Positions 1-64,000 of a DNA stretch of 64,000 nucleotides are shown here, piece after piece. The translations under genes and the position numbers were made by a program. Below the pieces are notes generated by a model. The model did not search any database. It was not told the origin of the DNA and worked only from the letters and a program-made list of their open reading frames with translations. The stretch comes from Desulfurococcales archaeon (GTDB taxonomy: Archaea; Thermoproteota; Thermoprotei_A; Sulfolobales; Desulfurococcaceae), in NCBI GenBank assembly GCA_015520735.1, contig WAPN01000006.1, forward strand, positions 1 to 64,000, written 5' to 3'. Numbering within the stretch: position 1 is the stretch's first letter; each line of letters starts with the position of its first letter.

Positions 1-87
1 CCATTACTATGTATGATCTAATATAAAGGGGATAATGACAACATGAAAACAATTTATTTTAATCATATATTGTTAAGAACTGAGGAA

Positions 88-264
88 TTTAGCCCGCCCA
101 CGGAGCACCGCCCCAGGTATCTCCCCCAACGGTGCCCCACCCGGGGAGTGGCCCCGGGTATCGCCGGAGGGGGGTTCCCAGGCGCTTCTATTTGGCAGTT
201 ACCAGCCAAATATCATCTTGCACCCAGGAACCTGGCTCCGGCGATGCGGGCGGTTAGCCGCACC
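88..264. ncRNA. GC-rich multi-hairpin element, probable structured RNA
   Basis: A block of about 175 bases far richer in G+C than the AT-rich DNA on both sides. It folds as a junction: an outer helix pairs 92-97 with 246-251; inside it lie hairpins 105-110/130-135 and 139-146/152-159, and a long arm made of 160-169/236-245, 173-178/227-232 and 189-195/206-212. These are perfect complementary blocks read directly from the sequence. Strand is undecided: the plus strand ends in a small hairpin followed by a T-rich stretch, while the minus strand has a TATA-like sequence about 25-30 bases upstream of its 5' edge. It is too short and lacks the core motifs I know for archaeal SRP RNA, RNase P RNA or 5S rRNA. 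It may be an unassigned ncRNA, a riboswitch-like leader of aspS, or a mobile-element relic. The remaining parts of 1-430 are AT-rich with no gene that I can see. Confidence 0.5.
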
Positions 265-430
265 ATGTATTTATTTAATTATTTTATTCCTTATATATTT
301 ATAATTATAATTTCACGATACAGTATGTTTATCGCTAAATAGTGTTCATTATATTTTCACGATTAGAAGACTATATTTATTTCCTATATATGTATTATTG
401 AAACCTACTTAGTGATACCTAAGGTGTTGA

Positions 431-1687
431 TTGGTGCGGGTATGTGGCTGGGTTATCAGGAGAAAAACCATTGGTAAAATCGTTATTCTTGAGATAAGCG
501 GGGATACTTCTTCGAAGCCTCACGTTATCGCACTTAAGAAGGAGCGCGAGCCAGAGCTATTTGAGCTTGCAAAAGACTTACCTATAGGAACTGCTCTTTG
601 TTTCGAGGGGGAACTAGCACCGGTACAGAGGAGTAGAAGGGGTGTCGAGTATATAGCCAAGGAAATCAAGGTATATTCTAGGCCTCTGGAACCACTGCCT
701 GTCGACACAGTTGGTAAGGTTCCGGCCCTGCTGGACACAAGGATCAAGTATAGGTATCTTTTGTTGAGAAATCCTGCTGAGAAGGCAATCTTTAAGATCA
801 GAGAATCTATACTGAGAGCCGCGAGAGAATACTTCATAAAGAACGGGTTCATGGAAGTACAGACCCCTAAGATCGTTGCTGCTGGTGCAGAGGGGGGTGC
901 AACATTATTTCCCGTGAAATACTTCGAGTATAATGCCTATTTGAGCCAGAGCCCGCAACTCTATAAACAGATGCTTATGTCCAGCACACCACGTGTATAT
1001 GAGATCACCCCGTATTTCAGGGCAGAGAAATTCGATACACCAAGACATCTTAATGAATCATGGGGTATTGATGCCGAGATAGGGTTTATCGGGTCAGAAG
1101 AGGATGTTATGAATGTTCTTGAGAACCTGATCGCCTTTATTGTTGATTATATAAGAAAGAACAATGTCGAAGAACTCGAAATACTTGGTGTAGAGCTGAA
1201 GCCCTTAACAGTGCCGTTCAAACGCATAACTTTCAGGGAGGCTGTAGACATACTTAGATCTGAGGGCGTCGAGATACCCGAAGGGGAAGACTTAACAGAG
1301 GCTGCGGAAAAGAGGCTCGGCGAAATAATGGCGTCTAAGGGGTACGACATATTCTTCATAACTAGGTTCCCATGGGAGGCAACAGGCTTCTACTACATGA
1401 GAAATGAGGATGGAACGACCAGAAAGTTCGACTTAGACTATAAGGGATTAGAACTATCGAGTGGTGGGCAGAGAGAACATAGATACGAGAAACTAGTAGA
1501 GGCCCTAAGAGACAAGGGATTAAATCCGAAAGGATTCAAGTTCTACCTTGAAGCCTTCAAGTATGGTATGCCGCCTCACGGAGGATTCGGGCTAGGTGTT
1601 GAACGTCTATTGGTTAAGCTATTAGGACTTAGCAATGTGAGGGAAGCAATACTGTTTGTAAGAGACAGAAATAGGCTCATACCATAA
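431..1687 (+). CDS. aspS: Aspartyl-tRNA synthetase (archaeal type)
   Basis: Class II aminoacyl-tRNA synthetase charging tRNA-Asp (possibly also tRNA-Asn, as in many archaea). An N-terminal OB-fold anticodon domain (about 1-95) precedes the catalytic core. The substrate loop QSPQLYKQ, motif 2 (FRAEKFDTPRHLNE) and motif 3 (GFGLGVERL, near residue 388) are intact, and the C-terminus ILFVRDRNRLIP is typical. At 418 residues it is slightly short: family members usually have another 15-20 residues before the GWV motif. An in-frame TGA lies directly before the TTG at 431, so no upstream extension is possible; a GTG three bases later is the alternative start. No Shine-Dalgarno is close, so the mRNA may be leaderless. 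adk follows on the same strand after about 80 bases. Confidence 0.95.
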   Translation: MVRVCGWVIRRKTIGKIVILEISGDTSSKPHVIALKKEREPELFELAKDLPIGTALCFEGELAPVQRSRRGVEYIAKEIKVYSRPLEPLPVDTVGKVPALLDTRIKYRYLLLRNPAEKAIFKIRESILRAAREYFIKNGFMEVQTPKIVAAGAEGGATLFPVKYFEYNAYLSQSPQLYKQMLMSSTPRVYEITPYFRAEKFDTPRHLNESWGIDAEIGFIGSEEDVMNVLENLIAFIVDYIRKNNVEELEILGVELKPLTVPFKRITFREAVDILRSEGVEIPEGEDLTEAAEKRLGEIMASKGYDIFFITRFPWEATGFYYMRNEDGTTRKFDLDYKGLELSSGGQREHRYEKLVEALRDKGLNPKGFKFYLEAFKYGMPPHGGFGLGVERLLVKLLGLSNVREAILFVRDRNRLIP

Positions 1688-1768
1688 TGGTTTTCAAAGA
1701 ATAACACGTTTTATCCTTTAAACACATAGTTTCACTAACAAGAAAGGCCAGATTATGGGTGCTCAACA

Positions 1769-2446
1769 ATGAGAATCATACTAATCGGTCCGCCTGGGGC
1801 AGGAAAAGGAACCTATGCCAAGTATTTCAGCAAGAAATACTGCATCCCCCACATAAGCACTGGCGACATCTTCAGAGCAGAGATAGCTAACGAAACGGAG
1901 CTAGGCAAGAAGATCAAAGAATATGTTGAGAAAGGAATGCTCGTCCCAGATGAAATAGTGATCGAGGTTGTTAAGAAGAGGCTGAGCCAGCATGACACTC
2001 AGAAAGGATTCATACTCGATGGATTTCCACGAACTATTAAGCAGGCGGAAGCACTCGACCAGTTCACTAAGATCGATGCCGCAATACATATCTACATTGA
2101 TATGGAAGAAGCTGTACGGAGACTGAGCAACCGCTATGTATGCCCCAAGTGCGGGAGATCATACAATCTACTGTTCAACCCGCCAAAGAACGACCTGACA
2201 TGCGATGATTGTGGAACCAAACTTATCAGGAGAAAAGACGATGAACCCGAGATAATCAGGAAGAGATACAAGATCTACTATGAGACATTCCAACCTATAC
2301 TTGAATACTACAAGGCGAAGAACCTCCTTATAGAGATCGATAATACACAAGGTAGCACTAAAGGTATACCGCTTCTCGAAAAAATACTCAAAGAGAAAGA
2401 AATACTTAGGATCGACCCATGCAATCCTGACGTCTCAATAGTGTGA
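1769..2446 (+). CDS. adk: Adenylate kinase with zinc LID
   Basis: Interconverts AMP + ATP and 2 ADP. The Walker A loop GPPGAGKGT is at residues 7-15, the AMP-binding STGDIFR follows near 30, and FPRT lies near 86-89. The LID domain carries a four-cysteine zinc site (Cys125, 128, 145, 148) as in zinc-containing long-type adenylate kinases, which stabilises the fold at high temperature. Length (225 aa) is normal for the long bacterial-type form; many crenarchaea instead carry the short trimeric AdkA. The ATG at 1769 is the only reasonable start. It ends 19 bases before the DUF2797 gene, suggesting co-transcription with it. Confidence 0.93.
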   Translation: MRIILIGPPGAGKGTYAKYFSKKYCIPHISTGDIFRAEIANETELGKKIKEYVEKGMLVPDEIVIEVVKKRLSQHDTQKGFILDGFPRTIKQAEALDQFTKIDAAIHIYIDMEEAVRRLSNRYVCPKCGRSYNLLFNPPKNDLTCDDCGTKLIRRKDDEPEIIRKRYKIYYETFQPILEYYKAKNLLIEIDNTQGSTKGIPLLEKILKEKEILRIDPCNPDVSIV

Positions 2447-2465
2447 CAGGAGGAATCACTCACTA

Positions 2466-3404
2466 TTGATACCCCGCCTTGTATACATCCAATCAAAATT
2501 TTATTCAAAAACACATATCAAACAAGTAGGTCTCGACTCGTTTTTCAATAAGAAATCAGAGCCGCTCGAACTAATAAAATACAAGATAATGCTCAACGGT
2601 ATAGTAATCCAAGAGACCGGAACAACTATTCTCCATATAGCTTCTGTTAATGACAAGATCATGCTCAACGAGAGTTTTAACGAATACTGCCACTGGCACA
2701 ACGGCCCGCTAGATAAGAGGGATAACCCATTTGAAAGAACATACTGTATAAAACCAATTATTAGTGAGCTTGGTTTTTGTAGAGAACACCTACACAGTGA
2801 CAGAGCCATATACATTAGGTGCTTTGGGACATCTGGTCTGGAGAGCCTAAGAAACTGTGTCATGCTAGACAAAAAATATGATGAGGAAATAGAATATTCC
2901 GTGTACCTGCTCAGCTATGGGCAAGAATCGATAAAAGTCGGAACAACTCGTAGCTTCAGAATCTTCGAACGCATAGCTGAGCAACCCCATGTAGTTGCAA
3001 CAATACTTGCAAAAACAAGGAATGCCTATAAGGCACGGGATATCGAAATCAGAGCTGGCAAATTACCATGGTTAACAGAGCGGCCTAGAAGAAGCCTAAA
3101 AACAGTGGTATCTAAGCCGCTATCACCATCATTATATAGACTGAAAAATCTGAGAGAGAAAACAATACATGCTCTCGGCATTAATGATTCCAACCCTATG
3201 TTCTTCAAAGTTCTCCCCGCCGACGATATCAGCTATTATCTTAAAGCGAGGGAGGCTCGCCTAGAGGATCTTGAGGGAAAGAAGCTAGAGATACTTGGTT
3301 TCTGGGGAGGCTATCTGTTACTGAGCGATATATCTATGAATAATTACTATACACTAAGAGCAAAAGAAATACTCCACAAAGACACGATCAAGATCATTTC
3401 CTAG
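2466..3404 (+). CDS. DUF2797 family protein
   Basis: A 312-residue protein resembling archaeal DUF2797 proteins. The N-terminal part has a Cys/His set (CHWHNG, RTYCIKP, GFCREH) that looks like a metal site. The middle block, with KVGTTR near residue 160 followed by an R-x-x-E-R-I-AEQP stretch and KARDIEI, resembles the GIY-YIG-like core of the family. No activity is established to my knowledge, so none is assigned. It starts at a TTG 19 bases after adk. Its 3' end overlaps the convergent Lrp regulator by 11 bases. Confidence 0.7.
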   Translation: MIPRLVYIQSKFYSKTHIKQVGLDSFFNKKSEPLELIKYKIMLNGIVIQETGTTILHIASVNDKIMLNESFNEYCHWHNGPLDKRDNPFERTYCIKPIISELGFCREHLHSDRAIYIRCFGTSGLESLRNCVMLDKKYDEEIEYSVYLLSYGQESIKVGTTRSFRIFERIAEQPHVVATILAKTRNAYKARDIEIRAGKLPWLTERPRRSLKTVVSKPLSPSLYRLKNLREKTIHALGINDSNPMFFKVLPADDISYYLKAREARLEDLEGKKLEILGFWGGYLLLSDISMNNYYTLRAKEILHKDTIKIIS

Positions 3405-3936
3405 TATTCCTCTTCTTCAATCTAAGGACAGGTAGACAGCCACTACAAAGTTGTAGATGACGCCATATGCAATCAAGGCAAGATGCATCGGGATTCTTAA
3501 CTGGAATTTTGAGATCCTTTGGTAGTTCACCATATTCGATCTCATAGGCTACTAAGCCATCATTGTATAGCTGCTTCATCCGTTCAATAAAAAATATAAC
3601 TTCCATCTTGTTTTTACCGTAAACCATTGCCACTATGTCGTGTGAATTATTCTTCATAATTCCAAGCACTCTATTACACTTGCTTAATAGCATCATCAGT
3701 CTTTCAGGATTATCCACGCTAAACCTAACATATGCGGCGACGCTTCCCGAGAGCTTAATCGAGACAAGAGGCTTTATTTCGAGCAAGCCCTTATCTATTA
3801 GCCTCTGAATCCTATTACGTATACTCGTGTAGCTTAGTCCTGTTAGTTCAGATAATTTTACGAGGCTTATTCTTCCATCTTTCGATAGTTCTTTTATCAA
3901 AATAGCATCCATGCTGTCAATACTGTTATCCGCCAT
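3394..3936 (-). CDS. Lrp/AsnC-family regulator with C-terminal Cys motif
   Basis: A probable DNA-binding transcription regulator. Residues 8-60 form the winged helix-turn-helix typical of Lrp/AsnC proteins (DAILIKELSKDGRISLVKLSELTGLS, then SIRNRIQRLIDKGLL, given here as two parts), followed by an alpha/beta ligand-sensing region to about residue 150. Unusually, the C-terminus adds a C-x2-C-x8-C-x2-C cluster (CLDC...CSGC) that looks like a metal or redox site, so it may sense metal or oxidant rather than an amino acid. The ATG at 3936 is preferred over a GTG four codons upstream because a GGTG sits at a suitable distance. It is convergent with, and overlaps by 11 bases, the DUF2797 gene. Targets are unknown. 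Confidence 0.8.
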   Translation of the reverse strand: MADNSIDSMDAILIKELSKDGRISLVKLSELTGLSYTSIRNRIQRLIDKGLLEIKPLVSIKLSGSVAAYVRFSVDNPERLMMLLSKCNRVLGIMKNNSHDIVAMVYGKNKMEVIFFIERMKQLYNDGLVAYEIEYGELPKDLKIPVKNPDASCLDCIWRHLQLCSGCLPVLRLKKRNTRK

Positions 3937-3993
3937 AATCGCTAGCACCGTAAAAGTGTTTCCAATAAACCCCTTATAACTCCATGGGTTTTA

Positions 3994-4722
3994 TCACATT
4001 GTTCTTTTTCTCAGACTAATATGTAGTCGTGTTCTTTGTTTACCGCTACGGGTACCGGTGATTTCATAGTTCTCCTTTATATTCATACCTAGTCTATGAC
4101 TTAGCCTTCTCGCGAGTTTGCGAGCTGCTCCATGACTATAAAAATATACGTCTATACCGTTCTTCGTCTCTATAGCCTCAATGTAGTCACGACCCAGTCT
4201 AGGCTCTTTAGCGAATTCCTCCTCAAGTATTTTCTTGAGCTCATTTACATGTATACCACGTATTTGTATAAGTGCTTCATATTCTCTACTATCATACATT
4301 ATACATCTTGGGCACTTGGTTGGCCTAAAGTAAATAGTTATTCTCAGAGGGACTCTGAAGCCCGCTGCACCATATTTGCCGGAAACAATTATATCGATAT
4401 CGGTATGCCATGAAGGCGATGTAACATAATCGTATCCATCTATCCTTAGTTCTTTGACACCGTTAACGGGCCTTATTTTATTAAAAATAAAATTACGTAC
4501 TATATAATCTATAGCTGATTCAAAATCATTGGTATCGATCCATTTGTATCCGATCTTTAATGACCCGCAGACCTTGCATAAGTCGAAATAATAGGTGTTC
4601 TGCTCTAAACGTACCAGTTCTCCCCTTTTTATCCTGCACTTCAAGCACACCGAGTCTATCACGGGGTTCTCCGGTGTATCGTTGCTTCCGCAGTATACAC
4701 AGAATCTAGCCAACACCTGCAC
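3994..4722 (-). CDS. nmd3: NMD3 family protein (60S export/ribosome factor homologue)
   Basis: Archaeal homologue of eukaryotic NMD3, which binds the large ribosomal subunit at the tRNA sites. Near the N-terminus there are paired zinc knuckles (CVYC and CLKC, then CKVC, and later CPRC around residue 137), followed by an alpha/beta region and the characteristic DVYFYSHGAARKLARRL segment. The GTG start at 4722 is chosen because it sits just after the stop codon of the upstream membrane-protein gene and puts the first zinc knuckle near the N-terminus, as in relatives; a longer reading up to 4764 would overlap that gene by 40 bases. Its role in archaea, which lack a nucleus, is probably in large-subunit assembly or quality control. 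Confidence 0.85.
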   Translation of the reverse strand: MQVLARFCVYCGSNDTPENPVIDSVCLKCRIKRGELVRLEQNTYYFDLCKVCGSLKIGYKWIDTNDFESAIDYIVRNFIFNKIRPVNGVKELRIDGYDYVTSPSWHTDIDIIVSGKYGAAGFRVPLRITIYFRPTKCPRCIMYDSREYEALIQIRGIHVNELKKILEEEFAKEPRLGRDYIEAIETKNGIDVYFYSHGAARKLARRLSHRLGMNIKENYEITGTRSGKQRTRLHISLRKRTM

Positions 4723-4724
4723 AC

Positions 4725-5345
4725 CTATGTAGCGAAACTTGTTAGGTAATGGTAGAGCATCCATGATAACGTAGTAGTTGTTATAGCCGATATAAAACCA
4801 AGCGTTAATTGCATCAAATTATGTCTTCCCAGCACGTATCTAGAATACATGATTATAAAAGCTATGATGAACAGTATTATCGCATCAATATTTAGCCCCA
4901 GATAGTAGAGTGTTAATGCCGGGCCCACTATTCCAATTGTGTGTAGGCTTACCTTAGTCCAGAAGTTCAGCGTGATCGCAACGACGCCATTCATTAAATA
5001 GGCGAGGCTGAGGAAGAAGGGATAACCCGGATAATGTATCGAGAAGAATAATGTTGAAAAGAAATAGTTAAGGATCACGAGCAGGAAAGGCTTAAACCTT
5101 TGATTTTTCTCTGGATAATCCCACTCAATTCCGTGACGTAGCGCCCATGTAGTCGGAATGACTAATGGAAATATAGCCAGCGATAACACCATAGCTATGA
5201 GCGATAAGTAATCTCCACTGAGATAAAGCCATGTTCTTATGGCGACATATAGGCCTATAAAGGGGGCCGAGAAGATCAGTGACAGTGCTGTAGCAATATT
5301 TTTGCTCATATCAGAGACCCACGTCATCCCACATTTCTTGAACAC
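4725..5345 (-). CDS. PAP2-like integral membrane protein
   Basis: About 206 residues with five or six hydrophobic segments. The pattern of a basic segment (EKNQRFKPF), SLHT, and SRYVLGRHNLMQLTLG recalls the three PAP2 phosphatase motifs (KX6RP, PSGH, SRX5HX3D), but each is altered: the PSGH motif is only SLHT and the final Asp is missing. It is therefore either a divergent lipid-phosphate phosphatase or an inactive relative. It lies between priL (8 bases) and nmd3 (2 bases) in one minus-strand operon. The GTG at 5345 is the longest start; ATG codons at 5327 and 5309 are alternatives. Confidence 0.65.
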   Translation of the reverse strand: MFKKCGMTWVSDMSKNIATALSLIFSAPFIGLYVAIRTWLYLSGDYLSLIAMVLSLAIFPLVIPTTWALRHGIEWDYPEKNQRFKPFLLVILNYFFSTLFFSIHYPGYPFFLSLAYLMNGVVAITLNFWTKVSLHTIGIVGPALTLYYLGLNIDAIILFIIAFIIMYSRYVLGRHNLMQLTLGFISAITTTTLSWMLYHYLTSFAT

Positions 5346-5352
5346 TTAGAAT

Positions 5353-6468
5353 TTAGTCATTTTTGTTTTTACCGCTACTCGTACCCTTACGATACTTGCT
5401 CCTCAATATGTTTCTCCTATAAACGACCAAGGGGTTCTTCGCACCACAATCACCCGCTACCGGACACAGCCCTAGGCTCTTCATAGTCTGACAGCTATAG
5501 GGCATGTACTGTTTCCTGCTACCCCGAAGCCCAGCAATATGCTCTATCTGGTATCGAGCTATCTTCTCATTAAAATCCGGCACATTTTTGAAAAGCCCCA
5601 GTATTTCCTCAACATCCATGCCTATTCTTGCTAGGAAAGCAGTGATAGTGAAACGGGCTTGATGCGAGAGGTTCTCTCCTGCGCGGAGAGCCTCAATGAT
5701 CTTAGACATGCATGGTGGAAACGCGTTGAAATCTATTATATCTGTCTCAAACACGCCTTGCTGTGTGTGCCGCACTGCACGAACTTGATACCAATTTGCT
5801 TTACCAAGTATTTCCCGGGCTTTATCTATTATGTGACTCAATTCTTCAGACCGTACCTGTAGTTCATTAACCTGATTAACTATATACGAAGTTATAGCTT
5901 CTTCCAATATTCTTGGAAAAACATCCTTGTCCAGGTATACATAACCCCTATGGACTATTTGGTTTACGATTCTATACTTAGGTTCACCTGTCAGCCTAGC
6001 CGAGAATTTAAGGTAATCTTTAAAGTACATTGCAAAAGGCTTCACGATGAAAGCTGGGGATCCATGTATTATTTTCACAGGTATTCTCGGCGGGTTTTTC
6101 GCCTGAAGTATGTTTATACCTATTCTCTTGGCAATAGCTATTAATGTGGGGATATTTTCGTGTCTTAGTTTCTCATAAGCGTGTTTCGAGTACGCTATAG
6201 CTACACGGTTTATTAGTCGTCGATCTCCAAGGGCTTTAGTGATGGCCAGGATAATATAATAGGCCACAATCTCTTCTTCAGCAGTACGCTGCCCCCGGCC
6301 AATATCTTTCCCCTTAATTATTCTTTCAAGTATTCTTAATGCTCTCCTACCTATGATCCCATTAGGGTCGGCAAGAGTTACAAGAGTTGCTCCAGGCCAT
6401 CGATACTCTATGATAGAATTAACATCGGCGATGAATGGATAATAGGTATAGTCAATTATTACTGCCAT
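5353..6468 (-). CDS. priL: DNA primase large subunit PriL
   Basis: Regulatory subunit of the archaeal/eukaryotic-type primase; it binds PriS and helps initiate primers. The N-terminal helical domain (1-200) is followed by a C-terminal domain carrying four cysteines (Cys253 in FPPCMSKI, then Cys326, Cys335 and Cys341 in PYSC...LC...DCG) that bind a [4Fe-4S] cluster in this family. The YQIEHIAG segment near residue 307 is also typical. Length 371 is normal. The ATG follows a GGGTAAT ribosome site. Only about 33 bases separate it from a C/D sRNA on the same strand, so its promoter either lies within the sRNA gene or the two are co-transcribed. Confidence 0.93.
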   Translation of the reverse strand: MAVIIDYTYYPFIADVNSIIEYRWPGATLVTLADPNGIIGRRALRILERIIKGKDIGRGQRTAEEEIVAYYIILAITKALGDRRLINRVAIAYSKHAYEKLRHENIPTLIAIAKRIGINILQAKNPPRIPVKIIHGSPAFIVKPFAMYFKDYLKFSARLTGEPKYRIVNQIVHRGYVYLDKDVFPRILEEAITSYIVNQVNELQVRSEELSHIIDKAREILGKANWYQVRAVRHTQQGVFETDIIDFNAFPPCMSKIIEALRAGENLSHQARFTITAFLARIGMDVEEILGLFKNVPDFNEKIARYQIEHIAGLRGSRKQYMPYSCQTMKSLGLCPVAGDCGAKNPLVVYRRNILRSKYRKGTSSGKNKND

Positions 6469-6499
6469 TAGGGATTACCCTTTAGAACCCAGTATCATA

Positions 6500-6562
6500 A
6501 GCTCAGAGGGGACGGATACCGCTCATCGCGCACGCTCGCCCGATGGCGTACACATCACTGCG
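6500..6562 (-). ncRNA. C/D box sRNA (2'-O-methylation guide)
   Basis: On the minus strand: C box GTGATGT (6552-6558), a 13-nt guide, a degenerate D' box CGAG (6535-6538), C' box GCGATGA (6523-6529), a second guide, and D box CTGA (6503-6506). Box order and spacing fit archaeal C/D sRNAs of about 60 nt that direct fibrillarin to rRNA or tRNA. The guides would pair with target sequences CCCGATGGCGTAC (D' side) and AGGGGACGGATACC (D side). I could not place these in an rRNA from memory. It lies directly upstream of priL on the same strand. Confidence 0.7.
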
Positions 6563-6611
6563 ACTAAACAATATTCTTGGATCACCAGATAAAGATTTGC
6601 AGATGTGATCG

Positions 6612-6686
6612 GCGATCAGCGCTTTGGCCCCACATCACTGTTCAGGATACCTCCCAAACTGGGAGGTCCCCATTCATCATTTCCGC
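6612..6686 (-). ncRNA. C/D box sRNA with long first guide arm
   Basis: On the minus strand: C box ATGATGA (6674-6680), D' box CTGA (6642-6645), C' box GTGATGT (6632-6638), D box CTGA (6616-6619). The C'-D spacing is the canonical 12 nt, with guide GGGGCCAAAGCG (target CGCTTTGGCCCC; the fifth base from the D box predicts 2'-O-methyl U). The C-D' interval is 28 nt instead of about 12 and contains an inverted repeat (ACCTCCC...GGGAGGT). All four boxes match the consensus well. It lies in tandem, 50 nt upstream of the other sRNA. Confidence 0.75.
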
Positions 6687-6718
6687 CGGATTATAATAAT
6701 TGATTCTAGACCCTTAAA

Positions 6719-7243
6719 TTATTCTTTTATGTCGAAAACTATCTCCTCTCTCCCACCTACAAGCGTTCCGGGCTTTACACGAAACCAGAGCCCTCTGCCA
6801 TTCGGGAGGATCTCATATGGAACGCCAACTTCGGCCTTCACCACTCTAGCATTTACAGGGAGAAACCAGTAGACTATGTATTCATACTCGGCTCTTTCCT
6901 CCTCGTAAATGTTAACATAGTTATTTATTCCTTTACGTAATCTACCTATGAATTCTATGTTGAAGACTATATAGGCATATCTTCCCTTCTCCTTCACCCC
7001 AATATTAACGTCTACTACGCGTGGGTAGACTCTCTCATCATTGATGTAGACCTCTTCTTGGTCCAGGTAATATTGCATGTTCTCTCCTAACATTTTCAGC
7101 TCTCTAGATAAGGCTACTGGTCTTCGTAGCAGACCAGCATAATACTTATCTGGGTCATAATACTCGAAGATAACCTCTTGATCTACGAGACCGTTTTCAT
7201 GCATGAAAAATAATCCGTAAGCATAGGTCGGTCTAGGCTCCAT
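6719..7243 (-). CDS. Conserved-looking hypothetical protein, beta-rich
   Basis: A 174-residue acidic, aromatic-rich protein with no signal peptide, membrane segment or motif that I recognise. Alternating hydrophobic patterns (for example YAYIVFNIEF and YEYIVYWFLPV) suggest a beta-sandwich. It begins with an ATG 36 bases downstream of the membrane winged-helix gene on the same strand, so the two may share a transcript and this could be a partner of that regulator. Function is unknown. Confidence 0.6.
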   Translation of the reverse strand: MEPRPTYAYGLFFMHENGLVDQEVIFEYYDPDKYYAGLLRRPVALSRELKMLGENMQYYLDQEEVYINDERVYPRVVDVNIGVKEKGRYAYIVFNIEFIGRLRKGINNYVNIYEEERAEYEYIVYWFLPVNARVVKAEVGVPYEILPNGRGLWFRVKPGTLVGGREEIVFDIKE

Positions 7244-7279
7244 AGGATCTCACCGCAGGATTTTATTGTAATGTTCTTT

Positions 7280-8332
7280 CTACTTGTGTTTCTCTTCGTA
7301 TTCTTTCTTTAGTTGTTCATAGATTTCACGTCCCTTATCTGTAAGCTTTATTATGTTGTATTTACCAGCTCTAATTATCTCAACTATGCCCTCCTCCATT
7401 AATCTCTTGACTCTTCGAGATATCGTTGACTTTGGACGACCCGTAAGTGTGACTAATCTGCTCTGCTTGATCCCTTTTTCTCCAGCATCGCCAACGAGGA
7501 GGATTATGTGTTTCACCGTGTCATCGCTTAATATATCGCCTGAAGGCATGGTCTCGATTTCTATCTTCCCTCCCCCTCTCCTCCTATATAGGGCAACCAC
7601 AGCTAGTCCAAGAGCTATAATCAATAAGCCTATGATTATACTCCACGGATTTATTCCGCTAATATGCTGCTGTATGACAGTGTTTCTGGACGTAGTATTT
7701 GTTTTTCCTAGGGAAGCGGTTGTAGTACGGGGAGAAGAGGTTGCTTGTGTCTGGGAAACTATCTGTTGTGACACAAGTGTTACAACATATATCATTGGTT
7801 GACCAAGTCTTATAATTACACAATTGGTGCCGTTCGTGATGGATTCGGGTTTGGGTGCAACAAAGACATTATATTTTCCGAAAATAGTTATCGTTCCCGA
7901 TAAAGAAGATGCTGTAAAGTTCTCAAGGTTTATTGTGATTGCGTAAACACCTATTGATACCTCATCACTTATGCCTGAAACAACATATTCAATTGTAATA
8001 TACGAGGTGTTATAAGCTAGGATATCGAGTACGGAGTGTTTTTGGTCAAGGGTATAAGGTAGTTCCTCATTGGAGCTACTTTTAACATTAACGATTGTTA
8101 TGTTTTTACCCGGAATAAGTGGGGCTGTAATGTTTGCCACTACTGTACCCTTTAGAGAAGAATTTAAAGCTATCGTCTCGACGACATAAGAAACATCGGT
8201 AACTGGATCTATATTCATAGTGAAACTTATACGTGAAATACTGGCTGAAGCCGCAGAACACAATAATATCGCCAATACCGAGACTATTACCAGTGATGTC
8301 GCTATAATTGTTCGGCTTTGCATATTTATCAC
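7280..8332 (-). CDS. Membrane-anchored winged helix-turn-helix protein
   Basis: A 350-residue protein with three parts. An N-terminal signal or anchor (about 8-28) leads into an extracellular beta-rich domain with many Asn-x-Ser/Thr sites (30-195). A Ser/Thr-rich linker (195-225) and one membrane helix (about 230-250, followed by RRRGGG as cytoplasmic stop) come next. The cytoplasmic winged helix (about 270-345) contains GIKQSRLVTLTGRPKSTISR as the helix-turn-helix, then a wing and a Lys/Glu tail. The layout suggests a one-protein sensor that ties an outside signal to DNA binding. The stretch 8333-8479 upstream is AT-rich with TATA-like sequence. An ATG three codons in (8323) is an alternative start. 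Confidence 0.75.
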   Translation of the reverse strand: MINMQSRTIIATSLVIVSVLAILLCSAASASISRISFTMNIDPVTDVSYVVETIALNSSLKGTVVANITAPLIPGKNITIVNVKSSSNEELPYTLDQKHSVLDILAYNTSYITIEYVVSGISDEVSIGVYAITINLENFTASSLSGTITIFGKYNVFVAPKPESITNGTNCVIIRLGQPMIYVVTLVSQQIVSQTQATSSPRTTTASLGKTNTTSRNTVIQQHISGINPWSIIIGLLIIALGLAVVALYRRRGGGKIEIETMPSGDILSDDTVKHIILLVGDAGEKGIKQSRLVTLTGRPKSTISRRVKRLMEEGIVEIIRAGKYNIIKLTDKGREIYEQLKKEYEEKHK

Positions 8333-8479
8333 TGGTTTTTCTCATCCTACATAAAGTTTTGATCCTTTATGTGTATATTTAAGTATAATTGGTTAAATTT
8401 TTAATAAAAAGCAACTCTGTTTAGAATTAATAAAAACTGTATTGGTACAAAAATAATTATTAATTATCTCTAGAGGAAA

Positions 8480-9706
8480 TCATCCTCTAGGGTGATGCAT
8501 TAAAACATGCACGATCATTGTTGTTTTGAATAGCTGTACTAGATCTATATGTGCACCAGTAGTCTTGTTTATCTCATGACTTAGCGTCATAAGCACTATG
8601 TCGAGCAACCTAATGCCCGTGGCGCCCGTCTTGTTGTATAGTCTATATGTTATATTTCTAACATGTTCATATAATTTAATGGGGTTCATGAGGTCCTTCT
8701 GCGCTCTCCACTTCATTACGGCTCTTGCTGTATCGGGATATCCGCTAGCCATGACGAGCACTCCTGAAGCTATCTTAGCTATAGTATCTACTGATGCATG
8801 GTTTATTTTCTCAGCCACTATCCTTGCTTCTCTGTGGATCGCTATCCTGATCTCAGCTATTCTTCTTTCCCTTATCATTGCCATAATACGTTCTCTTATT
8901 ATCGGAGGTAGACGATCAATAACCTTCTTGATTATCATTGGGTTAATCTCGGCTCTGCGTATTAGTGTAAATAGATCTACAGGATGCTTGAAGCCCAGTT
9001 TTTCCGCAACAGAGGACACTATGATCAATCCATATGTTTTGACGTAAGTGCTATAGGCTTTTATCGACTCGACAAGCGCTGGTTTGATGAACCCGTTCTT
9101 GAGCAGTTTTAGAGCAATATTCACTTCCCCATCGGCTATTATAGTGCTAATCTTCATTTCGGGCGGTAGGACAATACTGAAGTTTTCCGCAATTCTTGCC
9201 ACATTGCCCACTAGTTTTCTCATCTCACCAATTAATCGTAGAACTGCAAAGACTGTCTGATTAGTCACAGTCTTGTTTTCTCCTAAGTTGTCATTGATCG
9301 TTTTCCGTAGTACAATGTATGCTGTAGCGGGCGCTAATCCATAGATTAAAGCAGCCCTTATAGCGAGGTGCTTAGCAACCGTTTGGTTTATTGATGATAC
9401 TTGTTTGGCCTGTTGAAGCAACGCATCTCCTCTTTTTATGATCACTTTGGCTAGCGTAACGTTATATGATAATGCCCATCTGAGTATAGGCATGCTCTCA
9501 TTTTTGACAAGATAAGCTATCTGTATTGCTTTACTATACGTTATGTTCTCTGAGAGCAACCTATCTATATTATTGTGAGGGGGCACATTGGGTTGTGTGT
9601 TCGATTTGTTGGAAGCCATTGTTAAGGGTGCTACAGCTGTTGTTGCTAGGGACAATGCTATTATTGCTATGATCAGTAATCCTATAGGTTTTACCAGGCC
9701 CTTCAT
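8480..9706 (-). CDS. Secreted helical protein of unknown function
   Basis: About 408 residues. The ATG at 9706 is chosen over the longer reading to 9823 because it is preceded by GGTGGTC at good spacing and starts a textbook signal sequence (MKGLVKPIGLLIIAIIALSL, then ATTAVAP). The mature protein is almost entirely helical and rich in Ala, Ile, Lys and Arg, with a run of basic residues near the middle (IMAMIRERRIAEIRIAIHRE) and no cysteine cluster or C-terminal membrane anchor. I recognise no family. It is divergent from the gene at 9799 and may be a surface or periplasm-like space protein. Confidence 0.6.
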   Translation of the reverse strand: MKGLVKPIGLLIIAIIALSLATTAVAPLTMASNKSNTQPNVPPHNNIDRLLSENITYSKAIQIAYLVKNESMPILRWALSYNVTLAKVIIKRGDALLQQAKQVSSINQTVAKHLAIRAALIYGLAPATAYIVLRKTINDNLGENKTVTNQTVFAVLRLIGEMRKLVGNVARIAENFSIVLPPEMKISTIIADGEVNIALKLLKNGFIKPALVESIKAYSTYVKTYGLIIVSSVAEKLGFKHPVDLFTLIRRAEINPMIIKKVIDRLPPIIRERIMAMIRERRIAEIRIAIHREARIVAEKINHASVDTIAKIASGVLVMASGYPDTARAVMKWRAQKDLMNPIKLYEHVRNITYRLYNKTGATGIRLLDIVLMTLSHEINKTTGAHIDLVQLFKTTMIVHVLMHHPRG

Positions 9707-9798
9707 ACTCGACCACCGATGAGCTTCTTTAAGTACCTGTTTATAAAAGGGATATGATGGGACAATACTTGGTCCGGTCTTTGTAATCTTGTGGAACG

Positions 9799-10449
9799 GT
9801 GGAACCATTGAATAATATATCATATGGTTGGAGATATGACTGGCTTATTAGTTGTCCACATATAGTATTTATGAGTACGGGACAATGGCACGGCCATAGA
9901 CTCTATGTAGGCATTCCTTTAGTGAATTCTAGAACAAACATATTTGAAATAAAGGGTAAAATAGTAGTCAAAAAAACTTTGCCAGTATCCGGAGAGCATA
10001 AAATACTTTACGAAAACTACTGTACGGATATACTCAACAATTCTAATGGAACAACTATTTTCCTTGAATCTCTTAGCATGAGCGAGGATCCAATTATTAA
10101 AACGGCTTACTATGGTGGATACAATGTTTTCATAGACGGGGGCGAAAAAGAGGTTGTGATATCAGAAATTGTTGCTGATAATATATATGTCTACCTAGAT
10201 AGGGAACTGATTAGCTCATATAAAATCATTAGCCCCGAGCTCGGCGATCTCATTGTACTAGCCTTATCTCTAAGAAAAGGCGATCTCAGGAAGTATTGGG
10301 GAACATCAGCCGTTGGCTTAAGAGATGATATTACAGGTGAACTACTCGTTTTCAGTGAAAACATCATACCTGGGAAGAGATTGTTTAAGGTCGACAATAT
10401 CGGTATTAGACATGTAGTTAAATCAAATTTCGTTGGATGCAGGGAATAG
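9799..10449 (+). CDS. Hypothetical protein
   Basis: A 216-residue protein with no motif that I recognise. Its composition (balanced charged and hydrophobic residues, GYNVFIDGGEKEVVISEIVADNIYV split here as a beta-rich middle) is like a real soluble protein, and the reading frame is clean. The start is uncertain: the GTG at 9799 gives the full frame, and the ATG within FMSTGQW near 9871 is an alternative. A C/D sRNA lies 15 bases after the stop on the same strand, so that sRNA could be processed from its 3' UTR. Confidence 0.55.
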   Translation: MEPLNNISYGWRYDWLISCPHIVFMSTGQWHGHRLYVGIPLVNSRTNIFEIKGKIVVKKTLPVSGEHKILYENYCTDILNNSNGTTIFLESLSMSEDPIIKTAYYGGYNVFIDGGEKEVVISEIVADNIYVYLDRELISSYKIISPELGDLIVLALSLRKGDLRKYWGTSAVGLRDDITGELLVFSENIIPGKRLFKVDNIGIRHVVKSNFVGCRE

Positions 10450-10461
10450 AGCTTTCCCGGC

Positions 10462-10521
10462 GCCGATGATGATTCTCACAGCCATAATGGATAAGATGAC
10501 AGAGGAGGTTTCGGCTGAGGA
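10462..10521 (+). ncRNA. C/D box sRNA
   Basis: Plus strand: C box ATGATGA (10466-10472), a possible D' box TGGA (10488-10491), C' box AGATGA (10494-10499) and D box CTGA (10515-10518). The bases CGCCG before the C box and CGG before the D box could form a short terminal stem. The D guide (CAGAGGAGGTTTCGG) would pair with CCGAAACCTCCTCTG. The D' box is weak, so only the D guide is considered firm. It sits between the end of the hypothetical gene (10449) and nnr (10580). Confidence 0.65.
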
Positions 10522-10579
10522 CAAGATATAGTATTTCTTTTCCATACAGAACATATATAGTGTAATCAAGGGTGATTAC

Positions 10580-12091
10580 ATGACAATAACAGTCAAGGAT
10601 ATGAGAATAATTGAACTTAATACAGTTTCTCTAGGCATACCACTAATAAGGCTCATGGAGGCAGCGGGTAAAAGTGTTGCAGAGGTAATAATTTCCAGGC
10701 TAAAGCCTGAAGAAGCCGGAAGAATAGTGGTTCTCATGGGAAGAGGTGGAAATGGTGGCGATGGCGTTGTCGCTGCAAGGTACCTTGATTCTTTTGGCTA
10801 TAATGTTGAAATACTTCCCGCATACAGGGAAGAGCTCATAAGTCATCCCGACACTCTTGAAAACTACTCAATAGTAAAGAGGCTCACCACTATCAGGATC
10901 CATAAACCAGGTAAGCTCGACATATTAGATGGTGCTGGCGTAATTATTGATGGCCTTCTCGGCACGGGTGTAAAGGGCGAGCTGAGAGATCCTATAAAAT
11001 CTATTGTGGAGAAAGCAAACAAGGTAAACGCGAAATTAAAGGTATCAATTGATACACCTACGGGTCTGAACCCCGATACAGGAGATATTCATGGAATAGC
11101 CTTCAAAGCAGATATAACAGTTACTTTCCACGATCTAAAGCCTGGCCTTCTAAAGCACAAAGATATAGTTGGAGAGATCATAGTGGCGGACATAGGAGCT
11201 CCTCGGGATGCTATAATCTATGTTGGTCCAGGAGACATAGTTTACAATGTTCCGGAGAGGCCTAAGGATGCACATAAGGGTAGCAGTGGTAGAATACTTG
11301 TTATAGGAGGAAGCAACAAATATACCGGGGCACCAGCACTTGCTGGTCTCGCCGCTCTGGCAGCAGGATCTGATCTAGCATTTATCGTATGCCCAGAATC
11401 CATCAGGGATATCATCGCGGGATATAGTCCTGAATTAATAACAATCCCTTATCCAGGAAAATACCTCAGCATAGAGTCCCTCGACTACATTCTGAAAACT
11501 ATAGAGGAGTATAGGCCCCATGTAATTGTAGTTGGTCCCGGCCTTGGGCGTCGCCCTGAAACACTTGAGGCCATTAGGAGATTGCTCGACAAACTAGTAG
11601 AAGAGAACAAGAGAATCATTATAGATGCTGACGCCCTAAAAGCAATAGATTATGATCGAATGAAATTTAAAGGAAAGGCTGTCTTAACGCCTCATCGTGG
11701 CGAGTTCAAGTCAATTACAGGAAAAACAGTTGAGCAGGGACAAAAGGGAGCAGAGATCGTGGTCGAAGCTGCACGTCGGCTCGAAGCAACTATTCTATTG
11801 AAAGCACCGATCGATATTATAAGTGATGGGAAACGGCTAAAATACAATAGAACAGGCAACCCCTACATGGCAATTGGTGGAACAGGCGATGTACTGACTG
11901 GAATAGTTGCAAGCATGTACGCGTTAACAGGAGATCCCTTTGTATCAGCATCTATTGCCGCCTATATTAATGGCTTGGCAGGCGATTATTTGCTAAAAAA
12001 TGGCGAGAAGGTCTTGCCCACTAATATAATTAAAGTTATAGACAAGGTTATTAAGGATCCCCTTAATATCCATATTAATACTTATACCTAA
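10580..12091 (+). CDS. nnr: Bifunctional NAD(P)H-hydrate epimerase / dehydratase
   Basis: Repairs NAD(P)HX, the hydrated form of NAD(P)H that accumulates quickly at high temperature. The N-terminal YjeF_N epimerase domain (1-215) has the GRGGNGGDG loop at 54-62 and GLLGTGVKG near 130. The C-terminal ribokinase-fold ADP/ATP-dependent dehydratase (about 225-500) has the GSNKYTGAP nucleotide-site region, TPHRGEF and the catalytic GGTGDVLTG near residue 435. At 503 residues it is the usual fused length. The start ATG follows GGGTGATT. A C/D sRNA precedes it on the same strand. Confidence 0.93.
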   Translation: MTITVKDMRIIELNTVSLGIPLIRLMEAAGKSVAEVIISRLKPEEAGRIVVLMGRGGNGGDGVVAARYLDSFGYNVEILPAYREELISHPDTLENYSIVKRLTTIRIHKPGKLDILDGAGVIIDGLLGTGVKGELRDPIKSIVEKANKVNAKLKVSIDTPTGLNPDTGDIHGIAFKADITVTFHDLKPGLLKHKDIVGEIIVADIGAPRDAIIYVGPGDIVYNVPERPKDAHKGSSGRILVIGGSNKYTGAPALAGLAALAAGSDLAFIVCPESIRDIIAGYSPELITIPYPGKYLSIESLDYILKTIEEYRPHVIVVGPGLGRRPETLEAIRRLLDKLVEENKRIIIDADALKAIDYDRMKFKGKAVLTPHRGEFKSITGKTVEQGQKGAEIVVEAARRLEATILLKAPIDIISDGKRLKYNRTGNPYMAIGGTGDVLTGIVASMYALTGDPFVSASIAAYINGLAGDYLLKNGEKVLPTNIIKVIDKVIKDPLNIHINTYT

Positions 12092-12160
12092 GTAGAGGAG
12101 TAGGTAAGTTAATTAAACTAATAAAGCCTTAAAGTGAAATAGTGGCTTAAGTGATACGCT

Positions 12161-12286
12161 ATGAAGGAAAAGAATGAAAAGAAGTATTCTCTCGAAGACG
12201 AGGAGGAGCTAGATGTAGAGTTTCTCACAGACGAGTACTATTCTAGTTGTAGAATGTGCCCCTTTAGGGGCTTCTGTAGAACATAA
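12161..12286 (+). CDS. Small Cys-rich acidic protein (41 aa)
   Basis: A 41-codon frame: a charged N-terminal half (Lys/Glu-rich, then LEDEEELDVEF) and a C-terminal knuckle S-C-R-M-C-P-F-R-G-F-C-R with three cysteines in CxxC-x5-C spacing. The ATG at 12161 lies 69 bases after nnr, and the stop is 33 bases before the YkgJ-like gene, which also carries metal-binding cysteines. Base composition and codon use resemble neighbouring genes. It may be a small metal-binding or redox partner. No homologue is recalled, and a chance reading frame cannot be excluded. Confidence 0.5.
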   Translation: MKEKNEKKYSLEDEEELDVEFLTDEYYSSCRMCPFRGFCRT

Positions 12287-12319
12287 TCCAACAAAATCTT
12301 CATTGCGCGGTGAAAAAGT

Positions 12320-12898
12320 TTGTCGTCGAGATACCTGGTTGTGAAAAAAGGCGAAAAAGTGAGAGTAAAGTGCCAGAGGAGCGGTAGATGCTGCACCTCC
12401 GGCCCTAATGTAGGATTGACAGCATTCGATGTATGCCGTATTGCCAAGTATCTTGGAGTAGAGTGGAGGGAGCTTAGAGGAAAATACATAATCGCTATAG
12501 TGGCTGACGTATTCGCTATACCTGCTCTCAGAGGCGTTGGGACAGGAAGGTGCGCATTCCTCAAGTACGAGAATAGAGTGCCAGTATGCAGTATCTATCC
12601 GGTTAGACCGTTGAGGTGTCGTTTATATCCTTTCTTGCCTGCTTCTCCGAGTGTTAGAGATAAGGTTTATGTGGATACTTTCTGTCCAGGAGTCGGAAAG
12701 GGCGAGGAAATCGAGCCTCCATGGAAGCTCCTAGATATCTACTATGAGGAACAACGCAAGCACTATGAGAGATTATTTGAGCTGGTGTTTAAGGAGGGGT
12801 ATGAGCCGCTCGAAGCACTAGAGAAACTTATCGATGAAGTATGTGAACAATACAGTATATCGAGGAATGAAATCATCGATGAAGATGTAGATCAGTAA
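12320..12898 (+). CDS. YkgJ-type Zn/Fe-chelating cysteine-cluster protein
   Basis: About 192 residues. The family signature is present: C-x5-C-C near the N-terminus (VKCQRSGRCC), later C-x3-I-Y-P-x-R-P-x-x-C-R (CSIYPVRPLRCR) and a further Cys in DTFCPG. These residues bind a metal ion or cluster in the YkgJ (UPF0153) family; no substrate is known. The given start is a TTG. However, an overlapping frame from GTG 12310 encodes VKKFVVEIPGCEK, the typical opening of relatives, and joins this frame if one A of the A6 run at 12344-12349 is skipped. The true N-terminus may therefore lie at 12310 through slippage, or this copy carries a 1-nt insertion. Confidence 0.75.
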   Translation: MSSRYLVVKKGEKVRVKCQRSGRCCTSGPNVGLTAFDVCRIAKYLGVEWRELRGKYIIAIVADVFAIPALRGVGTGRCAFLKYENRVPVCSIYPVRPLRCRLYPFLPASPSVRDKVYVDTFCPGVGKGEEIEPPWKLLDIYYEEQRKHYERLFELVFKEGYEPLEALEKLIDEVCEQYSISRNEIIDEDVDQ

Positions 12899-12975
12899 CA
12901 GCTCAAGAACCGATGAGAACTATCGCGTAGCCCAATCTTTTCCGTAATGGGCAAAATATCATTATCCGGATATAG

Positions 12976-13593
12976 GTGAAAGTGTTGAAGTGCCGTGACA
13001 CACTAGATATTATTTCTTTATGGCTGAAGGCAGGAAGCGTTGACGTCGATAATCTCGTCGATTTCCCGTGGGAAGTCGAGAGGAGAAACGATTTTATTAG
13101 GGCTGTTCACCCCAAGTATCCAGTGGAGATCAATATTTATTGCGATGACGAAATAGGTGTGTTGAGGTTACAGATCATACTCCCCGTAGCAACCATTGGG
13201 CTTGACTCGGAGAAGAGAATATTTATTTATCGTAAGCTACTGAAAATGAATGCACTGCCCCTGACGAAAGCAATGCTTACAGGAGACGATGACTATATCT
13301 CGATAGCATCTGATCTAAGTATCAAGAGCCTGGGTAAGTCAGAATTCAATGATGCACTAGCCCTTCTATTAGCAACTCTAAATTCACTAGCAAAAATACT
13401 TGATCTAACCGATGTATTATCAGAAGCGATGATGAAGGGTTTGATCAAGCTTGTTAAAAAACATATTGATGAAGGCTATGGTAGGGATAGGCTTCTTGAG
13501 TATTTAGTAAGAGTTGTTGGCTTAACACGAGAGGAGGCCGTGTCTTTGCTTAGAGAGGTTCTAGGCCCAGAGGATCAAACAATTTATCTGTGA
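12976..13593 (+). CDS. Hypothetical protein, possibly YbjN-like fold
   Basis: A 205-residue soluble protein starting with GTG after AGGTGAAA. The first 130 residues (hydrophobic beta strands around VEINIYCDD and VLRLQIILPV, then a helix with KLLKMNALPL) look like the one-domain YbjN or secretion-chaperone fold, which is a weak structural impression only. The last 50 residues form a helical tail with a UBA-like pattern (RLLEYLVRVVGLTREEAVSLLREV). Its 3' end overlaps the convergent BtpA gene by 10 bases. Confidence 0.55.
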   Translation: MKVLKCRDTLDIISLWLKAGSVDVDNLVDFPWEVERRNDFIRAVHPKYPVEINIYCDDEIGVLRLQIILPVATIGLDSEKRIFIYRKLLKMNALPLTKAMLTGDDDYISIASDLSIKSLGKSEFNDALALLLATLNSLAKILDLTDVLSEAMMKGLIKLVKKHIDEGYGRDRLLEYLVRVVGLTREEAVSLLREVLGPEDQTIYL

Positions 13594-14378
13594 ATGTTCT
13601 TCTCTAACCGTACAAGTAGTTTTTTAGCCTTATTAACGAGGGTTTCCACTTTTTTCTCATCGACAGGATTATATATAATTCCATCTTTCTTTAAATATGT
13701 GCCAACGATAATACCATCAGCGATTGATATATATGAGCCTATATTATCAACTGTTACTCCGCTGCCTACAATAACAGGTATATTCTTCACGTATTTCTTA
13801 GCCAGGAATACTTTCAAAGGATCTGTTTTCTTACCAGTAGCGTGACCAGTTACTATTATTGCGTCTGGATGTCCCCGAGTTCTAGCGTTCTCGAGTGCAT
13901 CAATGAATGACAGTATTGGCTTACTATGCTTCACATTTATATCAACGTATATTCTAACACTGGGAGAAACCTTATTCCTTATTCTAAGAAGCGGGTGGGC
14001 TATTGGGAATAAGAGGCCTTCTGGAGCCCATACTGGTTCAATAAATGTGTTTACCCTGATAAAGTCCGCTTTACATTCAGCAGCTATCTTGAGAGCATCT
14101 ATACCTGCGTTTCTCAAAACATTGACACCAATTTCTATTTCCGGATACTTCTCCCTCAACATACAGACTATCTCCTTCATAAAATCGATCGATTCCTGCG
14201 GAGGCCTAATAGCAAAGGGGGAGTCGCCATAGTTTTCAACAATAAAACCGTCAACACCGCCTCTAACTAGTTTATCCGCGTCACTAAGACCGCGCCTCAA
14301 AATCGTATCCCGATTACCGCTATAGAGGGGCGAGCCAGGAAGTGGTAATAGGTGAACCATACCATATATCTTGAACAT
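13584..14378 (-). CDS. BtpA/SgcQ family TIM-barrel protein
   Basis: A 264-residue TIM-barrel protein of the BtpA family. Signature segments: MVHLLPLPGSP at the N-terminus, GGVDGFIVENYGDSPF near 43-58, ADFIRVNTF, then VDINVKHS and IIVTGHATG near 145-185, and a final GSGVT followed by ADGIIVGTYLKK near 210-232. In cyanobacteria BtpA aids photosystem I assembly, which cannot apply here; archaeal members are of unknown function and probably bind a phosphorylated substrate at the GSGVT/ADGIIVG loops. The ATG at 14378 is preferred over the GTG two codons upstream because of GAGGG spacing. Confidence 0.85.
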   Translation of the reverse strand: MFKIYGMVHLLPLPGSPLYSGNRDTILRRGLSDADKLVRGGVDGFIVENYGDSPFAIRPPQESIDFMKEIVCMLREKYPEIEIGVNVLRNAGIDALKIAAECKADFIRVNTFIEPVWAPEGLLFPIAHPLLRIRNKVSPSVRIYVDINVKHSKPILSFIDALENARTRGHPDAIIVTGHATGKKTDPLKVFLAKKYVKNIPVIVGSGVTVDNIGSYISIADGIIVGTYLKKDGIIYNPVDEKKVETLVNKAKKLLVRLEKNIHR

Positions 14379-14492
14379 TTCCACGAAACCCTCGTTTACC
14401 GAGTTTCAACACTACTTATCATCGTAAATTATAGATTTTTAACTAAACCATTATCTGGGACAAAACAGTATGTATAGGGTGGTGCATTATAG

Positions 14493-15599
14493 ATGAAACG
14501 CGGGACACTATTTGTTTTGGGAGCATTTCTGTTCATCTTGATATTACTGTCCCCAAGAGCATACAGTATACCGGAAAGAAATACCGAATACATTCCCGGA
14601 ACAATAGGTGTTTCTGATCTGTCAACTTTTATCAAGAGTTTGGAAGAATTAAAAAACCTAAACGATCCAGTTGCTAATATGTACATAGAAGAAATAAAAT
14701 CTAGCATTAGTAGCGGCGACTACGATGAGGCAAACAAGCTATTAGCAGAGCTCCAGACTTATCTCAAGGAAAAGTATGGCAATAATCTCTCTGGCTTAGA
14801 TCCGGAGCTCGCTAAAGATATAGCTTTCATAGAGTCCATTAAAGAAGTAAATGAACGGGGCGCCATAATAGATATATCGAAATATTTGAATAACTTGGCC
14901 GGTCTGATAAAGAATCCTGATGAGCTTAAGCAACTTCTTGATATCGCGAATAAGCTTGAGAATGGTTTGCCCTTATCTGATGCTGAGAAAGCCTTGCTTG
15001 GAAAAATGCTTGAAGCTTTCAACATTAAAGAAGCTAGTTCAAGCAATATTTCACTAAACGAACTAAACAACTTATTCAATAATACAGGTATAAACAATAT
15101 AACCATACCAAAGATATCTGTTCCATCGTCACTGAATATGTCATTACCCTCATCTAATCCCTCAATTCCAAGCCTAGTCTCACTGGGATCGCCAAGTAGT
15201 CTAGTCCTACCTAGCATCCCGACCCAGTACCTAGTCGCCGTACTAATACCAGTTATTATAGCTTCCATGATTTATCTTGCCAGAGATCGGTTTTCAACAA
15301 TACACTTATCAATAAGAAAGAAACTGGCCAAAGCCATAGCGATTACAATGTCAAGGATTAAACATATAGATGACCCTGTAGCCAGACTATATAGGATATG
15401 GTTAAGCATAGCCAAAACATTCGGTTATCCACGCCATTCATGGGAGACTCCAAGAGAACACCTGCAGAAGATCCGTGATGATATTCTGAGGAAACGTGGT
15501 TCGATGATCGTTAAGTTATACGAGATGAAATTCTATGGAATGAAGGAGCCTAGATCCGATGAAATAGAAAAAGCCAAAAAAGAACTAGAGGCGGAATAG
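14493..15599 (+). CDS. Secreted/membrane protein with C-terminal DUF4129
   Basis: First gene of a MoxR operon. The signal peptide (about 1-25) is followed by an outside helical region (30-180), a Ser/Asn/Pro-rich linker (185-240), one membrane helix (about 247-265) and a cytoplasmic DUF4129-type tail (YRIWLSIAKTFGYPRHSWETPREH, described here in parts near 310-335). DUF4129 domains occur at the C-terminus of transglutaminase-like membrane proteins in MoxR/DUF58 operons; here no transglutaminase domain is attached. The next gene starts one base after its stop, so translation is probably coupled. Likely a subunit of the envelope-associated MoxR system. Confidence 0.75.
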   Translation: MKRGTLFVLGAFLFILILLSPRAYSIPERNTEYIPGTIGVSDLSTFIKSLEELKNLNDPVANMYIEEIKSSISSGDYDEANKLLAELQTYLKEKYGNNLSGLDPELAKDIAFIESIKEVNERGAIIDISKYLNNLAGLIKNPDELKQLLDIANKLENGLPLSDAEKALLGKMLEAFNIKEASSSNISLNELNNLFNNTGINNITIPKISVPSSLNMSLPSSNPSIPSLVSLGSPSSLVLPSIPTQYLVAVLIPVIIASMIYLARDRFSTIHLSIRKKLAKAIAITMSRIKHIDDPVARLYRIWLSIAKTFGYPRHSWETPREHLQKIRDDILRKRGSMIVKLYEMKFYGMKEPRSDEIEKAKKELEAE

Positions 15600-15600
15600 A

Positions 15601-17037
15601 ATGAGGATGAAGCTAGTGTTAACAATCCTTATTATTATAGGCATAATCGCATGTTTCTACATACCAGCCAAAGTAATAGAGTTTGCAACATCCGTGTACA
15701 TGAACACCGCAAGCCCCTACTCTATGGGATGGATGGGGACAAGTATCCTCTATAATAAGCTCCAAGAAGCGAACTTCACGGTCTATGTTGCTGAGGATGA
15801 GCAACAATTTATCCAAGCGCTCACTAAAGGAGGTACTGTCTTAATAGTTGCACCGGATCACCCAATACCCTATTATCTTGCAGAACAAATATTTAATGCA
15901 TGGATTACTGGAAAAGCAAATGTAGTAGTTTTTGATGAAAACACTACATCAAATACCCTCCTACGTAAAATCGGTTTATATATCGATGGAAGAGCTCTAC
16001 TTTATCCTGGACTTGCAAAAACACCAGGCTTTCCACCAGCAGAAATTATTGAAATAAATGGTTCGAGAGTACTCGTGAGACTTAACTGGGCTAGCTTCAT
16101 CGTGCCCAGCAATATTACAAGCATTGTTGCAAGATATGATTTCATCAGAAGTGCAAAAATAATTGGTGAAGCACTAGGCGCTATAGACATTAATGATAAC
16201 GGAAAAATTGATCCAGGTGAAGAACATATAAGTACGTATCCTGTTGGCGCTCTCATAACAGATCGTGCCAATACACTTTTCCTTGTATTCACCGACAGTT
16301 ATCCTGTCCTTAATGCAGCGTTTGAGACAAATTATACTCTTTCACAAGTAATGTTAGAATATATAGAAAAAATCTCAAATAATACAAGTACAAAAACAAT
16401 CATAATACCGAACTTTCTCTACAACAGGGACTACTATAGACTTAAAGTACCATTTCATCCCGCACTATTACTGGTATACGCGGCCAAATATACGTCTATA
16501 GCAGATAATTATTTTGAAAGAATACTTGGTGCCTCTATCTACATCAAAACAGGTATTGCAACACTAATACTACTCCTATCGGTTCTTGCATTTATCAAGA
16601 TATTCGGTGGTATAAAGAGAGAAGATATTGAGCCGTCTCCACGCAGAGAGCTAGTATCCCTTATCGAAATACTTGGTCCATCCACGAAGATTCTGAGGGG
16701 GCATGAGAAAGATGTTATCGTAAGTATTTGGAAGTTTATCGACGAAGTATATTACACGTTGTTTGATCTGCATTTGGATGAGCTCATATATGAATCAAGC
16801 AAAATGCGTGATATAGCTGGTAGACTAGGCATGGATGAAAATAAGCTTAAGACAACTCTGTATGAAATGTATGGAATATACAGAAAAGCTATTGGTGAAT
16901 CAAGATTCCCAATAATAATTAATTGGAGAACAACAGTTAAGAAATTCATAAACATGGGTGAAATGCTTCTAGAACCCACAGGCTATACACTCATAGGGAG
17001 GAAAGGCTACCGTGACATCGCCTACTTTATCAAATAA
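15601..17037 (+). CDS. DUF4350 membrane protein of MoxR operon
   Basis: A 478-residue protein: N-terminal membrane helix (about 5-22), an outside region that resembles DUF4350 (SPYSMGWMGTSILYNKLQEA followed by a GATase-like alpha/beta fold, VLIVAPDHPI near 78-88), an EF-hand-like acidic loop DINDNGKIDPGEE near 197-209, a second membrane helix near 318-336 and a cytoplasmic tail of about 140 residues. The calcium-loop resemblance is seen in the sequence; binding is not shown. DUF4350 proteins accompany MoxR ATPases and DUF58 proteins. It overlaps the MoxR gene by 26 bases, which implies tight coupling. Confidence 0.75.
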   Translation: MRMKLVLTILIIIGIIACFYIPAKVIEFATSVYMNTASPYSMGWMGTSILYNKLQEANFTVYVAEDEQQFIQALTKGGTVLIVAPDHPIPYYLAEQIFNAWITGKANVVVFDENTTSNTLLRKIGLYIDGRALLYPGLAKTPGFPPAEIIEINGSRVLVRLNWASFIVPSNITSIVARYDFIRSAKIIGEALGAIDINDNGKIDPGEEHISTYPVGALITDRANTLFLVFTDSYPVLNAAFETNYTLSQVMLEYIEKISNNTSTKTIIIPNFLYNRDYYRLKVPFHPALLLVYAAKYTSIADNYFERILGASIYIKTGIATLILLLSVLAFIKIFGGIKREDIEPSPRRELVSLIEILGPSTKILRGHEKDVIVSIWKFIDEVYYTLFDLHLDELIYESSKMRDIAGRLGMDENKLKTTLYEMYGIYRKAIGESRFPIIINWRTTVKKFINMGEMLLEPTGYTLIGRKGYRDIAYFIK

Positions 17038-17986
17038 TATTGATCCTGGCTTTGCCCGCTCCGTCTCCGAGAGGATATTGAAGGAGGCGGGCAAAGTAGT
17101 TGTAGGTAAAACAGATATTCTAAAATATATCCTTATATCAATGTATGTCGGCGGACACATCCTACTTGAAGGGGTTCCAGGCGTCGCTAAAACCCTTATC
17201 GCAAAAACCATTGCGAGAACGGTCAACCTCTCTTACTCGAGAATACAGGCAACACCAGATCTTCTTCCAAGCGATATCATCGGAACACTCGTCTACGATC
17301 CACGCACAAATGATTTCAAGCCCCGGAAAGGACCTATTTTTGCGAACATAGTACTTTTCGATGAGATAAACCGAGCAAGCCCAAGAACACAATCTGCTCT
17401 TCTCGAGGCAATGCAAGAGAAACAAGTTACAATGGAGGGAATAACATACAAACTGCCCGAACCATTCATAGTAATTGCTACAATGAATCCTATAGAGATG
17501 GAGGGGACTTTCCCATTACCAGAAGCACAACTTGATAGATTTTTACTAAAAGTCATCGTTGATTATCCAACTAGAGAAGAGAGTAAAGAGATCCTGAGAC
17601 GAGTCCATCTCATCGAGGAATTCAATATAAGACCTGTTGCCTCGGGAGCAGACATACTTATGATTAAAAACATGATAAAACAAGTAAGGATAAGTGATGA
17701 GCTAATCACATACATAATAGACCTTGTCGAAGCCACTCGTAAACACCCCCATGTAAGGCTCGGCGGCTCTCCAAGAGCAATGATAAGCCTACTCCTCACC
17801 AGCAAGGCGAATGCCTTAATTGAGGGAAGAGACTATGTTATACCTGATGATATCAAATTCGTTGCTAAACCGGTTCTAAGGCATAGGATCATATTAAAAC
17901 CCGAAGCAGAATTCGAGGGGATCACGCCAGATCAGGTAATAGATAATGTATTACAGAAAACACCAGTCCCAACACCGGGTGTATGA
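17012..17986 (+). CDS. MoxR-family AAA+ ATPase
   Basis: A cytoplasmic AAA+ chaperone-like ATPase of the MoxR family. Walker A GVPGVAKT is at 54-61, Walker B VLFDEIN at 114-120, sensor 1 IATMNP at 155-160, and the family motif EGTFPLPEAQLDRFL follows at about 163-177; sensor 2 lies near GGSPRAMISLL. Length 324 is normal. Start is GTG at 17012, inside the end of the DUF4350 gene. It overlaps the DUF58 gene by four bases (GTGTATGA). MoxR proteins are thought to remodel or activate the VWA-like DUF58 partner and membrane subunits encoded beside them. Confidence 0.93.
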   Translation: MTSPTLSNNIDPGFARSVSERILKEAGKVVVGKTDILKYILISMYVGGHILLEGVPGVAKTLIAKTIARTVNLSYSRIQATPDLLPSDIIGTLVYDPRTNDFKPRKGPIFANIVLFDEINRASPRTQSALLEAMQEKQVTMEGITYKLPEPFIVIATMNPIEMEGTFPLPEAQLDRFLLKVIVDYPTREESKEILRRVHLIEEFNIRPVASGADILMIKNMIKQVRISDELITYIIDLVEATRKHPHVRLGGSPRAMISLLLTSKANALIEGRDYVIPDDIKFVAKPVLRHRIILKPEAEFEGITPDQVIDNVLQKTPVPTPGV

Positions 17987-19335
17987 CGAAATTGGAAGAG
18001 ACAGGCGTCAAAGCCACTTCGAGGTTTTTAGGCCTAATCTTCATAATGGGACTGCTTGTCTCACTCGAGATCATATTCCATAGGAAGATATCAGACTTTA
18101 CAATTTACACTATAGCAGGCATTATCGGCTATATGATGGCTATGAGAATAGTTTTAGAGCTAAGCCTAAGACAAGCCTACCTAATAAAGGCTGAGAGAAT
18201 TTTCTTAGATCCATTAATAGAAGGCACCAATGTAAGAACAAGACTAGTGATCAGGAATAATGGTCCAATACCGATCTTCTACGTAACGGTCAATGATCTT
18301 TATCCAGAGCTCTTTAGAAAAGTCTCAGGCCACAGCAGAACTACGTGTATGTTAATCCCAAAGAGCAGTGTAGAGCTAAATTATGTGGTTAAACCAGTGC
18401 TGGGAAAACACAGATATAGTGGTGTGGAGCTGGTAATAAGGGATCCGGCTGGTCTATTCAATTATAGGCTAGTTCTAAAGACTGGGCATGACATTGTTAA
18501 GGTCAAGCCTAAATCCCTCCCAATACCAAAAGGTATTGCTTATCCTATAACTTCCAGAAGCCTAGGACTCGGACGTTCTAGAATAAGAGGTATAGGTCAA
18601 GAGTTCATGAGTCTAAGAGAATATGTTCCAGGCGACGACTACAGGTTCATCGACTGGAAAAGCTATGCAAGGCTCCATAAGCTCTACGTCAAAGAATTCG
18701 AGAAAGAAGCCTCGCTGAGCCTAGTAATAATAATAGATACATCCAGAGAGATGATGAAAGGCCTCATGGGAACGACCGCAATAGAGCATGTTGCCAGGGC
18801 TACAGCCGGTATAGCGAAAAACGTTCTACACAGAGGAGACTGGATAAGCGTCACGATCAGGAGCAGCAAGAATATATCCTCTGGATATGGGAGAGGAAGG
18901 TATCATCTTCATAGAATTCTCGAAGCTATCTCAAGCATAGAGTGGCAAGATGGGGAGCCTAGATCAAGTCTTGGAGAAATTATTTTCGACGAAATAAGAC
19001 GCATACCCCGTAGAACAAAAACAATATTCATACTATTCACGATCCTTGAAAACGAGGAGCAAGCAGAGGAAATAATATCAATAGCGAATATACTGCGTCA
19101 GCAACGCCATATCTTCATGGTTATACAGCCAGTCCCAGAACTCTTCGAGATAAAGAAGTTTAAAGGGGCAGAGGCAGGACTATACTTAGCACTCATGCGT
19201 GAAAGAATAAAGAGAGCAAGAAAATTCAGTGAGTATCTTGTAAGGAATGGTGTTAGAACGGTTAATGTCGGCCCTGACGATCTTTTACCTATGACGCTCA
19301 AGCTTATCGATAGCCTACGCTCAGGTGTGGTGTAA
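17983..19335 (+). CDS. DUF58 (VWA-like) membrane protein
   Basis: A 450-residue partner of MoxR. Two membrane helices near the N-terminus (about 15-32 and 38-56) are followed by a beta-rich region. The DUF58 signature is at about 205-225 (REYVPGDDYRFIDWKSYAR), and a von Willebrand A-like fold begins at LVIIIDTSREM, where DTS-x-E resembles the metal-ion site DxSxS in a partly altered form. The ATG overlaps the moxR stop, and the next gene starts on the last base of its stop codon. It is most likely a membrane-anchored substrate or effector of the ATPase. Confidence 0.88.
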   Translation: MTKLEETGVKATSRFLGLIFIMGLLVSLEIIFHRKISDFTIYTIAGIIGYMMAMRIVLELSLRQAYLIKAERIFLDPLIEGTNVRTRLVIRNNGPIPIFYVTVNDLYPELFRKVSGHSRTTCMLIPKSSVELNYVVKPVLGKHRYSGVELVIRDPAGLFNYRLVLKTGHDIVKVKPKSLPIPKGIAYPITSRSLGLGRSRIRGIGQEFMSLREYVPGDDYRFIDWKSYARLHKLYVKEFEKEASLSLVIIIDTSREMMKGLMGTTAIEHVARATAGIAKNVLHRGDWISVTIRSSKNISSGYGRGRYHLHRILEAISSIEWQDGEPRSSLGEIIFDEIRRIPRRTKTIFILFTILENEEQAEEIISIANILRQQRHIFMVIQPVPELFEIKKFKGAEAGLYLALMRERIKRARKFSEYLVRNGVRTVNVGPDDLLPMTLKLIDSLRSGVV

Positions 19336-20576
19336 TGTTTAGGGGACTGAAGATATCATCAGATAAGATCTACTCCTTAAGGGTAATAGTGATTTACGCG
19401 ATCATTAATATGTACCCGGTATATTCATTTATGTCATCTGAGACATTGATAACAGACTCCTACATAAGGCTTGCCCTCATGGCTTCATTTATTGTATGGT
19501 TGTTTGGAGTCCTTAAGGCTAATCCGGTCCTGCTAATAATTTACTATGTATTTAATGGCCTGTTACTGAATACCTTAATGCCTATACAGAAACCATATGT
19601 TATGATGACTCTGATCTATAGCCTCCTAGCAATACATACTGATTTCATCGTTAAATATGTTGCAGGATTGGGGACTAGAAAACATCATATCAGGGCACCT
19701 TATCTCGTTGTAACAATCATAATGTTCATAGTGCTCGCTGGAATGTTTATACTCTCCAGTATTGGAATATCGGTGATGCTGAATAATTATGTGGAAACAA
19801 TTGTTGCTTCATCCGTAAATATTTTCCAAGTTTTCTTCCAAGAAATAATAATGACAAGGATAGGTTCGATCATTCTATTCTTCCTCATTATGGGATTACT
19901 GTATGTTCTTCTAAACGACTATATCGTATCACTGATATCCGACTTAATACTACTCAATCCTAAATTTGCTGAGGAACGTATAAGGAATATTGTTTCCTAC
20001 GAAGCACATCAATTATTAGTAGGCAAAGATCCTATTGTCAATATTTACAAGCGTTCATCCCTATTTATTATTGGTCTTTTAGTATTCGTTGGTTTGGCAC
20101 CAATCTATAACATATACATTAGGTTTTTCAATAATGAGTGGTATGGTTATGTGATAAGCTTCATCATGTGGTCGGTGCTATCATGGGGGATCTATAAAGC
20201 CTTCACAAACTATGTTGAAGGAGCTCTTGTCCGAGCTGGTAAAAGGGATCCTTTTGAGGAAGCTAAAAAGTTAGCCCGTGCAAGAACTGGTTTTATCCTT
20301 TCAATAATACTGCTAGCTGGATTCTTAGCACTGGTCATTATCATACATGGAAATCCATTATTAATGTTGAAGAGAACACTACTAGCTCCTGTATCCCAGT
20401 ACCTCCCACCAGCTTATACTATACCTCCTATGTACATGGATAGGGTATATTATTATACAAACCTATTATCAAGCACCCTAGTTAAATATATGTACAACTA
20501 TGTAGAACAAGTGGGGCAGACTTACTTGAACTTGATGAATATGATAAAGTATTTGATAAACATCCTATGGGGATAG
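19335..20576 (+). CDS. Polytopic membrane protein of MoxR operon
   Basis: A 413-residue protein with about nine hydrophobic segments (roughly 16-32, 40-58, 62-80, 85-100, 122-145, 175-203, 240-262, 270-290, 318-340) and a loop with conserved-looking charged residues (KRDPFEEAKKLARARTG). No transporter motif is recognised. The start overlaps the DUF58 stop by one base, so it belongs to the same transcript and probably forms the membrane core that the MoxR/DUF58 pair acts on. Confidence 0.7.
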   Translation: MFRGLKISSDKIYSLRVIVIYAIINMYPVYSFMSSETLITDSYIRLALMASFIVWLFGVLKANPVLLIIYYVFNGLLLNTLMPIQKPYVMMTLIYSLLAIHTDFIVKYVAGLGTRKHHIRAPYLVVTIIMFIVLAGMFILSSIGISVMLNNYVETIVASSVNIFQVFFQEIIMTRIGSIILFFLIMGLLYVLLNDYIVSLISDLILLNPKFAEERIRNIVSYEAHQLLVGKDPIVNIYKRSSLFIIGLLVFVGLAPIYNIYIRFFNNEWYGYVISFIMWSVLSWGIYKAFTNYVEGALVRAGKRDPFEEAKKLARARTGFILSIILLAGFLALVIIIHGNPLLMLKRTLLAPVSQYLPPAYTIPPMYMDRVYYYTNLLSSTLVKYMYNYVEQVGQTYLNLMNMIKYLINILWG

Positions 20577-20579
20577 CTA

Positions 20580-20801
20580 ATGGTAAAAGCACGGGATGTT
20601 GTTACACCCATAATAGGTTTTATACTCGTAGGTTTCAGTATCTATGTATTTCTATCAGCCCTAAGACTCATGATCATTCGCGATGTCCCGAGCAGTCTAC
20701 TAGCTACACTGATAGGTTTTGTATCATTAAGTGGCGGTATCACGATGATACGTACATGGAGTCTTACAAGGTATCTTGCCGAGAAAAAAGAAGAGAAATA
20801 G
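20580..20801 (+). CDS. Small membrane protein (73 aa), last gene of MoxR operon
   Basis: Two predicted membrane helices (about 9-29 and 37-55) with a short loop, ending in a basic/acidic tail (RYLAEKKEEK). The ATG lies three bases after the preceding stop. Small size, clear hydrophobic pattern and tight spacing support a real gene, perhaps an accessory subunit. A C/D sRNA on the opposite strand starts right at its stop codon, so the two transcripts may overlap at their ends. Confidence 0.65.
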   Translation: MVKARDVVTPIIGFILVGFSIYVFLSALRLMIIRDVPSSLLATLIGFVSLSGGITMIRTWSLTRYLAEKKEEK

Positions 20802-20873
20802 TCAGCCAGGGGTTCACTGCGCACATCACACCCTCTAGCGGGGTGCTCGCCAGCGGCAGGGCCTCTTCATACC
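20800..20873 (-). ncRNA. C/D box sRNA
   Basis: Minus strand: C box ATGAAGA (20864-20870), D' box CGAG (20846-20849), C' box GTGATGT (20823-20829), D box CTGA (20802-20805). The C box departs from RUGAUGA at one base and the D guide is 17 nt, longer than the usual 10-13. The D'-C' spacer can fold (ACCCC...GGGT). Targets implied by the guides: CCAGCGGCAGGGCC and CCAGGGGTTCACTGCGC. It is antisense to the very end of the upstream plus-strand gene. Confidence 0.6.
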
Positions 20874-20945
20874 AGTGTAAGATATTAGTGTTAGGACTCT
20901 AATTTTTAACTCACATATTACCAGTTTAAAGTTAGGTGGAGTACA

Positions 20946-22004
20946 ATGGTTAGCGGCGAGTTACTGCAGTTCATGTCCCGAAGCATTAGCGGCGACATGA
21001 TATATACTTCGGCAACCCCGAATATCCAATTAGGCGGCTTCCATCCCTCCAGGGAAACTATTCCTCTAAGCCTCGTCCATCCTAAAAATGCTGAGCTAGA
21101 CTGTGCACTCCTTGAGATAGGAGTTATTGTTCCGAGACCAGACGTTCACTGGAGGGTAAAGGTTAACGGTATATCTGTTACGAAGGAATTCAAACCACAC
21201 GTAACGGCCCAGCTTAAAACAGGTCTATTTGCAAAACTTGTTTATGATATAACCAGTATCCTGAAGACCCCGGAGGGCCTCCGGAGGAGAAGAGTCAATG
21301 TAACTTTTAAACAAGATGGCGGCGAACACATAGTAATCGATCACATAGGAATACTAGCTCTATACAAAAGCGACGAAGCATACACGGACATCCTATACCT
21401 TAGCGGGGCACTTAGCATAGAGCCCGGAGAAGAATATTCCTCTGAACTAAGATACCCTGGATCAACAGGTGTTTTCAGGAGCACGGTCTTCCTGCCAAGT
21501 AAATATGCTAGGGGCTCTATCGTGATTGATGATAAGCTCTCAATACCCCTTGAGGGATTCCAAGGTTATGATGAGGTAGTATCTCAACTAGACGGCATAA
21601 GTCCCGGAGTACATATCAAGGTAATTCATGAAGAATCGCTGACTCAGTATTTTCCCAAAGAAATGAGAGTTTCAAACATACTGGTATACAATACAAGATA
21701 CAAGCCAACTAAGCTAGAGCTCGTCGATGTAGCCTATGATAAGAAGGGGGCTGAGAATGTGGATTTCATCATCAAGCTTGCAAACACTGGAGAGACAAGA
21801 CCTGATATGAACATGGTTGTAATAATGTATTTAGGGAATGTTGCAGCTAGGAAGATCTTCCAGCCAATCGAGCCTGGCCAAGAACGTGAACTAAGAATAT
21901 CAACCAAGCTTCCGAAAGGAGAATACGATGTTGTTGTTCGCATCATATGGAGAAAACTATCAAAGACGTGGTTTGAGGATCGGAAAGTCCGTATAAAGAT
22001 CTGA
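20946..22004 (+). CDS. Hypothetical beta-rich protein, CARDB-like C-terminus
   Basis: A 352-residue protein without signal or membrane segment. The N-terminal part resembles a substrate-binding beta-sandwich (ALLEIGVIVPRPDVHWRVKVNG), and the last 90 residues (ENVDFIIKLANTGETRPDMN, then IEPGQERELRISTKLPKGEYDVVVRI in two parts) follow the pattern of CARDB/Ig-like domains that are common in archaeal surface proteins; here export is not evident. ATG with GGTGGAG just upstream. It is convergent with dtdA (7 bases apart). Function is unknown. Confidence 0.6.
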   Translation: MVSGELLQFMSRSISGDMIYTSATPNIQLGGFHPSRETIPLSLVHPKNAELDCALLEIGVIVPRPDVHWRVKVNGISVTKEFKPHVTAQLKTGLFAKLVYDITSILKTPEGLRRRRVNVTFKQDGGEHIVIDHIGILALYKSDEAYTDILYLSGALSIEPGEEYSSELRYPGSTGVFRSTVFLPSKYARGSIVIDDKLSIPLEGFQGYDEVVSQLDGISPGVHIKVIHEESLTQYFPKEMRVSNILVYNTRYKPTKLELVDVAYDKKGAENVDFIIKLANTGETRPDMNMVVIMYLGNVAARKIFQPIEPGQERELRISTKLPKGEYDVVVRIIWRKLSKTWFEDRKVRIKI

Positions 22005-22011
22005 ACTAGTT

Positions 22012-22836
22012 TCAAACATAGTGTATCTCCAAATTCTTACCATCCACATATTCTTCTATGAGGTTCCGATGTTCTCTTCTTGTGCCTTTCTTTTCAACAA
22101 CAATGATCTCCGGTGAAGGAATCGTTTTCTCTATCATCATGTCGAGAGTTTTGAATGACAGATATGGCAATGCATACTTGGCCATGATGTGGCCGTACGT
22201 ATATTTTTGCTCGAGGGCTAACCTAGTGTGTTTTCTAGGATAGTGTCCTCCGCCTACCCCAATCGCTACTCGTGTCTTTAGAGGCCCCCTCTCGAGGAAT
22301 TCCACGACGGCTAGGCCAACTACTTCATGGTTTGAGCCAAGGCTCCACTCGTTCAACGAGCTACCGATCTCGATGAAGCATAGAGGCTTCGAAACCTCTG
22401 TTGGCCCATGATGTGTAGCCTCATAACTGACCTCGTATTCCCTACACTTACCTTTTTCCTCACAATAATATTTGAGGCCAAGTAATAATCTATGAGATGC
22501 CGTCGAGAAAGCTGGTGCTAGTCTGCTTGGCTTACCACCATATGGTGCTTCAGGCCCATAATTCCCCGTATGATGTACGGTGAAACTCTTAACTCGTTTA
22601 GCGCTCGAGTGTCGCGAGAGTATAATGTATCCATCTACACAGCCTACCCGCTTATCCAGGAAGTCGAAGTAAATAGTGTCTTCACTAAACCCCACTAAGA
22701 CGAGGCGTTTTTCCTCAAAACATTCTTCCGCCCCAGATATCTGCTCGGTGCATTTCTCTAGGCCAAAATAGTCTCTGATCCAGTATGCAATACCTTTCCC
22801 AGCCGGGTCTTTCAGACTATATATTAGACCATACAT
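22012..22836 (-). CDS. dtdA: D-aminoacyl-tRNA deacylase (DtdA, GEK1 type)
   Basis: Removes D-amino acids wrongly attached to tRNA; this is the archaeal/plant type. Family motifs are present: VHHTGNYGPEAPYGG near 90-104, YEATHHGP near 143-150, FIEIGSSLNEW near 157-167 and GVGGGHYPRKHT near 200-211, which supply the conserved His residues of the zinc-dependent enzyme. Length 274 is normal and the ATG is clear. It is transcribed away from taw3; both act on tRNA quality. Confidence 0.95.
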   Translation of the reverse strand: MYGLIYSLKDPAGKGIAYWIRDYFGLEKCTEQISGAEECFEEKRLVLVGFSEDTIYFDFLDKRVGCVDGYIILSRHSSAKRVKSFTVHHTGNYGPEAPYGGKPSRLAPAFSTASHRLLLGLKYYCEEKGKCREYEVSYEATHHGPTEVSKPLCFIEIGSSLNEWSLGSNHEVVGLAVVEFLERGPLKTRVAIGVGGGHYPRKHTRLALEQKYTYGHIMAKYALPYLSFKTLDMMIEKTIPSPEIIVVEKKGTRREHRNLIEEYVDGKNLEIHYV

Positions 22837-22935
22837 ATTCGTAACACCATCAAGGTAATCATGTTATACCAGTGTAAGAATAGATTACGGGATAATGCTA
22901 TTTAGGATATAGTGCTTGGAAGAAGAGTGATAACA

Positions 22936-23631
22936 ATGTTTAGGATTAATGAAAGTATTTGGCGAAGACGTAAGATTGAGTTCTGGCAGAGGCTGTGGGA
23001 AGATCTCGAGATAGGGTATCTCGATGAAGATCTGATGCCCATCCTCGTACTATTCTATACAGATAAGAAAATACATACTCTAAGTAGCTGTAGTGGAAGA
23101 ATAGTCATTGCCGATTCAACGTTTCCATGGAGTAGGGAAGAGACTAGTGTTGTATATAAGAAGCATTCCCCCATCAGCGTGGATGAGGTAAAGGGTATCT
23201 TAGGATATTCTCCGGTTAGGCGATTATGGCTTAATGTTACGGGCCCTATAATACATGTTTCTACCTCAGATATGAGTACTGCGGAGAAGGTCATAGTCAT
23301 TGCGAGGAACTCGGGAATGAAGCACAGTGGTATCCTCTCCTTGTCCGAGAACAAGGGAATAGTCCTCGAGCTTACAACAGGTGTTAAACTTACACATTTA
23401 CTAAGAACTCCGGGTACACTGATCACCGATTTGTCTAAATTAGACAGGCTTATTGCTATTGCGAACCAAGTATTGTTGGAGGGCAAAAAGATTCTATGTA
23501 GACTATATGCGACCCTGAGGAAATATATGCCATTCATACCCGACGACGAAATAATCAGTGATCTCAGAGACCGCGGCTTGTCTCTGGAAAAACTATCTCC
23601 TCCAAATTATTGTCAAGAACTCTTGTTATGA
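22936..23631 (+). CDS. taw3: tRNA wybutosine-synthesizing protein 3 (Taw3)
   Basis: Methyltransferase of the TYW3 family, acting on the tricyclic wyosine-type base at position 37 of tRNA-Phe. The signature SSCSGRI lies near residues 49-55, and the SAM-site region GMKHSGI near 131-137. The ATG at 22936 is preferred to the GTG at 22912 because the shorter form matches the family N-terminus (MFRINESIWRRRK). Its last 68 bases overlap the 3' end of the convergent thiI gene, an unusually long coding overlap. Confidence 0.9.
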   Translation: MFRINESIWRRRKIEFWQRLWEDLEIGYLDEDLMPILVLFYTDKKIHTLSSCSGRIVIADSTFPWSREETSVVYKKHSPISVDEVKGILGYSPVRRLWLNVTGPIIHVSTSDMSTAEKVIVIARNSGMKHSGILSLSENKGIVLELTTGVKLTHLLRTPGTLITDLSKLDRLIAIANQVLLEGKKILCRLYATLRKYMPFIPDDEIISDLRDRGLSLEKLSPPNYCQELLL

Positions 23632-24748
23632 TATGATCAATTCTTTCCAGCTCTTTCGAAAGAATGAACAGTTCTTTCTCCCCTATGGATATTGCTGGAT
23701 GTGGCGGTCTCAGATGGCATTTTCCGACGTCAACATCCAGCTTGCTAAACCCCATTCTCCTACCCAGCTCGATTATCTCTAGCTTGTCCATGAAAGCTAC
23801 AGGTCTATATACTGGAATGGGTGAGAGCATAGTCAGGGCGGACATATTATTTAGGGTTTGAGAAGCAACCTGCCCTATTGATTCACCCGTGACTATTCCA
23901 CGACAACCTATCTTTTGGGCTAATTTGAATGCGTATCTGTACATTATTGCCTTGCAGGCAATACACCTAATACGAGCAGGGATCTTAAGCTCTAGTAGAG
24001 GCTTTGATGCATTCCTAATGATATATGCTTTCATGTCATACCATGGTACCCACATATATATTAGTTCTAAAGAGCGGTAAGCCCTCATAATTGCTTTCTC
24101 TCCCCAGTACGGATATAAATCAACAAATAATGGAATAATCTTGACGCCTCGCTTCATTGCTAAGACTGACGCTACTGCAGAATCTACACCACCCGATACA
24201 AGCGATATGAGACACCCTTCTACCCCGTACGGCAACCCGCCCGGGCCCGGTATTTCTTCAGTGTAGACATATACTTTGCGCCGCCTTATCTCAACCTTGA
24301 TCTCTATATCAGGCTTATCTAGATCGATCCTTAATCCCGTCCTATAAGCTACTTTATCGCTAAGCTCTTTGGCTAGACCACGCGAGGATAATGGAGCATC
24401 TCCTCGTGTGACCCTTATAGCAAAACTATCGATATCAAGGAGAGAAGCGATCTCAACGATCGAATCAAGGATCTTTCTCAGAGAAAAATCTAGCTGTATT
24501 GCCGGGCTAAAACTTGAAATCCCAAATATATGTCCGAGTACATCAAATAATTTATTGCTAGGTTCAGGATCGATAATTATTATCCTAGGTTCATAAGCAA
24601 CTATTTTTGTATTGAAACCTTCACGAGCTAGTCTTTTCTCTATGCTTTCCACCAGTCTATTAAACATATATTTTCGCGACCATGAGCCCAGTCTTACCAT
24701 ATACTCGCCAGGCCTTACTAGCGTGGTGTTCCATAACTCGTCCAGCAT
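23564..24748 (-). CDS. thiI: tRNA 4-thiouridine synthetase ThiI
   Basis: Adenylates and thiolates U8 of tRNA (and may help make thiazole). Residues 1-160 form the ferredoxin-like and THUMP RNA-binding domains; the PP-loop SGGVDSAV follows near 180; then CIACK and GIVTGESIGQVASQTL (near 255-285) are typical. The C-terminal rhodanese domain of the E. coli enzyme is absent, as in most archaea, so sulfur must come from another carrier. The ATG at 24748 follows GGTGCTT and is preferred to one six codons upstream. Confidence 0.92.
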   Translation of the reverse strand: MLDELWNTTLVRPGEYMVRLGSWSRKYMFNRLVESIEKRLAREGFNTKIVAYEPRIIIIDPEPSNKLFDVLGHIFGISSFSPAIQLDFSLRKILDSIVEIASLLDIDSFAIRVTRGDAPLSSRGLAKELSDKVAYRTGLRIDLDKPDIEIKVEIRRRKVYVYTEEIPGPGGLPYGVEGCLISLVSGGVDSAVASVLAMKRGVKIIPLFVDLYPYWGEKAIMRAYRSLELIYMWVPWYDMKAYIIRNASKPLLELKIPARIRCIACKAIMYRYAFKLAQKIGCRGIVTGESIGQVASQTLNNMSALTMLSPIPVYRPVAFMDKLEIIELGRRMGFSKLDVDVGKCHLRPPHPAISIGEKELFILSKELERIDHIITRVLDNNLEEIVFPETSRGL

Positions 24749-24828
24749 TATAAGCACCATCACCATAGGTGTCGAGAGCAGGAGTTTTATTACCGTTTAA
24801 TACTTCTTTTTTGTTTAGGCGATATTAT

Positions 24829-25173
24829 ATGTCAGACGAAACAAAATATGTATCTTATGAAGAGTTCATAAAAATAGATCTTAGAGTAGGCAAAGTTATC
24901 AGTGCCGAGAGGGTCAAGGGGAGCAAAAAACTGTTAAGACTAATAGTTGATCTGGGAGAGCTCGGCGAGAGGCAGATCATTGCAGGTCTAGGCAAATGGT
25001 ACGAGCCAGAATACTTTGTTGGAAAGAATATCATCGTTGTTGCCAATCTACAACCAAAGAAGATCTTCGGACTAGAGAGTCAAGGAATGTTGCTAGCTGC
25101 CGATACTCTGGAAGGAGCACCTGTTCTCCTGACAACCGATAAACCAGTAGAACCGGGTGCCAGGGTTAGGTAA
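24829..25173 (+). CDS. tRNA-binding OB-fold protein (EMAP/MetG C-terminal type)
   Basis: A 114-residue stand-alone OB-fold domain related to the C-terminus of methionyl-tRNA synthetase, CsaA and EMAPII. Characteristic parts are DLRVGKVISAERVKGSKKL at the N-terminus, ELGERQIIAGLGKWY, and NLQPKKIFGLESQGMLLAA. In archaea such proteins act in trans with MetRS or other synthetases. The ATG at 24829 gives the family-like length; an upstream reading from 24769 would add an unrelated tail. It is divergent from thiI. Confidence 0.9.
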   Translation: MSDETKYVSYEEFIKIDLRVGKVISAERVKGSKKLLRLIVDLGELGERQIIAGLGKWYEPEYFVGKNIIVVANLQPKKIFGLESQGMLLAADTLEGAPVLLTTDKPVEPGARVR

Positions 25174-25201
25174 AAGTCTTTATAGTTACAAACCTTCTTT
25201 A

Positions 25202-26587
25202 TTATTCAATCTTTTTCCTATATTTCATGTATTTTATCATTGCTGCGAGACTGGCGACTGCTCTTTCTGGACTGGGATATGCAGGTATACCGTTCCTATT
25301 GAGAATCTTCATAGCTTCATACGTGTCATATCCTCCAACGAAACCAGCAACTATTGGTTTCTGCTTATCCTTATGCTTCTTCACAACATCTATAATCGCT
25401 CTCGCTAGGTCTCTCGGGTCTAGGATCGCAGTCCTGCAGTATAGAACAACAATATTATCAACCTCAGGACTCTCATAAGCGATTTCCAGTGCTTTGACAT
25501 AGTTCTCAACGCCGGCCTGGCCAGTCAGGTCTACAGGGTTCTTGGGGCTGCCGAACCATGGCATAGCCTTTCTTAGTTCTTCCTTCAACTGCTCACTAGG
25601 CATTATTAGCTCGACGCCATACTCCTCGGCCGCATCAGTTGCTAGGACTCCGACTCCTCCACCGTTAGTTATTATTATTGTCCTTTCACCACGAGGTATC
25701 GGTTGCTCTGCAAACGCTCTTGCCCAATCAAACATTTCTTCTACGGTCAGAGCTCTTAGGATACCTGCTTGTTTAAATGCTGCACTATATATCTGATCGC
25801 TGCCCGCGAGGCTGCCGGTATGGCTTGCCGCTGCCTGCGCGCCTCTCTTGCTACGGCCTGCTTTGATTACTATGACCGGTTTCTTTTTCGTAATCTTCTT
25901 CATTTCTGTTATGAATCTCTGGCCCTGGCCTGGCTTGAGTCCCTCGAGATAAATTGTTATTACGCGTGTGTTGGGATCATCGGCTAGGAAGTATGATACG
26001 TCTACTGGGTCTATATCACACATGTTACCCATACTCACGATTGCTGATATCCCTATCTCCTCCATTATAGTCCAGCCCATGAGCGCTATGCCTAGAGCTC
26101 CGCTCTGAGTAATGAAGGCTATTGGGCCTGCTCTGAGGTCTTTGGGGCCAAATGTGGCGTTCAGGTTGGCTGGAGTATATGCTATACCGAATATGTTTGG
26201 TCCTAGCACCCTCATACCATACTTTTTCGCGATTTCAACAAGCTTCTTCTCAGCCTCTACATTTCCTACCTCACTGAATCCCGATGTGATTACTACTAGT
26301 ACTTTTACTCCTTTCCTACCAGCCTCTTCAGCTACTTTTAGTACAATTGGCTCGGGAACAACGATTATTGCCATATCAACTTCGTCTGGTATCTCTGTAA
26401 GGGATTTGTAAGCCCTCAGTCCTAAGATCTGATCAGCCTTGGGGTTTACCGGATATATCTTGCCTTTATAACCACACTCTATGATGTTCTTGAGGATCGT
26501 GTAACCTATTTTACCAGGATGTCTGCTGGCCCCGACGACAGCTATGCTTCTCGGCTTGAAAAGAGCCTCGATATTTGGATCCACCAT
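25202..26587 (-). CDS. ADP-forming acyl-CoA synthetase, alpha subunit
   Basis: Alpha subunit of acetate/acyl-CoA:ADP ligase, which turns acyl-CoA into acid while making ATP, the terminal energy step of peptide and sugar fermentation in hyperthermophiles. CoA-binding Rossmann domain first (IAVVGASRHPGKIGY near 14-28), then succinyl-CoA synthetase-like domains with ITQSGALG and the active-site His in AASHTGSLAG near 257. At 461 residues it matches separate alpha subunits; the beta subunit is not in the window. The ATG at 26587 follows GGTGGTG. This is distinct from sucCD at 39.5 kb. Confidence 0.92.
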   Translation of the reverse strand: MVDPNIEALFKPRSIAVVGASRHPGKIGYTILKNIIECGYKGKIYPVNPKADQILGLRAYKSLTEIPDEVDMAIIVVPEPIVLKVAEEAGRKGVKVLVVITSGFSEVGNVEAEKKLVEIAKKYGMRVLGPNIFGIAYTPANLNATFGPKDLRAGPIAFITQSGALGIALMGWTIMEEIGISAIVSMGNMCDIDPVDVSYFLADDPNTRVITIYLEGLKPGQGQRFITEMKKITKKKPVIVIKAGRSKRGAQAAASHTGSLAGSDQIYSAAFKQAGILRALTVEEMFDWARAFAEQPIPRGERTIIITNGGGVGVLATDAAEEYGVELIMPSEQLKEELRKAMPWFGSPKNPVDLTGQAGVENYVKALEIAYESPEVDNIVVLYCRTAILDPRDLARAIIDVVKKHKDKQKPIVAGFVGGYDTYEAMKILNRNGIPAYPSPERAVASLAAMIKYMKYRKKIE

Positions 26588-26687
26588 AAGCACCACCCAA
26601 AGCATGTATATACACGCGCGTTTTTCTACGTAGACTTCAATATACACTGATTCAGATATGTAGGTAATAAGGATTAATCTTTAAAAT

Positions 26688-27299
26688 TTACAATGAAATA
26701 CCCAGGTAATCGTGAATATTCTTTAGGAACCCGATTATACTCTGATTAACACATATATCTGCTATTTCACAGTAGGGGTTATAGGAGCTATCAACAACTA
26801 TGAGTCGTGCATCTTTAATCTTCGGCACAACAACCATAATGTTTATAGGGCTGAGATAAGGTGATACGCCCAAAACAACTATTGTATCTGAAGCCATCAA
26901 GTCCAGAAGTGTATCTCTGTATTTTTCATAGCTTAGACATGACCCTATAGTTAGAAGCTTTTCATCTTCATCGTCGTGTAAAAGACACAGTACGTGGTTC
27001 TCTATGAGGCATTTTGCCAGACAATAAGGTGATACATCAATCAAATGATCTATAAGTCCACGATCATATAGCGCCTTTATGATCTGTAATGTTCCAGTTA
27101 CGTCTTCCCCAATATATTCAAGCTTGCAGTCATAGCTGGTATATGTGGCGATTATCTCTTCCTTATCGATAGAGTTATATCTGTATGGTTGGTAGTCGTG
27201 GTAAGGATGATATCCTAGTTCTTTATAGAAACCACTTCCAAGAATTACTGTAGTCTCGTAGTCCCGCATAAGCCTTATGATCTCTGAATAATTATTCAT
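26688..27299 (-). CDS. Divergent sirtuin-like protein
   Basis: A 203-residue protein with a Sir2-like outline: TVILGSGFY in place of the GAGIS loop, LIDHLIDVSPYCLAK in place of TQNIDGLH, and the C-terminal SDTIVVLGVSPYLSPINIM then ARLIVVDSSYNP like the VLGTSL...VIIN part of sirtuins. The catalytic His after the NID motif and the CxxC zinc pairs are not clearly kept, so it may bind NAD-like ligands without deacetylating. ATGAATAA couples its start to the helicase stop (8-base overlap), so helicase and this protein are co-translated. Confidence 0.5.
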   Translation of the reverse strand: MNNYSEIIRLMRDYETTVILGSGFYKELGYHPYHDYQPYRYNSIDKEEIIATYTSYDCKLEYIGEDVTGTLQIIKALYDRGLIDHLIDVSPYCLAKCLIENHVLCLLHDDEDEKLLTIGSCLSYEKYRDTLLDLMASDTIVVLGVSPYLSPINIMVVVPKIKDARLIVVDSSYNPYCEIADICVNQSIIGFLKNIHDYLGISL

Positions 27300-29082
27300 T
27301 CCTCTCCCCTGACAAGAACTTCTGGAAACGCTGAGCAGAAAACGCATTGTCACATACGAGCTTCAATGCTTTTTCGTCAAGTATAGTGAAAGTATAGTTT
27401 ATGTTTACTAGTTTTAATGAGCCTATTGAGAGAGGGATCTCAAAGATAAACGACAATCGATCTATTTTACCGTTTTTCTCAAGTATTTTACGGAGTCTAG
27501 AGAGTATTTTGCTATGGGTTCCCAAGACAGCTCTTGATGATTTTTGGACAACATATTTTGCTTTACCATGTAATCTGAGATCAGGTTCTAGATATTCTTG
27601 ATATTCTTCATAGAGAATATCGATATCGTCTGGAGAGGCATAGACTTTGCCGAGATGTGTGTAAATATAGAGGATTTCTCCCCTTTCCATTAATTTTCTA
27701 AGAGCTTTAGCCACCATGTCGTGGGGCCATCCGATCGCTTCTGCAATCCATTCTAAAGGCATGGGGCGCCCTTCAAGAATTGAAAGTATCTTATCATGTG
27801 TTGTCCTTCGCCATAACCTCTCTAGAACTTCTTCATCGACTGGTATGTCAATACCGCTCTTCTTAGCAAATTCAAGAGAATCAACGAGACTATCCATGTC
27901 CGGCGTATCGGGCGTCACAATGTATGCTACGAACTTCAGTCCCTTTCTGCCCGTTAATCTAAGGATACGGCCATGCCGTTGAATGAATCTTAGAGGGCTT
28001 GCAACATTGCTCCAGATAACTAGGAGGTCGGCCATCGGAAGATCAAGACCTTCCTCGCCAGCTGAAGTAGAGATTATTACCTTTGCTTGCTTACTATGTG
28101 CTCTATGCAGTACCTTCCTTACATCCTCTTTCATTTTTGCCTTGCCATATATTGCAACTGCACCGTACTGCTTAGATAATACCTTCTCGAGATACTTCGC
28201 AATAACAACTCTATCAACAAATACTATAGCTTTATTGAAATCATGGTCCCGCAGTATACGTAGTAGAGCATCAAGCTTATGTGCAGGCCTGATCCCAGGC
28301 CTATCAAGATATGGCCTTATAGGTGATAATATGAATGACAGACGTGTTTCTTTATCTATACTTTCCTTAAGAGCTAGTGCACCATCTCTGACAAACCATC
28401 GTATGGCTAGATTAACTAATCCCCGATCGCGACCTGATAGATCTAACCTAATGTCCTCGAGCCTTTCCAGCAAGGATTTTTCTTCATGGTTTAGCTCAGC
28501 TTCATAAATTTCTCCAATCCATGGTGGGACATATTTCTTTATTCTCTCATCGTTCCAGCTCCATCTCCTGATAGGGCCTATATATCTGGTTATCTCTGGC
28601 TCTCGAGCACGAGGTATATGGGCAGAAAGCCCCAGTCTTCTATCAAACTTCGTCTTCTTCATGAATTCTGCGTATGCATCCTTGCCTGTGGTATGGTGAC
28701 ACTCATCAACAACTACGGCATTGTATCCGAGTGAAGCTATTATCTCATGGTCACTCAAAGCTGTCTCAGGAGTTGTGACGGCTATCTTTGCGCACATCCA
28801 TAAGTCTTTTCTTTTATTCTTGGGATATTTACCATGAATTGGAAGCGCCTTTACGCCTAGGACTTTGTTTATGTAGGACGCTACTTGTTCGACGAGGATT
28901 CTCGAAGGCTCTAGGAAAATTATCCTTCTAGCCTCACCTGTTTCCATGAGTTTCTTGACCCAGAGAATAGCTATCAGGGTTTTACCTGAGCCTGTAGGCA
29001 TAACTATGACTGCGCCTTTACGTTTTAGAGCCCATTCGGCCGCTTCTATCTGATAGTCTCTAGGCTTTATCTTAAGCCTCAA
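27292..29082 (-). CDS. Superfamily 2 DECH-box helicase (Hef/XPB-like)
   Basis: A 596-residue SF2 helicase. RDYQIEAAEW (Q-like motif) at 8-17, Walker A MPTGSGKT near 29-36, VVDECHH near 123-129, then a second RecA domain with AIVFVDR, STSAGEEGLDLP and QRHGRILRLTGRKG (motif VI) near 370-383. Organisation resembles archaeal Hef/MPH1 helicases without the nuclease domain; XPB-type is possible. The C-terminal 170 residues contain a winged-helix stretch (EWIAEAIGWPHDMVAKALRK near 440-460). Likely DNA repair or fork remodelling. Confidence 0.85.
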   Translation of the reverse strand: MRLKIKPRDYQIEAAEWALKRKGAVIVMPTGSGKTLIAILWVKKLMETGEARRIIFLEPSRILVEQVASYINKVLGVKALPIHGKYPKNKRKDLWMCAKIAVTTPETALSDHEIIASLGYNAVVVDECHHTTGKDAYAEFMKKTKFDRRLGLSAHIPRAREPEITRYIGPIRRWSWNDERIKKYVPPWIGEIYEAELNHEEKSLLERLEDIRLDLSGRDRGLVNLAIRWFVRDGALALKESIDKETRLSFILSPIRPYLDRPGIRPAHKLDALLRILRDHDFNKAIVFVDRVVIAKYLEKVLSKQYGAVAIYGKAKMKEDVRKVLHRAHSKQAKVIISTSAGEEGLDLPMADLLVIWSNVASPLRFIQRHGRILRLTGRKGLKFVAYIVTPDTPDMDSLVDSLEFAKKSGIDIPVDEEVLERLWRRTTHDKILSILEGRPMPLEWIAEAIGWPHDMVAKALRKLMERGEILYIYTHLGKVYASPDDIDILYEEYQEYLEPDLRLHGKAKYVVQKSSRAVLGTHSKILSRLRKILEKNGKIDRLSFIFEIPLSIGSLKLVNINYTFTILDEKALKLVCDNAFSAQRFQKFLSGERNE

Positions 29083-29125
29083 TTCTATTGACCATAGAAT
29101 AGTGTTATTGGTTTATGGTAAAAAA

Positions 29126-30007
29126 TTAGAGATATTGAGCCGCGCGCTTCATGATCTCCGCGTATAGAGTGATCGTATCTTCATATTTTGTCTCTGGCGG
29201 GCCAGTATATATTATATGCATTCTCAGCGTGAATCCTCTCTCCTTGACTTCTTTGACCATGAACCGTGCTATAGCCTCCGCTAACGGATCTAGACTCGGG
29301 TATCCCTTGCCCAGCGGGACTCTCTTCTTCAGTAGTCTTCTGCCAAAGTATACACCGGTTACCTGGCTAAATCTCAGACTTAGGAAACCAGTGCTTAGGG
29401 TTAGACCTCTTCTCAGTACTCTCATCCAGAAATCAACCGTTGCCTCCTTGTCCGCAGCAATGAAGTTTCCATGCTGATCTATCCTTGTCTCGTACATGAA
29501 CACGTTCTCGAGCTGTAGGCTCGGTATTATTCTATCGCTCCCCACGGCCTCTATGATCGCCTTTATTTCATCTAGGCTTCCGAGCTGTCTTCGTGTATAA
29601 GTCGTTTCTAGACTGATATACATGTTCTCGGGAGCGGCTTCAAGAAGCTTCTTGACTACTTCGACTACTGCATCTATATCTCTCTGGTCCATGAACACCC
29701 TCCAGCCTATGTGGAGGTTGAATACCTCAGCTCCAGCAATTGCTGCCTTCTTGATGGCTGCAATTAATGCCTTCTCTATTCTTTCCTGAATATATTTCGA
29801 ATCTGTCACCAGGTTATAGTATGGTCCATGAGCCACTATCGTTGTGAACGCCTTCTTCGCGAATTCACCATAGGCTTCAAAATATTCTTTTCCACGACTC
29901 TTCCGCGAGAAATCCCATGGTGGTATCTCGGTTAGTCTCATTCCCAATGCTGCTGTTTTTGTCGCAGTGCTAAGAGCATTATATGTTCCCCAGTCGAAGA
30001 GTATCAT
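29126..30007 (-). CDS. Endonuclease IV / xylose isomerase-like TIM-barrel protein
   Basis: A 293-residue TIM barrel of the AP endonuclease 2 superfamily. Metal-ligand-like positions appear in order: VAHGPYYN near 58-65, VFNLHIGWR near 95-103, ISLETT near 131-136 and MHIIYTG near 268-274. It may cut at abasic sites in DNA, but members of this fold also include sugar isomerases, so the substrate is not certain. It follows the helicase in the same direction (43 bases between), which supports DNA repair. Confidence 0.75.
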   Translation of the reverse strand: MILFDWGTYNALSTATKTAALGMRLTEIPPWDFSRKSRGKEYFEAYGEFAKKAFTTIVAHGPYYNLVTDSKYIQERIEKALIAAIKKAAIAGAEVFNLHIGWRVFMDQRDIDAVVEVVKKLLEAAPENMYISLETTYTRRQLGSLDEIKAIIEAVGSDRIIPSLQLENVFMYETRIDQHGNFIAADKEATVDFWMRVLRRGLTLSTGFLSLRFSQVTGVYFGRRLLKKRVPLGKGYPSLDPLAEAIARFMVKEVKERGFTLRMHIIYTGPPETKYEDTITLYAEIMKRAAQYL

Positions 30008-30113
30008 GAGTGTCTCACCCCATTATAATTCATATAAATTGTATCGGTTTACTAATTATTTTCTTCAATACAATACTATTTTAATTACTAAATATAATTG
30101 TTTCTTCATTGTT

Positions 30114-30707
30114 CTACCTGTACGAAATTATTCTCAGTTTTTCAAGATCATATTCGAGCAATACATAACCCCCCAGATAACAGGGCGATGGCGACAAATA
30201 AAGGACATTGTTCTTCTCAATAATAACAGGCCCACCATAGCTCAGACCTACCACTACGAGAGAAGGACGAGCTGACTCTATAATTTCGTCCAGGAACCCA
30301 TAGCCAACACTATATCGTCCCATGAGTTTGTTTCCAAGAAGCAAAGGAGGATAATAGGTCACAAATATATCGTAGTTGTCTTTGCGGAGCCTACCCACTA
30401 CTTCCTGGTTTACATTGACTCCTAGACCTGCAAGCTTTATTCTTTCGGGGCCTATGCTGAGCGTCACTGTTTTGCCGTCCAGGAGAACACCTTTTGTCTT
30501 CAACCACTTGGAAATAGAGGGATCATCATTTTCGCCTATTACTCCCACAATGTACTGTGATAAATGCGATAGGAAATCAAGGATTTCAGGCGAAGATATA
30601 TCACCCGCCGAAATAATAATATCAGGGCGTACCCTTATCTCCGCAAATATACTACGGACGATGACCTCGTTGCACAAACATTTCCTGATACAAAGAATCA
30701 TGGCCAA
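30114..30707 (-). CDS. Degenerate calcineurin-like phosphoesterase
   Basis: A 197-residue protein with the overall order of metallophosphoesterases but lost metal ligands. The usual DxH is CIRK at the N-terminus; GD-x-S remains (SAGDIS near 33-38); GN-x-D appears as GENDD near 58; the H-PP motif is TYYPP (His to Tyr); and GHxH is GLSYGG. It looks like a pseudoenzyme. Its start is two bases after the nucleotidyltransferase stop, so the pair is probably co-translated, perhaps as a complex. The region 30008-30113 downstream is AT-rich with nothing seen. Confidence 0.65.
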   Translation of the reverse strand: MAMILCIRKCLCNEVIVRSIFAEIRVRPDIIISAGDISSPEILDFLSHLSQYIVGVIGENDDPSISKWLKTKGVLLDGKTVTLSIGPERIKLAGLGVNVNQEVVGRLRKDNYDIFVTYYPPLLLGNKLMGRYSVGYGFLDEIIESARPSLVVVGLSYGGPVIIEKNNVLYLSPSPCYLGGYVLLEYDLEKLRIISYR

Positions 30708-30709
30708 TC

Positions 30710-31741
30710 CTATATCACCGGCACAAGTTTACCTCTATGCTCATATACACCTAAGACAATCCTGTAATCTCCATACCACGAGCTCCTCTGAAGTAATCCT
30801 TCGACGATAGCACAACCACCCTCATATAGAAACGGTATATATAGTGCTTCGAAAGAGGTAATTGTTCTAAGTTCATATTTCTTGCCTTGTAGAAACTCAT
30901 ACCTGTATATCGGGGCCTCCGATGGATAATTCAGGGCACTTAATTGATAGTTCTCAACACATATTTTTACCCTAACGTATCCTGCGTTCTTCCATGGCTC
31001 CATTAAATCAAGGGATCTCGCTATACCATCATTATATATTATCGAATAATCGATATCTTCTATCTTGCCTCGTCTCCAAGGTCTGTAAAAGTATTTACGT
31101 ATAGCTTCTCTGCTTATCCCTAATCGTTCTTCTAATCGTCTACTCCATAAAGTTAGCTCATACTCGTTAAATATCCTAACAATACCCCTTCTACCAACTG
31201 TCTCGTTGAGAGCTTCTATAACTTTTAGCGAGTCACGCCATCCATAAACCACAAGGTCTATATCGCTCGTGCCGGGCACATGGATGTCTACTAGAATGGA
31301 GCCAGTGATGCCTATGCTTACATTGCCAGCATACATTTTTATAGTGTCAATTAGTTCTAGCGCAATTACTTCAAGACGATCTCCAGGATGATAGATCAAG
31401 CTATATGTTCGTTGAATAGGGTCATATATTGTCATGATCTTATCACGAGGAATAATCGGGGATGAGCATCCAAAGGCATGTATGTAAGTCCTCCACGGCG
31501 TGCTCTCATGTACTACTACGGGATCATATACAGGGACAAGTCTACGGTATCTATTCAGAGAGTCGTGCCAGGGCCCAACTTGTCTCGAACCAGCACAATA
31601 TTTTTGATAACCAACAACATATCCAGCAGAATGCGCATTACCAACAACAACAGCATAACAATTATTTCTTAGCTTCAGATAATAGTGGTCAAGAACATCA
31701 ATGTCTACCACATGGTTCACCATATTGTAGGTGTTGCACAT
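30710..31741 (-). CDS. Predicted nucleotidyltransferase-fold protein
   Basis: A 343-residue protein. The middle has the nucleotidyltransferase signature G-S then D-I-D (GITGSILVDIHVPG followed by TSDIDLVVYG, about residues 143-166), with a helix and a further acidic strand DIDYSIIY near 229-236 that could be the third carboxylate. N- and C-terminal regions are unrecognised. Related archaeal proteins are annotated only as nucleotidyltransferase-like. The N-terminus is uncertain (ATG at 31741 or the Met at residue 7). It is coupled to the degenerate phosphoesterase. Confidence 0.7.
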   Translation of the reverse strand: MCNTYNMVNHVVDIDVLDHYYLKLRNNCYAVVVGNAHSAGYVVGYQKYCAGSRQVGPWHDSLNRYRRLVPVYDPVVVHESTPWRTYIHAFGCSSPIIPRDKIMTIYDPIQRTYSLIYHPGDRLEVIALELIDTIKMYAGNVSIGITGSILVDIHVPGTSDIDLVVYGWRDSLKVIEALNETVGRRGIVRIFNEYELTLWSRRLEERLGISREAIRKYFYRPWRRGKIEDIDYSIIYNDGIARSLDLMEPWKNAGYVRVKICVENYQLSALNYPSEAPIYRYEFLQGKKYELRTITSFEALYIPFLYEGGCAIVEGLLQRSSWYGDYRIVLGVYEHRGKLVPVI

Positions 31742-31791
31742 ACACTAACTATGTGGCTACGTAAAAGAAATAATAAGCGGTGATTCCAAGA

Positions 31792-32469
31792 ATGGTGAAA
31801 ATAATCTCATTCGATATTGATGGAACCCTTCTTGACAGTTATACTGGAATACCTTTATTCTACAAGGACTTATTCATAAAGGAAAACAAATGGTTTACAA
31901 CTCTCGGAGAAAACATAGATTCCCAAATAGTCTGCAGAGCAGAAGGTATGGCGGACGAGCTCGGACTACTGAGAGATGAATGGTGGAGTAAAATACTTGG
32001 TATACGTGATCAAGTGCTGCTTACGGAATTATTGATCAAGTATTGGAAGTATAGGATAGAGCATTCCAAACTACTGCCCGGCGCGCTCAGGGTATTGTCG
32101 GGTTTCAGAAAAGCCGGGTTCAAAGTTATAAGCATTAGCTATGGCGACGACATACTAGGTCTCAAAAGACATAGGATCGCACTCTATGAACTGGAGAGAT
32201 TTTTCGATGACGTGATAATAGTCAATGACGACGTACCTACAAGGTCAGAAGCTATTAAGTATATCTTATGGAAGTATAGGCCTGAGAAACTCATCGTCGT
32301 AGATGACAAATGCAGAGTACTTGAAAGCATTAAATCTGAATCGGAAATTATTGAGACAGTGCACACAGTCTTTCCCTATCCTGAATGTATGGAGATACAA
32401 TATAGAAGGTGCGGTGATACAGAAGTCTATAATCTCTATGAGCTAGGAAAAGAATATGGTGTAATATAG
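31792..32469 (+). CDS. HAD-superfamily hydrolase
   Basis: A 225-residue phosphatase-like protein. Motif I is FDIDGTLLDS near residues 6-15; a cap of about 80 residues follows; motif II-like ISISYGDD near 116, a Lys in the FRKAGFK/LKRHRIAL area, and motif IV VVDDKCRVLESI near 170. Substrate is unknown. The ATG at 31792 is preferred over an earlier ATT-derived frame because it begins right before the catalytic strand (MVKIISFDIDGT). It is divergent from the nucleotidyltransferase gene. Confidence 0.8.
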   Translation: MVKIISFDIDGTLLDSYTGIPLFYKDLFIKENKWFTTLGENIDSQIVCRAEGMADELGLLRDEWWSKILGIRDQVLLTELLIKYWKYRIEHSKLLPGALRVLSGFRKAGFKVISISYGDDILGLKRHRIALYELERFFDDVIIVNDDVPTRSEAIKYILWKYRPEKLIVVDDKCRVLESIKSESEIIETVHTVFPYPECMEIQYRRCGDTEVYNLYELGKEYGVI

Positions 32470-32508
32470 TATTAGACTAGGGCCTAGACTTTTTACTCGT
32501 GAACGATG

Positions 32509-33699
32509 CTAAACAGGTATTGGTTCGTCAACCTCCTTGAGTTGCTCGATCACATATTTCCTTATCTCTTCAAGGCTGGGGAGCCGCCGGACTATCTTAC
32601 CATTCTCAATATATCTGGCTAGAAGAGGTTCATAGCCCCGCGGTAGACATCCTTTCTCGAACGGCTTTATTATATCGTTTAATCCGGGCCTTCTTCGAAG
32701 CAGTTGCTTGGCTCCGGGTAGCTTACCTCTTTTCGTGAATGGCACCCATTTTCCGTTTTCTTCGATCTCGACTATGTCAGCGCTGATATCGATGGAGGGC
32801 GGAAATGATACGCTCGTCCCTATACCAAATGCGTCAACAATGTCTCTTAGTTCTACAAGGCTTTTCTCGTCAATGCCTCCGCTAACCACGATTTTTACAT
32901 GTTTGTAGCCATGGAGATCTAATGTCCATCTAACCTCTTCAACAATAGCCCTCATATTACCTCTACGACTACTAGGAGTGTCCAATCTGACCCCGTAAAG
33001 TTTGTCACCGAGGGCTTTAGCCGCCATGAGTGATTCTATACGCTCATCATATAATGTGTCGACGAGCATTATCCTCGGAACATCCTCTTCGACTATTTCA
33101 TCGAATGCTTTCCAGGCATTCACCTGGTCTCCAAATACGAGTATTAGCGCATGAGGCATTGTACCGACTGGTCTTAACCCTAAATATTTTCGGCTTATTG
33201 TTCCAGAGACTGCGTCCATTCCCCCAATATAGGCAGCTCTATCCGCCATCGGTGCGAGAGCCGGGTGAAGAGCCCTTAGGCCGAAGAACAATAGTGTTTT
33301 ATTCATTGCAAGTCTCTTCATCCTAGCTGCTTTAGAAGCTATGCTCGAATAGTGACGGAGTATTCCAAGGAGAGGAGTTTCGTAAACAGAGAAATCATCG
33401 TAGTAACCTTCAATTATCATCAGGGGTTCTCCGGCTTTAAACAATGTACCCTCTGGCAAAGCATATATGGTGAATGGCTTGTCTTCAAGGAGCTTTAACG
33501 CCTCTTCCAACCCTGCAAACACTGCCCATTCATAGCCTCTAGGCAACTTGTTCACATGAAGTTCTATCCTGACTTTTTTCCTAAGTTTTTTTGCACGTAG
33601 AATTTTGCGTGTCCTTACAAAATAGATATCTGTTACCTCACCATCATAAATTTCCTTATCTGTCGCAATGTAGAAACGACGCCCAATATTTTCTCCCAT
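32509..33699 (-). CDS. pncB: Nicotinate phosphoribosyltransferase
   Basis: Makes nicotinate mononucleotide for NAD salvage. Archaeal form of about 396 residues. Typical segments: [19 protein letters not shown] at the N-terminus, the [21 protein letters not shown] block near 150-170, GTMPHAL near 186-192, a barrel strand with VDT and then [11 protein letters not shown] near 250, and IVVSGGID near 282. The ATG at 33699 follows GGTGAG. It overlaps or abuts the end of the YjbQ gene upstream, with which it shares the strand. Confidence 0.92.
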
Positions 33700-33703
33700 T
33701 AGT

Positions 33704-34129
33704 TTACTCACCCATCACCATGACTATCACATGCCTCAACGATCTTGGTCCATCCATTTCAACAACAAATATGTTCTGCCAAGTACCCCTCACAAGCCTG
33801 CCATTTATCACAGGAAATACTCTATCGGCTCCGATTAATGCTGAACCTATGTGAGCATGTGCATTATCATCTATAATGTTGTGTCTCCACTTATTACTGC
33901 CAGGCTCAGTTATCTCCTTGATCTTCGTCAATATATCGGATATCAGACCGGATTCATGTTCATTAGCAATTATAGCCGCAGTCGCATGAGGGGCGAAAAT
34001 AAGGCACATACCATTCTTGATGCCGCTCTCCTCTACGATCTGCTCGACTTCATGAGTGATATCTATGAGTTCGAACCTGCTATGGGTGGAAATTCTTATT
34101 TCACGATAGTAGACTTTCAAAGCATGCAC
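33704..34129 (-). CDS. YjbQ/UPF0047 family protein
   Basis: A 141-residue member of the YjbQ family; some members show thiamine-phosphate synthase-like activity, but the cellular role is unsettled. Signature: [18 protein letters not shown] near 42-59, then the [12 protein letters not shown] block near 83-94, GSALIGAD, and [16 protein letters not shown] near 113-128. The conserved His residues are present. It is upstream of and coupled to pncB, suggesting cofactor metabolism. Confidence 0.88.
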
Positions 34130-34171
34130 CCAGGTCTTTTTTCAAACCGAATAATCTGGATATAAGGAAAT

Positions 34172-34843
34172 TTATACCGCTCGATACACAAGCACTACTT
34201 CACCAGTCATATGATCTACTTGTATCGATTCCAGCTTTAGCTCGATTATTCTATCGAGCTCAATATTTATCAAGGGTGTGCCGTTTAGTCCTATTATTTT
34301 CGGGGACAAACTCACGATCATTTCATCAACTAATCCCTTGATGACAAGTTCTCCGATCAATTTTCCACCGCCCTGCACGAGTACTTTGCCCACACGGTAT
34401 TTCCTGTAAAGCACCTCTAAGGCTTCGTCAAGATCAATCCTATTCGTTTCGTCAAGGGGCCGGAGAAACTCTAATATGATACCATTTTTATACAATTCTT
34501 TTGCTTTAGGAGTCCCAACAAATTTTGATGACGTGAATATTATGGTTGGTAATATCCTTGTGTCTAGTACTTTAGCGCTTGAAGGTATTGCTAGATTCCC
34601 GTCAATGATCACCCGATACGGCCTCTTTCGAGTAGCACCTAGAGGCTTGGGGGCCAATATGGGATCATCAATCAATACTGTATTAGCTCCGACCATTACT
34701 GCGTCGACATTTCTGCGTAGATAATGCATTCTCTCCAAATCCCTATAGGAACTCAGAAGTGTTCTCTTCCCCCTAAATCCGATCCGGCCATCAATTGTTT
34801 GTGTAACAAATACTATGATATAAGGCCTAGTAACAGTCTTCAT
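34172..34843 (-). CDS. RibD C-terminal-like pyrimidine reductase (ArfC)
   Basis: Stand-alone reductase of riboflavin synthesis (2,5-diamino-6-ribosylamino-pyrimidinone 5'-phosphate reductase), about 223 residues. DHFR-like fold: IIVFVTQTIDGRIG at the N-terminus, then LRRNVDAVMVGANTVLIDDP near 43-62, RVIIDG near 77, and VLVQGGGKLIGELV near 151-164, the NADPH-binding stretch. No deaminase domain is fused, as is usual in archaea. The ATG at 34843 is preferred over 34867. The other rib genes are clustered at 52.6-54.9 kb. Confidence 0.9.
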   Translation of the reverse strand: MKTVTRPYIIVFVTQTIDGRIGFRGKRTLLSSYRDLERMHYLRRNVDAVMVGANTVLIDDPILAPKPLGATRKRPYRVIIDGNLAIPSSAKVLDTRILPTIIFTSSKFVGTPKAKELYKNGIILEFLRPLDETNRIDLDEALEVLYRKYRVGKVLVQGGGKLIGELVIKGLVDEMIVSLSPKIIGLNGTPLINIELDRIIELKLESIQVDHMTGEVVLVYRAV

Positions 34844-34928
34844 TATATCATTACACCTAAGAACCATAGTATAATTAGTGGGTTTTACCCTATTTTTGTA
34901 TTGGAGAAAACGGGTTAAGGTGAACTAT

Positions 34929-35495
34929 ATGGAGGACTGGGAGAAAAGAAGGAGGGATAGAGAATTCAGAGACATATTCAGCATGATCGATGAGTTCATC
35001 AGAGAGATCGAGAGAGATTTCTACAGATTCTTCAACGAGATAGAGTTCTCACCATTTACACCCCTATCGCTTGGCAAAGAAGGCGAGTACAAGATCATGG
35101 GGCCCTACGTATACGGGTTCAGAATAACAATAGGCCCTGACGGAAAACCGATAATCGAGGAATTTGGTAATGTAAAACGAGTACGCGGAAAACCTAAGAT
35201 CAGCGAGGAGCGTGAACCACTAGTAGATGTATTTGAAAACGATGACGAGATAGTTGTTGTCGCAGAGATACCCGGCGTCGAAAAGGATAATATAAAGGTA
35301 GAGGTTTCCGACGACAGGAAAAGGCTTATCATAAGGGCAAGCGATGAGAAGAGAAAGTATTATAAAGAGGTAGAATTACCAGCAGAAGTTGATCCAGGGA
35401 GCGCTAAGGCAAACTATAAGAATGGCGTTCTAGAGGTCAGGATCAAGAAAGCCGGGGATAAACAGAAGAAAACATATGAGATCAAGGTAGAGTGA
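34929..35495 (+). CDS. hsp20: Hsp20 small heat-shock protein
   Basis: A 188-residue small heat-shock protein. A charged N-terminal arm (1-60) precedes the alpha-crystallin domain (about 95-175), with PLVDVFENDDEIVVVAEIPG, the A-x-x-x-NGVL motif (ANYKNGVLEV near 158-167) and a short C-terminal tail. It holds unfolded proteins in a soluble state. The ATG at 34929 begins MEDWEKRR; the longer frame to 34878 adds a non-typical segment. It is divergent from the ArfC reductase gene. Confidence 0.93.
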   Translation: MEDWEKRRRDREFRDIFSMIDEFIREIERDFYRFFNEIEFSPFTPLSLGKEGEYKIMGPYVYGFRITIGPDGKPIIEEFGNVKRVRGKPKISEEREPLVDVFENDDEIVVVAEIPGVEKDNIKVEVSDDRKRLIIRASDEKRKYYKEVELPAEVDPGSAKANYKNGVLEVRIKKAGDKQKKTYEIKVE

Positions 35496-35552
35496 TTTTT
35501 CCATAATAGGATTAATCTATCATAAAACCCTGATTAGAGGTGCTATAACTCC

Positions 35553-36077
35553 ATGCATTTGATTGTATTGAGCGATACACACGATAATATGCCTGTTATA
35601 AAGAAGCTTGTGGAAATCATTAACTCGAAATATAAGGGCGATAAGATAATCATCCATTTGGGTGACATGATAAGCCCCTTTGCCGCCCGCTACCTCGTTC
35701 AAAATCTTGAAGATGTTGCAAGAGGGGTTTTTGTCTTTGGGAACAATGACGGCGATAAGATATTGCTGTCCAAAATACTTGGTAAAGCTGGGTGGGAAAC
35801 ATATAGTGGTCCATCAATTATTGAAATCTTCGATAAGAAAGTACTAGTGATGCATGGTTTCGATGGCCCAGAACATACCGCGATGATCGCTAACAGCTTA
35901 TCGCAGGCCGAAAATGTAGATGCTGTATTCTATGGTCATACACACAAGCTAGACTATAGGGTCATTAAGGGGAAAATAATAATCAATCCCGGCGAAGTAT
36001 GTGGTTATCTAACAGGCAAATCAACTTTCATGGTTCTCGATAAGGATACCTTTAAGCCAAAAATAATAGAAATATAG
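35553..36077 (+). CDS. YfcE/MJ0936-type metallophosphoesterase
   Basis: A 174-residue active-looking phosphodiesterase. All motifs are present: SDTHDN at 7-12, HLGDM near 36-40, GNNDG near 62-66, MHGFDG near 106-111 and YGHTHKLD near 131-138, then NPGEV. Homologues hydrolyse cyclic or small phosphodiesters in vitro; the cellular substrate is unknown. It makes a useful contrast with the degenerate relative at 30.1 kb. ATG start, short upstream gap after hsp20. Confidence 0.92.
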   Translation: MHLIVLSDTHDNMPVIKKLVEIINSKYKGDKIIIHLGDMISPFAARYLVQNLEDVARGVFVFGNNDGDKILLSKILGKAGWETYSGPSIIEIFDKKVLVMHGFDGPEHTAMIANSLSQAENVDAVFYGHTHKLDYRVIKGKIIINPGEVCGYLTGKSTFMVLDKDTFKPKIIEI

Positions 36078-36169
36078 TGAACCACCATACGATCAATCAG
36101 TAGGTTTAAGAAAAACTGTGAATAGTTTATTCATAAGCACGTTTTTACAGTTACAAACGGTGATCTATT

Positions 36170-37036
36170 ATGTTTGAGGGCAAAAAACTGAAAAGCGCAA
36201 GTGTGCCTGAGGACAAGTCAAAGAGACAATACCATATTATGGCTAAACCAGGCGACGTCAGCAGATATGTACTTATACCTGGAGACCCTGACCGTGTAAA
36301 AAAGATCGCTTCCCACTGGGAAAAATCATGGAAGGTAGCCTCCCACCGCGAATACCTCACATACAGCGGCTACTATAAGGGCGTGTTTATCTCAGCTACT
36401 AGTACCGGAATAGGTTCCCCTTCCACCGCAATTGCAATTGAGGAACTCGCCAGAATAGGTGCAGACACATTTATCAGAGTAGGGACAACAGGCGCTCTCA
36501 GAAAAGATATCCGGGTAGGAGACCTAATAATTTCAACCGCCGCTGTTAGACTAGAAGGAACAAGCAAGGAATACGTTATCCCAGAATACCCGGCATCGGC
36601 ATCCATAGATGTCGTCATGGCCTTAATAGCTGCTGCTGAAGAACTCGGGGTGAGATATCACCTGGGCATTACGGCTAGCACCGATAGTTTCTATGTGGGA
36701 CAAGAAAGACCTGGCCTGGGGGGTTATCTCCCACCTTTCAAGAAGGGATTGGTTGATTTCCTTCGCTCAGTAAATGTACTGAACTTCGAGATGGAGGCAG
36801 CGACCATATTCACACTAGCAAATATTTACGGGTTAAGAGCAGGGGCTATATGCGCGGCAATAGCCAATAGAGAGACGGAAGAATTCGTTATGGAGGCTGG
36901 TGTTGAAGATGCTGTAAAGGTGGCAAACGAGGCCGTCAAGATACTGTTCGAGTGGGATGAAGAAATGGAAAAGCATGGCAAGAAGAACATAACGCCAGCC
37001 ATAATACATGATTGGATATCCAAGAAAAGGGGTTGA
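36170..37036 (+). CDS. udp: Uridine/nucleoside phosphorylase
   Basis: Splits a nucleoside with phosphate into base and ribose 1-phosphate. A 288-residue member of the PNP/UDP family: LIPGDPDRVKKIA near 36-48, GIGSPSTAIAIEEL near 80-93, RVGTTGAL (phosphate site) near 102-109 and LNFEMEAATIF near 204-214, with the ribose-binding Met-Glu. Uridine-type specificity is inferred from similarity. The PfkB kinase gene begins within 6 bases of its stop, implying a shared path. Confidence 0.92.
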   Translation: MFEGKKLKSASVPEDKSKRQYHIMAKPGDVSRYVLIPGDPDRVKKIASHWEKSWKVASHREYLTYSGYYKGVFISATSTGIGSPSTAIAIEELARIGADTFIRVGTTGALRKDIRVGDLIISTAAVRLEGTSKEYVIPEYPASASIDVVMALIAAAEELGVRYHLGITASTDSFYVGQERPGLGGYLPPFKKGLVDFLRSVNVLNFEMEAATIFTLANIYGLRAGAICAAIANRETEEFVMEAGVEDAVKVANEAVKILFEWDEEMEKHGKKNITPAIIHDWISKKRG

Positions 37037-37041
37037 CCGTT

Positions 37042-37989
37042 TTGAGGAAAAACAAACCTTTACATATAAGTGTGGGTAATCTTAATATCGATATATCTAT
37101 GTATGTACAGTCTTTCCCCGGCCCAGACGAAAGCGTGGTTGCAGATGATGCGCTAATCTCATGTGGAGGCTCAGCAACCAATTACGCTGTTGCTGTTACA
37201 TATTATGGACACAAAGCCACTCTTATTGCGAGCACTTCACAGATCGGCTTCATAGACTATCTTCTAGAGGATTTAGAAAAGATTGGTGTGAATACATCAT
37301 ATATTAAACGTGTTCAAGGACCCCCCGGCATCGTTTCGGTCATAGTTAACATGAATGGCGAGAAGATCATGATAAAGCACCGAGGGGCAAACGAGTTCTT
37401 AAGCCCTAACGATATACCAAGACAGCTAATCAGCAAAGCGAACATCGTTCACCTCGCAAGCATCCCCCCCTCGATTGCAGTGGAGATAGCTAAAAGAGCT
37501 AATGGGCTAGGAATACTTGTGAGCTATGATCCGGGCAATTACGCTCTATCGCAACCAGCTGAAGTACGTGAAGTAATACCTTACCTATCCATACTCTTTG
37601 TCAACAGAAGGGAAGCTAAGGCCCTGGGAGGCACTAACATAGATAAGATCGCTAGGCTAGGCCCCCAATACATAGTCGTTAAGAAAGGGCCTGGCGGAGC
37701 ATTTGTCATAACACCAGGAGGCCTCATATATTACGGCGTGACAAAACCTATTAGGCCCTCAGTAGACTCAACAGGGGCAGGAGACGCATTCGATGCATTC
37801 TTCAACGCAGTAATACTGGACTCAAAGGATCCGGGAAAAGCACTCATGTACGCTATCGCTGCAGGGGCACTGAAGACCATGTGCCGGGGGAGCAGGCTAT
37901 GCTATGATAGGACATTGTTTAATCAACAATTATCCGAGACGAGTGTTGAAGCTCTCAAAAACCCTGAGGAATGGATTATAGAAGATTGA
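37042..37989 (+). CDS. PfkB-family sugar/nucleoside kinase
   Basis: About 315 residues. GGSATNYAVAV near 36-46 (substrate loop) and DSTGAGDAFDAFF near 241-253 (anion hole and catalytic Asp) mark the PfkB family. The TTG at 37042 follows AGGGGTTG; a TTG at 37012 inside udp is possible. Because it is coupled to a nucleoside phosphorylase, likely substrates are ribose 1-phosphate (as for the ADP-dependent ribose-1-phosphate kinase known in Thermococcus) or a nucleoside. The exact substrate is inference. Confidence 0.88.
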   Translation: MRKNKPLHISVGNLNIDISMYVQSFPGPDESVVADDALISCGGSATNYAVAVTYYGHKATLIASTSQIGFIDYLLEDLEKIGVNTSYIKRVQGPPGIVSVIVNMNGEKIMIKHRGANEFLSPNDIPRQLISKANIVHLASIPPSIAVEIAKRANGLGILVSYDPGNYALSQPAEVREVIPYLSILFVNRREAKALGGTNIDKIARLGPQYIVVKKGPGGAFVITPGGLIYYGVTKPIRPSVDSTGAGDAFDAFFNAVILDSKDPGKALMYAIAAGALKTMCRGSRLCYDRTLFNQQLSETSVEALKNPEEWIIED

Positions 37990-37995
37990 TAAGCT

Positions 37996-38688
37996 ATGAA
38001 CGGATCACCAGATGGAACAGTGGAAACTATTAAAGAGTACTATAACGGGAAAGATTATCCCACCGATAATTATAGTAGAATAATTTTTCATCGGGAATCA
38101 CTCCTGATATATCCTATAATAACAATAGAACAAGTGCGCACACTTATTCAATGCCAAGAGACACTTAAGGAAATCATATCAAATCTCGAGAAAGCAAAAC
38201 TGCTTATTATTATAAATGATAAAAACAAGGAGATCAACACACTTTTAAAAATAATGTCAGCCGCAGTCGTACGTGAACCCAAGCATTTAATCGAGATAGC
38301 TGAGAATATCTCAACTCTATTGAGATCCAGTAGTTTAAGCGAAAAAGAGCACGCCCTATACAAGCTATCATATTACAAGGAGGTTTACGGCGAATCAGTA
38401 GTACTTGAACTAATCAAAATATGCAAAGACGCTGGAATCCCAACCGTATTGAAGAAAGAGACGAAGAAGCTGTTCGGAAAATTATTCATGGACAGATTAA
38501 ACAAAAAGACGGCCGTTACGCTTATCTCGGAATACACTATCTGTAAGAACAAGAGCAAATTAGTGGATATTTTGAACTGTATTGTTAACCTATTGAGCAA
38601 AACAAATGCCATAATGTTTCTGTTACCACAAGAATTATTGCTTCTAAAGAAACAAATTCCAGGCAAATCCATTATTATACAATGCTAA
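37996..38688 (+). CDS. Hypothetical helical protein
   Basis: A 230-residue soluble protein, mainly helical and rich in Lys, Leu and Ile, with no motif that I recognise and two scattered cysteines near the C-terminus. The start ATG is 6 bases after the PfkB stop, so it belongs to the same transcript. It could be a regulatory partner of the salvage genes or unrelated. Confidence 0.55.
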   Translation: MNGSPDGTVETIKEYYNGKDYPTDNYSRIIFHRESLLIYPIITIEQVRTLIQCQETLKEIISNLEKAKLLIIINDKNKEINTLLKIMSAAVVREPKHLIEIAENISTLLRSSSLSEKEHALYKLSYYKEVYGESVVLELIKICKDAGIPTVLKKETKKLFGKLFMDRLNKKTAVTLISEYTICKNKSKLVDILNCIVNLLSKTNAIMFLLPQELLLLKKQIPGKSIIIQC

Positions 38689-38709
38689 AATGCAGAGGAG
38701 GATATCATA

Positions 38710-39036
38710 ATGACTAAAAGGGAGGATCTGAAAATATATCGGAACGAAGATGTGCTCGAGATAATCGCAGCTATACCTAGTGGGCATTATCATACGAGGT
38801 TTCTAATAAGATTCAAAGATCAGGAAATCCTATTACAAGAGGCAACCATAGCAGCGCTTGTTCGGGCTTATGCGTTGGTCTCACTTCATCCTTTAAGAAG
38901 GGGGTTAATCCTAAGGAATAAGTTATTAGAGAAACATGAAAAGAAGATAGGTTTTGCTTACAACCAGTTAATTGAGATACCTGGCTCCGAGGAAGAAGCC
39001 GTAAATATTATATCGTCGATCGTTGGTGATAAGTGA
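38710..39036 (+). CDS. Conserved hypothetical protein (108 aa)
   Basis: A 108-residue alpha/beta protein (SGHYHTRFLIRFKDQEILLQ then a helix TIAALVRAYALVSLHPLRRG). The start ATG follows GGAGGA, a strong ribosome site. It ends three bases before the metallopeptidase-like gene, so the two are probably translated together. No function is recognised. Confidence 0.65.
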   Translation: MTKREDLKIYRNEDVLEIIAAIPSGHYHTRFLIRFKDQEILLQEATIAALVRAYALVSLHPLRRGLILRNKLLEKHEKKIGFAYNQLIEIPGSEEEAVNIISSIVGDK

Positions 39037-39039
39037 GAA

Positions 39040-39456
39040 ATGGCTAGGATCAAATACGTTCCTGACCAGAAAATCAAAGAGATCGTGGATATTGTAGTGT
39101 CTTCTATACCAGAATATTTTAGCCATATAGATACTGCTAGAGTGTTCGTTTACAGAAGCTACAATACTAGGAGCGGAGCAATAGCTAGGATCCATGGTTT
39201 TCCAAGGATATGGCAACTGGCACTTGGGAGCAGGCCAGCCTATATTATTGAGATTATAAGTGAGAACTTCGATTGTCTCCGATGCCATGACAAGATCAGA
39301 ACAATAATTCATGAGCTCCTTCACATACCTAAAACGTTCAGTGGTGGTCTTCGTCCTCACGGTAGATATGTTAATTCACGGATTATAAACAGAGTCTTCC
39401 GTATTTTCTCCAGTAGACTGGAGATAGAGGATTTATGTAATAGGTTGGGGCGTTGA
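39040..39456 (+). CDS. Minimal putative metallopeptidase (HELLH)
   Basis: A 138-residue protein with the zincin motif HELLH at about 88-92 (TIIHELLHIP), followed by GGLRPHG as a likely third-ligand loop, and a C-x-x-C-H group (DCLRCHDK) just before. This fits the small archaeal/phage-type putative metallopeptidases. Catalysis is plausible because both His and Glu of HExxH are kept. It is coupled to the 108-residue gene in front and followed by sucC after 21 bases. Confidence 0.75.
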   Translation: MARIKYVPDQKIKEIVDIVVSSIPEYFSHIDTARVFVYRSYNTRSGAIARIHGFPRIWQLALGSRPAYIIEIISENFDCLRCHDKIRTIIHELLHIPKTFSGGLRPHGRYVNSRIINRVFRIFSSRLEIEDLCNRLGR

Positions 39457-39477
39457 AATATATCTTGGTGTTAGGAA

Positions 39478-40605
39478 TTGAAGCTCTACGAGTTTGAGGC
39501 AAAGGAGATTGTTAGGGACTATGGCATCCCCGTACCTTATGGAATGCTAGCGAGGAATATCGATGAAGCCATAGAGGCCGCGAAGAAAATCGGGGTTCCT
39601 GTTGTCCTCAAATCCCAAGTACTCGTTGGTAGAAGAGGACTGGCAGGAGGCATCAGGATTGTTGAGACACTAGAGGATGTTGCCAGAGAGGCAGAGAATC
39701 TGTTTAATACTAGGATAAGGGGGGAAGAAGTAAAGTACCTCCTCATCGAGAAGAAGATCGATTTTGAGCGCGAGCTTTACTTATCTCTCACGATAGATAG
39801 GACTGCCAGGAAATACGTGTTCCTAGCATCTCCTCTTGGCGGTGTTGAAATAGAGGAGCTGGTTAAACAGCATCCTGACAAGCTATTGAAGCTTTACATA
39901 GACCCGGCTACCGGTTATTCACCATACATGTCTAGAACAACCGCCAAATTCCTGGAGTTGCCTAAGGAGATGTGGAAGTACCTCCATAATATTATGGATT
40001 CCATGTATAAACTGATGAGAGAACTCGATGCTGAACTAGTCGAGTTCAACCCCTTAGCCGTTACAAACAAGGGACTTATAGCGCTCGACGCGAAGATCAG
40101 GATAGATGATAACTCCCTATATCGCCACCCAGAGCTACAGGACAAGGCCTTAAGAGAGCTATCCCCTAGAGAACAAGTTGCTAAGAAATATGGCTTCTCA
40201 TATGTCGAGCTAGACGGTAATATAGGGATAATATGTAATGGCGCTGGATTAACTATGGCCACAATGGATCTTGTAGCATACTATGGTGGTAAACCTGCAA
40301 ACTTTCTCGATATAGGGGGAGGCGCAACAAGAGAGCGTGTCAAAGAAGCTGCTAAGCTTATTCTCACACACGAAAGAGTAAAGGTGGTTCTGATCAATAT
40401 TTTTGGAGGAATTACAAGGTGCGATGAAGTGGCACGAGGAGTGATCGAAGCAGTTGAAGAGACGGGAGCCCATAAACCCATAGTAGTAAGAATGCTCGGA
40501 ACAAACGAGGAGGAAGGCAGGAGAATCTTGGAGGAATATGGCTACAAGGTTTTCTCTGAGGCAGACGAGGCTGTGAAAAAGGCCGTAGAGCTTGCGAGGA
40601 GGTGA
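39478..40605 (+). CDS. sucC: Succinyl-CoA synthetase beta subunit
   Basis: ATP-grasp subunit of succinyl-CoA:ADP(GDP) ligase, 375 residues. N-terminal KLYEFEAKEIVRDYGIPVP is classic; VLKSQVLVGRRGLAGGI near 43-59 binds the nucleotide phosphate; EFNPLAVT near 187-194 and DIGGGATRERV near 277-287 are present, as is NIFGGITRCDEVA near 305-317. Start TTG at 39478 after GGTG. It makes up a full enzyme with sucD, six bases downstream. Confidence 0.95.
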   Translation: MKLYEFEAKEIVRDYGIPVPYGMLARNIDEAIEAAKKIGVPVVLKSQVLVGRRGLAGGIRIVETLEDVAREAENLFNTRIRGEEVKYLLIEKKIDFERELYLSLTIDRTARKYVFLASPLGGVEIEELVKQHPDKLLKLYIDPATGYSPYMSRTTAKFLELPKEMWKYLHNIMDSMYKLMRELDAELVEFNPLAVTNKGLIALDAKIRIDDNSLYRHPELQDKALRELSPREQVAKKYGFSYVELDGNIGIICNGAGLTMATMDLVAYYGGKPANFLDIGGGATRERVKEAAKLILTHERVKVVLINIFGGITRCDEVARGVIEAVEETGAHKPIVVRMLGTNEEEGRRILEEYGYKVFSEADEAVKKAVELARR

Positions 40606-40611
40606 ACAAGT

Positions 40612-41484
40612 ATGGGCATACTCGTGGATAGAAATACTCGTGTCTTGGTTCAGGGAATAACCGGAAGAGAGGGTTCCTTCCACACGAAGCTCATGCTGGA
40701 GTACGGTACAAAGATAGTTGCAGGAGTCACCCCTGGTAAAGGTAGTCAGGAGGTGCATGGAATCCCAGTGTATGATACCGTCAGGGAAGCAGTTGAACAT
40801 GCTGGCCCTATTGATGCATCCGTTGTCTTTGTTCCATCTCGTTTCGCTAGAGACGCTGTTCTAGAGGCAATTGATAATGGTATAAAGGTCGTGGTAGTAA
40901 TAACTGAGGGCATATCTGTCCACGACGAGGTCATAATGGTTAACCACGCGAAACATAATGGAACGATAATGATAGGACCCAATACACCCGGAGTGTTGAC
41001 GGCAGGTGAAGCAAAGCTAGGAATCATGCCGGCACACGTCTTTAAGAAGGGATATATAGGGATCATCTCGAGGAGTGGGACTCTAACCTACGAGATAGCC
41101 AGAGAGCTAGGCAAGAAAAACTATGGTGTCTCAACAGTAGTGGGCATGGGCGGAGACCCTATCATTGGCATGAATTACATAGAGCTATATGATTACTTTG
41201 TTAGAGATCCCAAGACAAAAGCCCTGGCTATTATTGGTGAAATAGGCGGTGATGCCGAGGAAAGATTCGCTAAGTACTACGTGGAGACCGGGAGAGAAAA
41301 ACCAGTTGTAGCATATATTGCCGGAAGAACAGCGCCTCCGGGAAAGAGAATGGGACATGCAGGCGCCATTATATCGATGGGGCTAGGAGACTATAAGTCC
41401 AAGAGAGAAGCACTAGAGAAAGCAGGTATCCCTGTAGCCGATAAACCATCTGATGTGCCGAGGCTCCTGAGTGAAATACTATAA
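40612..41484 (+). CDS. sucD: Succinyl-CoA synthetase alpha subunit
   Basis: CoA-binding and phosphohistidine subunit, 290 residues. [12 protein letters not shown] at 15-26 (CoA site), GPNTPGVL near 122-129, SRSGTLTYE near 153-161, and the phosphorylated His249 in the GHAGAI motif. With sucC it links 2-oxoacid oxidation or the citric acid cycle to ATP formation. The ATG follows GAGGTGAAC. Confidence 0.95.
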
Positions 41485-41562
41485 AAGACAATAAAACACA
41501 GTTAGCTAATCGCACAAGTTTTATTTTTCACGAGACACAACTATTCTTTCAGGTGAAATATC

Positions 41563-41982
41563 ATGTCTGCAGTAGTGAAGGAGTTCAGCTCCTTTGGAGA
41601 CTTATTAAAATCGATAGACAACGAATTAGCAGCTCTACGTCAGCAGTTAGGCGAGTATTTAAGGAGACTAGAGGACATTAGGGCAAAGAGTGAGCAGGAG
41701 AGAAAGCTTAAGGAGCTATTGAAGAACCTTACTGGAGAAGAACCCAGCGGAAAAGGTAAGATAGTTGATCTCAAAGAATGCAAACTAATCATTAATCCCG
41801 ATGCTGAACAGGAAGCAAGTGTTATGGAAGAATTGATCGACAGGATAAATAAGGCGATTCAGAACCTTCAGAGTATAAGGAAGGCATTAGAGCCTCTCTC
41901 AGGCATAGAGGTCGAAGCAAAAATAGTCGTTATATATAAAGAAGGCGTCCCAACAACCATAATGCTGAAACTGGCGTCCTAG
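41563..41982 (+). CDS. Coiled-coil hypothetical protein
   Basis: A 139-residue protein with two coiled-coil helices (about 12-55, 85-115) joined by a short beta stretch (KIVDLKECKLIINPDAE) and ending in a strand pair. This loosely resembles prefoldin-type helical hairpins, but there is no firm match. It has its own promoter-like T-rich box (TTTTATTTTTC near 41519-41529) and AGGTGAAAT before the ATG. Confidence 0.6.
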   Translation: MSAVVKEFSSFGDLLKSIDNELAALRQQLGEYLRRLEDIRAKSEQERKLKELLKNLTGEEPSGKGKIVDLKECKLIINPDAEQEASVMEELIDRINKAIQNLQSIRKALEPLSGIEVEAKIVVIYKEGVPTTIMLKLAS

Positions 41983-42116
41983 TCTGATCACTAACTATTG
42001 TTAATGCTGTTAACGTTATTGGATTCATAAACTAGAAAGATTTTGTGAAATTCTCTTATCAATTCTCAACAATTATTTTAATCCTCCACTATCAATACTT
42101 CTAAAAGGTGGTCCTC

Positions 42117-42650
42117 ATGGTTCTAGACAAGCTAGGTCCCGGCAAAAAAGCGCCTGAGGAAGTAAACGTATTTATTGAAATACCTATGGGTAGCAACGTA
42201 AAATATGAACTAGACAAGGAAACAGGGCTCATAAAGGTCGATAGAATACTATTCACAGCAATGTATTATCCATTCAACTACGGATTTGTTCCAGGCACTC
42301 TCGAGGAAGACGGTGATCCTGTCGACATACTGGTGATCGGTAACACACCGCTTCATCCCGGAGTTATTCTAAAAGCCCGCCCGATCGGCGTACTCTTAAC
42401 AGAAGACGAAAATGGCAAAGATGCAAAAATAGTTGCTGTACCTGTATCCAAGATCGACCCGGCATGGGACAACGTTAAAGACATTAATGATCTCCCGGCA
42501 ATCATAAAGGATAAGATCGCTCACTTCTTCGAACACTACAAGGAACTCGAGAAAGGGAAGTGGGTTAAAGTAATCGGATGGGACGGAAGAAAGGCCGCGT
42601 TAAAAAGGATAGAGGAAGCCATCAGTAGGTATAATGAGTCTAAAAAGTGA
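42117..42650 (+). CDS. ppa: Inorganic pyrophosphatase (class I)
   Basis: Hydrolyses pyrophosphate and so pulls biosynthesis forward. 177 residues. [17 protein letters not shown] near 21-37, [10 protein letters not shown] near 53-62 and the metal-binding [11 protein letters not shown] near 63-73, then [17 protein letters not shown], are all diagnostic. The ATG at 42117 is preferred to the upstream GTG because GGTGGT lies at correct spacing. The next gene overlaps it by 17 bases. Confidence 0.95.
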
Positions 42651-43320
42651 TCTACAAATGATTTCTACGCGTACTAAACTACTTGTTTTTATCATTGCTC
42701 TGATGTTATCTTCGTTACCACTAAACCCGGTTAGTTATAGCTTGACCACCTCTTATACAGGCACGCTTTACTATATAGTACAGCTAAGCATTAGTTCGAG
42801 TAACGGATTTTCTATTCCCGTGGAATGTGTTATCAAGGCTAGCGTTGTTAGAGATGAAATAAGAGCTGCAGAAATTATTAATCTGAACTATCTCTCAACA
42901 TTTAATCTACCGCCCGACATCCTCAAGATAATAGAGTATAGCTTGAAGTACTGGTTGGGAAACATAGAATTATTCAACCACGTTAAATCGAATACAGAGA
43001 CCTACGTGAGCATTGAGAGTAAAATTGTTAAAGCATATGTTATTACTCTAGGAGGGACAATACAGTATAGAGAAGTTAATACCGGTTTCTATTTGGGCGG
43101 AATAGTCAATAATGTATTCTATAGAAGTGTGACAGGAACATACCGAATAAGCCTCATATCATACTTGTATAAACTAAGCCCAGACACTATATTGAAGCAA
43201 TTCGCCGTAATAGAGCCACCACGTGAAAAAGTAATGCTTTTCGGCACAATAATATTACTGATAATTCTCGGAGGAGTAATACACACGTTTTATCGCTGGA
43301 AAGATTATAAACTAACATAA
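42634..43320 (+). CDS. Secreted protein with C-terminal membrane anchor
   Basis: A 228-residue protein with an N-terminal signal (hydrophobic 14-30 after basic residues), an extracellular beta-rich region and one C-terminal membrane helix (about 198-218) followed by a short basic tail. The start ATG lies inside ppa (17-base overlap). Ppa provides no obvious clue to its function. A family was not recognised. A C/D sRNA lies right after its stop on the other strand. Confidence 0.6.
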
Positions 43321-43324
43321 AAAT

Positions 43325-43388
43325 ATTCAGGGCGGCTCTTCTTCATCATCCCCTAATAGTTCAGTTTCGCAGGCGCTCCTCATCCATT
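43325..43388 (-). ncRNA. C/D box sRNA
   Basis: Minus strand: C box GGATGAG (43379-43385), D' box CTGA (43361-43364), C' box ATGATGA (43343-43349), D box CTGA (43327-43330); guides of 14 and 12 nt. The D guide AGAAGAGCCGCC would pair with GGCGGCTCTTCT, whose core CGGCUCUUC occurs, as I recall, in 23S rRNA near the peptidyl-transferase region. The D' guide implies target TTTCGCAGGCGCTCC. It lies 28 bases after the stop of the glycosyltransferase gene on the same strand and may be processed from that 3' UTR. Confidence 0.75.
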
Positions 43389-43416
43389 GATAGAATTATA
43401 TGCTGAGGGATAATCA

Positions 43417-44571
43417 TTATTTCTTTGATAACATATAATACACAAGCCTAGTATAAGCTGATATTTCCTTATGGAAGCGGGTTCTATCAAAGAACAACGA
43501 GCGTTTATGTCCGTTCCGACTAAGAGTAAACCACATGTCATGGTTTGTTATCAATTGTTTTATCTTATCCTTAAGATCTCGTGATCCCCTATATGGGAGG
43601 CCCATATTTATGTCTCTAGACAATATATCAGTCCACGAACCACTATTTATAGGTACGATAACCGGTGTTCCCGCAGCCATTGCTTCAACTACGCTTATCC
43701 CGAAATGTTCTCTCTCAGTGGGGTGAACGTACAGCATTGCTTTTCTATATAGCTCTATAAGTTCTTCTCTCGAAGGATTCACGCGAATATCTAGGTAGTC
43801 TTTGACACCGTATTTATCGGTGTATTCCATCAGTCTCTTCATCACTATTCTACTATACTTGCCTATAGCACCTGCAAGTATAACCCTATAGCGGGTGAAG
43901 CCCAGTTGCTTCAGTATTTTTGCAACAAGAATGGCTTTTTCGGGCTGTTTTTCGTATGATATCCTTGACACCATTAATATATAGGTATCTCTCTCCTCTC
44001 TTGGGAGAGGTTCGTTTTTGAGCCCATTGAGATTAACAGGTGGATAGACTATGACGGGTCTTCTAAATAGCATCTTTTCAACGAGCATTGCGGTGAAACT
44101 GGAATTAGCAAGTATTAGCTTTACTCTTTTAAGACTGATCGGGGTGACTAACCTGTTAAAGAATGAGTAAATATAACCACTTATCTTCAAAAGACCACGT
44201 ATCCCAGAGTAGTAGATATCCGTTCTCAAACTGCTGGGAAAGTGAAAATAAATGATATCAGCCAAGCCGCTCAGCACATCACCGCTGGTGTTGAATATTA
44301 AATCGGGATCACTACAGTCTCCAAGACCAAACCTGAGATCCTCTAGGGGTATTCCATAGAATTTTGCCAGCCGTACAAGCTTATATGGTGCATCGAGAGT
44401 TAAGCCGTGTAGATAGACCCTAAAACCATTCTTAGATAAAGCGATAGCAGTCTCAAGAGCCGTGTATTCCGCACCGCCCATACCCATTAGCATGTATCCC
44501 GTCATATGGTGTCTAACAAGTACGAGTGGTTTTGATCGCAAGACCGTGCACCGCTCACTCAAATACGTCAT
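43417..44571 (-). CDS. GT4-family glycosyltransferase
   Basis: A 384-residue GT-B fold glycosyltransferase. N-terminal GGAEYTALETAIALSKNG (donor/acceptor loop near 34-50), then the second Rossmann domain with ILMVSRISYEKQPEKAI near 193-210 and the E-x7-E signature HFGISVVEAMAAGTPVI near 291-307. The layout recalls eukaryotic ALG11/ALG2, so a role in N-glycan or surface glycan building is likely. The ATG at 44571 overlaps the end of the metallo-beta-lactamase gene. Confidence 0.9.
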   Translation of the reverse strand: MTYLSERCTVLRSKPLVLVRHHMTGYMLMGMGGAEYTALETAIALSKNGFRVYLHGLTLDAPYKLVRLAKFYGIPLEDLRFGLGDCSDPDLIFNTSGDVLSGLADIIYFHFPSSLRTDIYYSGIRGLLKISGYIYSFFNRLVTPISLKRVKLILANSSFTAMLVEKMLFRRPVIVYPPVNLNGLKNEPLPREERDTYILMVSRISYEKQPEKAILVAKILKQLGFTRYRVILAGAIGKYSRIVMKRLMEYTDKYGVKDYLDIRVNPSREELIELYRKAMLYVHPTEREHFGISVVEAMAAGTPVIVPINSGSWTDILSRDINMGLPYRGSRDLKDKIKQLITNHDMWFTLSRNGHKRSLFFDRTRFHKEISAYTRLVYYMLSKK

Positions 44572-45616
44572 CAATTACTTTTGGGCCGGGGAGGACGAGC
44601 GTTCTAAATCCTTTGGCTTTCAGCTGTGCGGCAAGCTTGTATGGTTCTCCCTGACGACCCGCCTCGACAATAACTAGCTTTGGTTGTGCCTGCTCTACAT
44701 ACTCTACAAGCTCATCGAAATCCGCGTGATCACTTAGGGCTACCAGCCAGCTGTAAGGATCAAGTTTTTTAATCGGATCGTTAAACTCCCATCCACTCAA
44801 TATTACGTGGTAGTAGTCGCCGTTTAGTTTCCTGTACTTCGCCCTCGACATGTGTTGGAACATTATATATCTACCGCTATTCTTGATCATATATCCCTTA
44901 TTGGTTCTTAAATTATAGTATTCACCTATCTCATAGCCGTGTTTCTCAGCGATTCTCGTTACCCTATAGACCCTCTCAGGCATGAGGAAAGGCTCATTAA
45001 CTCCATATTTTCTCAGTATCCTCATAGCCTCCTGTAATTTGCCGTGGTACCCATAAATTATGACCGGCCCCCTACGTAGCAGATTTGAGACCTGATCAAC
45101 AAATAATTCTTCGATATCATCCTTGAAGGGGCGACGGTATTTCGGATCACCATACGTTGACTCGATGACAAGCACGTCAAGACCTCGCATTATCTCTGTT
45201 TCACCGCCAAGCTTAAAGTCTCCTGTATATCCTATCTTATAGCCATCAACCTCTACAAGAACTTGGCACGCACCAATAATGTGTCTAGCGGGAATGAGTC
45301 TTATCTTCTCATCCATGAATTCGACTTCTTTGTTATAAGGTAGGGGAACAACTTTGTTTTTGAAGATACTCCTATATTTTCCACGAACATATCCTAGCTC
45401 TAATAGCAGATCGATTGTTGCTTGTGTGGCTACAATTGCTGATGAATGAATAATACTCTCGTTCAGCCCCACAATGTGGTCATAGTGAACGTGTGTTATA
45501 ACACGAACTAGTCTTTTCCCAAATCCATCAACCTCATATATTCTCCCAAGAAGAACGGCGCCTGAATCAAGTACATCGACGTATTTCAGCAGAGCCGCTA
45601 GCTGAGTCACTTCCAT
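44555..45616 (-). CDS. Metallo-beta-lactamase-fold nuclease (RNA exonuclease-like)
   Basis: A 353-residue protein of the mRNA 3'-end processing exonuclease-like group. The metal site THVHYDH is near 41-47, HIIGACQ near 111-117, GYTGDFKLGG near 130-139 and ALSDHADF near 305-312, matching the MBL motif order. It lacks the KH domains and the long beta-CASP part of CPSF-like archaeal proteins. DNA-ligase-associated exonucleases look similar, so substrate choice is open. Starts with ATG at 45616. Confidence 0.85.
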   Translation of the reverse strand: MEVTQLAALLKYVDVLDSGAVLLGRIYEVDGFGKRLVRVITHVHYDHIVGLNESIIHSSAIVATQATIDLLLELGYVRGKYRSIFKNKVVPLPYNKEVEFMDEKIRLIPARHIIGACQVLVEVDGYKIGYTGDFKLGGETEIMRGLDVLVIESTYGDPKYRRPFKDDIEELFVDQVSNLLRRGPVIIYGYHGKLQEAMRILRKYGVNEPFLMPERVYRVTRIAEKHGYEIGEYYNLRTNKGYMIKNSGRYIMFQHMSRAKYRKLNGDYYHVILSGWEFNDPIKKLDPYSWLVALSDHADFDELVEYVEQAQPKLVIVEAGRQGEPYKLAAQLKAKGFRTLVLPGPKVIDDVFE

Positions 45617-45653
45617 AACACCATATTAGTCTCTGGGCCAGAGAATACAGTGG

Positions 45654-46370
45654 TTAGCCGATAAGACTCTTATCCACAGGTCTCCATCTCTGCTGGCTCG
45701 AGTCATAATATATTAGCCCGCTCCTCTTCAGCCTTTGAAATATCTCGTAGCCTATTGGGTCCAGAATCTTTTTGATCTCATCATCGATATTGGTGCTTAT
45801 CTCTTCGAATATTTTATGTTTTAGGTCATCCCAGTACTCCCTATCTATAGCTACTCTTTCACCATCAAGGACGATAATCTTTGCACCTTCTCTTTCTAGA
45901 TATTTAAAGAAACCATCCCTATTCTTTAGCCCACGAAGACCGCTTTCAAACAATACTTTTTCCTCTCTAAGCCTTTCAATCCCTGTTTTTCTCTGTCTTC
46001 TCGAGGGCTGTCTAGTGGGTTGATAGTGCTGGTATCTCGTTATTTGTTTGAATAGCTGTGATTGCAACTCATTCATCCTGTTTTCGAGATTTTCGATTCT
46101 CTCGATCAATTCTGCGTATTTTCTCTTTAGATCCTCTACGATGTAGACATACTGGTTAATAACATCCTGCGTTATCCTAGTAACCATAGATTTAAGCTTA
46201 GCCCTATCTATTCCTTGCTGGATAGGTTTTCCCAGTGCTGAAAGCACTAGATCCTTAACATACGAAGATAATAATTCATATCCCTCTTCGGCAGCCTTCT
46301 CTCTCAAAATCTCATAGGTCTCCTCGTCAACCGTGAATGCAACTACTCTTCGTTTCTTTGATGACGTAAT
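45654..46370 (-). CDS. Ribbon-helix-helix protein with coiled coil; probable ATT start
   Basis: From the ATT at 46370 the reading frame gives 238 residues: SSKKRRVVAFTVDEETYEIL then a helix pair reads as a ribbon-helix-helix DNA-binding domain (about 5-50), followed by a coiled coil (about 70-105) and a charged C-terminal domain. With standard starts only a TTG at 46307 is available, which would cut off the DNA-contacting beta strand. No ATG, GTG or TTG occurs upstream in frame before the likely promoter; GGAGGGTGGT precedes the ATT. It may be a regulator or a nucleoid/segregation-type protein. The start is inference. Confidence 0.65.
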   Translation of the reverse strand: MTSSKKRRVVAFTVDEETYEILREKAAEEGYELLSSYVKDLVLSALGKPIQQGIDRAKLKSMVTRITQDVINQYVYIVEDLKRKYAELIERIENLENRMNELQSQLFKQITRYQHYQPTRQPSRRQRKTGIERLREEKVLFESGLRGLKNRDGFFKYLEREGAKIIVLDGERVAIDREYWDDLKHKIFEEISTNIDDEIKKILDPIGYEIFQRLKRSGLIYYDSSQQRWRPVDKSLIG

Positions 46371-46504
46371 ACCACCCTCCTCTATGAATAAATCATATAG
46401 CTTACTATATTTGATAGTTTGGCAGGGGGATACAAGTCATTGGTAAAGCCATTACCCATTGAGCGGTTATAGGCTTCCTCTAAAGAGACTGGGGTGGTAT
46501 GACT

Positions 46505-47353
46505 ATGCTGTACAGTGATGCTCATCTGCATTCCAACCCTATATTGGGACTAGGTGCTGAAAAGATCGGGAAGAAAATGAGGGAAACTGGTGCGTGGTTT
46601 GCATGCTTGGTTGGCCTCCCACCATACCATTATGGGTTCGGCTTAGCGGTGGATGATTATAGGAGATCAATAGATATGCTGGTGAGTGAGGCAGAAAAAC
46701 TTCGGGAGGCAGGACTTAAGGTAAGAGTTCTTGCCGGGTTTCATCCAGCTGAGATAGATGAGCATATGCGGCATGGACATGGTCCAGAGGAGATCCTAGA
46801 TCTCGCGGAAAAGATCTTCAAAATAATAGTTGAAAAGTTCAAAGAAGGAATTATCGACGGTATCGGTGAGGTTGGAAGGCAGCATTACAGCACTGCTCCC
46901 AGTAGGATCGTCTTGTCGGAGCTCATAATGATTAGGGCTTTCGAAATAGCAAGAGACCATGACATGATCGTGCATCTTCACCTCGAGCAGGGAGGATACA
47001 CAACGGTTAAATCTATAGAAAGACTCGTTGATTTCATAGGGCTAAGGGAAGACACTGTTTTTCTACATCACGTGACATATAATGAGGCGGTTTATGCAGA
47101 GAAAACAAGTATGAACTACACTGTTCCTGCAAAGTATAGATCACTCAAAAAAGTGTTCGGCTCAAACCTATCAAGGCTTCTAATAGAGTCGGACTTCATA
47201 GATGACCCTAGGAGACCCGGCGTATCATCTTATCCGTGGGATATACCTAGGAGGGTGGCCAAGCTGATCGAAGAAGGTATAATTGATGATGAACAGGCAA
47301 ACAAAGTTTTCATCGATAATACTGTGAAAGCCTATCGGATCGAGCCTCCCTAA
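46505..47353 (+). CDS. TatD-family metal-dependent hydrolase
   Basis: A 282-residue amidohydrolase-fold enzyme. DAHLHS near 5-10 holds the first metal pair; AGFHPAEID near 77, GIGEVGRQHY near 118-127, HLHLEQ near 157-162, a His in VFLHHVTYN near 185-193 and ESDFIDD near 235-241 complete the TatD set. TatD proteins are DNases; the archaeal members are less studied. The second ATG (46505) is preferred because GGGGTGGT sits 6 bases upstream of it. It is divergent from the ribbon-helix-helix gene. Confidence 0.88.
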   Translation: MLYSDAHLHSNPILGLGAEKIGKKMRETGAWFACLVGLPPYHYGFGLAVDDYRRSIDMLVSEAEKLREAGLKVRVLAGFHPAEIDEHMRHGHGPEEILDLAEKIFKIIVEKFKEGIIDGIGEVGRQHYSTAPSRIVLSELIMIRAFEIARDHDMIVHLHLEQGGYTTVKSIERLVDFIGLREDTVFLHHVTYNEAVYAEKTSMNYTVPAKYRSLKKVFGSNLSRLLIESDFIDDPRRPGVSSYPWDIPRRVAKLIEEGIIDDEQANKVFIDNTVKAYRIEPP

Positions 47354-47540
47354 GTAATCCGTTAAAAATAACTCCCTGATCGATATATTTTCTCTCTAGT
47401 CTCGCTAATATATGAACGTATGTCCTTGATTTTTCATCGCAGATACTCTTTAAGGATCGGAATATTTTATCTAGTTCCTGTATATTATCAGCATCGACTA
47501 TTATATCAGCGCATTTAACGACTTTTATACGGAAAAACAT
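47310..47540 (-). CDS. Small hypothetical protein (76 aa)
   Basis: A minus-strand frame of 76 residues overlapping the last 44 bases of the TatD gene. Composition looks coding: a beta-helix pattern (FFRIKVVKCADIIVDADN then a helix ELDKIFRSLKSICD), few rare codons and an ATG start. No family recognised. It fills an otherwise empty gap between convergent and divergent neighbours. Confidence 0.45.
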   Translation of the reverse strand: MFFRIKVVKCADIIVDADNIQELDKIFRSLKSICDEKSRTYVHILARLERKYIDQGVIFNGLLREARSDRLSQYYR

Positions 47541-47618
47541 ATGACTCGCCACACTGTTTCAGTAGCCAAAATAAATTATGCATTATTGGTTATACGTTAT
47601 TTTGCCGGGTGCAGAACA

Positions 47619-47906
47619 TTGGAAGCATCTAGCGACGTATGTGACATATGTGGCGAGCCTGGAGCACACCATGTTTGTAAAAGATGTGGAAGAAGAGTCT
47701 GTGATTTAGACTACGATGAAAATACTGGTTTGTGCAGAATATGTCTCGAAACTAATTGTGAAATATGCGGTAAATACCCGGCAATAGGATACTGTATGGT
47801 TTGTGGTAGAATAGGGTGTGAGGAATGCTTAGTCCAAATATCCATGGTTGCTTATATCTGCAAAGAATGTATGAGGAAGGGGATGTACAGTCTTGACAGA
47901 GAATAA
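47619..47906 (+). CDS. Cys-rich zinc-binding protein
   Basis: About 95 residues with repeated zinc knuckles: CDICGEPGAHHVCKRCG, then CRIC, CEICG, CMVCG, CEEC and CKEC. The alternating CxxC pairs suggest at least three bound zinc ions in a B-box/ZnF-HIT-like or RING-like cross-brace. The TTG at 47619 follows GGGTG and begins right before the first knuckle; an upstream reading from 47541 adds a non-typical segment. It overlaps the AIR-synthase-like gene by 14 bases. Function may be protein-protein contact. Confidence 0.72.
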   Translation: MEASSDVCDICGEPGAHHVCKRCGRRVCDLDYDENTGLCRICLETNCEICGKYPAIGYCMVCGRIGCEECLVQISMVAYICKECMRKGMYSLDRE

Positions 47907-48912
47907 GAACTATCTATCGGAGGGTAAGCTTCCCTGGAGATTGTTATCCGAGCTACTCGAACTGCTTCCCTCAGAAGATGTGGATCTAGTTATGGGACCT
48001 CAGATCGGAGAAGATGCAGCAGTGATAAGGCTTAGAGACGGTTTTCTTGTAACACATGCTGACCCCATCACCACAGCTTCAACTATGATTGGCTGGCTTG
48101 CTGTACACGTCTCGGCGAATGACATCGCCGTCATGGGTGTAAAGCCTAGATGGTTTATACCTATCGTGATGATCCCTGCTAAAACAAGTATCGAAACGAC
48201 GAAAAAGATATTCATTGACATGGCTGAGGCTCTTAGGAGTATAGGGGGAATTGTTATAGGTGGACATACCGAGGTATCCCCTGATCTTTCACACCCAATC
48301 ATATCAATGACTGCAATAGGTTATACACGAGGCAGAGTTATTTTTACAAGAGACGCTGAGCCTGGCGATAGGGTTATTGCTATAGGCCCCATAGGAGGTG
48401 AGGGAGCAGCTGTCATTGCAACCGATTTTGAAAAGATCCTCATTGATAGAGGTGTCGAGCCAAGTATCATCGTGGAGGCAAGAAGATATATCGAGAAGAT
48501 AAGCGTTGTTAATAAAGCATTGAGAATAAAAGATTACGTCAACGCTATGCATGATCCGACAGAAGGCGGTGTTCTCCAGGCTTTAAGAGAAGTAGCGTTG
48601 GCGAGTGGAAACGACATAATCGTCGATAAGCGTAAATTCCCTATCGACGGCACAGTGAAGAAAATCGCAGACGCGCTAGGTCTTGACCCATTGAAACTGC
48701 TAAGCAGCGGTGCTTTGATCGCCACCGTTCCTCCGAGAAACCTGGGAAAAATAGAGAGCATCCTACAAGATATAGGCGAGAAGTACAGTATTGTCGGCGA
48801 AGTCGTTGAGGGTAAAGGAAGGCTGCTACTTATAGATGATGGGAGAGAAATGATTATTGACAATGATATTGTTGACGAGATATACATGGTCTGGAAAAAC
48901 AATTTATTCTAA
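47893..48912 (+). CDS. AIR synthase-related protein (HypE/ThiL-like fold)
   Basis: A 339-residue PurM/HypE-like ATP-binding enzyme. GEDAAVIRL near 39-47, HADPITTA near 55-62, VSANDIAVMGVKPRWF near 73-88, GGHTEVSP near 117-124 and HDPTEGGVLQALREVA near 216-231 are the family motifs. It is closest to HypE-type or stand-alone archaeal AIR-synthase-related proteins of unknown substrate; it lacks the HypE C-terminal cysteine (the tail ends in MVWKNNLF), so it is not the hydrogenase maturation protein. Starts with TTG. Confidence 0.85.
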   Translation: MTENKNYLSEGKLPWRLLSELLELLPSEDVDLVMGPQIGEDAAVIRLRDGFLVTHADPITTASTMIGWLAVHVSANDIAVMGVKPRWFIPIVMIPAKTSIETTKKIFIDMAEALRSIGGIVIGGHTEVSPDLSHPIISMTAIGYTRGRVIFTRDAEPGDRVIAIGPIGGEGAAVIATDFEKILIDRGVEPSIIVEARRYIEKISVVNKALRIKDYVNAMHDPTEGGVLQALREVALASGNDIIVDKRKFPIDGTVKKIADALGLDPLKLLSSGALIATVPPRNLGKIESILQDIGEKYSIVGEVVEGKGRLLLIDDGREMIIDNDIVDEIYMVWKNNLF

Positions 48913-48951
48913 CAACAACTCTAATCTTTATGGAAACATGGGGTGATCACC

Positions 48952-49476
48952 GTGCCTAGGAAAGATTTACTAATAGAGGCAAAGAATGCGGCGAACCTAT
49001 TGGCAAAAAGAGTGGATGAACGCGTATTGACAAAAGCTGCTCAGCTGAAACCGTCGATAATAAGTATCGCTCAAAGAATCTATGACCTAACAACATATCT
49101 ATCGGCAATATTCAATAGTCTCACGGAGAAACTCGGAGCAGAAGAGCGGGCTGTAATATCCATGGGGCCCCATCTATATCTAGCGTTCACAGATGATAAA
49201 GTGGTTCTCATTAGGAGCAGGCCATACAGTATTATTGTATCATATGACAAGGATAAGGACGAGATAATGGTCAAGACTAGAAATGGCTATGCCGTATTCT
49301 CCCCTGGAAGAATAGTTTTGCAGAAACTTAACATGAAGATAGAGTTCGATCCTACGGATGTTAACGAGATAACTAATAAGTATCCTGAGATAAGGTACCT
49401 GCTACGATTCATCGGCAAAATAATAGAGTTCACTCTAGTGCCTCTCCTAGAGAAGAGGATTGGTCTCAGCATCTAA
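48952..49476 (+). CDS. Hypothetical protein
   Basis: A 174-residue protein: a helical N-terminal half (about 1-65) and a beta-rich centre (HLYLAFTDDKVVLIRSRP, then SIIVSYDKDKDEIMVKTRNG), resembling a PH-like or roadblock-like fold only by pattern. GTG start at 48952 after GGGGTGAT; the GTG at 48943 is an alternative. The following 49477-49635 is AT-rich with T-runs that could terminate both convergent genes; nothing else seen. Confidence 0.55.
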   Translation: MPRKDLLIEAKNAANLLAKRVDERVLTKAAQLKPSIISIAQRIYDLTTYLSAIFNSLTEKLGAEERAVISMGPHLYLAFTDDKVVLIRSRPYSIIVSYDKDKDEIMVKTRNGYAVFSPGRIVLQKLNMKIEFDPTDVNEITNKYPEIRYLLRFIGKIIEFTLVPLLEKRIGLSI

Positions 49477-49635
49477 GACAATGAAATACAATTTTTACAG
49501 ACTCAAAAACTATTCCCAATTGTGTCATTTTTAGAAGAACAACGATGTTGTATAAAAATCTATTTAATTTTTCAAAAACCTATCAGCCATAACACTATTG
49601 TTTGTTTTGATATTTTATTTAATATTAAAATCTAT

Positions 49636-50286
49636 TTAGGGAGAAGCCTCCCCTGTTTTTTCTTCTTCAACACCAACATTCAGCAGCTTCGGTAACTCTG
49701 CGTACTTCTCCTTCATCTTCTGTTCCGCAACGATCTTTGCTTCTTCGAATATCTTCCTCGCCTCGCTGTCTAAGCCTACATCGAGCTGCGTGCTTATATC
49801 AGCTATTCCTGCACCTAGTGATGCCTCTAGTTCTCTCATAGCGTATTGGAGGTCGATCCATATATCGGGCGCTACACTCCTTAGTACTCCTATGGCTTGT
49901 TTCATAACTGCGAGTACTGGCTTTAGCTCAGTTATTGCTCCACCAAATATCATGAAGGTCTCTAGTTTTATAGCGGCGTGTTCAAGTACATACTCTACCA
50001 TTAATAGTTGTTTAGATATCTTCCTTATCTCTGAGACTTCCTTAGCATACATTTTAGCTCTAGCTTCATCCCTCTTCATGAGGGCCTCTACTACACGCTC
50101 GAAGAGCTCTCTGTCCTTCTGGCTGAGCCTGTCTATGTAGCTCCTAACGCGGCCAATGGCGGTCTTTATCCTGTAGTGAGCCATTATAGCCTTCTTCTCT
50201 AGGGGCTCTTTATCGTTTTTGAAGAAGCTCTTTATCTTCTCCCCCACAGTTGGTTCACGCGTACCAAAGAGGTCGAATTGAGCCAT
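49636..50286 (-). CDS. ESCRT-III (CdvB/Snf7-like) cell division protein
   Basis: A 216-residue Snf7-family protein, part of the archaeal Cdv division and vesicle machinery that constricts membranes. The family layout is present: a basic first helix region (FKNDKEPLEKKAIMAHYRIK), helical hairpin (about 35-115), and an acidic C-terminal tail with helix EEAKIVAEQKMKEKYAELPK as a likely contact for the Vps4/CdvC ATPase. No C-terminal winged helix, so it resembles the CdvB1/B2 paralogues rather than CdvB. No cdvA or cdvC lies in the window. Confidence 0.9.
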   Translation of the reverse strand: MAQFDLFGTREPTVGEKIKSFFKNDKEPLEKKAIMAHYRIKTAIGRVRSYIDRLSQKDRELFERVVEALMKRDEARAKMYAKEVSEIRKISKQLLMVEYVLEHAAIKLETFMIFGGAITELKPVLAVMKQAIGVLRSVAPDIWIDLQYAMRELEASLGAGIADISTQLDVGLDSEARKIFEEAKIVAEQKMKEKYAELPKLLNVGVEEEKTGEASP

Positions 50287-50380
50287 TACTATTCAGCCTC
50301 CAATGATGTATGTATCCATTCCATAGATGGCAAGTTTTCCGCTTAAAAAAGGAAGGACTATTTGGCCTGATGACATACAT

Positions 50381-50388
50381 ATTTATAT
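50381..50388 (+). promoter_or_regulatory. Probable TATA box
   Basis: ATTTATAT lies 37 bases before the ATG at 50425. Transcription would start about 25 bases downstream of the box, leaving a leader of about 13 bases that contains GGTGGT. Confidence 0.5.
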
Positions 50389-50424
50389 CTCCAACATTAA
50401 CTGATAGAAAGACAGGTGGTCATC

Positions 50425-50796
50425 ATGACGACCGGTAGGCAGATATTCATGATAAAAAAGATAGTGAAACGGTACGGTTTAATAGGCAAAGTAGCAGCAC
50501 GATATCTCGCCGCAGGCTATAATGTAACGGTTAAACCTCCCATAAAAGGCGTTGACTTCGTAGCATCAGGCCAAGGAAAGAGATACGGTGGATTCATCGT
50601 TGTTGGAAAGACAAGCATATCGGTGGAAAAGATCGAGGAATTATCGAGGATTGCAAAAACTCATGGACTGGAGCCTCTGGTGATACTTTATGGACGGGGA
50701 GCAACAATTACTGCCGAAGCACTTGAAAAAGCCAAAGAACTAGGTGTGAAGATTAGGAGAGTAAGACCTGATAGACCCGGTATCAGGATTAAGTGA
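50425..50796 (+). CDS. Archaeal restriction-endonuclease-like fold protein
   Basis: A 123-residue basic protein: MTTGRQIFMIKKIVKRYG at the N-terminus, VDFVASGQGKRYGGFIVVGKT in the centre, and RIAKTHGLEPLVILYGRG then a basic tail. The D...x-K-type centre and the GLEPLVI strand recall small archaeal PD-(D/E)xK or Holliday-junction-like proteins, but the acidic triad is not complete, so catalysis is uncertain. It may bind nucleic acid. The ATG at 50425 follows GGTGGT. Confidence 0.6.
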   Translation: MTTGRQIFMIKKIVKRYGLIGKVAARYLAAGYNVTVKPPIKGVDFVASGQGKRYGGFIVVGKTSISVEKIEELSRIAKTHGLEPLVILYGRGATITAEALEKAKELGVKIRRVRPDRPGIRIK

Positions 50797-50904
50797 TCAG
50801 GAAACACTATTTTAACAACATAATCACTACTTTAACGTTGTAAGAGAAATAAATGCGAATATTTTATCAATCTATCCACCATAGATCGGAAGAGATGACA
50901 ACCA

Positions 50905-51201
50905 ATGAACAAAGAAATAATTGACCAATATATTATCTGTAGGGATAATTGTCCACTAAGATTTATTGAAGCACTTGCTATGAACGGCTTCATAAAAGAA
51001 GCACGTGTCGAAAAATGTGATAAACCACACTATCAGAAAATAGTTGTAAGGCTAATTAATGATACAATAGTAACTAGTGAATGTAGGTTCGACGAAGAAG
51101 TAAGACAAAGCATGAAAATTATTAGCGTGTACACAGAACTGGCCCGAAAGAATCGCGCGGCAGAACAATTAGAAGTTCTACGAAAACCAGCAATCGATTA
51201 A
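50905..51201 (+). CDS. Small hypothetical protein (98 aa)
   Basis: A 98-residue protein with two cysteine pairs in the first 65 residues (ICRDNCPL, KCDKPHYQ, SECRFDEE) that may bind metal, and a helical C-terminal half. ATG after GGAAGAG. No family recognised. A C/D sRNA lies about 100 bases downstream. Confidence 0.5.
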   Translation: MNKEIIDQYIICRDNCPLRFIEALAMNGFIKEARVEKCDKPHYQKIVVRLINDTIVTSECRFDEEVRQSMKIISVYTELARKNRAAEQLEVLRKPAID

Positions 51202-51300
51202 TGAAACAATGCCCGCATCGTTTTCTTAGAAATATCAATACATGACTTCAAAAGTTCCTAAGGTAAAACTTGTAAACAGCCAACTAGAAAATACTAATTT

Positions 51301-51361
51301 TAGTGATGAATGGTATTACCGGCGACCAGTTAAAGGGATGAGCGAGCCCCATTTACTGAAT
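51301..51361 (+). ncRNA. C/D box sRNA, guide to the 16S 530 loop
   Basis: Plus strand: C box GTGATGA (51303-51309), degenerate D' box GCGA (51322-51325), C' box GGATGAG (51336-51342), D box CTGA (51356-51359). The first guide, TGGTATTACCG just before D', is fully complementary over 11 nt to CGGUAAUACCA, the conserved 530-loop stretch of archaeal 16S rRNA as I know it; the fifth base from D' would place 2'-O-methylation on the A corresponding to about E. coli A532. The D guide implies target TAAATGGGGCTCG, not placed. Confidence 0.82.
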
Positions 51362-51403
51362 AAGGTATACATAAAACATACAATAGTCTAGAATGTTGTA
51401 CTG

Positions 51404-52603
51404 GTGATTGACCTGCGTATCCTTACCGCTGGTATGATATTCATTATTCTCGTAACATGTTTACTCGGTACGAGCATAAATTATGCTGTTAGTTATGAAT
51501 CTATAGCTATCCACGTAGAACTACTTGATGGGGCACCATTACCAAATGCAACTATATTGCTTATTCCCAGTAGTGATATTATGCATATCTACACAAACAC
51601 CACCAATGCATCTGGCATTTCAGTATTCAATATACCGTCACCATTATCAGGTAACCTCAAGATCCATTTAACGATAGAATACAATATATATGGGATCATC
51701 TATGACGGTGAGAAAACTATCAACACTACATCGCGAAGTAAACACATCATCTATATTAAAATTCCATACACGGTACTTAACAAGGAAATAAGAATCACCG
51801 ATGAATACGGTGAAAACGTATCTGGTCATGTAACTCTAACATTTAATCAAGTACATCTACTTAACGTGAACTTCAGTAATGGTATAGCATTGATAAACGG
51901 CAGAATAGGTAAACAAGTGCTCTTATGGTCCAACAATACATTGTTTCAGAATAAATACATGTTACAGGTCATTATCGGCAATACTTCGGCAAGCTTTGAA
52001 GGTGTACCAAGTAATATACATGTTGATATAAGGCCTCCAAGAATTAAGGTGCTAGAAATCACGGGAAGATATTGTCCTTCGCTTGGAATAATCCATGTAG
52101 AGCTTAGGCTTATTATCAGGGATGGGATATCAACGTCTAAGAACATAGTTAAGGCAATAATATTGCTGGAACACTGCAATATTGGTAAATGCATATTCAA
52201 ACCGGGAATCAAAACCTCGTTGGGTGGTCAAAATTATTCACAGTACATGAGCATCACAATATGGTACAATATTCAGCAAACATACTTTGTAGGGAGAAAA
52301 ACAGTCAACGTTAGCTTTATAGTATCAATAGGGGATCCGGGCAACCATCGTGTAAACATTGTTAAACATGTTATCGTGCATTTAAATACGGCTACGCCAT
52401 CAAATACTTTAAGCCCGGCGAGCCCTATAATGAGCTCTCAGAACGGCTCAACTACTATCATAAGAACAGTTAATGGAGAAGAAGGAGCTATAGCTAGTAG
52501 TGCCAGTCTTCTAAACTGGATCACCAAGAATATAGGTATTATTGTGTCGGCAACAATAGCGTTTATTGTCCTTATACTTGAAGCTCGCTATCATAAAGAA
52601 TAA
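51404..52603 (+). CDS. Membrane-anchored extracellular beta-sandwich protein
   Basis: A 399-residue protein: N-terminal signal (about 4-27), a carboxypeptidase-regulatory-like or Ig-like domain (LDGAPLPNATILLIP near 40-54), more beta-rich extracellular parts with many glycosylation sequons (NTT, NAS, NVS), a Ser/Thr/Pro linker near 335-370 and one membrane helix (about 378-395). Likely a surface protein. GTG start after CTGGTG. Its 3' end overlaps the convergent gch3 by 32 bases. Confidence 0.65.
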   Translation: MIDLRILTAGMIFIILVTCLLGTSINYAVSYESIAIHVELLDGAPLPNATILLIPSSDIMHIYTNTTNASGISVFNIPSPLSGNLKIHLTIEYNIYGIIYDGEKTINTTSRSKHIIYIKIPYTVLNKEIRITDEYGENVSGHVTLTFNQVHLLNVNFSNGIALINGRIGKQVLLWSNNTLFQNKYMLQVIIGNTSASFEGVPSNIHVDIRPPRIKVLEITGRYCPSLGIIHVELRLIIRDGISTSKNIVKAIILLEHCNIGKCIFKPGIKTSLGGQNYSQYMSITIWYNIQQTYFVGRKTVNVSFIVSIGDPGNHRVNIVKHVIVHLNTATPSNTLSPASPIMSSQNGSTTIIRTVNGEEGAIASSASLLNWITKNIGIIVSATIAFIVLILEARYHKE

Positions 52604-53282
52604 GGAATCTCCTACACCTGTTTGTCCTTATATCACTCAATGCTTTAGCCGATAACTCGAGAGCCTTACGTGAATTCAATGATACGCCCACACCAGCCTT
52701 AAGATATGTTGGTAGAAGCTCCAATAGATCATTAATGGCATCTGTACTTAACACGGCGATCATATTGTCTCCGCCCAAATATCCCGTAATGCCTCCAAGA
52801 CGAATAGTAGCTCTAGTTATCTCACTATAAACACTCATAATCTTGACATATGTTTCGAACACACTAGTCTGAATAGTTGTTCTCGTTATATTGTTGAAAT
52901 CTATGTGAACCACAGCCAAGGGTTCATCGTCACCACTAATATACACTAGTTTCTTATCTTCTTTTTCAGCTATTCTGCTTGCCATCAGCTGTGCTGTGAA
53001 GGGTCTCTTATGCACCAGTGATACTATCCTCACACCCTTCGGGGAAAGCGGCTCAATATCTGTCAGTATTTCTTCAAGATCTTTTTCTTTAAACCCATTA
53101 CTGAGCGCTATGAAGTAATCGTATCTAACTGGTATGACGAAACCTCCTCTCCTAGAAAACATTCTCTGCAGACTTGAGTAGATATTAGATTGTAGCTCCT
53201 GTATCTTCCACTCCCTATCATAGCCTAGTGTCTCCGTCCACTCTCTGTACTCTAATAATTTTATGAGCGTTATACGGGGCAA
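52572..53282 (-). CDS. gch3: GTP cyclohydrolase III
   Basis: First step of archaeal riboflavin (and related) synthesis: converts GTP to the formylamino-pyrimidine phosphate (FAPy). 236 residues with the GGDEF-like fold of this enzyme; MPRITLIKLLEYREWTETLG at the N-terminus, VRYDYFIALSNG near 53-64, the acidic VHIDFNN near 123-129 and the GGDNMIAV motif near 168-175, where the GG-DN replaces GGDEF. Last gene of the ribB-ribC-ribH-gch3 operon on the minus strand. Confidence 0.92.
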   Translation of the reverse strand: MPRITLIKLLEYREWTETLGYDREWKIQELQSNIYSSLQRMFSRRGGFVIPVRYDYFIALSNGFKEKDLEEILTDIEPLSPKGVRIVSLVHKRPFTAQLMASRIAEKEDKKLVYISGDDEPLAVVHIDFNNITRTTIQTSVFETYVKIMSVYSEITRATIRLGGITGYLGGDNMIAVLSTDAINDLLELLPTYLKAGVGVSLNSRKALELSAKALSDIRTNRCRRFLILYDSELQV

Positions 53283-53308
53283 AAGACTCTCTACCTATTT
53301 AGACTATT

Positions 53309-53767
53309 TTACTCAACGATTATGGTCTCATCATCTCTTAGCTCTATTTCACCGAGTTTCTTTGTTCTTAATATCATCTTCACAACGGCTTCTACGGCTC
53401 TTCTGGCATAGTCTTCAATCCTCTCCATTGCCTGCATTCTTGTTGCTCCAGGCCCAATTATACCTAGTCCTACTGGTTTTCCATACTCTATCATTAGATC
53501 CATTATTTTCCTAGCTGTCTGGCCCGCCACTAATTCGTCGTGCTTTGTTTCCCCCTGTATTACTGCACCGAGAGCCACTATTCCGTCAAGCTCTTCTCTT
53601 TCTAGTAGTTTTTTCACGGCGAAAGGTATCTCGTATGTTCCAGGAACTTTTACTACGATGGGCACTTTTATGCCGAGGAATTTCGCATGATTTATTGCTT
53701 TCTGAAGCATTAGATAAGTTATATCATAGTTAAATTCTGCCACGACGATACCTATCTTTACATCCAT
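53309..53767 (-). CDS. ribH: 6,7-dimethyl-8-ribityllumazine synthase
   Basis: Condenses the pyrimidine with dihydroxybutanone phosphate. 152 residues. Family motifs: [12 protein letters not shown] near 6-17, [16 protein letters not shown] near 40-55, [14 protein letters not shown] near 65-78 with the catalytic His, and [14 protein letters not shown] near 100-113. The ATG at 53767 begins MDVKIGIV. It sits between ribC and gch3 with short spacers. Confidence 0.95.
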
Positions 53768-53793
53768 TGCAAACACACCCTATATCTTAAGTC

Positions 53794-54264
53794 CTACAAT
53801 TTAAGCGGGCCCACATCGGGCCTACCTTGTCTAAGTCCATGCCCAGCATATCTTGTAAGTGCTTCTCGCCCATGTCTAATTAGTTTTACAAGATTTAAAG
53901 CATGTTCCATTGCCCTGTTCTTAGCGATCTCAAGGAGCTCATCCGGATTTTCAGCTTCATCCTCATGTACTGTCACGTCAATAATGTGTTTGCCAGTCAT
54001 GATCTGGAGGATTATGAGACCCGTGCTCATGGCTAGGTAGCTGTACTTATCAACCTGTTTGGCTCCAACCCAGCCCAAGGTTATGACCGCCTCACATCCT
54101 TCGTTCATTATAAGATTCCTAGCAGCCACTGGTATGTCTTTGATGCCGGGAACAGTGTATCTTATTATCTTTGCCTCAGGCAGATTTTCTTGGATAACTT
54201 TTATGGCATATCTCGCCATATCGACCCTTGAAAAGGTCGTGTCGACAACGCCTATTTTAATCAT
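53794..54264 (-). CDS. ribC: Riboflavin synthase, archaeal type
   Basis: Joins two lumazines to give riboflavin; the archaeal enzyme is related to lumazine synthase. 156 residues. KIGVVDTTFSRVDMARYA near 3-20, TVPGIKDIPVAARNLI near 36-51, VITLGWVGAKQVDK near 60-73, and the C-terminal TRYAGHGLRQGRPDVGPLKL in line with the family. The ATG at 54264 overlaps the ribB stop by 8 bases (ATGATTAA), so translation is coupled. Confidence 0.94.
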   Translation of the reverse strand: MIKIGVVDTTFSRVDMARYAIKVIQENLPEAKIIRYTVPGIKDIPVAARNLIMNEGCEAVITLGWVGAKQVDKYSYLAMSTGLIILQIMTGKHIIDVTVHEDEAENPDELLEIAKNRAMEHALNLVKLIRHGREALTRYAGHGLRQGRPDVGPLKL

Positions 54265-54943
54265 ATAGGAAGCCCCTCTTCTCAGCCTCCGTAATGATAT
54301 CGAAGCCGTTGATGAAGAGCAGACCATTCCTCCTCGCAAATTTTCGTGCGTCTTCGTAGGGCAGGCTTATTCCCTCAGCGAGCATTTCCGCTATAACCAT
54401 GCTGGGGGTTAAACCCGTAATCAGGGCAAGGGATGTTGCGAGCTCCGTGTGGCCCCGCCTATTCGCTATTCCTCTCGATGTTAGCAATGGAACGTGCCCT
54501 GGAGCGTAAAACTCTCGCTTGAATGTTTCGATCGCTTCTGTGCCAAAGCCCTTATACACTAGTTCTGCAACTTTGTGGAGACGCTTAATCGTTAATGCTT
54601 TATCATTATCATTTATTCCCGTCTTGGTATCTACATGGTTCAACCACAGATTAAAGGCCGGGGGATCACCATATCTGGGCCTCCTAACACTAATTTCTCG
54701 TAGGACAGGATGTTTTGATAGAAGCTCATTCATGAACGGTAATTGAAGCGTTTCCCTGAACTTACTACCAGATACAAAGCATATTAGTCCTCCAGCGTTT
54801 TTCCTCAAATAAGTTATTTTCTTAGAGTCTATTATTCCTGCATAGAATATCATATCAGTCTCAGCTTCTCTCTCAGCACTATCAAAAACTAAGACAGGCT
54901 TACCCGAAAGGAGCTCGTTTCTAACAACTATCCAATCAACCAA
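54257..54943 (-). CDS. ribB: 3,4-dihydroxy-2-butanone-4-phosphate synthase
   Basis: Makes the four-carbon unit from ribulose 5-phosphate. About 228 residues from the TTG at 54943; longer readings to 55108 run into the divergent gene and add unlike sequence. FDSAEREAETDMIFYA carries the acidic active-site loop (DSAEREAE...D), and GHVPLLTSRGIANRRGHTELA near 150-172 holds the conserved RxGHTE. In most relatives the loop is DSxxREGE; here Gly is Ala. First gene of the riboflavin operon. Confidence 0.9.
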   Translation of the reverse strand: MVDWIVVRNELLSGKPVLVFDSAEREAETDMIFYAGIIDSKKITYLRKNAGGLICFVSGSKFRETLQLPFMNELLSKHPVLREISVRRPRYGDPPAFNLWLNHVDTKTGINDNDKALTIKRLHKVAELVYKGFGTEAIETFKREFYAPGHVPLLTSRGIANRRGHTELATSLALITGLTPSMVIAEMLAEGISLPYEDARKFARRNGLLFINGFDIITEAEKRGFLYD

Positions 54944-55088
54944 GCCTGATACACCATTAGGATTCTGTTCTATAGTGTGTTTAGGGTACAGTAATAATAA
55001 GGTATTCCTGCCCAGATTACTTTTTGGGCGATGAAGATTCCTAGTCCAGACCGATGGAGGTGAGGAAGGGATCTCCGGCACAGAGCCC

Positions 55089-56174
55089 TTGATCATAAAT
55101 CTCGACAAGATACTTGTGGGAGAAAAACTGGATGTGATCGAACATGCCTACATTCAGATAGAAGACGGTGTAATAACGGATATCGAGCAGACATGGTCAC
55201 CGGACGGGTTAAACATTGGTGGGATCGCTTTACCTCTCCCTGTTAATGCACATGTGCACTTAAACGACTATGTTGCTCCGGAGTCCTGTATAGGTTATGA
55301 TCTAGCATCATTTGTAGGGAGCAAAGGAATAAAATTACCTATTACGCGTCTGTTAAGACATAAATTCGTTGATAACCCATTGGCCAGGTCAATCAGTATA
55401 TACTACGCCTTAGCTGATTTCCAAGAACACAAAGATTATTGCAGAGAAAACAAGGAACTCATAGAAAAAAACGGACCTAGATATCTGGGGCTTTCCAGGC
55501 CCTTTAATCCACTTGATACAGTAGAATACGATGATGTAGCAAGAATTTGCGATGGTATAGGGATATCGAATCCATTGAGAATACCTCCATATGTTATGGA
55601 GGAAATCTCCCGTCTTTCCCTCATATGTCCGGTCAGTGCACATGTCAGCGAAACAAGGCGGATGGAGGAAAGAGGTAGCCTTCACTATCTTTTGAATTAT
55701 AGAGTGAAACTAGTTAGTGTTGTACATGGTATTTTTCTTAAAAAATGGGAGCTCAGACAGCTAGCAGAAGAAGATATACCGCTTGTGGTCTGCCCACGTA
55801 GCAACTTATGGTTTATCGGAAGAATGGCCGACATAGCTACCGCTCTCAAAGAAGGAGTTACCATAGCTTTGGGTACAGATAATGCAGGCTGTTTCCACCC
55901 AGATATTTTTGCCGAGATGGAATTGTTATTCACAATATATAGAGGGAATATTGATGCACGCGAAATTGTCAAAATGACCTTTATTAATGGTTACAAAGCA
56001 CTAGGCACATCGCCAAGATTTATAGATGTCAGACAGCCAGCTGATATGCTAGTGTTGAGAGAGCCTAGACTCGCCAGATATTCATGGAACGTGTACGGCT
56101 CGATCATTAGAAGAGGATCTTATTGCAATAAACTCGTTGTACGTGACGGGGTTATTATAAAGAGTTTTAACTAG
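55089..56174 (+). CDS. Amidohydrolase of the deaminase group, beside rib genes
   Basis: A 361-residue zinc amidohydrolase. The full metal and catalytic set is present: HVH at 55-57, His185 and Glu188 in HVSET, His213 in VVHG, and Asp264 in LGTDNAG. The H-x-x-E pattern and the PRSNLWF region near 236-242 place it with the cytosine/SAH/atrazine-type deaminases that act on C=N bonds of heterocycles. Start TTG at 55089. It is divergent from the ribB operon, suggesting a riboflavin-path role: either the unassigned archaeal pyrimidine deaminase or the deformylation step. Function is inferred from motif and place only. Confidence 0.8.
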   Translation: MIINLDKILVGEKLDVIEHAYIQIEDGVITDIEQTWSPDGLNIGGIALPLPVNAHVHLNDYVAPESCIGYDLASFVGSKGIKLPITRLLRHKFVDNPLARSISIYYALADFQEHKDYCRENKELIEKNGPRYLGLSRPFNPLDTVEYDDVARICDGIGISNPLRIPPYVMEEISRLSLICPVSAHVSETRRMEERGSLHYLLNYRVKLVSVVHGIFLKKWELRQLAEEDIPLVVCPRSNLWFIGRMADIATALKEGVTIALGTDNAGCFHPDIFAEMELLFTIYRGNIDAREIVKMTFINGYKALGTSPRFIDVRQPADMLVLREPRLARYSWNVYGSIIRRGSYCNKLVVRDGVIIKSFN

Positions 56175-56223
56175 ATAAGACAATACCTTATTTTCCGAAA
56201 ATCTAGGCAAGGGTGTATGCTAA

Positions 56224-57330
56224 TTGTCAACGATACTAGATCCATGGGGTCACTTTGCTATCGAGAAATACGAGAAGCTCTTCAAGCAATTCGGTATTCA
56301 ACCCATTGATACTGTTCTAGACAAGCTTCCAATTAAACACCATTTCTTCACGAGAAGAATAGTGTTTGGTCACAGGGATTTTGACAAATGGCTTGACGCC
56401 CTCAATCGTGGGGAAAAAGTCGCAGTATTGACTGGTTTCATGCCCAGCGGCCATACCCATCTAGGACACCTGATGGTTTTCGAGGAGCTAAAATATCTTC
56501 AGAGCCTTGGTGTACATGTTAAAATAGTAGTTGCAGATGCAGAGGCATATGCTGTCAGGAAGCTTGATCGTCGAAAAGTGGTCGAGTATGGCTTAGAATA
56601 TATACGCCATGCCATAGCATGGGGGCTCGACCCTGCTAAGACCGAATTCTATTTCCAGACGAACAATACAACACCATACTATAGGCTAATCCAGATGTTC
56701 TCGAGAAAAATAACGAAGGCCGAGTTCGAGGCCATTTATGGTGAGGTTAGTCCGGGCAAGATCGTCGCCGCGTTAACACAGGCATCGGACATCCTCCATA
56801 TGCAACTGAAAGCTTATGGAGGCTACAAACACATCCTTGTGCCAGTAGGCGCTGATCAAGACCCTCATCTCCGCCTAACGAGAGATCTAGCGGATAGATT
56901 CGCGCAAGAGCTTAGTCTAAGGAGGCCTGCATCATTCTATCATAAGTTCATACGTGGTCTCGACGGAAACAAGATGAGCAGTAGCAAATCAGATTTCGCG
57001 ATCCTCCTATTAGACAAGCCCGAGGTAATTAAGAAAAAAGTAATGATGGCGCTGACAGGCGGTAGGCCCACGGCGGAAGAGCAGAGACTTCTTGGCGGCG
57101 AGCCAGAGAAGTGTACGATCTATGAGTTATATACATACTTTCTGTTACGAGACGATGAAGAACTGAAGAAACAGTACGAAAGGTGCAGGAAGGGCGAGAT
57201 CCTCTGTGGTAAGTGCAAGAAAAACGCGTTAAAACTATTATTAGAGATGATCAAGACTCATCAGGAGAAATACAGAGAGCTCTTGGAGAGCCAGGTTATC
57301 GAAAAACATGTGAATATACCTGATTTCTAA
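56224..57330 (+). CDS. trpS: Tryptophanyl-tRNA synthetase
   Basis: Class I synthetase of the archaeal/eukaryotic type, 368 residues. N-terminal PWGHFAIEKYEKLFKQFG matches the human/archaeal form; the HIGH-like motif is SGHTHLGH near 75-82; VADAEAYAVR near 100-109; and KMSSSK near 258-263 is perfect. The C-terminal CGKCKK contains paired Cys. TTG start at 56224 after a short gap from the amidohydrolase. Confidence 0.95.
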   Translation: MSTILDPWGHFAIEKYEKLFKQFGIQPIDTVLDKLPIKHHFFTRRIVFGHRDFDKWLDALNRGEKVAVLTGFMPSGHTHLGHLMVFEELKYLQSLGVHVKIVVADAEAYAVRKLDRRKVVEYGLEYIRHAIAWGLDPAKTEFYFQTNNTTPYYRLIQMFSRKITKAEFEAIYGEVSPGKIVAALTQASDILHMQLKAYGGYKHILVPVGADQDPHLRLTRDLADRFAQELSLRRPASFYHKFIRGLDGNKMSSSKSDFAILLLDKPEVIKKKVMMALTGGRPTAEEQRLLGGEPEKCTIYELYTYFLLRDDEELKKQYERCRKGEILCGKCKKNALKLLLEMIKTHQEKYRELLESQVIEKHVNIPDF

Positions 57331-57344
57331 GACGTTATCACCCT

Positions 57345-57992
57345 TCATCCATTTATTTCCTCAATAAGGCGTAATGCAACTGATAATGGATCATCTGCCT
57401 TCGTTATAGCGGAGCCCACAATTATTATTTCAGCTCCAGCCTCTACGAGAGGCTTTGCCTTACCTGGCTTTATGCCTCCAGCTACGGCTACTGTTGCATT
57501 TAGTCGAGCTAGTTTCCTTATCTCGTTAATCATATCAGATGCTGTTATTCCTCTTCTCCTTTGGACATCTATACCAAGATGATACAATATTATATCGGCT
57601 CCGAGACTGATTACTTCCTTTGCTCGCCTCACCGGATCGGCACAGTTAATAAGGTCTACCATGACCTGTCCATTGTATCTGTGGGCTGTTTTTACAGCAT
57701 CATTAATGGTCGAGTCATCAGCTAGTCCAAGCACAGTTACAATATCAGCACCAGCTTTAAACATGATTTCGGATTCAAATCCTCCTACGTCCATTGTCTT
57801 TGTATCTGCAACCACTTTTGACTGTGTGATTTCTTTCAATAGTTTTACACTCAACGCTCCCCAGGATTTTATGAGAGGTGTGCCTGCCTCAATCAATAGC
57901 TTTTCTCTGTCAAGCTCGGAGGATAAGATGCTTGCTAGCCTTAGGGCAAATGAGATGTTATCCGTGTCGAGGGCTACTTGAAGTAATGCCAT
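57345..57992 (-). CDS. 3-hexulose-6-phosphate synthase (OMPDC superfamily)
   Basis: A 215-residue TIM barrel of the OMP-decarboxylase superfamily. The pattern LIEAGTPLIKSWG near 34-46, ADTKTMDVGGFES near 63-75, DIVTVLGLADDSTI near 84-97 and AVAGGIKPGKA near 170-180 fits hexulose-6-phosphate synthase. In archaea that lack the oxidative pentose phosphate path, the reverse reaction yields ribulose 5-phosphate from hexulose 6-phosphate, feeding ribB and nucleotides. The partner isomerase (Phi) is not fused or adjacent. Confidence 0.9.
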   Translation of the reverse strand: MALLQVALDTDNISFALRLASILSSELDREKLLIEAGTPLIKSWGALSVKLLKEITQSKVVADTKTMDVGGFESEIMFKAGADIVTVLGLADDSTINDAVKTAHRYNGQVMVDLINCADPVRRAKEVISLGADIILYHLGIDVQRRRGITASDMINEIRKLARLNATVAVAGGIKPGKAKPLVEAGAEIIIVGSAITKADDPLSVALRLIEEING

Positions 57993-58048
57993 TTATCCCA
58001 CCACGAATAATCAATACTATAGAGTGTATTTGAATAAAGCGCCTAGAA

Positions 58049-58783
58049 GTGATTATCTTGGACAATATAAAGGAGGAAAAGACCAGGCTTCGGCGACTTA
58101 TATGGGATCTCATGGAGAGGAGTAATATTTCCAGGTTTCCACGACCTGTATATGGCAGGATACCTAATTTTGTCGGTGCAGAAGAGGCTGCTAAAAAGGC
58201 TTTATCGCTTAACGAGTGGAGGAGGGCACTAGTTGTAAAGGTTAATCCCGATTCTCCTCAGAGGCCTCTCAGAGAACTTGCTCTTCAGGAGGGGAAGAAG
58301 GTTATAATGGCTACTCCACGTTTGAGGCAGGGATTTATAATGATAGATCCGGCCATTATCCCAAAATCTATGGTCAGGTTCGCGTCAACAATTAAGGGCG
58401 CGTTTAAGCTGGGCAGGCTTTTACGCTTAACAGAGATACCTCCCATCGACATGATAATTACGGGATGCGTGGCCGTTGATCGGAGAGGAAATAGACTAGG
58501 TAAAGGAGGAGGTTATGCAGAAATAGAATATGCCATACTAAGGGAACTCGACGTCATAGATGAAAACATACCAGTTATTACAACGGTCCACGATATCCAG
58601 ATAGTTGATCATATTCCTAGAGAGGATCATGACCTGACAGTAGATGTAATTTTAACGCCAACCAAGACATTAAAAATAGAGCCTAGACCGCCTAAACCAA
58701 AAGGGATTTACTGGAACTTATTGGCCGACAAGAAGGACTTACCCCTTATCAAAGAGCTACGACAATTACTTTCTCGGGAATGA
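58049..58783 (+). CDS. 5-formyltetrahydrofolate cyclo-ligase-like protein
   Basis: A 244-residue protein of the 5-FCL-like group. EEKTRLRRLIWDLMERSNIS near 9-28, RALVVKVNPDSPQRPLRELA near 59-78, IITGCVAVDRRGNRLGKGGGYAE near 135-157 with the GKGGGY signature, and ITTVHDIQIVD near 175-185. Whether it uses folate is unclear; such proteins occur widely in archaea and some may act in thiamine salvage or other roles. Confidence 0.85.
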   Translation: MIILDNIKEEKTRLRRLIWDLMERSNISRFPRPVYGRIPNFVGAEEAAKKALSLNEWRRALVVKVNPDSPQRPLRELALQEGKKVIMATPRLRQGFIMIDPAIIPKSMVRFASTIKGAFKLGRLLRLTEIPPIDMIITGCVAVDRRGNRLGKGGGYAEIEYAILRELDVIDENIPVITTVHDIQIVDHIPREDHDLTVDVILTPTKTLKIEPRPPKPKGIYWNLLADKKDLPLIKELRQLLSRE

Positions 58784-58825
58784 AACCCTTATTTTGAAAC
58801 CACAGTTAAGAAAGTAGATAGGTGC

Positions 58826-59926
58826 ATGGTTGTGGATCCCAAGAACCTGCTTGAAACAGCCAGAAATATAACAAATAACACATTGAGAGAAGTGCTTGAC
58901 GAGGTTCTACGTGAAGCAAGCAGTGTAACTGCTTACGCATCCGAACTGATAGACTATATCAGCGATTACACATTGCGTGGTGGAAAGAGGCTGAGAGCAT
59001 TCCTCGTACTGATAGGATATTGGGCGGAGAAGTGGGGTAGCGGAAACCTTGACACGATACGATACATCATGGCCGCTATAGAATTTATGCAGAGCTACTT
59101 CTTGGCCCACGATGACATAATGGACAGAGACACCATAAGGAGAGGCGGGCCCACAGTACACGTTATGTTTGAGCGGAGCTGTAGAGATAAGTCCTTGCTG
59201 ACTGATTGCAAACATTATGGTTTGAGTCAGGCTATTCTCGGAGGAGACTACTTAGAGAGCTTGGCAATTTACTCTTTCTATAAATCGGGTGTAACCAGCG
59301 AAGATCTACGTAGACTGATACATTACTACACGCGTGGTCTTCGCCTAGTATCGTATGGGCAATTCTTGGATGTTCTAATAGCTGGTCTACCTCTCGAGAA
59401 GGTTACCGAGAAAGACGTGATTACAATCCACAAGTACAAGACGGCATCCTACACTATAGAGCTACCATTATACTTGGGGGCAATAGCAGCTGGGTCGAAA
59501 AACCATAAGCTGTTTGAAGCTTTTACTGCCTACGCCTACCCTGCGGGCGTAGCTTTCCAGATACAAGATGATATCTTGGGCCTATATGGTGATCCAAAGG
59601 TTACAGGAAAGCCCGTTGGGAGCGATGTTAGAGAGAAAAAGAAGACACTACTTGTTGTCAAGGCCTATGAATGGGGTAGCGAAGAGGATAAAGAGTTTCT
59701 GAGACTAGTATACGATAAAAAGAAGCCTGAAGAGATAAGCGAAGACGATATTATAAGGGTCCAAGAGATCGTGAGGAAGACTGGTAGTCTTGATTATAGT
59801 GTAGAATACATGCAGAGACTGACGAGAGAAGCCAAGGTCGCACTTGATAAATGTGAGTGTATAAGTTCTGAGGCTAGAGAATTGCTTGGGTGGCTCTTGG
59901 AGCTAATAATTAAACGTAAGAAATAG
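58826..59926 (+). CDS. Geranylgeranyl/farnesyl diphosphate synthase
   Basis: Builds the C20 (or longer) chain of archaeal ether lipids. 366 residues. GGKRLRAFLVLIGYW near 52-66, first Asp-rich motif AHDDIMDRD near 90-98, KYKTASYTIELPLYLGAI near 204-221 and second Asp-rich motif FQIQDDILGLYGD near 239-251. In long-chain enzymes the residues before the first motif set length; here Tyr-Phe-Leu (MQSYFLAHDD) sit there. ATG after AGGTGC. Confidence 0.93.
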   Translation: MVVDPKNLLETARNITNNTLREVLDEVLREASSVTAYASELIDYISDYTLRGGKRLRAFLVLIGYWAEKWGSGNLDTIRYIMAAIEFMQSYFLAHDDIMDRDTIRRGGPTVHVMFERSCRDKSLLTDCKHYGLSQAILGGDYLESLAIYSFYKSGVTSEDLRRLIHYYTRGLRLVSYGQFLDVLIAGLPLEKVTEKDVITIHKYKTASYTIELPLYLGAIAAGSKNHKLFEAFTAYAYPAGVAFQIQDDILGLYGDPKVTGKPVGSDVREKKKTLLVVKAYEWGSEEDKEFLRLVYDKKKPEEISEDDIIRVQEIVRKTGSLDYSVEYMQRLTREAKVALDKCECISSEARELLGWLLELIIKRKK

Positions 59927-59941
59927 ATTGCAGAGACTTGA

Positions 59942-60205
59942 TTATTTTTGCTCTTCTACCTCCTCCTTCTCCAGTTCTTTTATCATTTTCTCGATTTCTT
60001 CCGGGGGAATAGATGGCGTAGTGGCTAGTACATAACCTATGTAACCTATTATTCCAAATAATATGAGCATACTGAAATATACTGTTAATTTTACCACGAT
60101 GATCGATATTGTTTCTCCGGCCCCGAAGACCAACCAAGTATAAATGATCGCGAAGACCACTGCCAGACATATTAATAGAAAACCAGCAAGCCTACTATAG
60201 CTCAT
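59942..60205 (-). CDS. Small two-helix membrane protein
   Basis: An 87-residue protein with two membrane helices (about 7-27 and 33-57) and a charged cytoplasmic tail (PPEEIEKMIKELEKEEVEEQ). The pattern is common among small unassigned archaeal membrane proteins. Divergent from DUF504; the shared 89-base spacer is AT-rich. It ends 15 bases from the convergent prenyl synthase. Confidence 0.65.
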   Translation of the reverse strand: MSYSRLAGFLLICLAVVFAIIYTWLVFGAGETISIIVVKLTVYFSMLILFGIIGYIGYVLATTPSIPPEEIEKMIKELEKEEVEEQK

Positions 60206-60294
60206 AAACCATCACTCATTAATATGCTATCTATTAATTATTGACTCGTCAGCATAAAAACTATGTATGAGAAAAGATTTATGGTTGATCATTA

Positions 60295-60564
60295 TTGGGT
60301 AGGAAACGAGGAGAAATAGAGGAGTGGCTCAGAAAAGTTGTTTTCTCCGGCGAGAAAGAGGAATACATAGTTTTTATCAAGCATCGAACCGATGAAGGCG
60401 TCGTCTTAAGACCTATTCCAGGCAGGTTCATAGATGATCTTAGGCGGGGCTATCTATACGTTGGTGAGGAGATGATTCCTTTTCATAGAGTCGTCGAGAT
60501 AAGAAGAAAAGACGGGACAGTAGTTTATAGTAGGAGGTCGGGAGAGAAAAAACAGCGCCTTTAG
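60295..60564 (+). CDS. DUF504/UPF0248 family protein
   Basis: An 89-residue basic protein typical of archaeal DUF504 (RNA-binding-like): EYIVFIKHRTDEGVVLRPIPG, then DDLRRGYLYVGEEMIPFHRVVEIRR described here in part, with the PFHRV motif at the centre. TTG start. Its last four bases overlap the convergent gdhA. Function is unknown but the family often lies with RNA-processing genes. Confidence 0.85.
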   Translation: MGRKRGEIEEWLRKVVFSGEKEEYIVFIKHRTDEGVVLRPIPGRFIDDLRRGYLYVGEEMIPFHRVVEIRRKDGTVVYSRRSGEKKQRL

Positions 60565-61838
60565 ATCCAGCCCCTGAGCTTCATTGCTCTTACTACACGG
60601 TCTACTGCGATCGCATAGGCAGCAGCTCTCATTGGGTACTCGCTGTACTTCTTCTGCCATTCGTCGAATACTCTGTTGAAGTTCCTGGTCATTATCCTGT
60701 CTAATCTCTCGAGTGCTTCCTCATCTGTTAGCCAGCAACCCATGCGGTTGTGGCTCCACTCGATCCAGCTCATTGTTACGCCGCCAGCATTTGCAAGGAT
60801 ATCAGGCACTATGATTACGCCCTTCTTGTGGAGTATTTCCTCTGCCTCAGGAGTTGTCGGGCCGTTTGCACCCTCGCTGATAACCTTTGCCTTTATCTTG
60901 TCGGCGTTCTTGATGGTTATCACGTTCTCTGTCGCGGCGGGGATCAGTATGTCTACATCTAGCTCTAGGAGTTCCTCGTTGCTAATTATCTTGACGCCTC
61001 CCTTCTTATAGTTGGTTACCTTTCTCGTCTCGCTCTTTACCTTGATTGCTTCCTCGACATCGATTCCATTGGGATCATAGATCGCTCCGCTCCTGTCGCT
61101 AACCGCTACTATCTTGGCACCCCACTGCTTGAGGTAAAGGGCTGCGTACTGGCCCACGTTTCCAAATCCCTGGATTGCTACGGTCTTGCCCTCTACTCCA
61201 CCGATCCAGCGCTTAGCAGCTTCTCTGGCTGTTAGGGCAGTACCGTAGCCAGTTGATACTATTCTCGCGTGTAGTCCGCCCAGCTCTACCGGCTTAGCGG
61301 TTACTACACCCCAGGCATTGTAACCTACGATCTTGCTGTACTCGTCGAAATACCAGGCCATGGTCTGTGGGTTGGTGTAGACGTCAGGAGCGGGTATGTC
61401 GACGTCAGGGCCTACGTCCTTGGCTATTGCCGCAAAGTACTTCCTGCTTAGCTCTTCTAATTCTCTCTGGCTTAGCTCCTTGGGGTTAACTCTTATTCCT
61501 CCCTTGCCACCACCGTAAGGTATTCCTGCAAGGCTGTTCTTCCAGGTCATCCACATTGAGAGAGCTACTACTTCTCCAGGAGTCACATCTTCACGGTACC
61601 TGATACCGCCCTTGTAGGGACCTAGGGCGCTGTTGTGCTGGCTTCTCCAACCAATGTAGACTTCGATCTTACCATTGTCTCTCCTTATAGGTATTTTGAC
61701 TTGGACGAGCTTCTCTGGGTGACGTAGCACCTCCACAATCTCATCGGGAAGACCGAGAAGCTTAGCTGCTTCTCGTAGCTGTTTTACAGCCATTTGATAA
61801 GTAGGATCGTTTTCGTACAAGATAGGCGAGATCTCCAT
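60561..61838 (-). CDS. gdhA: Glutamate dehydrogenase
   Basis: Interconverts glutamate and 2-oxoglutarate with ammonia; a major protein of hyperthermophilic archaea. 425 residues. GPYKGGIRYREDVT near 72-85, the active-site Lys in MWMTWKNSLAGIPYGGGKGG near 95-114, APDVYTNPQTMAWYFDEYS near 150-168, and the nucleotide loop IQGFGNVGQYAA near 219-230. A strong promoter and GGTGATT ribosome site lie upstream. The enzyme probably links peptide fermentation with ammonia release. Confidence 0.96.
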   Translation of the reverse strand: MEISPILYENDPTYQMAVKQLREAAKLLGLPDEIVEVLRHPEKLVQVKIPIRRDNGKIEVYIGWRSQHNSALGPYKGGIRYREDVTPGEVVALSMWMTWKNSLAGIPYGGGKGGIRVNPKELSQRELEELSRKYFAAIAKDVGPDVDIPAPDVYTNPQTMAWYFDEYSKIVGYNAWGVVTAKPVELGGLHARIVSTGYGTALTAREAAKRWIGGVEGKTVAIQGFGNVGQYAALYLKQWGAKIVAVSDRSGAIYDPNGIDVEEAIKVKSETRKVTNYKKGGVKIISNEELLELDVDILIPAATENVITIKNADKIKAKVISEGANGPTTPEAEEILHKKGVIIVPDILANAGGVTMSWIEWSHNRMGCWLTDEEALERLDRIMTRNFNRVFDEWQKKYSEYPMRAAAYAIAVDRVVRAMKLRGWI

Positions 61839-61888
61839 TCGGAATCACCACTATGTTTCTCAACATTAAGAATATACTGTATTGTTGG

Positions 61889-61898
61889 GTATATATAT
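61889..61898 (-). promoter_or_regulatory. TATA box of gdhA
   Basis: The minus strand reads GGATATATATACCC here, about 55 bases before the gdhA ATG. With initiation about 25 bases downstream, the leader would be about 25-30 bases and include GGTGATT. The rest of the 216-base gap (61839-62054) is AT-rich with several further TATA-like runs; no gene seen. Confidence 0.55.
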
Positions 61899-62054
61899 CC
61901 TTCGGTAATGTACTTATATGTTAATACTACTATGGGTGGGAACCAAGTGGGTATATATGTGCATATAAATGGGGTGTAAATACCAAAATAGAATATCATA
62001 TCATATATATCTACCAGAATAATAGTTGTATATAGATGTATGTATAATCAAAAT

Positions 62055-63245
62055 CTACTCTTCCCTTATTATCAACGTATCACTGTGCTCCTGAAGCGTC
62101 TTGAATAGTTTGGATATATCTACATCCTTTATTGGTGGCAAGATATGCGGCTTAGGCGGTTCCTCTCCAGACTTTAGAGCTCCTCTTCTCGCCAGTTCCT
62201 CAACTATTCTTTTCTTGAGGGTATCATCGGCTAACACGCTATGATATATCGTTGATAGACTCTTCTTGATCATATCTGGTATGTGAGATTCATCCCTCTC
62301 CTCATGTATGTGGGGATTACGTGGCTCTATCTGGTATATCTCGATTGTTTTCTCGAAGACATCTTTATCCACTTTCTTCTTTATTCCTGTATATTCTTCA
62401 AGCATGTAGACTATTTCATAGGGCTCTATACTGAAACCACTCGCATAGGCTAGTTTGTCCACGAGCTCCATGGTCATAGCATGCTCTCCGGCGTTACTCG
62501 TCTTTATGATGTCTGTCTCGAACTTTGTCAGCCTTGCAATCAACATGTTCATGAACCTATTTGTTATTTCTGATACACGTCCTCTTCTCCTGAAATAGAA
62601 TCTTCTGCCTACGAACTTCGTCTTGTATGGCCATTTTATTCTGATCATGGTATATGGTGATTGCGCCATGTAGAAGCCGGCTGCATAAATGTCGACATAC
62701 TCATTGACCGCTCCTGGAATATAGTTATCCGAGTCTATGAAACCAACATATCTTCTCCCAATGATCTTTGATAAGAGCAGCCCTAAAACCATGCCTTCTC
62801 CCTTTCCATCTCTGATCTTCCCCGTTTCATCAAGAAGATAAGGGTAACCTGCCTCGACCAATCCATCACTAAAAGCTAGGTCTTTCTGATGTACCATGAG
62901 AAATGGCCGCCTCGTTAAGCGGTAAAACTGGTATACCGTGTCAAGCTCAATCCTATATCTGTCGATAGGTTCTCGTCGGCTATTGGAAACAATTATGACA
63001 AACGCTTCATGTGGAATCCCGCTAAGAACTCCTTCCAGGACCTTTGGATTCTCGTCTTTGATCGGTATTATAATCGTCATGTTCGACTCAAGCTCTTCGA
63101 GCTCCGCCCTACCAATATTTATAGTGCCAGCCACATCGCCCAATGGGCCACTCGACTTACCACCTGTTAGCTCAAGCACCCTCTGAACATCAAAGAACTT
63201 GACAGCGCCAAATCGCTCCATATACCGGGGCATCTCTAGTCTCAC
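62055..63245 (-). CDS. mpgS: Mannosyl-3-phosphoglycerate synthase
   Basis: Transfers mannose from GDP-mannose to 3-phosphoglycerate, first step to mannosylglycerate, a heat- and salt-protecting solute. 396 residues of GT55 type: MPRYMERFGAVKFFDVQRVL at the N-terminus, TIIIPIKDENPKVLEGVLSG near 56-75, GKGEGMVLG near 147-155 and the metal motif FIDSDNYIPGAVNEY near 168-182. GTG start after GGGGGTGAAG. It is divergent from the phosphatase gene, forming a two-gene unit around one 88-base promoter region. Confidence 0.95.
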   Translation of the reverse strand: MRLEMPRYMERFGAVKFFDVQRVLELTGGKSSGPLGDVAGTINIGRAELEELESNMTIIIPIKDENPKVLEGVLSGIPHEAFVIIVSNSRREPIDRYRIELDTVYQFYRLTRRPFLMVHQKDLAFSDGLVEAGYPYLLDETGKIRDGKGEGMVLGLLLSKIIGRRYVGFIDSDNYIPGAVNEYVDIYAAGFYMAQSPYTMIRIKWPYKTKFVGRRFYFRRRGRVSEITNRFMNMLIARLTKFETDIIKTSNAGEHAMTMELVDKLAYASGFSIEPYEIVYMLEEYTGIKKKVDKDVFEKTIEIYQIEPRNPHIHEERDESHIPDMIKKSLSTIYHSVLADDTLKKRIVEELARRGALKSGEEPPKPHILPPIKDVDISKLFKTLQEHSDTLIIREE

Positions 63246-63333
63246 TAATGCTTCACCCCCAGACTACTATATTTAGTAGAGAGAGGAATAAAACATGAGT
63301 TGTTGAATCAACACTGTTTCGTGGTGCATAGGG

Positions 63334-64000
63334 ATGCGCCTCGTTATAATGACTGATCTCGATGGATGCGTCCTTGATCCCGAGACATACAAGTATGATA
63401 AAACACTTCCCCTGATACAAAGGCTAAGAAAACAGGGCATAGAAATAATCTTTAACTCTTCAAAAACAAGAGCAGAGCAGTTGCTCTACATGGATAGGCT
63501 AGGGCTAAAAAATATAGTTTTCATAGTTGAAAACGGTGCTGCGATCTATATCCCGAAAAAGAAAGTCAGCCTACATATTATTAAATATAATACTAAATGC
63601 AGGGATCACGGGGATTACTATGTTTGTGTTCTCGGTAAAACAATAGATGAGATAAAGAACATGCTAAGTGACATTATAGAGAAGTACAGAGACCACATAA
63701 TATGGATGGATAAGATCACACCAAGACTATTTAGTGAGCTAACAGGCCTGCCAGAAGACGAGGCAGTGCTCGCGCTTAAGCGGGAATACAGCTATTTATT
63801 TGTCCCTAAGACGAAAGATAGGGCAACCATAGATGAAGTACTAAACGAAATAAGAGGGAGAGGCCTAAACATCCAGGTAAGCGGTGTCGGGATTAGCCAG
63901 ATCAATGGAGACCATGATAAGGGCAAAGCTCTTCTCCTTCTAAGAGATATTGTGAAGGACTATAGGGATGCCCACATAATTGCAATGGGCGATGCTATGA
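63334..64000 (+). CDS. mpgP: Mannosyl-3-phosphoglycerate phosphatase (cut by window end)
   Basis: HAD-family phosphatase that removes the phosphate made by mpgS. The N-terminal 222 residues are present: motif I MTDLDGCVLDPE with Asp8 and Asp10, motif II-like FNSSKTR near 40-46, ENGAAIYIP near 69-77, and the motif IV start GDAM just at the window edge. ATG at 63334 after GGTGCATAGGG. The missing C-terminal part lies beyond 64000. Pairing with mpgS supports the call. Confidence 0.93.
   Translation, partial: MRLVIMTDLDGCVLDPETYKYDKTLPLIQRLRKQGIEIIFNSSKTRAEQLLYMDRLGLKNIVFIVENGAAIYIPKKKVSLHIIKYNTKCRDHGDYYVCVLGKTIDEIKNMLSDIIEKYRDHIIWMDKITPRLFSELTGLPEDEAVLALKREYSYLFVPKTKDRATIDEVLNEIRGRGLNIQVSGVGISQINGDHDKGKALLLLRDIVKDYRDAHIIAMGDAM

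Follow-up and report, generated by a model that had tools for sequence, protein, structure and literature searches.

A 64,000-nucleotide stretch of DNA from a Desulfurococcales archaeon (the start of contig WAPN01000006.1; here called the window) carries an amidohydrolase gene, X, next to the genes of riboflavin synthesis, and the question is which reaction its product catalyses. The route from GTP to 5-amino-6-ribitylaminouracil takes five reactions: those of ArfA, ArfB and ArfC, a deamination and a dephosphorylation. The initial annotation of the locus proposed X as a candidate for the missing deaminase of archaeal riboflavin synthesis, which is supported by the co-occurrence, the gene linkage and the missing RibD domain described here. 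X is very probably the pyrimidine deaminase of the archaeal flavin and deazaflavin pathway. This prediction draws on the family, the catalytic residues, the modelled fold, the operon linkage, the co-occurrence with GTP cyclohydrolase III (GCH III), the missing RibD deaminase domain and the operons for the deazaflavin F0; we infer the reaction, the substrate, the order of steps and the roles of the residues.

The locus and the protein

The open reading frame of X starts with a TTG codon and encodes 361 residues, the N-terminus of which aligns with those of homologues. X had been described as divergent from ribB-ribC-ribH-gch3, and all four of these minus-strand neighbours were identified by profile (see the table). 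The ribB reading frame as listed (54257-55108, minus strand) overlaps X, yet the ribB profile begins only at residue 62, which places the true ribB start probably at the TTG at 54943. The frame is open for ∼55 codons upstream of this TTG, and automatic annotation could create a false overlap with X. The gene for an ArfC-like reductase lies ∼20 kb from X in the window and adjoins it in other lineages; ArfC catalyses the pathway step that neighbours the deamination. A creatininase-family (ArfB-type) gene is found at about 183 kb on the same contig (L204:4778-5470, minus strand), the only gene of this family found in the window genome. Its product matches the ArfB model weakly (29.7 bits, cut-off 180) and scores higher as MftE-like (67.6 bits); the ArfB assignment in this lineage is provisionally made at the family level.

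Features of the X locus in the window (positions are those of the whole stretch)
Feature	Position	Strand	Basis
X, PRK07213-family amidohydrolase, proposed diaminopyrimidine phosphate deaminase	55089..56174	+	profiles, alignment, AlphaFold2 model
Divergent intergenic region X/ribB	54944..55088	.	∼145 bp; ribB start inferred from profile alignment
ribB	54257..54943	-	PF00926 7.6e-43; NF004437 over cut-off
ribC, archaeal riboflavin synthase	53794..54339	-	TIGR01506 218 bits, over cut-off
ribH, lumazine synthase	53309..53776	-	TIGR00114 over cut-off
GTP cyclohydrolase III (ArfA, gch3)	52572..53282	-	PF05165 8.5e-43
ArfC-like reductase, RibD C-terminal domain only	34172..34867	-	TIGR01508 7e-39, below curated cut-off

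X is a real protein, a COG0402-type (ATZ/TRZ) amidohydrolase with a Pfam match to Amidohydro_1. Its top NCBIfam match is the archaeal family PRK07213 (NF005552), to which X belongs and whose name, ‘chlorohydrolase’, covers no tested function. The match (119.7 bits, E = 1.3e-34) falls below the curated cut-off of 294 bits but leads the next COG0402 family (1e-34 versus 9e-14) and every named deaminase by a wide margin. Judged by these profiles, the X of the window is a divergent PRK07213 relative for which PRK07213 is still the best family. All 43 aligned members of the X family match PRK07213 (best 1.6e-102), as do all four archaeal controls at E ≤ 1e-50 (M. jannaschii, H. volcanii, S. acidocaldarius and M. 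acetivorans), while no bacterial control has a match at this level. With the X-family profile, a gap between the weakest member (1.6e-31) and the strongest non-member (4e-28) splits the family from its paralogues.

Residue conservation was assessed in an alignment of 43 homologues (23 at first) from 15 families of the window's phylum. The initial annotation ascribed to X every catalytic residue of the heterocycle deaminases, and the residues that it named (H55-x-H57, H185-x-x-E188, H213 and D264) are present and invariant in 43/43 sequences. P49, D60, K82, E113, G262 and N265 are equally invariant, and R237 (41/43), N239 (42/43) and R342 (40/43) are nearly so. The X of the window deviates at two residues common in the family (W274 to F and P247 to A), which we list as points against the deaminase reading. 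In three COG0402-like paralogues from the window genome the metal and proton-transfer residues are retained, whereas D60, K82, E113, R237 and N265 are absent, so that these paralogues do not have the TDN, K82 and R237 signature of the X family.

The AlphaFold2 model of X has a pLDDT of 92 and a pTM of 0.92. Among solved proteins, TM0936 is closest to X in sequence (E = 2e-6; the fold alignment gives ∼22% identity), and the model matches it with E = 1.7e-18 and a TM score of 0.78-0.82. Other nearest folds are adenosine-type deaminases, triazine hydrolases, guanine deaminase and the isocytosine-specific deaminase Vcz. The COG0402 deaminases (TM0936, an SAH deaminase; Vcz; guanine deaminase) have the fold, metal site and chemistry in common with X, but at 13-22% identity in fold alignments and with different substrates. 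Guanine and isocytosine deaminases take the 2-amino group off a 2-amino-4-oxopyrimidine, a unit that is also contained in the substrate proposed for X.

X might instead be an ordinary SAH/MTA/5′-deoxyadenosine or guanine deaminase that lies near rib genes by chance, as could be suggested by nearest solved homologues that are TM0936-like and adenosine deaminase-like. The identity to these is only ∼20%, however, and separate paralogues of this kind, without the five residues named above, are present in the same genome. The NCBIfam models for SAH, MTA and 5′-deoxyadenosine deaminases give X at most 51 bits, against cut-offs of 522-779 bits. Close identity to any SAH or guanine deaminase that has been characterised, which the initial annotation had asked to be checked, was thus not found. 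Together with the distribution and gene order of X, given below, this makes an ordinary deaminase extremely unlikely.

Distribution and gene order

We compared the occurrence of X with that of the riboflavin genes in 250 genomes of the window's phylum, each at least 90% complete. X and GCH III are both present in 103 genomes, X alone in three, GCH III alone in none and neither in 144; for X and ribH the corresponding counts are 103, three, three and 141. The association of X with GCH III has a Fisher p of 1e-67 over genomes, a value inflated by relatedness, and of 4e-10 over families; this tracking of GCH III argues against the ordinary deaminase. The co-occurrence with gch3/ribH in genomes without a RibD deaminase domain, for which a check had been proposed, is therefore almost one-to-one. 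The same is seen inside single families: in that of the window, three genomes carry X together with GCH III and nine carry neither, and f23 and f27 are likewise split, with X and GCH III present or absent together. A GCH III match in one of the nine (G131; 6e-4, below the cut-off) was taken as spurious. Among the three X-positive genomes without GCH III and ribH, one is probably incomplete and two are F0 producers (G017 and G097). A ribH-type protein with neither GCH III over the cut-off nor an X-family member occurs in G149, G164 and G037; the first two, from one genus, also have no ArfB- and ArfC-type matches, and the G037 assembly has 7% contamination. One contig (L056; JAFMDM010000036.1) labelled ‘Euryarchaeota archaeon’ groups with the window's phylum and is probably mislabelled.

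The creatininase family (PF02633) has the same distribution, being present in 34/34 X-positive representatives of the phylum and in 0/6 X-negative ones. This bears on whether X could be the formamide hydrolase of the second step, the creatininase-family protein having another role. Amidohydrolases can split amide C-N bonds, and the weak ArfB score of the creatininase homologue in the window genome would also be in keeping with such an exchange. On the distribution of PF02633, however, we mostly reject a deformylase. Both the HxH…HxxE…H…D layout and the closest fold matches are typical of ring deaminases and triazine hydrolases, and the deamination would be left without an enzyme. Moreover, archaeal ArfB has been characterised biochemically (Grochowski 2009, as cited in PMC9478397), and M. 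jannaschii, for which ArfB is named in PMC13028884, also has a PRK07213 protein. We consider a formamide hydrolase very improbable.

In many families X lies in same-strand operons with ribB, ribC, ribH, gch3 and/or arfC. The order is ribB-ribC-ribH-gch3-X in f4 (Sulfolobus/Metallosphaera-type genomes), ribB-ribH-gch3-X-arfC in f10, f38 and f42, and arfC-gch3-ribB-ribC-ribH-X in two of the three f3 genomes examined; in G018, from f3, a creatininase-family (ArfB-type) gene is convergent just downstream of X. Shorter arrangements are X-arfC (f8, f19, f27 and f32) and arfC-X (f30). Of the two f6 genomes, G083 has gch3-X, and among the f15 genomes examined G196 has ribC-ribH-X and the rest show no linkage. 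The window's family has X divergent from the ribB-ribC-ribH-gch3 set. At least one genome with X linked to pathway genes is thus found in 13 of the 15 families, and close linkage was not found in f2 and f23. In a simple model with families taken as independent, adjacency in at least 12 of the 15 families would arise by chance with a probability of ∼1e-22, a further argument against an ordinary deaminase placed near rib genes by accident. As the arrangements differ between families, the linkage has been formed or kept repeatedly. The view that the genomic place of X fits riboflavin synthesis was borne out in each context test run.

The step in the pathway

CofG and CofH convert 5-amino-6-ribitylaminouracil to the deazaflavin F0 (CofH is also so described in NCBIfam). 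Two genomes have a same-strand X-arfC-cofG-cofH cluster (G017, L188, 9743-14030; G097, L192, 9555-13771) and no matches to ribH and GCH III; a search in both for the GTP cyclohydrolase feeding the F0 pathway found none. Upstream of the cluster lies a dUTPase-like gene in G017 and a DUF447 flavin-reductase-like gene in G097. In two further genomes, G109 and G115, arfC-X converges with a cofG-like gene and cofH. The window genome, in contrast, has no match to cofH, and X appears to be used there for riboflavin only. Occurring both in F0 operons that lack ribH and GCH III and in a genome that lacks cofH, X almost certainly acts in the segment common to riboflavin and F0, before 5-amino-6-ribitylaminouracil. 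Since X is not homologous to ArfA, ArfB or ArfC and is present in the same genomes as these, and since its enzyme class fits a deamination, the deaminase is the reading that we adopt.

The RibD N-terminal deaminase domain, plant PyrD and yeast Rib2 carry out, in the same pathway, the kind of reaction proposed for X, but have the cytidine-deaminase fold, which is unrelated to that of X; X itself has no match to a RibD-type deaminase domain (PF00383 or the N-terminal part of TIGR00326). No RibD model match over the cut-off was found in the 250 genomes, and the match in those X-positive genomes that were listed spans the reductase part only (∼118-342 of 343), leaving the deaminase part unmatched. 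No protein matching PF00383 was found in the window genome, which is 99.77% complete, or in 11 of the 34 further X-positive genomes, several of these being single-contig assemblies; the controls M. jannaschii and S. acidocaldarius have no match either. In these organisms no cytidine-deaminase-fold enzyme was found for the deamination step. A PF00383 protein is present in 23 of the 35 X-positive genomes and could in principle deaminate there. Another deaminase in all such genomes, the presence of which would have spoken against the initial annotation, was not seen, PF00383 being missing in 12 of the 35 with the window genome included.

The absence of PF00383 is also relevant to the phosphatase for 5-amino-6-ribitylaminouracil 5′-phosphate (EC 3.1.3.104), a step that is likewise in the shared segment and without an assigned archaeal gene, and which X might catalyse instead. 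Genomes without PF00383 would then have no deaminase, however; the COG0402-like structures and NCBIfam models that X matches best belong to deaminases and to enzymes hydrolysing C-N or C-Cl bonds, not to phosphatases, and the ArfC-X pair of reductase and deaminase mirrors the RibD fusion. A phosphatase is accordingly highly unlikely.

As the pyrimidine deaminase, X would most likely act on the product of ArfC, 2,5-diamino-6-ribitylamino-4(3H)-pyrimidinone 5′-phosphate, and hydrolyse its 2-amino group, giving 5-amino-6-ribitylamino-2,4(1H,3H)-pyrimidinedione 5′-phosphate and ammonia; that reduction precedes deamination is known from M. jannaschii. By analogy with the usual COG0402 mechanism, one divalent metal bound by H55, H57, H185 and D264 would activate a water molecule that attacks C2, with E188 protonating the ring nitrogen and H213 and D264 handling protons. 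The ribityl phosphate may be bound by the basic residues K82, R237 and R342, which are specific to the family. X would be a non-homologous replacement for the cytidine-deaminase-fold domain that bacterial RibD carries. We lean towards a broader reading in which this amidohydrolase, unrelated to RibD, PyrD and Rib2, is the ancestral archaeal deaminase for both riboflavin and F420, acting after ArfC, with some lineages keeping X only for deazaflavin and another GTP cyclohydrolase replacing GCH III.

Earlier predictions

A 2021 review (PMC8305020) marks three steps of riboflavin synthesis in H. volcanii as gaps and names candidates for two of them, both taken from Rodionova et al. (2017): HVO_1235, a candidate arfB, and HVO_2483, with 34% identity to MJ0699; EC 3.1.3.104 is left open there. 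By elimination in the review's table, HVO_2483/MJ0699 is the deaminase candidate of 2017. Like X, it was proposed to fill a gap in the riboflavin pathway of archaea, and the strong PRK07213 matches in M. jannaschii and H. volcanii indicate that MJ0699 and HVO_2483 probably belong to the X family. The initial statement that no gene is assigned to the step therefore stands for experimentally proven genes but not for predicted ones; the deaminase hypothesis is right in substance and, as an idea, not new. No experimental report of an archaeal deaminase for this step was found in the literature outside subscription papers. What is added here is the near-perfect co-occurrence, the breadth of the operon evidence, the lack of a RibD-like alternative in many genomes and the argument from the F0 operons, the F0-only genomes being a natural experiment that places X before the branch point. 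A database prediction thereby becomes a sharply testable case, with an enzyme, a likely substrate and model operons, and would, if true, be another instance of unrelated folds serving one vitamin step in different domains of life. In a 2026 review (PMC13028884), the later steps of the archaeal pathway are still simply said to be conserved with bacteria.
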